Origin: Synechococcaceae cyanobacterium
GTDB taxonomy: Bacteria; Cyanobacteriota; Cyanobacteriia; PCC-6307; Cyanobiaceae
Assembly: GCA_947378425.1 (NCBI GenBank)
Contig: CANCJV010000039.1
Location: 1 to 37,296, forward strand
Length of the DNA stretch: 37,296 nt
Reading direction: 5' to 3'
Shown: positions 1-37,296 of the stretch, one piece after another
Layout: each line of letters starts with the position of its first letter
Numbering within the stretch: the first letter of the stretch is position 1
Made by a program: the position numbers and the translations under genes
The notes under the pieces: model-generated
Seen by the model: only the letters and a program-made list of their open reading frames with translations
What the model was told of the DNA's origin: nothing
Databases searched by the model: none

Positions 1-2
1 CG

Positions 3-254
3 GCCGATTCGGTGATGGACAAATCTGGGGCCCGTCAGGCGGCGATGTCCCAGGTGCCCAGGGGCGCCACCATCACCAGGACCAGGTGCCAGGAGATCGA
101 AATCGGCCTCGACAACATCCGCTATCGCTGCACGGTCTGGTACACCGAACCGCCGCTGGCACCCGCCATGACCACGCCCGTGCCGGCCCCCCGGACATCC
201 CCGGTCCCCACCCCGGCGCCGAACTCACCCCAACCCGCCACGCCCGGCAGCTGA
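3..254 (+). CDS. C-terminal end of an unknown protein (partial)
   Basis: The reading frame is open from the left edge of the window, so this is most likely the end of a gene that starts outside. The visible part is about 83 residues. A folded-looking stretch with alternating charged and hydrophobic residues ends in VWYTEPP, and is followed by a Pro/Thr/Ala-rich tail. I do not recognise the family and see no catalytic motif. It converges on the minus-strand yraN gene. A GTG-ATG pair at 12-17 could act as a start, but the frame continues upstream without a stop. Reading this as a 3' fragment is an inference. Confidence 0.5.
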   Translation, partial: ADSVMDKSGARQAAMSQVPRGATITRTRCQEIEIGLDNIRYRCTVWYTEPPLAPAMTTPVPAPRTSPVPTPAPNSPQPATPGS

Positions 255-260
255 ACAGCG

Positions 261-290
261 GACCTCTGAGCGGCTGACCTCTGAGCGGCG
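261..290. repeat. two tandem copies of a 15-bp repeat
   Basis: GACCTCTGAGCGGCT at 261-275 is followed directly by GACCTCTGAGCGGCG at 276-290. The pair lies between the convergent genes ending at 254 and 324. Related CCTCTGAGCGGC-like words recur at 32374-32455 and, shorter, near 2115. Confidence 0.75.
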
Positions 291-323
291 GGCCGCTGGG
301 GCCGGAACCTGCCGCCAGAGCGC

Positions 324-689
324 TCAGCTCCCCATGCGGATCCAGAGCACCGGCTCCCTGGCCGGCGGCAGGGGCACCAGGGCAGCCACCTGCTCCACCG
401 GCGTGTCAGCCCACTGGGGATGGGCAGCCAGCCAACACAGCCAGGCCCGCTCCAGCCGCAGGCGCTTGTGGGCCCCCAGGGCGCTGCGGCCGCCGCCATC
501 GGTTCCCTGGCGCCGGCGGGCCTTGACTTCGACCAGCAGCAGGCGATCGGACTTGGCCAGCACCAGGTCGATTTCCCCCCAGCGGCAGCGCCAGTTGCGA
601 TCCAGCAGTTGCCAGCCGCGCTCCAGCAGCAGCCGCAGCGCCCGCTGCTCCGCCCACGCCCCCTGGCGCTGCGTTCTGGTGCGCGTCAT
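324..689 (-). CDS. yraN: YraN family protein (UPF0102), putative nuclease
   Basis: A 121-residue protein, the usual length for UPF0102. The family has a restriction-endonuclease-like fold. The expected core is visible: an N-terminal GAWAEQRALRLLLERGW helix, then GEIDLV and LLVEVKAR, which supply the Glu/Asp and E-x-K residues of a PD-(D/E)XK-type site. An RL-rich helix follows, as usual. Family members are suspected to act on DNA or Holliday-junction-like structures, but the role is not settled. The ATG at 689 is the first start in frame. It reads away from the exported pentapeptide-repeat gene that begins at 843. Confidence 0.85.
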   Translation of the reverse strand: MTRTRTQRQGAWAEQRALRLLLERGWQLLDRNWRCRWGEIDLVLAKSDRLLLVEVKARRRQGTDGGGRSALGAHKRLRLERAWLCWLAAHPQWADTPVEQVAALVPLPPAREPVLWIRMGS

Positions 690-842
690 CGGCTGCTGGG
701 ATTCACGATCGGGATCGGCGCACCGTCGCGACTGAACAGTGCAGCTGAGCAGCCCAGCTGCACTGCCGCCGAGACGGACCGGCCTGTTCAGGATTCCCAG
801 GCCCCGGCCTGCCTAGGGTCTGGAGAGTTGCTTCCTGTTGCC

Positions 843-1478
843 ATGGCATCCGCCGAAGCGAGCACCTGCCCCCACCCAGCCACTGCCGCTGCTGCTCGGT
901 CTGCCCCTGCAGGCAGCACCATCTGGATCGCCGGCCGGGCCGGCGCTGGCTGGCGGCTGCGATGTGGTCAGCTTCGGCAAGGCCTGCTGCGGCCCAGCCG
1001 CCTGCAGCGCAGCCTGTGGGGTCTGCTGCTGGCGAGCGTGCTTCTGCTGGGCGGCCTCGAGCCGGTGGCGGCGGCGATGGACTACGCCAAACAAGTGTTG
1101 ATCGGCGCCGACTTCCGTGGCGCCGACCTGCGCGGCGTGACCTTCAACCTCACCAACCTGCGCGATGCCGATTTCCATGGCGCCGATCTGCGCAATGCCA
1201 GCCTGTTCGGCGCCAAGCTCCAGGATGCCGACATGGCCGAGGCCGATCTGCGCGACGCCACGCTGGATTCGGCCGTGTTCGATGGCACCGATCTGCGCAA
1301 TGCCCGCCTCGACGACGCCTTCGCCTTCAACACCAAGTTCAGCAACGTCCAGATCGAGGGGGCCGATTTCACCAATGTGCCCCTGCGGGGCGATGCCCTC
1401 AAGACGCTGTGCGCGATCGCCAGTGGCACCAACCCCAGCAGTGGCCGCGCCACCCGCGACACACTGGGCTGCGCTTGA
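843..1478 (+). CDS. exported pentapeptide-repeat protein
   Basis: About 211 residues. A basic N-terminus leads into a hydrophobic stretch (about 58-72) and a likely signal-peptidase site at VAAA (about 75-78). The rest is an array of roughly 18-20 pentapeptides of the A(D/N)LxX type, such as GADLR, NADFH-like and EADLR units, which form a right-handed square beta-helix. In cyanobacteria such small exported pentapeptide proteins are mostly predicted to lie in the thylakoid lumen or periplasm; their function is unknown. One Cys (in LKTLC) precedes the tail and a second is next to last. The frame is open further upstream to 420, but that part overlaps yraN antisense, so I use the ATG at 843, the last ATG before the signal segment. 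Confidence 0.8.
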   Translation: MASAEASTCPHPATAAAARSAPAGSTIWIAGRAGAGWRLRCGQLRQGLLRPSRLQRSLWGLLLASVLLLGGLEPVAAAMDYAKQVLIGADFRGADLRGVTFNLTNLRDADFHGADLRNASLFGAKLQDADMAEADLRDATLDSAVFDGTDLRNARLDDAFAFNTKFSNVQIEGADFTNVPLRGDALKTLCAIASGTNPSSGRATRDTLGCA

Positions 1479-1502
1479 CCCCCCCCCGGAGGAGCTGGCT
1501 CC

Positions 1503-1979
1503 ATGAGCTTCGATGCCCGCAGCCGCGAACGCCTGGAAGCCCTGGGGCGCCAGTTGCCCAAGCCCCTGCCCCTGCCTGAACCCGCCAGGTCCCAGTCCCG
1601 GCCCGATGCCCCGCGCCATGCGGTGGAGACTGAACAGGATCCTGAGCAGCTGTTCCGGGAGCTGATGGCCGCCAGCGCCGATGGTCGGGTGCCGCCCCAC
1701 CTGATGGACCGCCTGCGGGAGTTGGAGGAGGCCCGCCGTCGCCAGCGCCAGGACCGTGGGCAGCCCGGCGGCAGCGCCGCTGGTTCAGCCCGCGGCGCTG
1801 CGGCGGTGCCTGCCAGCGGCGCCACCAATCGCCCCAACCGGGGCAGGGGCCCTGGCAGCAGCTCACCGGACAATGCTCGCCCCGGCTCCAAGCGGCCGCG
1901 CGACGCCGAGGAGGAAGCGCTCTACACCGCCTTTCAGCAGCTGTTGCTGGAGGACGAGGAGGAGGAGGAGGCGCTCTGA
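1503..1979 (+). CDS. acidic, low-complexity protein of unknown function
   Basis: 158 residues starting behind a good GGAGGAG ribosome site, 24 bases after the pentapeptide gene, so the two are probably co-transcribed. Visible parts are an N-terminal helix (MSFDARSRERLEALG), a helical stretch with PPHLMDRLRELEEARRRQR at about 64-81, a Gly/Ser/Arg/Pro-rich disordered linker (about 84-135), and a C-terminal helix ending in a run of acidic residues (LLEDEEEEEAL). No known domain is recognised. The split between a basic linker and an acidic tail suggests a nucleic-acid- or protein-binding adaptor, but this is inference only. Confidence 0.7.
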   Translation: MSFDARSRERLEALGRQLPKPLPLPEPARSQSRPDAPRHAVETEQDPEQLFRELMAASADGRVPPHLMDRLRELEEARRRQRQDRGQPGGSAAGSARGAAAVPASGATNRPNRGRGPGSSSPDNARPGSKRPRDAEEEALYTAFQQLLLEDEEEEEAL

Positions 1980-1995
1980 TCGATCCGATCAGAGC
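1973..1995. other. perfect 10-bp inverted repeat over a stop codon
   Basis: GCTCTGATCG (1973-1982) and CGATCAGAGC (1986-1995) are separated by only three bases. The TGA of the preceding gene (1977-1979) lies inside the left arm. No T-run follows, so it is not a classical intrinsic terminator, though it could stall polymerase or protect the 3' end of the message. A second, looser 8-bp inverted repeat (GGTTGGCC at 2090-2097, GGCCAACC at 2110-2117) lies before the convergent CDF gene. Confidence 0.7.
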
Positions 1996-2151
1996 GGATC
2001 CAACGAATCACATGGTTCGGATGGAATAGAGGCCACCCGATTCAATTCAGCCGGCTCTGGCTCGCAAGATCTGACGCGGCGGCCTCTCGGGTTGGCCAGC
2101 TTCTCAGGCGGCCAACCTCTGAGGTGAACAGCCCTGGGTTCGCCTGCAGCC

Positions 2152-3072
2152 TCAAGCCCCCTCGGGTGGTTCCAGCTGGATCGTGCTGTGGGCGATGCCG
2201 AGCTCGGCCAGCTTCTGTTTGGCTTCGTGCAGCAGTGCCATGTCATCGATGCTGCCGGGGCGGCGCTTGAGATGGGCTGTCATGGCGTTCTGGGATGTGC
2301 TCATGCCCCACACATGCAGATGGTGCACATCCAGCACCCCCTGCAGGTTGCGCAACATGCCATCCACCTCCACCAGATCGATGCCATCAGGCACGGCATC
2401 GAGAGCAATCACCAGGGCTTCGCGCAGCAATTGCCAGCCACTCCAGGCCACCGCCAGCCCCACACCGATGGCGGTGACGGCATCGAGCCAGTTCCAGCCG
2501 GTGAGGTGCACCAGCAGGGCGCTGACCAGCACCGCGGCGGACACGGCCGCATCGGTGAGCAGATGCACCACGGCGGCGCGGCGATTGAGATCGTGGCTGT
2601 GGTCGCTGCCGAACAGGCGGGCCGAGCCGAGATTGACGGCGATCCCCACCGCCGCCGCCGCCGCCACCGGCACGCCGACGACGGCCACAGGTTCCAGCAG
2701 CCGTTGCAGACCCTCGACGATCACCACGGCTGAAGCCATCAGGATCAGCACCGCATTGATCAGCGAAGCCAGCTGGGTGCTGCGGCCGTAGCCGTAGGTG
2801 AAGCGGGCGGTGGGCGGGCGGGCACTGAGCCGTTCAGCCCCCCAGCCGAACAGCAGACCGGCGACATCGCCGAGGTTGTGCACCGCATCGCCGATCAGGG
2901 CCAGCGAGCCGAAGGCCAGGCCAATGGCCAGCTGCAGCCCCGAGAGGGAACTGTTGAGGATGATGCTCCAGCGGAAGGCCGCCGCCGAGCCGGGCCGATG
3001 CTGATGCTGGCGCGGATGGGGCTGGCGCTGGATCTGCACCGCCGGATGGGCGTGCTCGTGTCGGGTACCCAT
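2152..3072 (-). CDS. cation diffusion facilitator, zinc-type efflux protein
   Basis: 306 residues, typical CDF length. A His-rich cytoplasmic N-terminus (nine His within about 25 residues) precedes six predicted membrane segments and a C-terminal cytoplasmic domain. The transport site has H65-x3-D69 in segment 2 (VHNLGD) and H170-x3-D174 in segment 5 (VHLLTD). The His/Asp pairing is the one associated with Zn2+ (also Co2+/Cd2+) in the CzcD/ZitB branch; Mn2+ members carry Asp pairs. A second His-rich loop (DHSHD) lies before segment 5. It likely exports zinc in exchange for protons. It starts 9 bases after the UPF0016 gene on the same strand, so the two are probably one transcript. Confidence 0.92.
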   Translation of the reverse strand: MGTRHEHAHPAVQIQRQPHPRQHQHRPGSAAAFRWSIILNSSLSGLQLAIGLAFGSLALIGDAVHNLGDVAGLLFGWGAERLSARPPTARFTYGYGRSTQLASLINAVLILMASAVVIVEGLQRLLEPVAVVGVPVAAAAAVGIAVNLGSARLFGSDHSHDLNRRAAVVHLLTDAAVSAAVLVSALLVHLTGWNWLDAVTAIGVGLAVAWSGWQLLREALVIALDAVPDGIDLVEVDGMLRNLQGVLDVHHLHVWGMSTSQNAMTAHLKRRPGSIDDMALLHEAKQKLAELGIAHSTIQLEPPEGA

Positions 3073-3081
3073 GGGGAGTGA

Positions 3082-3720
3082 TCAGGTGAGGGCCTGGCGC
3101 AGGGCGACAAGACCGAAGAAGAGGAACAGGCCGCCACTGAGGCGATAGAGCAGACGCTCGCTGATGCGGCCGCCGATCCAACGGCCGGCGCCGACTGCCA
3201 GCCAGGTGACCAGGGCGTGGCCGCTGAGGGTGCCGGCCAGCAGGGCGCCGAAGCCGAAGCCCGGCGCCGTGGCCAGGAAGATCGTGGTGAACTGGGTGCG
3301 ATCACCCAGCTCGGCGATGAACACCAGGGCGAAGGCCTCCCAGATCACGGCCCAGGGCGTGGTGATCGCCTGGTGCTTCTCCGCCTCATTCACCGCCGAC
3401 TCAGCGTCCTGGGCCTCGTCCTCGGCGGCGGCGCTGCCCATGGCCTGGGCGTCGATCAACAACTTGAGACCAAAGGCCAGGAACAGCACCGCCGCCAGCC
3501 AGGGCACCAGGGCGGCGGGCAGCAGTTGCCGCAGGCCGTACCCCAGGGCCAGGGAGATCAAGGTGACGGCAGCCAGGGCGGCGAAGGCACCGATGAACAC
3601 CCAGCGGGCCCGATGGCGGGCCGCCAGGATCAACGCCATGAAAAAAGTCTTGTCGCCCAGCTCCGCCAGGGTGATGGCGCTGAAGCTGGAGCCAAAGGCC
3701 GCCAGAGAGGATTGGGCCAC
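3082..3720 (-). CDS. GDT1/UPF0016 family divalent-cation transporter (likely Mn2+)
   Basis: 212 residues with two homologous halves, each carrying the family signature: E20-LGDKT in the first half and E137-LGDRT in the second. These acidic pairs form the cation site. About six membrane segments flank a charged cytoplasmic loop rich in Asp/Glu (about 98-118). In cyanobacteria and chloroplasts members of this family move Mn2+ (Mnx/PAM71 type), protecting against excess Mn and supplying photosystem II; others act on Ca2+. The start is GTG (3718-3720). It is the first gene of a metal pair with the CDF gene and is divergent from umuD. The Mn assignment rests on family knowledge, not on a residue that separates Mn from Ca. 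Confidence 0.88.
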   Translation of the reverse strand: MAQSSLAAFGSSFSAITLAELGDKTFFMALILAARHRARWVFIGAFAALAAVTLISLALGYGLRQLLPAALVPWLAAVLFLAFGLKLLIDAQAMGSAAAEDEAQDAESAVNEAEKHQAITTPWAVIWEAFALVFIAELGDRTQFTTIFLATAPGFGFGALLAGTLSGHALVTWLAVGAGRWIGGRISERLLYRLSGGLFLFFGLVALRQALT

Positions 3721-3783
3721 AGCGACACACTGATATCGCCCCAGCTTGCCGTCCCGCGCCGCCGACCCAGCAGAGAATCGGAC

Positions 3784-3797
3784 AGTACAGATGAACT
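3784..3797. promoter_or_regulatory. putative LexA (SOS) box upstream of umuDC
   Basis: AGTACAGATGAACT differs by a single base from the palindrome AGTAC-N4-GTACT, which fits the RGTAC-N4-GTWC type of LexA site known in cyanobacteria. It lies 27 bases before the umuD start, where a repressor would cover the promoter. Together with the identity of the two genes downstream this makes SOS control likely. The UPF0016 gene reads the other way from 3720 and could also be affected. Confidence 0.6.
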
Positions 3798-3824
3798 AGC
3801 CTGGCGGGCTCTGGCTGCCGTGAC

Positions 3825-4280
3825 GTGTCCTGTCGTGCCCTGCCGTGGTTGCCTCTCTCCCTGGCCGATCTGCCCGGCCAGCCGGGACTTGACCTGGCCC
3901 GGCTGCTGATTCGCGATCCCGCCCAGACCGTGTTGCTGCGGGTGGCCGGCGATTCCATGCAGGGCGCCGGCATCCAGCACGGCGATCTGCTGGTGGTGGA
4001 CCGCGCCCGCGAGGCCCGGGCCGGATCGATCGTGGTGGCGCGCTTCGGCGGCCGGTTCACGCTCAAGCGCCTCTGCATGGGCCAGGGCCGCCAGTGGCTG
4101 GAGGCCGCCCATCCCGCCTATCCGCCGATCCCCCTGGAGCCGCCGACAGAGCTCGGCGATCCCAGCAGCGCTCCCTGGGCCGGCGGCTGCGAGGTGCAGA
4201 TCTGGGGCGTGGCCGTGCATGTGATCCACCCGCTCTCAATCACCCGCTCTGTTCCAGCAGTTCTGAATCGCCGCCCCTGA
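3825..4280 (+). CDS. umuD: UmuD-like S24 peptidase, lacking the cleavable N-terminal arm
   Basis: 151 residues from a GTG start. The S24/LexA peptidase core is complete: the nucleophile Ser in RVAGDSMQGAGI and the general-base Lys in RFTLKRL, followed by the VWGVAVHVI-type strand (here IWGVAVHVI). In E. coli UmuD, RecA-triggered self-cleavage at Cys24-Gly25 yields active UmuD'. Here the sequence aligning with the start of UmuD' (LPLSLADL) is only nine residues from the start, and no Cys/Ala-Gly site precedes it. An in-frame TGA at 3792-3794 excludes a longer form. The gene thus appears to encode a ready-made UmuD'. A TTG at 3849 would be an even shorter start. It forms an operon with umuC 6 bases downstream. 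Confidence 0.85.
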   Translation: MSCRALPWLPLSLADLPGQPGLDLARLLIRDPAQTVLLRVAGDSMQGAGIQHGDLLVVDRAREARAGSIVVARFGGRFTLKRLCMGQGRQWLEAAHPAYPPIPLEPPTELGDPSSAPWAGGCEVQIWGVAVHVIHPLSITRSVPAVLNRRP

Positions 4281-4286
4281 ACACCC

Positions 4287-5579
4287 ATGGCCCGCGCCAC
4301 CGTGCTGATCGACGGCAACAACTTCTATGCCTCCTGCGAGGCGGTGCTCGATCCCGCGGTGATCGGCCGGCCGCTGGTGGTTCTCTCCAACAACGATGGC
4401 TGCATCGTCTCGCGCAGCGCCGAGGCGCGAGCCCTGGGCATCCCCATGGGCAGCCCCTACTTCAAGCTGCGCCCGCAGCTGCAACGCCATGGCGTGATCG
4501 TGCGCAGCTCCAATTACGGCCTCTACGCCGACATGAGCCAGCGGCTGATGGCCACCCTGGAGGGCTGGGTGGAGGAGCTGGAGATCTATTCAATCGATGA
4601 GGCCTTCGGTCTGCTGCACCGGCCGGCCGGGCGCAATGGCCAGCCGGGCGATCTGCGCACCTGGGGAGAGCAGCTGCGCGAGCGGGTGCGCCGGGATCTG
4701 GGCCTGCCGGTGGCCGTGGGCATCGCCCCCACCAAGGTGCTGGCCAAGCTGGCCAATCGCATCGCCAAGCGCGATCCGCTCCAGGGCGGTGTGTTCGACC
4801 TCGGCGCCAGCGACGACCCGAGTCCCTGGCTCGAAGCGATCGCCGTGGAGGATGTCTGGGGCATCGGCCGCCAGCTCTCGCGCTGGTGCCGGCTGCGCGG
4901 CATCGCCAATGCCCGCGCCCTGCGCGACATGCCACCGGAAGAACTGCGCCGCCGCTGCGGCGTGGTGGGGCTGCGGCTGCAACAGGAGCTCAGGGGCCAC
5001 GCCTGCCTGCCCTTGCAGAGCCTGCCGCCAGCGAAGCAGGAAACCTGCGTCAGCCGCAGCTTCAGCCGGCCGGTCAGCAGCCGCGAGGAGCTGCGCCAGG
5101 CCGTGGCCACCTACCTGAGCCGGGCGGCCGAGAAGCTGCGGCGCCAACGGCAGCGGGCCGGGGCGATCACGGTGTTCGTGCGCAGCAGCCCCTTCGATGG
5201 CAGCAGCTTTTACAGCAATGCCGCCACGGTGGCGCTGGCGCTGCCCAGCCATGACACCGGCGTGCTGCTGGCCGCCGCCCTGCCCCTGGCGGACAGCCTC
5301 TATCGCCATCACAAACCACTGCAGAAGGCGGGGGTGCTGCTGCAGCAACTGCAGCCCGAAGAGCTGTTGCAACACCACCTGCTGGTGCCGCTGGAGCCCC
5401 AGCAGCAACGGCGCCGGGAGGCTCTGATGGCGGCCGTGGATGGGCTCAACCGCCGCTATGGAAGCGGCACGGTGCAGTGGGCCGCCTGCGGCCTGCAGCC
5501 TGTCTGGGCGATGCGCCGCTCCAGGCTGTCACGGGCGGCCACCACCCGGATCAGCGATGTGCCGGTGGTGTGGGCCTAG
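4287..5579 (+). CDS. umuC: DNA polymerase V catalytic subunit UmuC (Y family)
   Basis: 430 residues, close to the 422 of E. coli UmuC. The palm has catalytic D9 (VLIDGNNFYASCE) and D104-E105 (YSIDEAF). The SRSAEAR and RSSNYGLYADMS fingers motifs are present, as are a helix-hairpin-helix thumb (VEDVWGIGRQLSRW) and a little-finger domain ending in TTRISDVPVVW. The protein carries out error-prone synthesis past lesions with UmuD'2. The clamp-binding motif of E. coli UmuC (QLNLF) aligns with QHHLL here, so contact with the beta clamp may be weak or altered. It follows umuD by 6 bases and shares its SOS-type control. Confidence 0.95.
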   Translation: MARATVLIDGNNFYASCEAVLDPAVIGRPLVVLSNNDGCIVSRSAEARALGIPMGSPYFKLRPQLQRHGVIVRSSNYGLYADMSQRLMATLEGWVEELEIYSIDEAFGLLHRPAGRNGQPGDLRTWGEQLRERVRRDLGLPVAVGIAPTKVLAKLANRIAKRDPLQGGVFDLGASDDPSPWLEAIAVEDVWGIGRQLSRWCRLRGIANARALRDMPPEELRRRCGVVGLRLQQELRGHACLPLQSLPPAKQETCVSRSFSRPVSSREELRQAVATYLSRAAEKLRRQRQRAGAITVFVRSSPFDGSSFYSNAATVALALPSHDTGVLLAAALPLADSLYRHHKPLQKAGVLLQQLQPEELLQHHLLVPLEPQQQRRREALMAAVDGLNRRYGSGTVQWAACGLQPVWAMRRSRLSRAATTRISDVPVVWA

Positions 5580-5586
5580 CTCCGGC

Positions 5587-6447
5587 CTAGGCGGGACCAC
5601 TGGGACCCTCACCCCTGGTGTCACCAGGGGTGTCGTCGCCGTCATGGAGCGAATCAAACCAGTCCGCATCGACAGGCTCACGGGAGCGCCGGCCCTTGCC
5701 AAGTTCGCCGAGACGAAAACGAATCAGGCCCGGCAGATTGAGCACGTCCAGCAGCAGGCTGGAGCGATCGGGCCCCAACTGACCAATGGCGGCAAAACAG
5801 ACAGCCAGGGCCAGGGCCGCCAGGCCATCGGTGATCCAGCCCTGCAGGCCGCCCTGCAGGCGCAGCTTGCGCAGCTCCGCCAAGCGGGTATCGGCGCGCT
5901 GAATCTGGGGCTGAAGCTGATCGAGCACCAGCGATCGCACCTGATCGAGGGGCTTGGTGAAGGTGCCCTGGATTTCGGCGGGGGCGCCGGGCAGATGGCT
6001 GATCGCCCGTTTCAACGACGCTTCGCTGTTGGCGACGCGGATCTCCTCGGCCACGGACTTGACCTGACGCAGGGCACGCAGTTCGCCGCTGTTGCCGGCG
6101 CCGAGCAGCTGGATCCCGGCATGGGTCTGCAGGGGAATCAGCAACAGGAAACCGATGGCGGCAGCAAACGCCAGCCGCCGTACCCACACCACCTGGCCGG
6201 CCAGGCTGGGAGAGCGGGAATGCAATGACTGGGCCAGCAGCAGCAACACCGCTCCCAGCAACGGAAAGATCGCCGTGGTGCGCAGGGCACTGGCCAGCTG
6301 CAATTGCCAGGCGGGCTGCAACAGGGCCACCGGCAGCAGCAACTTGAGCAGGAAGGCGAAGAACAGGCCGATCAGAGCGAAGCCGATCTGCTGGAACACC
6401 AGGGAGAGCTCAAGGCCCTGCTCCTCGTCAAAAAAAGATGGGCTCAT
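5587..6447 (-). CDS. multipass membrane protein, HpsJ-like
   Basis: 286 residues. An N-terminal pair of membrane segments (about 20-42 and 55-75) and a third (about 90-108) are followed by a roughly 100-residue soluble segment with helical, coiled-coil-like character (LRQVKSVAEEIRVANSEASL, QIQRADTRLAELRKLR). A fourth membrane segment follows (about 212-232), then an acidic, Gly/Pro-rich tail. The plan resembles HpsJ-type cyanobacterial proteins linked to exported polysaccharide or protein-sorting systems, but I place it by architecture rather than by a diagnostic motif. It is divergent from a gene for a secreted protein with a PEP-CTERM-like tail, which fits a surface role. It converges on umuC with a 7-base gap. 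Confidence 0.6.
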   Translation of the reverse strand: MSPSFFDEEQGLELSLVFQQIGFALIGLFFAFLLKLLLPVALLQPAWQLQLASALRTTAIFPLLGAVLLLLAQSLHSRSPSLAGQVVWVRRLAFAAAIGFLLLIPLQTHAGIQLLGAGNSGELRALRQVKSVAEEIRVANSEASLKRAISHLPGAPAEIQGTFTKPLDQVRSLVLDQLQPQIQRADTRLAELRKLRLQGGLQGWITDGLAALALAVCFAAIGQLGPDRSSLLLDVLNLPGLIRFRLGELGKGRRSREPVDADWFDSLHDGDDTPGDTRGEGPSGPA

Positions 6448-6635
6448 GGGCCGATGGCATCCAACGTCGAGGCGGGTACAGCCTTGGGGATGCTGACCAC
6501 CATCCGGGCGAAAAAGAGTTTCTCACAGGCCCGCAAAAGACCAAGGGCGGGCCTGAAGCACCAGGAGCCGGGCGACCATCAAAGACACTCCGGCCATCGT
6601 CCACCTCGAAAAAGCAGCACTTACAACACATTGGT

Positions 6636-6651
6636 GCTGCAGATCTGCAGC
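6636..6651. promoter_or_regulatory. 16-bp perfect palindrome in a divergent promoter region
   Basis: GCTGCAGATCTGCAGC is a perfect palindrome 37 bases before the start of the secreted-protein gene (6689) and inside the 241-base gap to the HpsJ-like gene. Its position and symmetry suit an operator for a dimeric regulator, but no known regulator motif is recognised. Confidence 0.4.
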
Positions 6652-6688
6652 GGGTCGCGTAAGGTCATGGAGTCAGGCCATTTTCCCG

Positions 6689-7561
6689 ATGATCGTGCTG
6701 AATCCCTTGAAGCGCTTCCATAAGCCCCTGACCCTCCTCGGGGTCACCGGCCTGACGGCCATGGCGAGTGTGGCGATGGGCGTGGCGCAGCCGGCGCAGG
6801 CGGCAATTTCCTGCCCAGCACTTGCGGTAACGGGTCTGCCAGGGGGGCCTGTCAGCAACGGAGTCCCTTGCGGGACAGTTGACAGCACAACCGGTGCCCA
6901 GCAATTCACCGTGGACTACACGGCAGCCATTGCCAATCCAGCAAATTCAGCGGACTTCAATACAGCTAATTATTTCTCGCTCCAAGCGGCAAGTATCCAG
7001 ACAGGTGTTAGCTCAACCATTGGATTCTCCAATGTTCGTTTCCTTGTCAGTGGCTTCATAGGTGCCCAGCAGTTTACGGACCAAAGCATTGCTGTTTGGC
7101 AGGACCTCGCAACGGTTCAGGCGGATCCAACCAGCCAAGGATACAGTGGATATTCGGTCGCAGAACCTGTCACAAATTCCTTCGGAACCGACTACAAAAC
7201 CGCGAGCTTCTTTCTTACTCCTGGTAGCGCCAATGGCATCACTGGTCTGACAGCTGGCGTCATCAATACCAAGGCATTTCAGCCCAGCGCTTTCGGCATC
7301 ACTGCAATTAGCAGCCTCAAGATCACCGGTACGATTACGGGTGGATCAATAAATGGTGGGGCTGCGGCCTTCGGTCTCGCCAACTTCCAGGGTTATAACA
7401 ACCTGGATCCATTTGCTGGTGGAGCTCCATCCGGCATCTTCGGTCGGGCTATTCTGGTTGACCAAGTCCCCGCCCCCCTGCCCCTCTTCGGTGCCGGCGC
7501 CGCCTTCGGCTGGAGCCGCAAACTGCGTCGCCGCATCGGCGCCACCAAGGCCGCAGTCTGA
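6689..7561 (+). CDS. secreted protein with PEP-CTERM-like sorting tail
   Basis: 290 residues. A signal peptide is clear: basic start (LKRFHKPLTLLG), hydrophobic core and an AQPAQA-A cleavage site at about residue 35. The mature part is rich in Ser, Thr, Gly, Asn and Ala and looks like a beta-rich surface protein. The C-terminus reads VPAPLPLFGAGAAFGWSRKL followed by Arg residues: a Pro-containing motif, a short hydrophobic helix and a basic end. This is the three-part plan of PEP-CTERM signals processed by exosortases, in the PxPLPLxGAGAAFGxSRKLRRR variant common in cyanobacteria. The codon use and lower GC of the central part differ from neighbouring genes, as often seen for surface proteins. 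Its function is unknown. An intrinsic terminator follows at 7585. Confidence 0.75.
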   Translation: MIVLNPLKRFHKPLTLLGVTGLTAMASVAMGVAQPAQAAISCPALAVTGLPGGPVSNGVPCGTVDSTTGAQQFTVDYTAAIANPANSADFNTANYFSLQAASIQTGVSSTIGFSNVRFLVSGFIGAQQFTDQSIAVWQDLATVQADPTSQGYSGYSVAEPVTNSFGTDYKTASFFLTPGSANGITGLTAGVINTKAFQPSAFGITAISSLKITGTITGGSINGGAAAFGLANFQGYNNLDPFAGGAPSGIFGRAILVDQVPAPLPLFGAGAAFGWSRKLRRRIGATKAAV

Positions 7562-7584
7562 GGTTCAGGGCACTACCTGCATCC

Positions 7585-7610
7585 AAGCCCCCTCTTCGAG
7601 GGGGCTTTTT
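7585..7610 (+). terminator. intrinsic terminator after the PEP-CTERM-like gene
   Basis: A ten-base-pair hairpin with a three-base loop (AAGCCCCCTC at 7585-7594 pairing with GAGGGGGCTT at 7598-7607) runs into five T residues, 24 bases after the stop codon. Confidence 0.9.
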
Positions 7611-7708
7611 ATGCTGAATTGGGTGCAAATCGCTGGATGCGGCTGGAATTTGCACGGGGCTGGCCTGCGCCGCAGGAGCATGCCGTCGCTTCATCGTCAC
7701 AAGATCCC

Positions 7709-7730
7709 AAAAAAACCGGGCTCAGCCCGG
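7709..7730 (-). terminator. intrinsic terminator overlapping the end of the small acidic gene
   Basis: Read on the minus strand, CCGGGC (7725-7730) and GCCCGG (7716-7721) form a six-base-pair stem with a three-base loop, followed by seven T residues. The loop is the TGA stop codon (7722-7724) of the gene it ends, so the last codons form half of the hairpin. Confidence 0.85.
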
Positions 7731-8030
7731 CTCCACGGCAGGGGCCTGGGCCACGGCCGTTTCGATCATGCTGGCGCTGACGAGGATCGTCTCGAGAGCA
7801 TCTTCGTTGTCGAGAAAAGCGTCAAAACTGGCATAGCGCTCGATGCGGGGCTCGGCACCGGCGGCGCTGCAGGCCGCCGCCCAGTCGCCATCGTCGGGTG
7901 CCACCAGGGCATAGCAGGCGAGAGCCTCCTGCAGATCGCCACCATCGCCGATCGCCTCGCCGTGCCAGGACACCTCGTAGAAGTCCTCGGCCGGGGCACT
8001 GTCCAGGGCCATCTCAGCGTTCATTGCCAT
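7722..8030 (-). CDS. small acidic protein of unknown function
   Basis: 102 residues, strongly acidic, with an AGGA ribosome site 6 bases before the ATG. There is no signal peptide or membrane segment. Visible parts are a DFYEVSWHGEAIGDGGDLQEA segment, helical stretches rich in Ala, and a Pro/Ala end. The YEVSW and W-rich strands suggest a small folded alpha/beta domain, but I do not recognise the family. It lies 37 bases downstream of the GAF-GGDEF gene on the same strand and could be co-transcribed with it. Its own terminator begins inside its final codons. Confidence 0.65.
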   Translation of the reverse strand: MAMNAEMALDSAPAEDFYEVSWHGEAIGDGGDLQEALACYALVAPDDGDWAAACSAAGAEPRIERYASFDAFLDNEDALETILVSASMIETAVAQAPAVEPG

Positions 8031-8067
8031 CGGTGTTCCTCGCAGCCGCCATCATCAGAGACCGCCA

Positions 8068-9066
8068 TCAAAGGCCGTGAAACAGGCTGGCGATCTGATT
8101 GCGGCCGTTGCTCTTGGCCAGCTCCAGCGCTTTGGCGGCGCGCTGCATCAGGTCGGCGAAGCTGTGGTCGGCGCTGCCCAGGCTGGTGAGGCCACCACTG
8201 ATGTGCAGCTGAAAATCCGTGTGGCTGTACACCCCCGGCATCGCCGCCACCGCCTGGCGCAGATGGTCGGCCAGGCCCATCGCCTGCTCATGATCCATCC
8301 CCACCAGCAGCAGGGCGAACTCGCCATCACCGAGGCGGGCGGCGAAATCCACCTCGCGCAGATAGCTGCGGCTCAGGGTCACCAGATCCAACAGCAGCTT
8401 GTCGCCGGCGGGATGGCCCCAGCGGCTGTTCACCTGACGCAGATTGTCGATGTCAAAGCACAGCAACGACAGGGGCTGGCCCTCCTGACGGGCCCGTCTG
8501 AACTCCCGGTTGCCGATCGCCAGGAAGGTGTGGCGCAGCGGCAGGCCGGTGATCGGGCAGAGCAGGGCGATGCGGCGCAACTCGATCTCGCGCATCACCA
8601 GCTCCGACAGCAGCTGCAGCTGATGGATCTGCTCGCTGCTGGGCTGGCGCGGCTGCTGGTCAATCACGCACAGGGTGCCGAGGTTGTGGCCATCGGGGCT
8701 GCGCAGCGGCGCGCCGGCATAGAAGCGGATGTGGGGTTCATCGATCACCAGCGGATTGCTGCAGAAGCGGTCATCGGCCCGGGCATCCGGCACCACCAGC
8801 ACCTCGTCGGCGGCGATCGCATGGGCGCAGAAGGCCATCGTGCGCGGCGTTTCGGTGGCGTCGAGGCCCTTGTGGGTGAGGAACCACTGGCGATCCTTCT
8901 CCACCAGCGAGATCAACGACATCGGCACGTGAAAGATCGAGCTGGCCAGCTCGACGATGCGATCGAAGTGCTCGTCACTGGCCATGCCGATGACCCCGTG
9001 GCGCTCGAGATCGCGCAGCCGCTGCTCCTCATCAACGGGAATCGGATAGGCCGGATAGGGGGCCAC
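8068..9066 (-). CDS. GAF domain protein with a degenerate GGDEF domain
   Basis: 332 residues from a GTG start. A GAF domain (about 25-160) has the typical FCAHAI, VPDARADDRF and GAPLRSPDGHNLGTLCVID blocks. A GGDEF domain follows (about 168-332), with the DIDNLRQVNSRWGH...GD substrate and metal region (205-222). The signature loop reads G-D-G-E-F at 246-250 instead of G-G-D-E-F. The third position, normally the catalytic Asp/Glu, is therefore Gly, and c-di-GMP synthesis is probably lost or weak. It could act as a GTP- or c-di-GMP-binding sensor instead. No EAL domain is present. It lies 68 bases downstream of dnaG on the same strand. Confidence 0.88.
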   Translation of the reverse strand: MAPYPAYPIPVDEEQRLRDLERHGVIGMASDEHFDRIVELASSIFHVPMSLISLVEKDRQWFLTHKGLDATETPRTMAFCAHAIAADEVLVVPDARADDRFCSNPLVIDEPHIRFYAGAPLRSPDGHNLGTLCVIDQQPRQPSSEQIHQLQLLSELVMREIELRRIALLCPITGLPLRHTFLAIGNREFRRARQEGQPLSLLCFDIDNLRQVNSRWGHPAGDKLLLDLVTLSRSYLREVDFAARLGDGEFALLLVGMDHEQAMGLADHLRQAVAAMPGVYSHTDFQLHISGGLTSLGSADHSFADLMQRAAKALELAKSNGRNQIASLFHGL

Positions 9067-9134
9067 GGCGTTACTCCCTGCAGGTTTTCACAGTAGGCGT
9101 GACCGCGCCCGGACAGCGGCAGGGGCGGCCAAGC

Positions 9135-11339
9135 TCAGGCCGCTGCCGGAGCCAGAATCTCGTCATAGCCGGCGCAGCGGCGCTGATCGAGATCCTGCAG
9201 ATAGCGGCGCTCATTGTAATAAGCCTCCTGAAAGCTCAGGGCATCGGCGTTGAGTTCGCTGAACAGCGCCTCGATACGCAGTTCCATCGACAGGGTCGGA
9301 TCGCGGGAGGGCAGGGAGGCCGTCTGCGGCATTGCCGCCTGTGGCAGTGCCGCAGACGGCGCGGACTCCGCAGAGGCCAGCAGCGGTTCACCATCGCTGC
9401 CGAGCCGCTCCAGCTGCAACAGGGTCGCCAGGCAGTGCTCCAGGCTGCGCAGCCGCTGCGAACCCCAGGCATCCAGAAGGTGGCGGCAGCGCTTTTCAGT
9501 GGCCAGCCTGGCCCGCATCGCGATCGCCCCGCGCAACAGCAGCAGGGGCTGGCCCAGGGCCAGGCGCTGCACCTCGCTGGGCTGCAGCAGCGGCGTCAAC
9601 CGGGGCAGCAGCTCATTGCCCTCCACCAGCAGCCGGTCAAACAGCAGCCGCGGCAGATCGAGATCGGCCAGATCGTGGCCTGGATCGAGACTGCGGCTGA
9701 TCGCCTCCAGGCGGCCGGCGCCGAGGTTGTCCTCCTCCAGTTCGGCGATCGCCGCCCAGAGCCGCCGATGGGGCTGCAGGGCGAAATCCTCCTGCTCCCA
9801 CTGGCGCAATTGCTGGCGCATCGCGGCCCGCTCCCGCGGGCAATGCAGATAGAGGCGCAGCAGATCCGCCTCGGCCCGCTCCTGCACCGACGCGGCCCCG
9901 GGCTGCTCCCAGCGGGCGGAGCGTCCGTGCCAGCGCTGGCCCTTCACCTGCTGGCGCAGGTCATCCTCGAGGCTCTGGGCCAGCCGGGCCTGCCCCCCCG
10001 AGAGCCGTTCGGCGACCTGCTGCAGATAGCGGCTGCGCACCGCGCTCTGGGGCAACTTGCCCAGCAGGGCCACCAGGGCCGAGACAGCCTGCTGGAACTG
10101 GTCGGAGCGGGCCAGATCGCGACCCTCGAGCACCTGCTCGATCTGCCAATCCAGCCACAGGGGCGAACCATCCAGCAGGGCGCGGTACTCCCCCGCCCCG
10201 TGCTGCTTGAGGAAGTCATCGGGATCCTTACCGGCGGGCAGCTGCAACACCCGCAGCTCCAGCTGACCGAGCAGAGCCAGCTGCTCCACCTCACCGATGG
10301 CCCGCTGGGCCGCTCGCACACCGGCGCCATCACTGTCGAAGTTGAGGATCAGCCGTTTGCTGTCGCAGCAGCGGCACAGCTGGGTGATCTGCTGGCTGCT
10401 GAGGGCCGTGCCCAGGGAAGCCACCGTGTTGGTGATGCCGGCGGCATGCAGGGCGATCACATCGAAGTAGCCCTCCACCACCACGGCCCGATCGTCCTTG
10501 CGGATGGCGTCAGCGGCGCGGTCGAGACCGAAGAGGTGCTTGCCCTTCTCGAACACCTCCGTTTCCGGTGAGTTGAGATATTTGGGCTCGGCCCCATCGA
10601 GGCTGCGGCCGCCGAAGCCGATCACCCGCCCCTGGCGATCGCGGATCGGCACCATCAGCCGATGGCGGAAGCGGTCGTAGAAGCCATCGCCGCCCTTGCG
10701 GGCCACCACCAGACCGGCCGCCTCCAGCAACTCCGGCGCCAGCCCCTCCACCTGCTGCAGATGGCGCAGCAGACCGTCCCAGCGGTCCGGGGCGTAGCCG
10801 AGGCCGAAGGCCTCGATCGTCGCTTCCTTGAGGGCGCGGTTCTGGTGCAGGTATGCCAGGGCGCCGGCCCCCTCAGGTGCCCGCAGGCAGCTCTGGAACC
10901 AGCCGGCCGCCAGGGCCAGCACCCGATGCAGGTGATCGCGGCGCGAGAGCTGCTGGCGCAGGCGCTCCTGCTGGGGTCCATCAACGGTTTCGATCGGCAG
11001 CTGGTATTTGCGTGCCAGCTCCAGCACCACATCAGCGAAGCTGCTGCGCTGCAGCTCCATCAGAAACTTGATGGCGTTGCCGCCGGCGCCGCAGGAGAAG
11101 CAGTAATAAAACTGCTTGGCCGGTGACACCGTCATCGACGGCTTGCTGTCGTCGTGGAACGGACAGATGCCGACGAACTCGCGGCCTTTCTTCTTGAGCA
11201 CGACGTGCTCACCCACCACATCGACGATGTCGGCCCGTTCCTTGACGGCCTCGATCGTGCGGGGGTGGAGGCGGGGGAGCGACAGGGGGCGAAGCCGGCG
11301 AGATTGGCGAAGACCACCACTGCTGGTGGAGATTCGCAT
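9135..11339 (-). CDS. dnaG: DNA primase DnaG
   Basis: About 734 residues. The N-terminal zinc-binding domain has C59-x2-H62 and C80-x2-C83 (CPFHDD...YYCFSCG). The catalytic core includes a Toprim fold, with VVVEGYFDVIALHAAG giving the Glu and LILNFDSDGAG the Asp pair. The C-terminal helical part should bind the DnaB helicase. It makes the RNA primers of replication. I place the start at the ATG ending at 11339. An ATG ending at 11354 is equally possible, and the conserved family sequence begins near SLPRLHPRTI, so up to about 20 N-terminal residues are uncertain. The longer frame to 11516 overlaps the divergent EamA gene and is unlikely. Confidence 0.95.
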   Translation of the reverse strand: MRISTSSGGLRQSRRLRPLSLPRLHPRTIEAVKERADIVDVVGEHVVLKKKGREFVGICPFHDDSKPSMTVSPAKQFYYCFSCGAGGNAIKFLMELQRSSFADVVLELARKYQLPIETVDGPQQERLRQQLSRRDHLHRVLALAAGWFQSCLRAPEGAGALAYLHQNRALKEATIEAFGLGYAPDRWDGLLRHLQQVEGLAPELLEAAGLVVARKGGDGFYDRFRHRLMVPIRDRQGRVIGFGGRSLDGAEPKYLNSPETEVFEKGKHLFGLDRAADAIRKDDRAVVVEGYFDVIALHAAGITNTVASLGTALSSQQITQLCRCCDSKRLILNFDSDGAGVRAAQRAIGEVEQLALLGQLELRVLQLPAGKDPDDFLKQHGAGEYRALLDGSPLWLDWQIEQVLEGRDLARSDQFQQAVSALVALLGKLPQSAVRSRYLQQVAERLSGGQARLAQSLEDDLRQQVKGQRWHGRSARWEQPGAASVQERAEADLLRLYLHCPRERAAMRQQLRQWEQEDFALQPHRRLWAAIAELEEDNLGAGRLEAISRSLDPGHDLADLDLPRLLFDRLLVEGNELLPRLTPLLQPSEVQRLALGQPLLLLRGAIAMRARLATEKRCRHLLDAWGSQRLRSLEHCLATLLQLERLGSDGEPLLASAESAPSAALPQAAMPQTASLPSRDPTLSMELRIEALFSELNADALSFQEAYYNERRYLQDLDQRRCAGYDEILAPAAA

Positions 11340-11488
11340 TCCATTCTGCCCCATGCCACCAGCGATGGGGCAAGGTGCAGGGGCCGGGGCCAGGGCGCCA
11401 TCGTGACCGGACAGCGTCAGAGCGGCGAGGAGAGGCTGGAGTGGCGCAGGAACCGCAACCGAAACGGGATCGGCAGTACCGGCTGGCC

Positions 11489-12400
11489 ATGACGACCCCG
11501 CACGCTCCCGGACCAAAGGACGATGCGGCGGCGGTGCTGTCCCTGCTGTTCGCCGCCTTCTGCTTCAGCCTGATGACCGTCTGCGTCAAGGGCGCCGGTT
11601 CGCGCTTGCCCGTGGCGGAGGTGGTGCTGGCCCGCGGCCTGGTGAGCGTGGCCCTGAGCTGGTGGATGCTGCGCCGCGCCGCGATCAACCCCTGGGGACG
11701 GCGACGGCGGTTGCTGGCGACCCGGGGAGTGCTGGGCAGCGTGGCCCTTGCCTGTGTCTATGGGGCCGTGACCCGCCTGCCCCTGGCGACGGCGACGCTG
11801 TTGCAGTACCTCTATCCCACCTTCACTGCCCTGATCGCCTGGCTGAGCCTGGGTGAACTGCTGAGCCGCCGCACCCTGCTGGCCGGCGGCTGCGGCTGGC
11901 TCGGCGTGCTGGTGGTGGCCCATGGCATCAGCCCGAACGCCCTGGGACTGTCGCTGGGTCCAGGCCCGCTGCAGCCGCTGATCTGGCCCACGCCTGAGCC
12001 GCTGATCGGCGTGCTGCTGGCCGTGTCGGGGGCCCTGCTGACGGCCCTGGCCTACGTGAGTGTGCGGGATCTCGGTCGCAGCGAACACCCGCTGGTGATC
12101 GTCTTCTGGTTTCCGCTGATGGCCGTGCCGCTCAGCCTGCCCTGGGTGCTCCAACACCCGGTCTGGCCCCATGGCATCGAATGGCTGTGGCTGCTGGGGG
12201 TGGGCCTGTTCACCCAGCTGGGCCAGATCGGGCTCACCCAGGGGCTGACGCGACTGCCAGCGGCTCGGGCCACCACAATCGGTTACGTCCAGGTGGCCTT
12301 TGCAGCCCTCTGGGGACGTCTGCTGTTCGGCGAGGCCATCAGCAGCGCGACCGGAATCGGTGCCCTGTTGATCCTCGCTGCCGCCCTGCTCAGTCGCTGA
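11489..12400 (+). CDS. EamA/DMT family permease
   Basis: 303 residues with about ten hydrophobic segments in two repeats of five, the normal form of the drug/metabolite transporter superfamily. Each repeat ends in a segment with the EamA pattern (LQYLYPTFTALIAWLSLGE in the first, TTIGYVQVAFAALWGRLLFGE in the second). Substrates of this family range from amino acids to purines and cannot be told from sequence. I chose the ATG at 11489 because the frame upstream is antisense to the 5' region of dnaG and lacks membrane character. It is divergent from dnaG with a 150-base gap. Confidence 0.88.
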   Translation: MTTPHAPGPKDDAAAVLSLLFAAFCFSLMTVCVKGAGSRLPVAEVVLARGLVSVALSWWMLRRAAINPWGRRRRLLATRGVLGSVALACVYGAVTRLPLATATLLQYLYPTFTALIAWLSLGELLSRRTLLAGGCGWLGVLVVAHGISPNALGLSLGPGPLQPLIWPTPEPLIGVLLAVSGALLTALAYVSVRDLGRSEHPLVIVFWFPLMAVPLSLPWVLQHPVWPHGIEWLWLLGVGLFTQLGQIGLTQGLTRLPAARATTIGYVQVAFAALWGRLLFGEAISSATGIGALLILAAALLSR

Positions 12401-12495
12401 TGCCCGCTGGCAGGGCTGCGGCCGGCAATCGAGGGAGCTGAAAATCGACGGGTTTAAAGTTCGCTGCGGAAGATTGCGACCCATCCGGTCTGCTG

Positions 12496-13932
12496 ATGTT
12501 GTTTCCCTGGCAGACGTTCTGGACCATCGCACTGACGCCTGGCTCCCTGGCCAGCAGCGAGGCGGGCGGAGTCGCCGCAACGGCCCATCCTGGCACCACA
12601 ACCCTGATACCCGATCAACTTCACCAGAACGGAGTGCCCCTACCGGTGGTGATGGTGGTGATCGGCAGCATGTTTCTGGCCACACTGGCCATCAGCCGTT
12701 TCAGCCTCAAGTTGGGGATCCCGGCGATACTGGGGGTGCTGCTGTTCGGCGTGCTGATCGACCCCGGTGGATCTCCATTCAGCTCGACCACGATTGAGTG
12801 GCTGCACACGCTCAGCCTGTCGATGCTGCTCTTTTATGCGGGTCTCAAAACCGAGTTGAAATCAATCAGAGGATTTCTGGAATATGGAATCCTGCTGGCT
12901 GTCGGCGGCGTCATCCTTTCATCGCTGATCCTCGGCCTGATCATCTGGGTGCTGGGTTCGGAAACGGCCTCCGGCCTTGCTTTGGGATTTGATCAACTTC
13001 CTCTGGGGGTGGCGATGGTGATCGCCGCCTGCCTGGGCTCAACCGACGCCGGCGCCACCATCAGCGTGCTTAATGCGAGCGGACAAGTCCTGCCCAAACG
13101 GCTGCAATCACTGCTGGAATTTGAGGCGTCGGTCAACGATCCGGCCGCGATTCTGTTTCTGGGACTGGTGGTAGGCCTGACCACCATCGGAAATGGCAGC
13201 CATCCGGACGCAGTATTGATGCAACAGTTGCAGTATTTTCTGCAGAAAATTGGATCGGGGCTGCTGGTGGGCCTGATCATCAGTTACCTGGCGCGGTTCA
13301 GCCTGGAGCGCCTCGTCCACGACCAGGCTCAGCTGCTGGTCCTGGGTGTGTCGATCGCCCTGATCTCTTACGGTGCCGCCGATCTTCTCGGCGGCTCGGG
13401 CTTCATTTCGGCCTATATTTGTGGTGTTTTTCTTGCCAATCACAACTATAAAAATTATAACATCAGCTGCCACTATCTACAACATACGCTTCTTCCCTTC
13501 AACTCCATGACCGAGATCGCAGTCTTTCTGATCTTCGGTGTTGAAATGCTGCCCGAAAAACTGTTGAACGTGTTTCCCTTCGGTATCGTCGTGGCCTTGG
13601 CGTTGATGCTGGTGGCTCGCCCCTTGAGTGTGCTGGCATTTCAATGGTTATCACCGTTCAGCCTCAGGGAAAGTCTGTTGATCTCCTGGTGTGGTCTGCG
13701 CGGTGCCGTGCCGCTGGCCCTGAGTTTTGTGGTCACCGACACGATTCCGAAGATGCATGGTATTACCCAGGAATCCTTGCCTAAGTTGCTGAACAATGCC
13801 GAGGGCATCATCTTCTGCGTGGTGATGATCAACCTCCTGGTTCAGGGACTCAGCCTGCGAGGACTGGCCCGCTGGCTGGGCCTCTCCGCCGAAGCTGAAC
13901 CGGACCATCCCCTGCCTGCAGGCGGAGACTGA
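12496..13932 (+). CDS. CPA-family cation/proton antiporter (NhaP/K+-H+ type)
   Basis: 478 residues with about twelve membrane segments after a roughly 45-residue N-terminal part that may act as a signal or first helix. The ion site is visible: GSTDAGATISVL in one half and EFEASVNDPAAI in the next, the N-D pair of electroneutral CPA1 antiporters. CGLRGAVPLALSF further on matches the conserved Arg-containing helix of NhaP/NHE proteins. It should exchange Na+ or K+ for H+ across the plasma or thylakoid membrane. Its GC content is slightly lower than its neighbours. It ends 2 bases before the convergent lipoprotein gene. Confidence 0.9.
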   Translation: MLFPWQTFWTIALTPGSLASSEAGGVAATAHPGTTTLIPDQLHQNGVPLPVVMVVIGSMFLATLAISRFSLKLGIPAILGVLLFGVLIDPGGSPFSSTTIEWLHTLSLSMLLFYAGLKTELKSIRGFLEYGILLAVGGVILSSLILGLIIWVLGSETASGLALGFDQLPLGVAMVIAACLGSTDAGATISVLNASGQVLPKRLQSLLEFEASVNDPAAILFLGLVVGLTTIGNGSHPDAVLMQQLQYFLQKIGSGLLVGLIISYLARFSLERLVHDQAQLLVLGVSIALISYGAADLLGGSGFISAYICGVFLANHNYKNYNISCHYLQHTLLPFNSMTEIAVFLIFGVEMLPEKLLNVFPFGIVVALALMLVARPLSVLAFQWLSPFSLRESLLISWCGLRGAVPLALSFVVTDTIPKMHGITQESLPKLLNNAEGIIFCVVMINLLVQGLSLRGLARWLGLSAEAEPDHPLPAGGD

Positions 13933-13934
13933 AC

Positions 13935-14435
13935 TCAACCCAGGCCGGCAAGGCCACGCGCCCCCGGCAGGGGCAGCGGGTCCGTGATCCAGTCCTGGCT
14001 GCTGCCGTCCCGGCTGCCCAGGGGCCGGGCCAGCCGCCAGCTCTGACCCCGTTCGCCCCGCTGCAGAAACAACTCAAAGGGACTGTCCACCCGGATCGGA
14101 TCACCGGCCAGGCGCCAGTCGAACTGCCCCGTCAGCCTGAGCCCGTCGGCCTCGCCGATGCGCAGCTCCTGCTGCTGCTCCAGTCGCACCCGGGTCACCT
14201 CCGGCAGACCTGGCGGTTCGAGATCCAGGGCGCGGGCTACCTGAGCCTGGGTCAGCTCAATCTGCAGGGCCAGGGCTTGGAGCAGCACCGAGCGGGACGG
14301 CTGGTTCGAGAGGCCGCAGCCCGCCAGCCCCAACGGCAGCAACAGCGCCAGGGTCAGGCCAAGGGCCGCCAGCCTGGGGGCCAGGGAGGCGGGCCAGAGC
14401 AGCAGGCGGCGGGGGCTAGGCAGGGCGGGCAGCAT
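13935..14435 (-). CDS. putative lipoprotein of unknown function
   Basis: 166 residues. The signal sequence has an Arg-rich start, a long Leu/Ala core (LALLLPLGLAG) and a lipobox L-A-G-C, so the mature protein should begin with a lipid-bearing Cys. The mature domain has beta-rich features (VTRVRLEQQQELRIGEADGL, GQFDWRLAG, FELFLQRGERGQSWRLARP), consistent with a small periplasmic or lumenal domain, but I do not recognise the family. The start at 14435 gives a compact signal peptide; an ATG at 14459 would overlap the ruvA start codon on the other strand. It is divergent from ruvA. Confidence 0.75.
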   Translation of the reverse strand: MLPALPSPRRLLLWPASLAPRLAALGLTLALLLPLGLAGCGLSNQPSRSVLLQALALQIELTQAQVARALDLEPPGLPEVTRVRLEQQQELRIGEADGLRLTGQFDWRLAGDPIRVDSPFELFLQRGERGQSWRLARPLGSRDGSSQDWITDPLPLPGARGLAGLG

Positions 14436-14457
14436 GGGGAGCGGCGCACGGACTCCC

Positions 14458-15111
14458 ATGATCGGCTGGCTCCAGGGACAACTGGCCGAACCATGGCAGC
14501 AGGCCAACCGCTATGGAGCCCTGTTGATCTGCCAGGGGGTGGGTTACGAGCTGCAATTCAGCCCACGGCACTGGCGGCTGCTGCCGCCAGTGGGGGTCGA
14601 GCTGGCCCTGCACGTCCACCACAGCATCCGCGAGGACGGCTGGAGCCTCTACGGCTTCCCGCTGCGACACGAGCGGGACCTGTTCCGGGAACTGGTGGCC
14701 GTCAGTGGTGTCGGGCCCCAGATGGCGCTGGGATTGCTGGGAGCGCTGACGCCGGAAGAGCTGGTGCGGGCGATCATCCAGGCGGATCTGCGGCGACTGG
14801 CCGAGGCGCCGGGAGTGGGCAAGCGCACCGCCGAACGGCTCTCAGTGGAGCTGCGCAGCCGGCTCAAGGATCGCTTCTGCTCCCTGGTGGCCATGCCGGA
14901 GAGCTTTGATGATCTGATCGATGGCACCACGGGCCTGCCGGAAGGAGCCGGCCGCGACGATGTGCAGATCACCCTCGGTGCCCTGGGCTATGAGCCGCTG
15001 GAAATCCACCGGGCCCTGCGGGCCGTGGCCGCCCAGGGATTGACGGCGGCGGACCAGGGGGATGACTGGATCCGCGAATGCCTGCGCTGGCTGTCCCGCG
15101 CAGCGGCCTGA
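14458..15111 (+). CDS. ruvA: Holliday junction branch migration protein RuvA
   Basis: 217 residues. The N-terminal OB fold (MIGWLQGQL ... GVGYELQF) is followed by the double helix-hairpin-helix region (VSGVGPQMALGLL and APGVGKRTAERLSVELRSRL) that binds the junction backbone. After a variable linker comes the C-terminal domain III (DVQITLGALGYEPLEIHRAL), which contacts RuvB. RuvA tetramers hold the junction open for RuvB-driven branch migration. The ATG at 14458 is set by the conserved MIGWLQG start. The next gene downstream is rpsO, an arrangement I recall from other picocyanobacteria. Confidence 0.96.
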   Translation: MIGWLQGQLAEPWQQANRYGALLICQGVGYELQFSPRHWRLLPPVGVELALHVHHSIREDGWSLYGFPLRHERDLFRELVAVSGVGPQMALGLLGALTPEELVRAIIQADLRRLAEAPGVGKRTAERLSVELRSRLKDRFCSLVAMPESFDDLIDGTTGLPEGAGRDDVQITLGALGYEPLEIHRALRAVAAQGLTAADQGDDWIRECLRWLSRAAA

Positions 15112-15207
15112 AACCTGCAGGCAGGCGGGGCTGCAGACGTGTGCTGGTGACACGGTAAAGTGGTTGTTTGCTCCGCCAAGGCTTCGGCCTCCGCTCGCTC
15201 TTCGCCC

Positions 15208-15477
15208 ATGCCGCTCACCACCACCAAGAAGCAAGAACTGATCAACGGCCATCAAACCCACGGCACCGATACGGGCTCGGTGGAAGTTCAGGTGGCGATG
15301 CTGAGCGAGCGGATCAACCAGCTCAGCGGCCATCTTCAGAAAAACATCCACGACTTCTCCTCCCGCCAAGGGCTGCTGAAGATGATCGGTCGCCGCAAGC
15401 GGCTGCTCGGCTATCTGCGCAGCCAGAGCCAGGAGCGTTACGCCGGGCTGATCAGCAAGCTGGGCATCCGGGGCTGA
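15208..15477 (+). CDS. rpsO: 30S ribosomal protein S15
   Basis: 89 residues, exactly family length, from ATG at 15208 ([12 protein letters not shown]). Hallmarks are [20 protein letters not shown], then [20 protein letters not shown] and [14 protein letters not shown]15 binds the central domain of 16S rRNA early in 30S assembly. In many bacteria it represses its own translation through the leader. The 96 bases upstream (15112-15207) form its leader, with a TAAAGT at 15166 that could be a -10 element; no clear pseudoknot was worked out. PAM68 follows after 10 bases. Confidence 0.97.
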
Positions 15478-15487
15478 GGGCGTCGCC

Positions 15488-15910
15488 ATGGCCCCGCAGC
15501 GGGACCCCCAACCCTTCGGCTCCAAGCCAGCCGCCAAGGGTCAGCGCAAGGTTGTAGCCCGGCCCACCGCCAGGCCTGCGCGCCAGCGGGCGATTCCCGA
15601 TGCGGTGGCCAATCGCATGGCCCGTCGCATCGCCATCGCCACCGGCATTCCCACCGTGATGGGAATGTCCGTGTTCATCGGCAGCTATCTAGTGGTGAGC
15701 CGGGGCATCCTCGAGATCCCCACCGGCATCACCCTTCTGGCATCGGGGGGCTGCTTCCTGCTTGGGCTACTGGGGCTCAGCTACGGCGTGCTCTCCTCCA
15801 GCTGGGAAGATGGCGCCGGCAGTCTGCTCGGAGCCGAGCAGATTCCCCTCAACATCGGCCGCCTGAGGCAATCGATGCGGGCGATGCGGGAAGGTTCGGG
15901 CAACGGTTGA
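15488..15910 (+). CDS. PAM68-like photosystem II assembly protein
   Basis: 140 residues. A basic, Pro/Arg-rich cytoplasmic N-terminus (about 1-45) leads to two membrane segments (about 55-76 and 82-103) joined by a short turn, and a C-terminal soluble part with SSSWEDGAGSLLGAEQIPLN. This layout and the SWE-containing motif are those of PAM68, a thylakoid protein that helps D1 maturation and CP47 insertion in plants and cyanobacteria. It starts 10 bases after rpsO, so it is probably co-transcribed with the ribosomal gene. psbA, which encodes the D1 client, also lies in this window but far away. Confidence 0.85.
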   Translation: MAPQRDPQPFGSKPAAKGQRKVVARPTARPARQRAIPDAVANRMARRIAIATGIPTVMGMSVFIGSYLVVSRGILEIPTGITLLASGGCFLLGLLGLSYGVLSSSWEDGAGSLLGAEQIPLNIGRLRQSMRAMREGSGNG

Positions 15911-16315
15911 CCGCGGCTTGCCTCGCCTGGCAAGGGCGCAAACCTGAGCGTGAAAGGAGTACGGAACAACGCCAGACTTGATGGCCCAGTTCACTCCGTG
16001 ACAGGGTCTGCTGCCGAAGGCATCCCGTGTCCCGTCGCCACGGGATGAAAACGTTGGATCTGACTGATACGGGCCAGGGAGCTTTCTGGGGAATCAAGAC
16101 GCCAGATCAGGATCTGTGCTGGCTTGAGCCTGACGATTGGAGCAGGCAGCCCTGACGCCATCAGGAGCTCAGGCGGCAGGAGCTGATGGTGGAGGTCAGA
16201 GCTGTGCTGACTGTTGCGTCGATTCCTGTTGGGTCGATGGCTGGTGGGCCGATGACGCCACAGCGACCGGGACCGGCGACCACAACCACCGAAGCGGCCA
16301 TGGTCGCGGGCACCC
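15911..16315. other. intergenic gap with one inverted repeat, no gene seen
   Basis: This 405-base gap separates the convergent ends of PAM68 and dnaE. It holds a perfect 9-bp inverted repeat, CATCCCGTG (16021-16029) and CACGGGATG (16039-16047), followed by AAAA on the plus strand. It could form a hairpin on either transcript but lacks a T-run. The short frames across the gap show no family likeness or ribosome sites. I see no tRNA or promoter of note. Confidence 0.5.
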
Positions 16316-19300
16316 TCAGGCTGCCGGGCCGATCGGTGAGCGCAGGCTCACCCGGAAATCAGCGGCAGCCAGGGTCAAGGCAGCGGCGGGAGCATCGGCG
16401 ACGCAGAACTGGGGGCCCAGCCGCACCCAGCGCGATTCAGCGCCCTGACGCACCAGCGCCACCACCGGCACCCGGACCCCGGCCTCCTCCTGGCCGGGAC
16501 GATGGCGGGTCAGGCATTCGCGCAGGCGATGCTGAATGGCGATGTCACCGGCCTGCTGGGGATCGAGCTCCACCTGCAGCAGCTGCAGATCGTCGATGCT
16601 GCGGCAGTCATCGACGATCAGCTGCACGCGATCATCGCGGCGATCGACCGTGGCCCACACCAGCAAGCGGGCGTCGACCATCAGGTGGTCGGCCAGGCGG
16701 GCATAGGTTTTCGGAAACACCACCGCCTCGCAGCTGCCCGTGAGATCCTCCAGCTGCAGGATCGCCATGCGATCCCCCTTGCGGGTGTTCACCTGGCGCA
16801 GTTCCGGCACCATCGCCACGATGCTCACCTTGGCCTTGTCGGACTGCTCTTCCAGCCGGGCCAGACCGATCGGAGATAACAGGGTGACCTGGGCCGACAA
16901 CTGACGCAGGGGGTGGTCGGAGATGTAGAAACCCAGTAATTCCTTCTCCAGCTTCAGCTTTTCGGTGGGGGGATAATCCGCCACCGGGGCCGCCTTCGGC
17001 GCCGTGCTGCGATCGTCACTGGCGACATCAGCGGCCGATGCGCCCGCCAACAGGTCGAACAGGTTGCCCTGGCCGCTGGCCCGATCGCGGGCGCGGGAGC
17101 TGGCCCAATCGAGAACCAGATCGAGATCGGCCATCAACTGGGCCCGATTGGCGCCGGCCTGCAAGCCATCCAGGGCGCCGCAGTGGATCAGCGATTCCAG
17201 GGAGCGGCGGTTGAGCTGCTGGGAAGGCAGACGATCGCAGAGATCGGCCAGGGAGGCGAAGGCCCCCTCGGCTGAGCGTTGCTCAATCAACAGGCGAATC
17301 GCCCCATCACCCAGGTTGCGCACCGCTGAGAGACCGAAAAGAATGCGATCTCCCACCGGCGTGAAATCGATGCCGGAAGCATTGACATCCGGTGGCATCA
17401 CCTCGATGCCCATGGCCTGGCAATTGGCGATGTAGCGCTGCACTTTTTCGGTCTGGCCCGCATTGACGGTCAGCAACGCAGCCATGTAGGCCACCGGATA
17501 GTGGGCCTTGAGATAGGCCGTCTGATAGGTGACAGCGCCATAGGCCGTGGAATGGCTCTTGTTGAAGCAGTATTCGGCGAACAGCACCATCTGCTCAAAC
17601 AGTGCTTCGGCAACTTTTGTGTCCACACCACGATCACAGGCACCCTGCACAAACAGGCCCTGGTGCTTCTCCATCTCCGACTTTTTCTTTTTGCCCATCG
17701 CCCGTCGCAACAGGTCAGCCTCGCCAAGGGAATAACCGGCCAGATCCTGGGCGATCTTCATGATCTGCTCCTGATAGACCATGATGCCGTAGGTCTCCTT
17801 GAGGATCGGCTCAAGCTTGGCGTGGGCCACAACAATCGCTTCACGGCCGTGCTTGCGATTGATGAACTTGGGAATCAGCCCCGCATCCAGTGGACCCGGC
17901 CGATAGAGGGCCAGAATCGAGGAGATGTCCTCGAGTGAAGAAGGCTTGAGATCGCGCACGATCTGGCGCATGCCGCTGGATTCGAGCTGGAAAATTCCCT
18001 CCAGATCTCCCCTCGCCAGCAGGGCAAAGGTGCCGGCATCCGCTTCTGGCAGGGCATCGGGATCGAGACGGGTGCCACTGCTTTTGTGCACCAGATCGAT
18101 CGTCTTCTCGATCATCGTCAGGTTCTTGAGGCCGAGGAAGTCCATCTTCAGCAACCCCATCGCCTCCACATCTTCCATGTAGTACTGGGTGATCACCTGG
18201 CCGTCATTGTTGCGCTGCAACGGCACCAACTCATCCAGGGGCTCAGCGGCAATCACCACGCCGGCGGCATGGACTCCGAAGGTTTTGTTGGTGCCCTCGA
18301 TGCGCATGGCCAGATCGACCCAGTGGCGCACCTTGGCATCGCCTTCATACTTCTGGCGGAACTCGGGAGCGGGCGATTCAGCGCCGATCATCTCCTTGAG
18401 TTTCGCCGGCTTACCGCGCACGACTGGAATGAGCTTGGCCAGGCGATCGGCTTCGCCATAGGGAATATCCAGCACCCGGGCCACATCCTTGAGCACCGCC
18501 TTGGAGGTCATGCGGTTGAAGGTGATGATCTGGGCCACCTTGTCCTCGCCATAGCGGTGAGTGACGTACTCGATCACCTCACCACGGCGCTCGATACAGA
18601 AATCGGTATCAATATCCGGCATCGACTTGCGCTCTGGATTCAGAAAACGCTCAAACAGCAGGCCGTGTCGGACCGGATCAATGTTGGTGATCCCCAGGGC
18701 GTAGGCCACCAGCGAGCCTGCGGCTGAACCGCGGCCCGGCCCGACGGCGATGCCGTTATCGCGGGCGAAGCGGATGTAATCCCACACCACCAGAAAATAG
18801 GTGGGGAAGCCCATCTGCTCCATCACCTGCAGTTCAAAGGTGAGGCGCTCGCCGTAGAGGGGATCAAACGGCTGACCATCGTCCAGATCAAGCCGGGCCC
18901 GCAGCCCCTGCTCACTCACCTCCGTGAGATAGCTGACGGCCGTGTGTGCCTCGGGGATCGGGAAGCGCGGCATCTGGTAGCGGCCGAGGATGTCGTAGTC
19001 CTCCACCTTCGCGGCCACCTTTTCGGTGTTGGCAATGGCGGCGGCAATCAGCTCCGGGTCCAGGTGATCGTGGAACAGGAGGCCCATCTCGGCCTCGCTC
19101 TTAATGTATTCGGTGCCGGTGTAGCGCAACCGCTTCTCATCGGTGATCAGCTTGCCGGTGAGCACGCACAGCAGGGCATCGTGGGCCTCCACATCACCCA
19201 CACTCAGATAGTGGGCGTCATTGGTGGCGATCAGGGGAATGCCCAGCTCGGCGCCGATGCGAGCCATGCCGGTGTTGACGATGCGATCTTCGAGGCCGCC

Positions 19301-19840
19301 GTGATCCTGAATCTCCAGGTAAAAATCGTCACCGAAGGTCTGCTGGTACCAGCGGGCCACGTCGAGGGCCACGTCGGGCCGTCCCTGCAGGATGGCCTGG
19401 GGAATCTCGCCGCCCAGACAGGCCGTGGCCACGATCAACCCCTCGCTGTACTGCTGCAGCAGCTGCTTGTCGATGCAGGCCCTGGAAAAGATGCCACGGC
19501 CGCGCATGCCACGCAGATGGCTGATGGAGGTGAGTTTGACGAGATTGCGATACCCCACCGCATTCCTGGCCAGCACCACCAGGTGGTATCGGCGCTCCTT
19601 CTTCGGCTGCGGATCGTCGATCGAGCCGTTGATCACATACATCTCATTGCCGATGATCGGCTTGATGCCGGCCTTGGTGCACAGCTTCAGCAACTCGATG
19701 GCGCCGTACATGACGCCGTGATCGGTCAGGGCCAGGGCCGGCATGCCCAGCTCGACCGCCCGCTCCACCATGGCCGGCAACTGGGAAGCCCCGTCAAGCA
19801 GGCTGTAGTCGCTGTGGTTATGGAGGGGAACGAACGCCAA
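16316..19840 (-). CDS. dnaE: DNA polymerase III alpha subunit DnaE, undivided
   Basis: 1174 residues. The N-terminal PHP domain ([18 protein letters not shown]) is followed by the C-family palm with the catalytic Asp pair in MPDIDTDFC, the fingers, the tandem HhH region and a C-terminal OB fold (KVSIVAMV ... [15 protein letters not shown]). It is the replicative polymerase. In many cyanobacteria the gene is split in two by a trans-splicing intein between EY and CFN of [12 protein letters not shown]. Here that site (junction near 17569/17570) is continuous, so the protein is made in one piece, as in picocyanobacteria. The start codon is TTG (19838-19840), fixed by the conserved [11 protein letters not shown] beginning. 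Confidence 0.97.
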
Positions 19841-19957
19841 GGGAGGGGAACCTGGGAGTGGAACCAGGCTAAGGCCAGCCGCAACATTCAGCGCCCGATC
19901 GCCCCGTTGGCGCCTCGCTCACACCAGATGTGGTGGATGGGATGAAACCGGAAGCGA

Positions 19958-21706
19958 TCAGGAGCCGAGGGCGGGCTGCTCCATGGCTGCCGCCATCTGC
20001 TCGGGCTGCCAGAAGCGGGTGTCGGCCCCCTCGTAGCGCAACACGGTGAACATGCCGGTTTCAGCGTGATAGAGGATGTGGCAGTGAAACGCCCAGATGC
20101 CGGGTTGATTCGCATCCAGGATCACGACGCAGTCGCCACCCGCCGGCACCAGGACCGTGTCCCGCAGCGGTCCGTCCAGGGCCTGGCCATTGATCTCCAC
20201 CACCTGGAAGACATGGCCATGGAGGTGCATGGGATGACCCATGCCATTGGTGTTCTTCAAGTGGATCGCCACCCGTTCCCCCTGGCGCACCAGCAGGCTG
20301 TTGTGGTTGGGGTAGGCGGCGCCATTGATGGTCCACTGATAGCCGTGCATCGTGCCCGCCAGCACAAGCTCCAGCTGTCGGTCCACCGGCCGTGACGGCA
20401 GGGAGGCCAGGGCCTTCAGCCCGGACTCCTGCTGGCCGTTGAGACCGGCTGTGACGACGGCCGCCTTCCGGGGCAGGGCCGCGACCGCCTGCGCCCCGGC
20501 GCCAGCCCCCGCACTGCTCAACACCACCGCAGCCAGCAGCTCCCTGCCCTCGGCCCGGATCAACAGCGGGAACACCCCAGGGACCTGGGGCATCGTGACG
20601 TGCAGGTCGAGCCGCTGGGCGATGGCCAGTTGGAAGAAGTTGCCCTGCAGCGGCTGGCAAGGGCTGCCGTCGGTGGCCAGCACCGTCGCCTCCAGGCTAC
20701 CGGTGTCGATGTAGACATTGGTGGCGCAGCAACCGCCGATCAGGCGCAGCAGCACCGTCTGTCCTGGTTGCAGCACCAGGATTTCGGCATCGTCAATGCT
20801 GCGGTGATTGGCCAGCAGGGCGTCGTACTTCACATCACTGGACCCGGGCCGGCCGGGGGCCAGCTGGCTGGTGAGCCGGCCGCCAGCGGCATCCCAGACC
20901 TGTTGCAGCACCTTCGCCAGAGCCGGAGTGCCGGCTCTGGATCGGGCCGGGGCGGCCATGGTCATGCCCGCCATCGCCATGCCATCGGTGACCTGGCGAC
21001 CTTGGGCCATGCCTGCTGAGGCGGTGCCTCGTGGGGCGGTGCCAGCCATCGCCATCCCGCCCATCCCCTCCTTCATGCCAGCCATGTCCTCCATCGCGCC
21101 CATGCCGGAGCTGGAGCGGAGCTGCTTGAGGATCTCCTGGGGGGAGCGGAAACTGAAATCGCTGATCATCACCACGAATTGCCGCGCCGCCAGGGCCCGC
21201 TCCCGCGGCGACCAGATCACCAATGGGGCGGCCAGAAGGTGCTGCTCCTGCAGGCCGTAATGGGCGTGCATCCAGTAGGTGCCGCTCTGCTTGAGGGGGA
21301 AGTCGTAGGACTCACTCGCCCCGGGCGGAATCGGCTTCTGGGTGACAAAGGGAACGCCATCCATGCCGTTGGGCAGCACTAACCCATGCCAGTGCACACC
21401 GGTCGGCACCTGCAGATGGTTGATCACCTCCACATGGAAGCCGGCGGCCTGATCAAGTTCCAGGCCCCGACCGCCGCCGGGGTTGAGGATCGACAGGATC
21501 GTGACCTCCCGCCCCAGCACCTGGAGCCGGGTGGGCTGAACGCGCAACTTCAACCGGGACGGGGCGGACCCAGGAGCGGCTGAACTGGCAGGTCCAGAGC
21601 TGGCCTTGCCAGAGCTGGCCCTGCCGGCACGCACCCAGATCGGCGAGAGGGCAGCGGTCAGGCCGAGCAGGCCCTGGAGCAGAAAGGAACGCCGCCACAG
21701 GGTCAT
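19958..21706 (-). CDS. multicopper oxidase, CopA-like, Tat-exported
   Basis: 582 residues. The N-terminus (TLWRRSFLLQGLLGL) is a twin-arginine signal. All four copper-binding blocks are present: HWHG, YWMHAHYG, HPMHLHGH and HCHILYHAETGM, the last giving the type 1 Cys with its His ligands and axial Met. A Met/Gly-rich insert (about 200-240; repeated GM, AM and MAMAG units) resembles the extra copper-binding segments of CopA/CueO-type enzymes. It probably oxidises Cu(I) in the periplasm for copper tolerance; oxidation of other metals is possible. I start at the ATG ending at 21706 because it gives the Tat signal; the longer frame to 21850 adds unrelated residues. It lies downstream of gatA on the same strand, across a 396-base gap. 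Confidence 0.9.
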   Translation of the reverse strand: MTLWRRSFLLQGLLGLTAALSPIWVRAGRASSGKASSGPASSAAPGSAPSRLKLRVQPTRLQVLGREVTILSILNPGGGRGLELDQAAGFHVEVINHLQVPTGVHWHGLVLPNGMDGVPFVTQKPIPPGASESYDFPLKQSGTYWMHAHYGLQEQHLLAAPLVIWSPRERALAARQFVVMISDFSFRSPQEILKQLRSSSGMGAMEDMAGMKEGMGGMAMAGTAPRGTASAGMAQGRQVTDGMAMAGMTMAAPARSRAGTPALAKVLQQVWDAAGGRLTSQLAPGRPGSSDVKYDALLANHRSIDDAEILVLQPGQTVLLRLIGGCCATNVYIDTGSLEATVLATDGSPCQPLQGNFFQLAIAQRLDLHVTMPQVPGVFPLLIRAEGRELLAAVVLSSAGAGAGAQAVAALPRKAAVVTAGLNGQQESGLKALASLPSRPVDRQLELVLAGTMHGYQWTINGAAYPNHNSLLVRQGERVAIHLKNTNGMGHPMHLHGHVFQVVEINGQALDGPLRDTVLVPAGGDCVVILDANQPGIWAFHCHILYHAETGMFTVLRYEGADTRFWQPEQMAAAMEQPALGS

Positions 21707-22102
21707 CACACCCGAGATCACACGGTGATGGCGACGTTCGCACATCCCCTGGATCGAAACGGGCTGCGACGAACACCGATCCACAGCAAGCTGATCTGCT
21801 CCTGTGGTTGCCCGCGGCGCTGCAGCCACAGGAGACGGCCTCGAGCACAAGGATCAGCCAGCTCGCTGGACTGAGCTCCGGAGGAGCAGTGCATCACCAC
21901 CAGGACTGGTGGCTCACGGTCGGGCCGAGGCCTGGCTGAAGCAGGAACAGCCAGGCGGCTGGGCCGGCTTGGGCAGAAAAGCTGAAGCTCGTGGCTGCGG
22001 GAGCTGAGCGGAGCGGGCCGACAAGGGCTGACGCCCTGCAACCGGGGTGAAGCCTTGGGCGCAGGGCGGAATGGAGAGCAAACCAGCCCGGTCCCCGGGC
22101 GA
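21707..22102. other. gap between gatA and the multicopper oxidase, with hairpins
   Basis: No gene is seen in these 396 bases. A perfect 9-bp inverted repeat (CTCCTGTGG at 21799-21807, CCACAGGAG at 21826-21834) with a GC-rich loop lies about 93 bases before the oxidase start and could be part of its leader. A second, 8-bp repeat (CGCCCTGC at 22032-22039, GCAGGGCG at 22061-22068) lies just after gatA and might mark its 3' end, although no T-run follows. No known copper-operator motif is recognised. Confidence 0.5.
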
Positions 22103-23572
22103 TCAGGCCACCAGCTCGGCCGCCGGCCGCCCGGCCATCACCGCCGCCGCCTGCTCGTAGTGATGGGCCAGCTGCAGCAGCCTGGCCTCCTGCAACACAC
22201 CACCGATCAACTGCAGGCCGATCGGCAGGCCCTGGTCATCGAAACCACAGGGCACATTGATCGCCGGCAGGCCCGCCATATTGGCCGGGATGGTGAGCAG
22301 ATCAGCGAGATACATCGCCAGGGGATCCTCGGCATGGGCACCGAAGCGGAAGGCGGTGGTGGGGGACGTGGGGGTGAGCAGCAGATCGACCCGCTCGAAG
22401 GCACGATCAAAATCCCGGCGGATCAGGGTGCGCACCTGCTGGGCCTTGCGGTAGAAGGCATCGACATAGCCCGCCGAGAGGGCATAGGTGCCGATCAGGA
22501 TGCGCCGCTGCACCTCATCGCCGAAGCCCTCGGCGCGGCTGCGGGCGGTCATCGTCGCCAGGTTGTCGGCGCCGGCGTCGGCCGGTGCCCGATGCCCGTA
22601 TTTGACCCCGTCGTAGCGGGCCAGGTTGGCAGAGGCCTCCGACGGGGCGATCACGTAATAGGTGGCGATGCCGTCGTTGAAGCGGGGGCAGCTGATGTCC
22701 ACCAGCTCACAGCCAAGCTGCTCCAGTTGCGCCGCCGCAGCCAGCACCGAGGCCTTCACCTGGGGATCGAGCCCCTCAGCCTCGAAGCACTCGCGGATGA
22801 TGCCCACCCGCAGCCCCTGGACGGGCTGATTCAGGGTGGCGATGTAGTCCGGCACCGGATTGGTCAGACAGGTGGAATCGCGGCGATCGGCACCGGCGAT
22901 CACCTGCAGGATTTCAGCGCTGTCGGCGACGCTGCTGCTGAAGGGGCCCACCTGATCCAGGGAGCTGGCGAAAGCCACCAGCCCCCAGCGACTCACCCGG
23001 CCGTAGGTGGGTTTGAGACCGACAACCCCGCAGAAACTGGCCGGCTGGCGGATCGAACCGCCGGTGTCGGAGCCAAGGGAGGCGAGGCACTCACCGGCGG
23101 CCACCGCCGCGGCGCTGCCGCCGGAGCTGCCCCCCGGCACCCGCTCGGGATTCCAGGGATTGCGGCTGGGGCCGAAGGCCGAGGTCTCGGTGGAGCTGCC
23201 CATGGCGAACTCATCGAGATTGGTCTTGCCCAGCAACACCGCCCCGGCGTTCCAGAGGCGCTCAGTGACGGTGGACTCATACGGGGGCACGAAGGTCTCC
23301 AGCATGCGGCTGGAGCAGGTGGTGCGAACGCCCTTGGTGCAGAGGTTGTCCTTGATCGCCAGGGGGATGCCAGCCAGCGGTGGCAGCGCTTCGCCCGCCA
23401 GGCGGGCCGCATCGATGCGATCGGCATCGGCTCGGGCTCGCTCAGCCGTCACCTCGAGGAAGGCGTGGACCGTGGGATCGACCGCCGCAATCCGAGCCAA
23501 GTGCTGATCGGTCAGCTCGCGGGCTGACACCTCTCCCCGTTGCAGTTTCCCGCGCCACTCGGCGATCCCCAT
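22103..23572 (-). CDS. gatA: glutamyl-tRNA(Gln) amidotransferase subunit A
   Basis: 489 residues, normal for GatA. The amidase triad is clear: K74 in PLAIKDN, the cis-Ser S149 in [13 protein letters not shown] and the nucleophile S173 in [12 protein letters not shown]. The [18 protein letters not shown] block is also typical. With GatB and GatC it turns Glu-tRNA(Gln), and in some organisms Asp-tRNA(Asn), into the amidated form, taking ammonia from glutamine. Neither gatB nor gatC is in this window. The ATG at 23572 begins the usual short N-terminus ([16 protein letters not shown]). Confidence 0.97.
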
Positions 23573-23617
23573 CCACCCGCATGCCAGCTGAGCTGGACGC
23601 TATCAGCCGACCCGCAA

Positions 23618-23911
23618 TCAGGCCTGATCCTCAGGGCGGCGGGCCAGATCGGGCGCTTCGGTGAGTGGCTCCTGGCGGCTGGTGCGCAGGCAGGTGGAGT
23701 CCAGCGAAGCCGGTGCTTCGGAGCTCAGGTCGTCCAGGAAGGCCGGCAGGGCGGCCTCGAGCGTGCTGCGCCGAACGAAGGGCCCGAACCAGTAGATGGC
23801 ATCAGGGGAATGGGTCTCGACCCGCGCCCACCAGGCCATTCCCAACCCATTGGCGAGGTTGCGCATGGGCCAGAGGAGAGGATTCATGGGCAATGGATTC
23901 AAGAGCTCCAT
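23618..23911 (-). CDS. DUF1816 domain protein
   Basis: 97 residues. The core, AWWARVETHSPDAIYWFGPF then RRSTLEAALPAFLDDLSSE, matches DUF1816, a short cyanobacterial family with a W-W-x-x-(I/V), aromatic-FGPF, and Ala-rich helix pattern. Members are found next to or fused with phycobilisome linker domains, so a link with pigment or stress physiology is often suggested, but the function is unknown. An Arg/Glu-rich tail of about 30 residues follows. Starts at 23911 (MELLNPLP) or 23887 (MNPLLWPM) are both possible; the longer frame to 23962 is less likely. It lies 45 bases upstream of gatA on the same strand. Confidence 0.75.
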   Translation of the reverse strand: MELLNPLPMNPLLWPMRNLANGLGMAWWARVETHSPDAIYWFGPFVRRSTLEAALPAFLDDLSSEAPASLDSTCLRTSRQEPLTEAPDLARRPEDQA

Positions 23912-24309
23912 TCTGACCAGATGGCCGGACCCGTTCCCGCTGGTGTGAAGGCGCCGTTGCAACAGATTCCAGTTCCCTGACCAAGTCCCTGACCAGCCAG
24001 TCCTGAGGCCTGGCCTGGGGTTTGCCAGGCCAGCACTGCGGCACCCCTGTCGTCACGAGAGCCGAGACATCAGCCCGGAGCAGCCGATCTGACCATGGGC
24101 CCAGCACCAAGGGCAGCCGCGAACCTGGCCCGCCGCAGCGATGGCAACGCCGCAATCCCCGGCCGCCATGGCATCGCCCGAAACACGGCGACTGGCAGCC
24201 GGGGGGCCCCCTCAGCAGGCTGGGCTGTGGACACCCGCGGCGAGGACGGCACCCCGGACCCGCCGCTGTCAGACGCCAAGTCCCCGGTGAAACAGGGGGC
24301 AGACGGGCC
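23912..24309. other. intergenic gap, one hairpin, no gene seen
   Basis: About 400 bases between rlmB and the DUF1816 gene, both on the minus strand. A perfect 8-bp inverted repeat, TGGCCTGG (24011-24018) and CCAGGCCA (24025-24032), with a six-base loop is the only clear structure. There is no T-run on either side. The minus-strand frame 24070-24279 has no recognisable likeness or ribosome site, so I do not call it a gene. Confidence 0.5.
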
Positions 24310-26442
24310 TCAGAGCTCGATATCCGCCTGAAAGGACGGTTCCTGCTCTTCCATGAACCCATCTGCCGGACTGACCTGGGCTACGGCCAGCTCGGCAGCG
24401 ACCGGGGCCAGGGGCGGCGCCGTGAACCCGACGGCGGATGTGGGCTGGCTGCCGGCTCCCATGGGGTGTTCCAGCAGGAGTTCAGCGTCAGACACCATCG
24501 CCTGTGGCATGACCTCCAGAGGCGGAGCCTCAAGAGGCAGAGCCTCCAAGGGCGCGGCCGCCTGCGGTGTGGCCACCTGTGGCGCTGCAGCGTCGACAAG
24601 CAGCTCCGGTTGGTCAGCAGCGGGCGCGTCAGCCGTTGCCGTTTCAGCGTCTGAGCCTGGAGCTGCTGAGCATTCCGTGTGGGTCGCTTCAGACCCTGGG
24701 CCAGGGTCCTGGGCCCCGTCGACTGAGGGGAAGGCGCGGTCAGCGAGCCCATCAGCCTCCGAGTCGGATGCCTGTTCAGCACTGACCAGCTCGGCTGCCA
24801 CCGGTTCAGCGGTCACCAGTTCATCGATCGCCGCAGGCGACTCCGGCATCGCTGGAGCCGGCAGGGATGGCCGCAGCAGCCGCGGCGCCGGGCTGCTGCC
24901 GCGCAGTCCCCGCATCCAGCCGCGCCGGGCGATCTCATAGAGCAGCAGGGCCGTGGCCACCGCGGCATTGAGGCTCGGGGTGGCGCCCCGCAGTGGGATG
25001 CGCACCAGCTGATCGCAATTGCGGCGGGTCAGCATCGCCAACCCATCCCCCTCCGAACCGGTGACGATCACCAAGGGGCCATCCAGATCCACCTCCTCCA
25101 GGCTGACGTTGCCATCGCCCGCCAGGCCGATCACCCGATAGCCCTCCTCCTTGAGGGTTTCGAGCGAGCGGTTGAGATTGACCACCCGGGCTACGGGCAG
25201 ATGCTCCAGCGCCCCGGCCGCCACCTTGGCGACCGAACCGGTGAGACCGGCGTTGCGGCGTTGGGGAAGCACCATGCCGTGGGCGCCGAGGGCTTCGGCA
25301 CTGCGCACGATGGCGCCGAGATTCTGAGGATCGGTGAGGCCATCGACAGCCAGCAACAGGGGGGATTCCCCGAGCTCGCGGCAGCCGTCAATCAGGGTGG
25401 CCAGGTCGAGGGTTTCGGCGGCCGCGGGCTGCAGCACGATCCCCTGGTGCACGGCACCTCCGCTGATCTGGCCGAGGCGGGCCCAGGTGACCTCTTCCAC
25501 CAGCACGCCGGAGGCCTTGGCGTCGCGCAGCAGCTGCAGGAATTTCGGGCTGAAACGCATCTCCGGAGTGCACCAGATGCGATGGATCGGCCGGCCGCTC
25601 TCCAAGGTGGCCTGGGCGGAGTGCCGGCCCCAGATCAGATCGTTGGGGGCGGCGTTGGCGAAGGTGTCCGACTCTGAGGCCACGCCCGGGTCGACGCGGG
25701 GCTGATCGCGCTCGAAACGGCGAGGCGGGGCGCCGAAGTCAGGGCGGGCATCGCCGCGACCGGCGGAGCGGAACAGCACGGGCCGGCCACTGGGAGGACG
25801 ACCGACCCCCGGACGGGGGCGCCGATCGCGATCCGAGGGCCCAGCCTCAGCGGGCCGACGATCACTCGGGCGGCGGTCTGTGGGGCGCCGATCCATCGGC
25901 GCACGATCGCTGGGTGAACGGTCGCTGAAGCGCGACTCGCCGGGGCGCCGATCCAGGGGGCGGCGATCGGTCGGCCGGCGATCCGTTTCCCGGCGATCCG
26001 AGGGGCGGCGATCCGCCGGCCGCCGGTCCGTGGGGCGCGCCTCAAAGCGGCCCTCCTCAGGGCGGCGTGGCTGGGAGGGGCGGGGGCCGGAACGCTCAAA
26101 GCGGGCCGGAGGGCCGGAGGACTCGCCACCGCGACTCGGGCGGGGGGTCCACTCGCCGCTGGGACGCTCGCGATTCGGGCTGGAACGTTCGCCAGCGAAG
26201 CGATCGGGGCTGGAGCGATCAGCGCTGAAGCGGCTGCCGCCATCACGGCCGTAGCGGGGGCGATCGCCGGGGGCCTCGCTGCGGCTGCCCTCCGGACGGC
26301 CCCAGCGCGGCCTACTGGTGCCGCCGGGCCGGAAGGAGGATCCGGCAGGCCGCCCGCCGGCACGGCTGCCGGCGGCTCCAGCCGGACGGCGGGGGGCCCG
26401 ATCCGGACGGGAGTCAGGGCGGCGATCAGGACGGGGACTCAT
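24310..26442 (-). CDS. rlmB: RlmB/TrmH-type 23S rRNA 2'-O-methyltransferase with long disordered arms
   Basis: 710 residues, nearly three times the usual ~245. The catalytic SPOUT core is at about 266-512: a substrate-binding domain (LIWGRHSAQATLESGRPIHRIW), then the knot motifs DPQNLGAIVRSAEALGAHG, VIVTGSEGDGLAML and IPLRGATPSLNAAVATALLLYE. It should methylate a 23S rRNA ribose (G2251 in E. coli). Residues 1-265 are very rich in Arg, Asp, Pro, Ser and Gly with a DRRP-x-repeat (139-197). Residues 513-710 are acidic and Ala/Pro-rich. The ATG at 26442 overlaps the mini-RNase III gene by 17 bases. Pairing with mini-RNase III is common and fits 23S maturation. The two arms look disordered; their role is unknown. 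Confidence 0.92.
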   Translation of the reverse strand: MSPRPDRRPDSRPDRAPRRPAGAAGSRAGGRPAGSSFRPGGTSRPRWGRPEGSRSEAPGDRPRYGRDGGSRFSADRSSPDRFAGERSSPNRERPSGEWTPRPSRGGESSGPPARFERSGPRPSQPRRPEEGRFEARPTDRRPADRRPSDRRETDRRPTDRRPLDRRPGESRFSDRSPSDRAPMDRRPTDRRPSDRRPAEAGPSDRDRRPRPGVGRPPSGRPVLFRSAGRGDARPDFGAPPRRFERDQPRVDPGVASESDTFANAAPNDLIWGRHSAQATLESGRPIHRIWCTPEMRFSPKFLQLLRDAKASGVLVEEVTWARLGQISGGAVHQGIVLQPAAAETLDLATLIDGCRELGESPLLLAVDGLTDPQNLGAIVRSAEALGAHGMVLPQRRNAGLTGSVAKVAAGALEHLPVARVVNLNRSLETLKEEGYRVIGLAGDGNVSLEEVDLDGPLVIVTGSEGDGLAMLTRRNCDQLVRIPLRGATPSLNAAVATALLLYEIARRGWMRGLRGSSPAPRLLRPSLPAPAMPESPAAIDELVTAEPVAAELVSAEQASDSEADGLADRAFPSVDGAQDPGPGSEATHTECSAAPGSDAETATADAPAADQPELLVDAAAPQVATPQAAAPLEALPLEAPPLEVMPQAMVSDAELLLEHPMGAGSQPTSAVGFTAPPLAPVAAELAVAQVSPADGFMEEQEPSFQADIEL
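25852..26028 (-). repeat. degenerate tandem repeat coding for DRRP units in rlmB
   Basis: Within the rlmB N-terminal arm, about ten imperfect copies of a 15-base unit encode D-R-R-P-x or close variants (TDRRPADRRPSDRR and so on). On the plus strand it reads as repeated GCGATC-CGGCG-like words. The spacing keeps the frame, so this is an internal coding minisatellite rather than a CRISPR array. Copy number could vary between strains. Confidence 0.8.
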
Positions 26443-26887
26443 GGGAGGACGGACACAGGGTGGGTGGGATTTCCTCCAGCTGATCCAGCAGCTCGGCCAG
26501 CCGTCCCGGATTGCGAAGAAAGAGCCATCCCAGCATCGTCTCAAATCCCGTGGCCTGTCCGTAGGTGGCGGGATTCCCTCTCCGGGGTCCGCGGCCGGCC
26601 CGATTGCGGCCCCGCCGCACCTGCTCCAGTTCCTCGGGACGCAGCAATCCCTGGAGACGCTGCAGGGCCCGCGCCTGGGCCTCAGCCTTGACCTCGTCAA
26701 CCACAGCCCGATGCAGATCAGCACTGCGTCCTGGGCTGGAGCAGTGACGCAGACGCTGGTGCAGATCCCAGACCGCATCTCCCAGCCAGGCCAGCTGCAG
26801 GGCGCCGAGTTCGGTGGCCGGGGAGGGGGGCTCAATGGCCGCCAGCCAGCGCCCGGCCGACGGCTCAGGCCGCGGTGAGGCGGCCAA
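26426..26887 (-). CDS. mrnC: mini-ribonuclease III
   Basis: 153 residues. It carries the RNase III-type catalytic domain without a double-stranded-RNA-binding domain: LQLAWLGDAVWDLHQRLRH supplies the first acidic metal ligands, RNRAGRG lies in the middle, and GFETMLGWLFL the second acidic site. In Bacillus, Mini-III trims the 23S rRNA ends, and cyanobacteria have homologs. Its overlap with rlmB (17 bases) and with the STAS gene (23 bases) points to translational coupling. The only available start is TTG ending at 26887, so the first residues are uncertain; the conserved part begins near residue 27. Confidence 0.88.
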   Translation of the reverse strand: MAASPRPEPSAGRWLAAIEPPSPATELGALQLAWLGDAVWDLHQRLRHCSSPGRSADLHRAVVDEVKAEAQARALQRLQGLLRPEELEQVRRGRNRAGRGPRRGNPATYGQATGFETMLGWLFLRNPGRLAELLDQLEEIPPTLCPSSHESPS

Positions 26888-27215
26888 GGGCTGTGTCGAG
26901 ATCAGGTTGAAGATGAAGGAATTCTTCCAGCCGCACCAGTTTCACGGTCTGCACCACCCGGGCGTTGCCGACCAGCAGGAACTGGGTGCCGGCCTCGTTG
27001 CACTGCTTAGCCAACTGCACCAGGGCACCCAGCCCGGAGGAATCGATGAAGTCGATGCGGCTGAGGTCGATCAGCAGGGCGAGCTTGCCATCGCCCTGAT
27101 GGCTGGCGATGAACTCGTTGAAATGCTTGTCGGAGTAAGCATCCAGTTGTCCTGTGAAACTGAATACCAGGCAGCTCGCCTGGCGCTGGCAGCCCCCGCG
27201 AAGCGAGACGGTCAA
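26865..27215 (-). CDS. STAS-domain protein, anti-sigma-factor-antagonist type
   Basis: 116 residues forming one STAS domain. Strand GQLDAYSDKHFNEF is followed by LALLIDLSRIDFIDSSGLGALV, which contains the DSSGL loop with the Ser phosphorylated in SpoIIAA/RsbV proteins. The final helix LVRLEEFLHL is typical. Such proteins pass partner-switch signals from a phosphatase to a kinase or anti-sigma factor. No kinase or phosphatase lies nearby, so the partner is not known. The start is TTG (27213-27215). It is the first gene of an overlapping set with mrnC and rlmB. Confidence 0.88.
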   Translation of the reverse strand: MTVSLRGGCQRQASCLVFSFTGQLDAYSDKHFNEFIASHQGDGKLALLIDLSRIDFIDSSGLGALVQLAKQCNEAGTQFLLVGNARVVQTVKLVRLEEFLHLQPDLDTALGRLTAA

Positions 27216-27375
27216 TCGCTGAAGGTCAGAGATGGCTCAGCCCCCGTGGAACGTGGTGGGCTGAAGTGTAGTGACGACGCGGTGGAATGTCTCAAGCGCA
27301 ACCGGATCGAAGGGATGGTCGGAACCGCCACAGACACCACCCGCACCCCGAACCCAGACAGCAGAACGGGTATGT

Positions 27376-28611
27376 TCAGCGCCGTCGGGCCATCAGCTCG
27401 GTGAAACGCTGAAAGTGATGGTCGCCGTCGTGGGGTCCGGGGCTGGCCTCCGGGTGGTACTGCACCCCGAAGACGGGCTGCTCCACCATCTCCATGGCCG
27501 CCACGGTGCGGTCATTGAGGTTGAGATGGGTAATCCTCACCCGATCGCCCGGCAAGCTGGCACCGTCCAGGGCAAAGCCGTGGTTCTGACTGGTGATCTC
27601 CACGTTCCCCGGCGAGCCGCAGGGATGGTTGAGTCCGCGATGGCCGTAGCCGAGCTTGAAGGTGCTTCCCCCCAGGGCCAGGCCAAGAATCTGATGGCCT
27701 AGGCAGATGCCGAACAGGGGCAGGTCGCGCTGTTGCAAAAGATCCCGGGCCAGGGCGATGCCGCTGGCCACCGCGGCTGGATCGCCGGGGCCGTTGGAGA
27801 GAAACACCCCTTCGGGGCGATGGGCCAGCACCTGCTCAACACTGGCATCGGCCGCCAGCACGGTGACCTCACAGCCATGGGCGACCAGGCGCTCGAGAAT
27901 GGCCCGCTTGATGCCGAAGTCGATCGCCACCACCCGGTAGGGCGTCGTCGGTTGGGGCTGCAGGCGGGTGTCGAAGTCAGCGCCGCAGAGACTCGACCAG
28001 CGGTAGGACTGAGCGGTGCTGACGCTGGCCGCCAGGTTCAGTCCCGCCATCGACGGAGCTGAGCGCACCTGCCGCAGCAGCTCGGTGGGGGCAAGGCCCT
28101 CGCTGCTGATGATGCCGTTGATGGCGCCGCCTTCGCGCAGATGCCGCACCAGGGCGCGGGTGTCCACACCGCGGATGCCCACCACTCCATGGCGCTGCAG
28201 CCAGGGCTCAAGCGCCTCCTCGGCGCGCCAGCTGCTGGCCATGGGCGACAACTCCCGGGCGATCACACCGCGCACGTGAGGATGGCTGGCCTCGAGATCC
28301 TGGCCGTTGACGCCGGTGTTGCCCAGTTCCGGATAGGTGAAGGTGACGAGCTGACCGGCATAGCTCGGATCGGTCATCACCTCCTGATAACCGCTCATGC
28401 CGGTGTTGAAGACGACTTCACCGACCACCGTGCCCCTGGCGCCGAAGGCCAGACCGCGCAACAGGGTGCCGTCGGCCAGCAACAACACCGCCGGCGTCGC
28501 TTCGAGGGCTGCTGACGACTCCGTTCGGACGGGCTGCTCCGTGCTGCCCGGCAGGGGTACGACGGCAACGGAAGGCTGGGACAAGGCCGGGCGCTCAACT
28601 GGTGCGATCAT
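27376..28611 (-). CDS. carA: carbamoyl-phosphate synthase small subunit
   Basis: 411 residues. The N-terminal CPSase domain has [15 protein letters not shown] and [18 protein letters not shown]. The C-terminal class I glutaminase has FLSNGPGDP, the catalytic Cys in [16 protein letters not shown], and the His/Glu pair in [11 protein letters not shown]. It supplies ammonia from glutamine to CarB to make carbamoyl phosphate for arginine and pyrimidines. carB is not in this window. A roughly 35-residue N-terminal extension, rich in Pro and Ser, precedes the core. The ATG at 28611 overlaps the trpD stop by four bases (ATGA), so the two are translationally coupled. Confidence 0.96.
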
Positions 28612-29651
28612 CCCGCAGCAGGGGAGGCCAGGGCCGTACGCAGCGCCTCCAGCCGCTGCCAGGGAAGGCCGCGCCGCAGGCAGTCCAGGGCCTGGGGCAG
28701 GGCTTCAGCCACGGAGCTGGCCAGGCCGCAACTCCAGAGCACCAGGGCGGTGTTGAGGGCCACCACATCCCGGCGGGCCGGATCACCCTCACCCTGGAGC
28801 ACCGCTTCGAGCAGGCGCCGGTTCTGCTCGAGATCCCCACCACTGATGGCGGCCATCGGGGCCAGCTCCAGGCCAAGGGCGAGCGGATCGAGCCACTCCC
28901 TGCGCACCTCGCCGCCTTCCAGCAGGCGCAGTTCACTGGGACCGGAGAGGGTGGCCTCGTCGAGGCCGCCATGACCATGGACGACGATGGCGCGGCCCTG
29001 ACCCAGGCGGCGCAGGGCCTCGGCCATCGGATCGAGCAGGTCGGCCCGGGCCACACCCAGCACCTGGCAATCGGGCTGCAGGGGGTTGACCAGGGGGCCC
29101 AGCAGGTTGAACACGGTGCGCACCCCCAGGGCGCGACGCAGGGGCACCAGGCTGATCAGGGCCGGATGCCAGCCCGGTGCGAACAGGAAGGTGACCCCAA
29201 CCTGCGGCAGGGCGGCGATCACCCGTTCGGCGGGGGCCTGAAGATCAAGGCCGAGGGCTTCGAGCACATCGGCGGAGCCGACGCGGCCGCTGGCACTGCG
29301 ATTGCCGTGCTTGGCGACGTGGGCTCCACAGGCGGCTGCCGTGAAGGCCACGGCGGTGGAGATATTGAAACTGTCGATGCCGGCGCCACCGGTACCGCAG
29401 GTATCCACCAGATGCAGGGCCGGCCGCGGGGCCGGCAGGGGGCAATGCTCCCGCAACACCTGGGCCATGGCGGCGAGCTCCTCGCCCTTCAGACCCTTGC
29501 CCCGTAGGGCCGCCAGCAGGGCACCGGTGAGAACCGGCTCGATCTGCCCGTCGAGCCAGCCCCGCATCAGCTGGTCCGCTTGCTGAGCGCTCAGATCGCG
29601 GCCCTCGATCAGTTGCTCCAGCAACTTGGGGAAGGAACTGGCAGCACCCAT
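28608..29651 (-). CDS. trpD: anthranilate phosphoribosyltransferase
   Basis: 347 residues. The PRPP-binding Gly-rich loop is seen in [18 protein letters not shown], and the [21 protein letters not shown] block covers the anthranilate and Mg sites. [11 protein letters not shown] and [19 protein letters not shown] are also conserved. It joins anthranilate to PRPP in the second step of tryptophan synthesis. No other trp gene is near, and the gene sits in an operon with carA, both draining amino-acid and PRPP pools. An ATG at 29651 gives the typical N-terminus ([20 protein letters not shown]). Confidence 0.96.
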
Positions 29652-30063
29652 GGCAGCAGCAGTGGCTGGAGCGACGCTATGCGGTCAAGGCCCAGGTCAC
29701 GGCCATGGGCGAATGCAATGGGCGACTGCGCTTGGTCACGGCCAGGTACCAGCCCAACTGCCCTTGATTCTGGATCGGCATGTCGCCACGATCCAAAAAA
29801 AAAGCCCGGGTGCGGTGCACGCCGGGCCGGGTGATGGGGACAGTTCCACTATCACCCGAAGAGGGCCGATCTGGCGAATGCTGCCGGCGGAATCGAACCC
29901 CATCCAGATCCGCGCTGCCCTCAAGCGCTGCGGCACCTGGCCGCAGAGTGAATTCCCCGAGATGCGCCCATGCAACGCTGACCATGGCAACAGGCTCAGC
30001 ACCAGCTGCAACGGCAGGCTGATGAGGATCCAGGCCGGCATCGAAGCGCTGGGGGAAGTCGCT
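29652..30063. other. gap with a minus-strand terminator; candidate small RNA or peptide
   Basis: 412 bases between the DUF3288 gene and trpD, both on the minus strand. A strong terminator lies at 29795-29827, 237 bases beyond the DUF3288 stop. Just in front of it, also on the minus strand, a GGGTGAT/ATCACCC hairpin can form (29845-29873). A 34-codon frame (29677-29781) starts right after the terminator and has no known likeness. Nothing here is identified with confidence. Confidence 0.4.
29795..29827 (-). terminator. intrinsic terminator, minus strand
   Basis: GCCCGG (complement of 29822-29827) pairs with CCGGGC (complement of 29804-29809) across a 12-base loop and runs into nine T residues. 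It is a strong signal, yet the nearest called gene on this strand ends 237 bases upstream. Confidence 0.85.
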
Positions 30064-30372
30064 TCAGGGGGAATCAGCAGCGGCGGTGTCAAACCCCGAG
30101 CCCACGGCCTCCGCCGCGGGGGCCGGACCGGGCCGATAACCGGCGGCCCAGATGGCCCGGGTGCGCTGATGCAGCCCCGCACGATCCAGACCCCAGAGCC
30201 GCAGCACCCGTTCAAGATCGTCCCGCAGGTCCTGGGCCCCGGGAAAGCCCTCATAGCGCATCAGCAGCCGAGCCGCATCAACCAGATGCTCGTCGAGCGG
30301 TGGGTCGGCGGCAAGCAGCCGATCGACGCTGTCACGATCGATGGCGTGGAGGGGGTGGCTCTGTTCATCCAT
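30064..30372 (-). CDS. DUF3288 family protein
   Basis: 102 residues. The core QSHPLHAIDRDSVDRLLAADPP, then LVDAARLLMRYEGFPGAQDLRDDL and VLRLWGLDRAGLHQRTRAIW, matches DUF3288, a family I know only from cyanobacteria. It is all-helical, with no signal or membrane segment. Function unknown. I use the ATG at 30372, which starts just before the conserved H-P-L-x-A-x-D motif; the frame extends to 30507 but the extra residues look unrelated. It is divergent from the ABC exporter. Confidence 0.8.
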   Translation of the reverse strand: MDEQSHPLHAIDRDSVDRLLAADPPLDEHLVDAARLLMRYEGFPGAQDLRDDLERVLRLWGLDRAGLHQRTRAIWAAGYRPGPAPAAEAVGSGFDTAAADSP

Positions 30373-30621
30373 GGCCTGAGGGTTCGGGGAGGGCAGGGCA
30401 AAGGGGACGGTGATGAGTGCCGCAGGCGAAACGAAGGGCCGGCAGCACCGGAGGGCCCGCGGCACCGAAGCAACGGACACATGCTCCCGGGAGCAGCGGC
30501 AGCACAAGTAGCAGAGCCGGCCCTATCAGCGGCAGCTGGAGTGGCAGGTGGCGTTGGGATCATCCGCGAAATCCCCAGGCCGGCTGCGTAGGTTGTCTGG
30601 ATCAAAGGCCGGACCACCAGC

Positions 30622-32370
30622 ATGGCAACGATGAGGCTCAGCCTGATCGTCAAATACCTGCGTCCCTATCGCCGCACCCTGGCGCTGGGAGCGGTGGCCC
30701 TGCTGGTGGTGAACCTGCTGGGCGTCGCCATCCCCCTGCAGGTCCGCAACATTGTCAACGACCTGCATCAGGGCTTCAGCCTGAACACGGTGCTGCGTCA
30801 GTCGGCGCTGATCCTGGTGATGGCCACTGCCATGGGCCTGGTGCGGCTGTGGTCGCGGATGCTGGTGTTCGGAGTGGGCCGCCAGGTGGAGGCGTCTCTC
30901 AAGCAGCAGATCTTTGATCACGTGCTGACCCAGGAGCCGGGCTGGGTGCAGAGCACCGGCAGCGGCGAGGTGATCAGCCGCGCCACCAGCGATGTCGAGA
31001 ACATCCGGCGCCTGCTCGGCTTTGCCGTGCTCAGCCTCACCAACACCGGCCTGGCCTATGCCCTGACCCTGCCGGCGATGCTGGCGATCGATCCCTGGCT
31101 GAGCCTGGCCGCCCTCGGGCTCTATCCGCTGATGCTGATGGTGGTGCGGCTGTTCGGGGGCCGCATGATGCGCCAGCAGCGGCGCCAGCAGGAAGCGCTC
31201 GCCGATCTGAGCGACCTGATCCAGGAGGATCTCTCCGGCATCGGCGCCATCAAGATCTACGGCCAGGAGCGCACCGAGCTGGAAGCCTTCCAAGTGCGCA
31301 ATCGCCGCTTCCGCGATGCGGCCCTGGACCTCGGACGTACCCGCAGCACCCTGTTCCCCCTGCTGGAGGGGATCTCCTCGTTGAGCCTGCTGCTGCTGAT
31401 CGCCTTCGGCAGTGGCCAGATAGAGAACGGCCGCCTGACGATCGGCGGTCTGGTGGCCCTGATCCTGTTCGTGGAGCGACTGGTCTTCCCCACGGCCCTG
31501 CTGGGCTTCACGCTCAACACCTTTCAGACCGGCCAGGTGAGCCTGGAGCGGGTGGAGGCCCTGCTCAGCCGTCGACCCGCAATCGTCTCGCCCAGCCAAC
31601 CCAGGCCGCCGGCCCAGCCGGCCCGCGGCGCCATCGAGGCCCGCGGCCTCACGGTGCGGTACTCCGGGGCCAGCCGGGAAGCCCTGGTGGATCTGAACTT
31701 TGAGATCCAGCCCGGCGAACTGGTGGCCGTGGTGGGGCCGGTGGGCTGCGGCAAGACCACCCTGGCCAGGGCCCTGGGTCGGATGGTGGAGGTACCCGCC
31801 GGCAGCCTGTTCCTCGATGGCGTCGATGTGCGGGATCTGGCCCTGGCCGATCTGCGCCGCGAGGTAGCCCTGGTGCCCCAGGAGGGCTTCCTGTTCACCG
31901 CCAGCCTGGCCGACAACCTCCGCTACGGCGATCCGGATGCGGCGATGGACCAGGTGGAAGTGGCGGCCCGCCAGGCGCGGCTGGAGGGGGACATCAAGGG
32001 CTTCCCCGACGGCTACGACACGCTCGTGGGCGAGCGGGGCATCACCCTCAGCGGCGGCCAGCGCCAGCGCACGGCCCTCGGGCGGGCGCTATTGCTGGAG
32101 GCGCCGTTATTGGTTCTCGACGATGCCCTGGCCAGCGTCGACAACACCACGGCGGCCGAGATCCTGCGCTCGATCCGTCAGCAACGACAGCGCACGGTGC
32201 TGATGATCAGCCACCAGCTCTCGGCGGCCGCTGCCTGCGATCGCATCCTGGTGCTGGAGGAAGGCCGGCTGGTGCAACAGGGTTCCCATCTGCATCTCGT
32301 GCAGGAACCGGGCACCTACCGCCGCCTCTGGGAGCGGGAACAGGCCAGTGAACGCCTGCAGGCGGCCTGA
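30622..32370 (+). CDS. ABC exporter, fused permease-ATPase
   Basis: 582 residues, the usual size of a half-transporter that works as a dimer. Six membrane segments cover about 1-310. The ATPase has Walker A GPVGCGKTT (about 372-380), a Q-loop (VALVPQEGFLF), the signature LSGGQRQR (476-483), Walker B with D-loop LLVLDDALASVD (496-507) and the switch His (SHQ, 531). The residue after Walker B is Asp rather than the catalytic Glu, as in one site of heterodimeric exporters (MdlA/MdlB, TM287 types). It may therefore need a partner or hydrolyse ATP slowly. No second exporter gene is adjacent. Substrate unknown; lipid or drug export is typical. Confidence 0.93.
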   Translation: MATMRLSLIVKYLRPYRRTLALGAVALLVVNLLGVAIPLQVRNIVNDLHQGFSLNTVLRQSALILVMATAMGLVRLWSRMLVFGVGRQVEASLKQQIFDHVLTQEPGWVQSTGSGEVISRATSDVENIRRLLGFAVLSLTNTGLAYALTLPAMLAIDPWLSLAALGLYPLMLMVVRLFGGRMMRQQRRQQEALADLSDLIQEDLSGIGAIKIYGQERTELEAFQVRNRRFRDAALDLGRTRSTLFPLLEGISSLSLLLLIAFGSGQIENGRLTIGGLVALILFVERLVFPTALLGFTLNTFQTGQVSLERVEALLSRRPAIVSPSQPRPPAQPARGAIEARGLTVRYSGASREALVDLNFEIQPGELVAVVGPVGCGKTTLARALGRMVEVPAGSLFLDGVDVRDLALADLRREVALVPQEGFLFTASLADNLRYGDPDAAMDQVEVAARQARLEGDIKGFPDGYDTLVGERGITLSGGQRQRTALGRALLLEAPLLVLDDALASVDNTTAAEILRSIRQQRQRTVLMISHQLSAAAACDRILVLEEGRLVQQGSHLHLVQEPGTYRRLWEREQASERLQAA

Positions 32371-32372
32371 CA

Positions 32373-32455
32373 ACCTCGGAGCGGCAGAGCTCTGAATGAC
32401 AGACCTCTGGCTGGCTGACTTTGAGCGGCAAAGCTCGCAACAGACAACCTCTGAT
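32373..32455. repeat. cluster of short degenerate repeats after the ABC gene
   Basis: GAGCGGCAGAGCTC (32379-32392) and GAGCGGCAAAGCTC (32423-32436) are near-identical, and ACCTC-led words (ACCTCGGAGCGGC, ACCTCTGGCTGGC, ACCTCTGATCAG) lie around them. The word family matches the tandem repeat at 261-290. The remainder of the 285-base gap to the next gene holds no gene I can support. Confidence 0.6.
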
Positions 32456-32655
32456 CAGTCGACCGGTGCGTTGATGAACGGCGCGTTCAAGTGTGCTGTG
32501 TCGAGATCGGCTGAATTGCGATCAGCTGAGTAGAAGTCTGCCGAGCCGAACAGCTCAGTCCAGCCCCGAAGCTGATCTGAACAGTTGTTGAGCTTCACAC
32601 CGTTGTGGCGCTCGGGGAGCTTAGGTGAAGCCAACCGTTCGACCGGCTGTCATCC

Positions 32656-32919
32656 ATGGATCCGAGCAAGGCTTACAACCTCCGCTGCACCCTCAGTTTT
32701 GGGGATATCTACGGGCAGATCATGATCTGGATGGGGGTGATCTTCGCCAGCCTGGCCTCCGGCCTGGCCTTGATGGGTGCCAGCAAGCCGATCTTTGCGC
32801 TGGTGGGTGTCGGCCTGATCCTGGTGCTCTCGCTGCCGTTTCTGCTGTTCGCCTTCACCACCACGCTGCTGAACCACATCGCCCTGGTACCGGACACGGA
32901 CCAGCAGCGGACTGCTTAG
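32656..32919 (+). CDS. small two-segment membrane protein
   Basis: 87 residues from ATG (MDPSKAYNLRC). Two hydrophobic helices (about 22-40 and 45-70) are separated by a short turn (MGASKPI). A polar N-terminus with CTLSFGDIYGQ and a polar C-terminus flank them. No known family comes to mind. It precedes msrA by 26 bases on the same strand, and the coding frame is consistent throughout with no RBS clash. Confidence 0.7.
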   Translation: MDPSKAYNLRCTLSFGDIYGQIMIWMGVIFASLASGLALMGASKPIFALVGVGLILVLSLPFLLFAFTTTLLNHIALVPDTDQQRTA

Positions 32920-32945
32920 GCTCAGGCAAAATCGCCGTCACAGCC

Positions 32946-33677
32946 TTGTTCGGCCTGTTCAGTAACAGCAACGCCGCCAGCTCAGCCAGTTCGATCGGCC
33001 AGCAGCTCCAGGGCGTCCACCATGCGGTGCTCGGCAGCGAGATCACCGCCGCACCGGCGGCAGGACAACAGGAAGCCCTGTTCGGCTGCGGTTGTTTCTG
33101 GGGGGCAGAGAAAGGCTTCTGGCGCCTGCCGGGGGTGGTGACCACGGCCGTGGGCTACGCCGGTGGCTCAATCCAGGATCCCAGCTATGACCAGGTCTGC
33201 AGCGGTCGCACCGGCCACGCCGAAGTCGTGCGGGTGGTGTGGGACTGCGAGCGGCTGGATTTCAGCGATCTGTTGAAGCTCTTCTGGGAATGCCACGACC
33301 CCACTCAGGGGAACCGTCAGGGCAATGATCGCGGCAGCCAGTACCGCTCGGCGATCTTCGTTAATGATCCCGGCCTGCTGCAGCTGGCCGAAGCCAGCCG
33401 GTTGCGCTACGGCACCGTGCTGGCCGCCAGGGGATTCGGACCTATCACCACCGAAATCGCCAGCGGACACGGCTTGTTCTACGCCGAGGCCCACCACCAG
33501 CAGTACCTGGCCAAACCGGGGAGCCGGCCCTACTGTTCCGCCCAGCCCAGCGGCCTGTGTCTCGATGACTTCCCAGGGGCCCATTTCCGCTTGCCGGCAT
33601 CGGTCTGGAGTGCCTACGACTGGTCCGTGCCCCACTGCGTGCTGCGCGGTGACAACAGCCCGATCGTGCTCCCCTGA
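32946..33677 (+). CDS. msrA: peptide methionine sulfoxide reductase MsrA
   Basis: 243 residues. The active site GCGCFWGAEK has the catalytic Cys at residue 50, and the following GYAGG, CSGRTGHAEVV, FWECHDPTQGNRQGNDRGSQ and YAEAHHQQYL blocks are all typical of MsrA. It reduces the S-epimer of methionine sulfoxide in proteins damaged by oxidants. A C-terminal extension with additional Cys residues (PYCSAQPSGLC, VPHCVLRG) is as in plant and cyanobacterial forms. There is no ATG or GTG in frame before the active site, so I use TTG at 32946, which gives the MFGLF beginning seen in cyanobacterial homologs. Confidence 0.92.
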   Translation: MFGLFSNSNAASSASSIGQQLQGVHHAVLGSEITAAPAAGQQEALFGCGCFWGAEKGFWRLPGVVTTAVGYAGGSIQDPSYDQVCSGRTGHAEVVRVVWDCERLDFSDLLKLFWECHDPTQGNRQGNDRGSQYRSAIFVNDPGLLQLAEASRLRYGTVLAARGFGPITTEIASGHGLFYAEAHHQQYLAKPGSRPYCSAQPSGLCLDDFPGAHFRLPASVWSAYDWSVPHCVLRGDNSPIVLP

Positions 33678-33697
33678 GCCCAGGAGGGCCGATCCCC

Positions 33698-34033
33698 ATG
33701 TCCCTGCCCCCCAAGCGTCTGGCTCTGCTGACCCTGATCCTGCTCGGACCGCTGCTCAGCCCGGTCCAGGCGATGCAGTCGCCGTGGTGGGAGAACTACG
33801 ACTTCAAGGAGCGCTACATCTGCCCGGATCACGGCAGCCTCGTGCTGGAGCGCAATGAGTCTCAGGCCTCTCTGATCAGTGGCCGATCGAGCTCCATCCT
33901 GTTCCGCGAGTCCAGCGACACCCCCGGGCTCATCTATCGCAATGACTCGTTGCGGCTGGTGCTGCGCGGCGATGAACTGACCCTGGAGCAGCTGCCGCAA
34001 CGCCTCATCTGCCTACGAACCGAAGAAGCATGA
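33698..34033 (+). CDS. exported small protein, MliC-like
   Basis: 111 residues. A signal peptide (LALLTLILLGPLLSPVQA) ends near residue 25. The mature domain starts with WWENYDFKERYICPDHGSLVLERN and has a second Cys near the end (RLICLR), so a disulfide is likely. The pattern of a beta-barrel with two Cys resembles membrane-bound lysozyme inhibitors of the MliC family, but there is no lipobox, so that is a tentative fit. It starts 20 bases after msrA and its stop overlaps the next start as ATGA. Confidence 0.7.
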   Translation: MSLPPKRLALLTLILLGPLLSPVQAMQSPWWENYDFKERYICPDHGSLVLERNESQASLISGRSSSILFRESSDTPGLIYRNDSLRLVLRGDELTLEQLPQRLICLRTEEA

Positions 34034-34197
34034 CCCCCCTCTCCGATCGCGTCGTGATCGTCGCCTTGATCGCCACGGTGGCCCTGGTGTTCGCCCTGGT
34101 CTTCTGGACCGTGAAGCTGCATCCAGCCCAGGATCCGCCGCTTCAATGGCGCCAAGGACCCAACACCCGGCTCCATCAAGGCGCTGCCACGATCTGA
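34030..34197 (+). CDS. 55-residue single-pass membrane protein
   Basis: It is short enough to be missed by usual length cut-offs, but its position is telling: the ATG overlaps the stop of the gene before (ATGA at 34030-34033) and its own TGA shares an A with the next ATG (TGATG at 34195-34199). The protein begins MTPLSDRVVIVALIATVALV and has one hydrophobic helix (about 7-27), followed by a short basic and Pro/Gln-rich tail (LHPAQDPPLQWRQGP). Function unknown. The tight coupling suggests it works with its neighbours. Confidence 0.65.
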   Translation: MTPLSDRVVIVALIATVALVFALVFWTVKLHPAQDPPLQWRQGPNTRLHQGAATI

Positions 34198-34568
34198 TGC
34201 CCACCGCTCTGCCCCCCTCGGAACCGCCAGAGCAACGGGATCCTTCCCTGGAGGGGCAAAGACCTCGCCAGCTCCATCCCCTGCCCCGTGGGTTGGTGGA
34301 GCTCTACGGCCTGCTGGCGGTGCTGTTCGTGCTCGTGCCGGAGTGGATGGCAGGCGGCGCCCTGTTCGGCTTCCGCGACGGGCGCGAAGGATCGGATCTG
34401 CCGGCGCCCTCCGGGGCCTGGCGGAGGCTGCCGGAGCTGAGGCTGGCCTCGATGGACACGGCCCAGCTGCGGCTGCTGGGTCGTCAGCAGCGCCTGCCTG
34501 GTTACGCTCGCCTCAACCGCAGGCAGCTCACGGCCCAGCTGTTGAAACGGCTGAAACGGCTGGGCTGA
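34197..34568 (+). CDS. membrane protein with a Rho-N/SAP-like C-terminal motif
   Basis: 123 residues from an ATG that overlaps the stop of the preceding small gene. A polar, Pro-rich N-terminus is followed by one membrane segment (LVELYGLLAVLFVLVPEW) and a Gly/Arg-rich linker. The C-terminal helices read LASMDTAQLRLLGRQQRLPG then YARLNRRQLTAQLLKRLKRL, which follows the helix-extended-helix pattern of Rho-N/SAP domains that bind nucleic acids. Placing such a domain on a membrane anchor is unusual. It ends 33 bases before the tRNA-Pro gene. Confidence 0.65.
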   Translation: MPTALPPSEPPEQRDPSLEGQRPRQLHPLPRGLVELYGLLAVLFVLVPEWMAGGALFGFRDGREGSDLPAPSGAWRRLPELRLASMDTAQLRLLGRQQRLPGYARLNRRQLTAQLLKRLKRLG

Positions 34569-34601
34569 GGGGCCAGGGTCACTGTGATAACTTCATTGAG
34601 C

Positions 34602-34675
34602 CGGGGCGTAGCGCAGCTTGGTAGCGCACCACTTTGGGGTAGTGGGGGTCGCAGGTTCAAATCCTGTCGCTCCGA
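34602..34675 (+). tRNA. tRNA-Pro (anticodon GGG)
   Basis: A complete cloverleaf of 74 bases. The acceptor stem CGGGGCG/CGCTCCG (one G-T pair), D-arm GCGCAGCTTGGTAGCGC and anticodon stem CCACT/AGTGG around the loop TTGGGGT place GGG at positions 34-36. The T-arm is CAGG-TTCAAATC-CTG. CCA is not encoded. An intrinsic terminator follows at 34708. The 3' end points at a decayed integrase, the usual layout for a tRNA used as an integration target. Confidence 0.96.
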
Positions 34676-34707
34676 TTCAGCTTCAGCCTTGAATCCCATT
34701 TGTTGAG

Positions 34708-34734
34708 CCGCTTTCCACCGAAGGCGGTTTTTTT
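34708..34734 (+). terminator. intrinsic terminator after tRNA-Pro
   Basis: CCGCTTTC (34708-34715) pairs with GAAGGCGG (34720-34727), with one G-T pair and a four-base loop, and is followed by seven T residues. Confidence 0.9.
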
Positions 34735-34804
34735 GTTTGAGGCCTTCGCTGGGTCTACTCAGGCCTGGCTTGGTGACGGAATTAAGTCAGCAGGAGGCCA
34801 GGAC

Positions 34805-35818
34805 ATGGTCGTACTGGAGGCCGCAAAAGCCGGGCTCAAGGCCAGGAAGCACCGGTGCTCCATCCAGCTTCGAGGGACGTCGTACGCCCTTGTGGCGACC
34901 CTGCCTGACTGCATCGGTAGTGGCGGCAAACAGATGAGCATCGCCTTGTGTGAGGTCAACTTGTACGTGGCCGAGCAGGTGCCGTCGAACTCACTCCTCA
35001 GCTCCGCACCGAACGCTTCACCTGGCAGACGTGGGACGCGCCCTCGGTCGCCGGGATCATCTCCGTCGCGGACACACCCAGGAGGCACAGCGCCCCATGC
35101 CACCAAGTACCGCACCTCGCCCGAGCGCGGTGCCAACACCTGGACCGAGAACTGAGCCCCTGCCTTCAAAACGTTGCCGCCCAGCGGCCCGGTCAGCGAG
35201 TCCGTCCTGGTGCACATCATCCGCCTGATGCCCAAGGGCAGCGCCAGCCGGCGGGACCAGGGCAACCTCCTCTGCACGATCGGTCAGTCACTCGGCCTCG
35301 AGCTCCCCAAGGCCCGAGCCGCCAGCCTGGGCTACAGCGTCGCCAAGTTGCCCGATCGCGACATCCCTTCCGACGCCGCAATCGAGGAGGCCTGAGCCCC
35401 CATCAAGCTCCCGCACTGGCGCAGGTTGTGGGACGTCTGCCCCGCCTACGGCCTCCGCCCCCAAGGGGCCGCCGACCAGGAAATCCAACCCGACAGCCTG
35501 GCCGTCATCCCGGACAACACCAAAACCGGCAGCCGCAGTTGTCCCGCCTGCCCCAGACGCTGAATCAGATCGCTGCAGCACCACGATCTCCCCCGGCCTA
35601 CCCAGGCCCCCCGATCTCTGACCGAGGTCTTAACCGACGCTCTTGACCGCGACGGCATCACCCTCCTCGCCTGCGTCCAGCGCCATGCCTAAGCCATTCG
35701 CACCATGGCCGCCGTCCTGCCGGTCAGCCACTACGCCCGAAAGCTGTCCTGCCTGCAGGCCGCCAAGATGATGACGATTGACCAGCATTCGGTCGGCCAA
35801 TTCGAGCGCTGCGCATAG
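34805..35818 (+). pseudogene. decayed tyrosine-type integrase
   Basis: Pieces of one integrase can be read in order, but not in one frame. The N-terminal part AAKAGLKARKHRCSIQLRG...YALVATLPD is in frame with ATG 34805. From 34981 the sequence continues in another frame (AVELTPQLRTERFTWQTWDA), then returns to the first (ATKYRTSPERGANTW, about 35095). In-frame stops follow at 35153, 35393, 35561 and 35690, each inside conserved blocks: APIKLPHW...AYGLRPQ (catalytic Arg region), NTKTG (Lys region) and RHA-stop-AIR (second Arg region). The Tyr-containing end is not recognisable. It starts 130 bases after tRNA-Pro, as expected for an element inserted there. At least two frame changes and four stops rule out an active enzyme. 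Confidence 0.85.
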
Positions 35819-36321
35819 CCCTGGGCCTGGCCCCCGGCATCGACCCGATCGGAGCTTGCCGCTGCATGGGCGTCACGATGGTGTCCACACCTCAGGGCAA
35901 AAACTCCAGTGAGAGCAGTAGAAGCCAGAACACAGAGAGCCACAAGAGCGCTAGCAACGGCGGCCATAATTGAGTTGACCCGATATTAATCATACAACTA
36001 TTTCCGAGGCTGTTCTTGATGATGGCTGGCTGGTGTCCTGTGGAAGCATGAAACTGTGCCCATGGCCAATACCAGGATCACCAACAGGGCAAATAGTCAT
36101 CAGATCCTTGTGCCATTGGCCCCAGCGCTGCACCCGTCCATGAAGGACCTCGACATCTTTCAGCACTGGAACTCTGGCCCTCTGCTGGAGAACCGCACGT
36201 GTGGTGCCGATGCCGAGTGGCTGGTGCACCGCGCCCTTGCCTTGATCCCGGCGAGCACGAGTTCCTGCAGCATCCATCGGCCGACTGCACGGAAAAGACC
36301 ACAACGAGTATTGGGCGGCAG
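35819..36321. other. gap in the tRNA-Pro island, with an AT-rich patch
   Basis: 503 bases with no gene I can support. Around 35965-36005 the sequence turns AT-rich, unlike the surroundings, and holds a promoter-like pair (see 35970-35998). The frames on either strand (for example 36056-36490 plus, 35990-36370 minus) lack known likeness. This stretch is probably eroded element DNA. Confidence 0.45.
35970..35998 (+). promoter_or_regulatory. possible sigma-70-type promoter
   Basis: TTGAGT (35970-35975) and TACAAC (35993-35998) are spaced by 17 bases in the most AT-rich patch of the island. Each matches the consensus at four of six positions. The next plausible gene starts at 36322, so any leader would be about 310 bases. 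It is a weak call. Confidence 0.25.
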
Positions 36322-36654
36322 ATGGCCAACCCGCCTGATCCCTACGAGTACATGTGTATGCATGAGGCAATCGCCATGGTTCCGGCCCCTCTCTCCCGGC
36401 TGCAGCCCTACCGAGCGGAGGCGATTGAGGCGTGGCCCTATCTCGACGAAGCCGTCCTGCTCAAGACCCGCAGCCGCAAGGTCTGCATGACCTGCCACTG
36501 GATTCGCCACCACGCCGGCGTCAACTGCATCTGCTTGCTCACGTGCCAGCTGCACCAAGGCCTGATCGCCCATGGCGAGCACCTCACCAGCCGCTGCCAG
36601 GGCTGGACCGACGACATGGTGGGCCAGCGCAGTTGGGCACCCGAGGTCGCCTGA
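36322..36654 (+). CDS. Cys-rich small protein, probable metal-binding
   Basis: 110 residues. The N-terminal half is plain (MANPPDPYEYMCMHEAIAMV). The second half has a compact cluster of Cys and His: KVCMTCHWIRHH, then CICLLTCQLHQ, HGEHLTSRCQGW. Two Cys-x-x-Cys-like pairs with nearby His would suit zinc binding. I believe related proteins occur in other picocyanobacterial accessory regions, but their function is unknown to me. It lies between the integrase remnant and the DUF1651 gene. The ATG at 36322 begins where the sequence becomes protein-like; the frame extends to 36199 without likeness. Confidence 0.65.
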   Translation: MANPPDPYEYMCMHEAIAMVPAPLSRLQPYRAEAIEAWPYLDEAVLLKTRSRKVCMTCHWIRHHAGVNCICLLTCQLHQGLIAHGEHLTSRCQGWTDDMVGQRSWAPEVA

Positions 36655-36923
36655 GCAGCAGGTCAATACACGTCGGTGATCGCAAACGGCCGCCGCTCTC
36701 GCCCCAGGAGGGCTGGATCAGTGATGGCCGCCTTGTGCTCCACTTCCAGCAGACCTGCTGGGATCGCTGGTGTCAGGAGCTGGAGGTCATCACCGGAGAG
36801 CTCTTGCCCGGAGAAGCTGTGCCCCTGCTCAAACACCGCCGGGAACTCACCAGGGAGGCAGCGATCAAGCTCTGGAGTGACAAGCGCAAGGCGGGCTGGA
36901 TCGCCTGTGGCCTCCAGTGGTGA
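36651..36923 (+). CDS. DUF1651 protein, 5' end unclear
   Basis: About 90 codons. The C-terminal part shows the DUF1651 plan of picocyanobacteria: EGWISDGRLVLHFQQTC, then GELLPGEAVPLLKHRRELTR and EAAIKLWSDKRKAGWIACGLQW, with the closing W-x-x-C-G-x-Q-W. No ATG, GTG or TTG lies in frame between the stop of the gene before and the conserved core. Only CTG (36651) or ATA (36666) is available, unless it starts far inside the upstream gene. It may be an intact gene with a rare start or a remnant that lost its start. Function unknown. Confidence 0.55.
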   Translation: MSSRSIHVGDRKRPPLSPQEGWISDGRLVLHFQQTCWDRWCQELEVITGELLPGEAVPLLKHRRELTREAAIKLWSDKRKAGWIACGLQW

Positions 36924-37151
36924 GCAGTGCCGCTCTGAACCCTTCCAGTGGGGCTGTTGCTGCGTCCCGGCTGTGCGGGTCAGATCGCTTGCCAGAACAG
37001 CTCTGATCAGCGCAGCTGATCGCTGCTATTCGGTCCGCTGATAGACCCTGGGCTGCCCAGCGTCCCCTCTGTCGAAAGATTCCGTTACGTTGGCGATGCC
37101 GGAGTACCGGCCTTCCATCCCGCTCTTTGACGAGCACCAATCCCCGTCCTC
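36924..37151 (+). promoter_or_regulatory. psbA upstream region
   Basis: These 228 bases before psbA must hold its light-responsive promoter and leader, but I cannot place -35 and -10 elements with confidence. A near-palindrome CTGGGC-T-GCCCAG lies at 37048-37060, about 90 bases before the start. No strong Shine-Dalgarno sequence precedes the ATG, which is common for psbA. Confidence 0.4.
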
Positions 37152-37296
37152 ATGACCGCCACAATCCAACAGCGCTCCGGCGCCTCGGCGTGGAATCAGT
37201 TCTGCGAGTGGGTCACCTCCACCAACAACCGCCTCTATGTGGGCTGGTTCGGTGTGCTGATGATCCCCACGCTGCTGGCCGCGACCATCTGCTTCA
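37152..37296 (+). CDS. psbA: photosystem II protein D1 (5' part)
   Basis: The first 48 residues of D1 are visible before the window ends: [20 protein letters not shown], then [20 protein letters not shown], which begins the first membrane helix. D1 binds most cofactors of the photosystem II reaction centre and the Mn cluster and is replaced often in light. The residue that separates D1:1 from D1:2 (position 130) lies outside the window. The gene adjoins an eroded accessory region. Confidence 0.97.

Follow-up and report, generated by a model that had tools for sequence, protein, structure and literature searches.

Armless UmuD beside UmuC and a catalytically dead, arm-bearing UmuD: a cleavage switch seemingly divided between two genes in cyanobacteria

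A umuDC operon and a solo umuD in the same genome

The window (the whole stretch analyzed, 37,296 nucleotides from contig CANCJV010000039.1 of a Synechococcaceae cyanobacterium) carries a umuDC operon behind a LexA-box-like operator (Table 1). The umuD gene encodes 151 amino acids from its GTG codon and lies directly upstream of umuC (430 amino acids), with a gap of 6 bases, which is the pol V operon layout. UmuD matches Pfam Peptidase_S24 (PF00717; E = 2.4e-21), and UmuC matches IMS, IMS_C, and DUF4113.

Table 1 Features of the umuDC operon and location of the solo umuD
Feature	Position	Strand	Basis or remark
LexA-box-like operator, AGTACAGATGAACT	3784..3797	+	One mismatch to RGTACNNNDGTWCB
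In-frame TGA closing the frame upstream of umuD, within the operator	3792..3794	+	33 bases upstream of GTG 3825
umuD, armless, UmuD'-like; possible starts GTG 3825 and TTG 3852	3825..4280	+	ORF, Pfam, alignment
Catalytic Ser codon of umuD (Ser44 = E. coli Ser60)	3954..3956	+	Alignment
Catalytic Lys codon of umuD (Lys81 = E. coli Lys97)	4065..4067	+	Alignment
umuC, pol V polymerase subunit, with C-terminal DUF4113 tail	4287..5579	+	Pfam
Solo, dead, arm-bearing umuD (L002/L100), outside the window	Genome G000, contig C75:6224-6697	-	Genome search

A sequence-only reading of this locus had described an intact S24 core in a UmuD that already looks like cleaved UmuD', controlled by a LexA-like box. 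The box stands, and both catalytic residues align with those of Escherichia coli UmuD. The N-terminal arm and the cleavage site are indeed missing: the only ATG, GTG, or TTG codons in frame upstream of the S24 domain are the two listed in Table 1, and the TGA rules out a longer form in that frame, as the reading had proposed, so the window UmuD is left with neither arm nor site. The FPSPADDYVE tail that UmuD' retains is unrecognizable in the window protein, with LPLSLADLPG at its position. On the NCBIfam UmuD model NF007621, the protein scores 94.6 bits, under the curated cut-off of 110, and the best PDB matches of its AlphaFold monomer model (mean pLDDT, 82.5; core blocks, 93 to 97) are UmuD-RecA (8gmt) and UmuD' (1ay9).

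A search of the genome that contains the window (3.63 Mb in 84 contigs, 98.6% complete) returned three S24 matches. Besides the window gene and LexA (L003), there is a solo UmuD on another contig; this rules out that the genome has no full-length UmuD. The window umuC is the only UmuC match, with no second UmuC found in this genome. The solo UmuD (157 amino acids) has an arm and the site ESVAAG↓FPSPADDYVE, where the arrow marks the cut, and it scores 121.9 bits on NF007621, above the curated cut-off. Active UmuDs of the family have GDSM and FTLKRL, or close variants; the solo UmuD has GDAM and FILRRL at these positions. Ser60 has become Ala and Lys97 has become Arg, and the catalytic pair for autoproteolysis is gone. 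A monomer model of one such dead copy (L248, from Cyanobium sp. FGCU6) has a mean pLDDT of 82.2 (core blocks, 89 to 98), and like the model of the window UmuD it matches E. coli UmuD' and UmuD best in the PDB.

The arm and site in the solo UmuD and the Ser and Lys in the operonic UmuD mean that the pair together holds every part of the cleavage switch. The sequence-only reading was right about the UmuD'-like state. Its further step, that the cleavage-dependent delay would be absent and LexA control alone left, is unsupported, since the second UmuD keeps both arm and site and has its own LexA-type box. Rather than having been lost, the switch seems to be spread over two genes.

Distribution and descent of the two UmuD types

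We searched 42 genomes of the genus and read the loci. Armless and dead arm-bearing solo UmuDs occur together in 34 of them, six have the dead UmuD alone (G206, G217, G223, G228, G229, and G230), and two, 78% and 84% complete, have neither (G214 and G231); no armless UmuD without a dead one, and no complete single UmuD, was found among the 42. The operonic umuD is whole in 33 of the 34 genomes; in G227, the contig stops before the gene reaches its Lys codon. A genus-wide search for the cleavage site, the check proposed with the sequence-only reading, found the conserved [A/S/C]G↓FPS in none of the 34; the UmuD'-like state is therefore general across the genus, and the finding that would have overturned it, an arm in all related strains, did not appear. 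A degenerate AAG↓LPL, seemingly the final vestige of the cleavage site, survives in two armless genes (G224 and G226) within what may be an N-terminal extension. In the six genomes with dead UmuD alone, cleavage control may be lost by another route.

The same genes flank the dead gene in all 10 of the genus loci examined (of 40), and in two single-contig genomes the dead gene lies 0.36 Mb (G090) and 2.97 Mb (G062) away from umuC. The constant neighborhood and the separate positions in these two genomes indicate that the pair is not an assembly artifact. In three genus genomes, there is also a third paralogue, site-less and more degenerate still.

Family samples of 201 and 251 genomes, from which further loci were chosen by hand, revealed the same pair in four more genera: g30 (3 genomes), g45 (8), g47 (6), and g59 (1). 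In g47, both umuD genes share a strand, and the dead one precedes the armless umuD-umuC by ∼0.5 to 1.8 kb. One complete UmuD, instead of the pair, is present in some genomes of g30 (G030 and G242) and g45 (G244). We classified 152 family copies, dropping those with BLAST scores below 50 bits and counting as arm-bearing those with the motif [A/S/C]GFPS: 63 are arm-bearing with Ala/Arg (62 genomes), 51 are whole, armless, and Ser/Lys, 33 are complete single UmuDs (arm-bearing with Ser/Lys), and the remainder, all site-less, comprise three degenerate and two partial copies. In one partial copy (L211, in G069), the catalytic Ser position falls off the contig. Second, weak matches were seen in G108 and G247. 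Arm-bearing copies with just one of the two substitutions were not found among the 152.

A whole armless copy is always accompanied by a dead one (51/51 genomes). Conversely, 52 of the 62 genomes with a dead copy have an armless partner (one of them partial), six lack it in a whole-genome PF00717 search, and four (G126, G236, G252, and G267) have an operonic UmuD that was left out of the classification. In 30 of the 51 armless genes of the five genera, fewer than 37 codons separate the domain from the point where the frame closes; the other 21 have a longer frame, in which no cleavage site was found. umuC follows directly behind 50/51 armless, 29/33 complete, and 0/63 dead copies. The armless frame of G216 reads on into umuC, perhaps through a frameshift near the end of umuD; among the four complete copies without an adjoining umuC, three have no same-strand umuC in the available DNA and one has it 713 bases on.

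Both genes carry LexA-type boxes. We allowed at most one mismatch to RGTACNNNDGTWCB (the consensus in the accessible part of PMC3091678) within 320 bases upstream of the domain, a search that gives hits in 132/1,500 random windows. In the genus, a box precedes 39/40 dead genes and 32/32 testable armless genes (33 armless in all); in the other four genera, the counts are 20/23 dead and 15/18 armless genes. In genomes without an armless gene, umuC has an upstream box in 8/8 cases, scanned over 250 bases, to which the 320-base background does not apply. These boxes suggest that the armless and dead genes are both LexA regulated.

To place the copies, we built a tree on the S24 domain alone (106 columns and 108 sequences, after removal of 2 partials and then of 43/151 sequences more than 96% identical to one that was kept). 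The armless copies group in a single clade (SH-aLRT, 98.8; UFBoot, 99), as do the dead copies together with the three degenerate ones (100/100). Both clades are nested among the single UmuDs of the family, where their placement is weakly supported. A position-by-position comparison of 63 dead, 51 armless, and 33 single copies reveals complementary patterns: residues 24 to 33 around the cut, near-invariant in dead and single copies, are missing from armless ones, and Ser60 and Lys97 are present in 100% of armless and single copies and in 0% of dead ones. The positions Ala64, Thr95, Ala110, and Tyr114 are kept in armless copies (92 to 100%) and mostly changed in dead copies.

The dead gene is under purifying selection, strongest at the arm and site. 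Over 253 nonindependent genus pairs with dS of 0.1 to 0.8, the dead gene has a median dN/dS of 0.257 and the armless domain one of 0.412, and at residues 22 to 41 of the dead gene, mean pN is 0.03 and pS is 0.334. The low ratio and the near absence of change at these residues argue that the dead protein is not simply decaying. The scissile bond is intact in 63 of the 66 copies that lack the catalytic pair (60 Ala-Gly and 3 Ser-Gly), a count conditional on the arm-bearing motif, which fixes the Gly; the three without a site are the degenerate third paralogue. P1 is Ala in 52/52 dead copies whose genomes have an armless partner and Ser in three dead copies of one clade without the armless gene (G206, G223, and G230), under a motif that permits Ala, Ser, or Cys there and nothing else. 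This is the pattern one would predict were the site important for cleavage by the partner, and it represents at most a single event.

Proposed roles of the two proteins

On balance, we lean, with modest confidence, toward a split UmuD: the two proteins would pair as a heterodimer, with the arm of the dead partner cleaved in trans by the armless subunit, and cleavage control would need both. Gene duplication would have divided UmuD into two specialized subunits. The operonic armless protein, with Ser, Lys, and their surroundings kept and UmuC as its neighbor, would be the protease half; the solo protein, with arm, Ala-Gly site, and FPSPADDYVE tail intact but unable to cut, would be the substrate half. 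Release of LexA would induce both genes. On the RecA filament, the armless subunit of the heterodimer would then cut the partner arm, the freed tail of the dead partner would enter the UmuC cleft, and the armless subunit would sit on the UmuC tail.

Intermolecular cleavage by UmuD-like proteins was reportedly addressed in PNAS in 1998. A close precedent is an engineered E. coli pair: in an assay that depends on RecA:ssDNA, the truncated UmuD 18, whose active site is intact, cleaves UmuD S60A in trans at its arm (accessible part of PMC5342242). As in the proposed pair, a truncated active subunit acts on a dead full-length one; UmuD 18 and UmuD S60A are laboratory constructs, whereas the cyanobacterial pair is natural and conserved across genera. 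In a published pol V model, one UmuD' sits on the UmuC tail and the N-terminal arm of the other lies in the UmuC cleft (accessible part of PMC12926913). The cyanobacterial proteins share with E. coli UmuD/UmuD'-UmuC the S24 fold, the Ser/Lys pair, the umuC operon, LexA-type control, and, in the dead partner, a site (Cys-Gly in E. coli, Ala-Gly in the partner) ahead of FPSPA. The differences are that one E. coli polypeptide is both protease and substrate whereas the cyanobacterial roles appear to lie on two genes, and that the armless operonic UmuD lacks even the tail kept by E. coli UmuD'.

Other specialized UmuDs offer partial parallels. HumD of phage P1, a UmuD' homologue, is encoded without a cleavable arm, as is the armless UmuD, and we know of no dead partner for it; HumD is a phage gene, however, and the window UmuD scores only 34.1 bits on its NCBIfam model NF051876, for which the curated cut-off is 120. 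UmuDAb of Acinetobacter also evolved to a different role, according to the accessible parts of the sources; it is a repressor, whereas the cyanobacterial dead UmuD keeps the plain UmuD layout. Cyanobium gracile PCC 6307 has a umuD duplication that is probably the armless/dead pair. That duplicated umuD is listed, and its arm, site, and catalytic residues are not discussed, in the accessible part of PMC5101192. No description of a split UmuD was found in a literature search of partly accessible sources, few of them subscription papers.

Some observations count against the split. The armless domain is less constrained than the dead gene (median dN/dS, 0.41 versus 0.26), and G224 and G226 still have AAG↓LPL in their armless proteins. 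Residue 41 is Asn in just 41% of armless copies, and E. coli UmuD N41D is monomeric (accessible part of PMC5342242). Evidence against an obligate dependence comes from two sublineages that have umuC and no longer the armless gene; the dead gene is present in 3/3 and 3/5 of their genomes and can thus persist without the armless one. LexA has Ser and Lys in all eight of these genomes and is the only S24 protein with both that a PF00717 search found there. The losses imply that the dead protein is useful without its partner, or is cut by LexA, or that these lineages manage without cleavage.

An unlikely alternative is that nothing is cut. The armless protein would be a ready-made UmuD', making pol V active on induction, and the dead UmuD would be a standing checkpoint subunit or an antimutator, sequestering UmuD' in heterodimers and handing it over to ClpXP. 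In E. coli, UmuD and UmuD' preferentially pair with each other and UmuD brings UmuD' to ClpXP (accessible part of PMC5342242), and uncleavable UmuD(K97A) holds UmuC at the membrane (accessible part of PMC4552617). The persistence of the dead protein where the armless one was lost fits this explanation, and the AAG↓LPL remnant raised its weight slightly. However, it does not account for the scissile bond kept in 63/66 copies lacking the catalytic pair, with the three Ser-Gly copies confined to one clade without an armless partner, and the catalytic neighborhood kept in the armless protein would be needless if nothing were cut.

Less likely still, and in our view improbable, is cutting of the dead UmuD in trans by LexA, with the armless UmuD merely a structural pol V subunit. 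The six dead-only genomes are compatible with it, as PF00717 finds in them a Ser/Lys LexA and the dead protein, plus a degenerate copy in G206, and on an Edwardsbacteria contig an Ala/Arg UmuD lies between the apparent end of LexA and umuC. Yet LexA cutting leaves unexplained why 51/51 whole, nondegenerate armless proteins beside umuC have Ser and Lys. We give very little credence to decay of one or both copies toward loss, without special function: loss of the armless gene in two clades and the third, more degenerate copy in three genus genomes would fit, but the same two substitutions recur in 63 copies over five genera, the dead gene evolves at a dN/dS of 0.26 with near-zero amino acid change in its arm and site, and its neighbors are the same wherever they were examined. 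A sequencing error or frameshift near the TGA that hides a normal arm, which the sequence-only reading had named as a possible refutation, has no supporting point and can be set aside almost completely, because 0/34 operonic genus copies, two single-contig genomes included, have the conserved site.

If UmuD is indeed split into a cutting and a cut subunit, a self-cleaving switch has been turned into a two-protein switch, and cultures that carry a name, Synechococcus sp. CS-1332 and Cyanobium usitatum among them, possess it. In E. coli, cutting in cis is hard to separate from cutting in trans, and the reason for two unequal UmuD' subunits in pol V is equally hard to isolate, because one gene makes both subunits. 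Here, nature has seemingly separated protease, substrate, and UmuC-binding tail, so that each could be deleted or swapped alone.

Dead UmuDs outside the family

A second, apparently independent dead UmuD exists in cyanobacteria. In genus g81 of family f23, 7 of the 11 genomes read (G377, G438, G443, G455, G461, G472, and G501) encode a Pro/Arg UmuD with an intact AG↓FPSPAD site, and all seven keep an arm-bearing Ser/Lys UmuD elsewhere. umuC lies directly behind the dead gene in 5/7; the contig ends nearby in G377, and umuC does not adjoin in G438. In the other four genomes (G299, G420, G432, and G495), only Ser/Lys copies were seen and no dead one. The different replacement of Ser and the different layout argue for independence. 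We raise, more tentatively than the split itself and as something short of probable, the idea that pol V of the cyanobacteria with the armless/dead pair is a heterodimer mutasome. Its two unequal UmuD' places, that on the UmuC tail and that whose own tail occupies the UmuC cleft, would be fixed in two genes, and activation would need both proteins, a protease lacking a substrate and a substrate lacking a protease. Under this idea, cyanobacteria would have evolved such a division on two or more independent occasions.

Elsewhere, UmuDs mostly keep the catalytic pair. A class-wide sample of 291 genomes gave 30 loci (28 from the family itself), all Ser/Lys with an arm. Twenty hand-picked genomes outside the family, with multiple or odd copies, have Ser/Lys in 38/41 copies; the exceptions are the Pro/Arg copy of G443, an Ala/Arg copy beside umuC in G355 with a degenerate site as well, and a Leu/Lys copy in G451. 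G308 has a short-arm Ser/Lys copy beside umuC, with no dead partner among the copies read. Among the best 80 of 517 genome-collection loci fetched with a dead-UmuD profile, Ser and Lys are kept in 75/81 arm-bearing copies; five are Ala/Arg (four from this cyanobacterial group and one from Edwardsbacteria), and one, from Melainabacteria, is Ser/Arg.

Viruses do not appear to be the source of the dead UmuD: no split pair was found among the best 80 of 538 IMG/VR loci, with the E. coli guide sequence taken off the copy counts. These 80 loci contain 81 S24 matches, of which 79 are arm-bearing (78 Ser/Lys and one Cys/Lys); the others are a site-less, LexA-like Ser/Lys protein (L345) and one that resembles the third paralogue (L400).

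Three UmuD-like proteins in the genus

The score of the dead UmuD, which keeps its cleavage site with Ala and Arg in place of the catalytic Ser and Lys, is 121.9 bits, above the NCBIfam cutoff, so this protein would be named “autoproteolytic subunit”; the active armless UmuD scores 94.6 bits, below the same cutoff. The armless umuD gene was lost in two clades of the genus, in which umuC sits immediately 3′ of a LexA-type box. In a third UmuD-like paralogue found in this genus, both the cleavage site and the catalytic pair have been lost, and a LexA-type box with ≤1 mismatch accompanies it in all three genomes listed (G206, G148, and G198).

Altered or short UmuDs in other lineages

In genus g81 of another cyanobacterial family (f23), 7 of the 11 genomes read carry a UmuD with Ser→Pro and Lys→Arg substitutions and an intact cleavage site. 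This protein adjoins umuC in five of the seven, and all seven encode a Ser/Lys UmuD elsewhere. Elsewhere, an Edwardsbacteria UmuD follows the apparent end of LexA, and a G308 UmuD has only a short stretch ahead of the domain; G308 also has a second, complete UmuD.

Genes flanking umuDC in the window

Relatives of the gene starting MSFDARSRERL... lie close 5′ of umuDC or umuC in several genomes of the genus; in the window, it is separated from umuD by two genes, one apparently for a cation-diffusion transporter and the other for an exporter of the GDT1/TMEM165 type. The tail of the possible secreted protein is presumably PEP-CTERM-like.

Coordinates and loci of the features discussed
Feature	Location	Strand	Remark
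Gene starting MSFDARSRERL...	window 1503-1979	+	
Cation-diffusion transporter-like (presumed)	window 2152-3072	-	5′ of umuD
GDT1/TMEM165-like (presumed)	window 3082-3720	-	5′ of umuD
Armless UmuD	window 3825-4280	+	
Possible secreted protein	window 6689-7561	+	C-terminal tail VPAPLPLFGAGAAFGWSRKLRRR
Dead UmuD	L100, C75:6224-6697	-	
Third UmuD-like paralogue	L121 (G206), L130 (G148), L131 (G198); L400		L400, similar copy on a viral contig
Clades without armless umuD	L085, L145, L146, L147, L148 / L141, L142, L143		
g81 dead UmuD	L474/L502, L483, L486, L488, L490, L492, L494		Pro/Arg
Dead UmuD	L315:46-690	+	Ala/Arg; Edwardsbacteria MAG, 5′ of umuC
Half-dead UmuD	L307:3986-4360	+	Ser/Arg; Melainabacteria MAG, 5′ of umuC
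Short UmuD	L444:1925-2248	+	Ser/Lys; G308, outside the family, adjoining umuC
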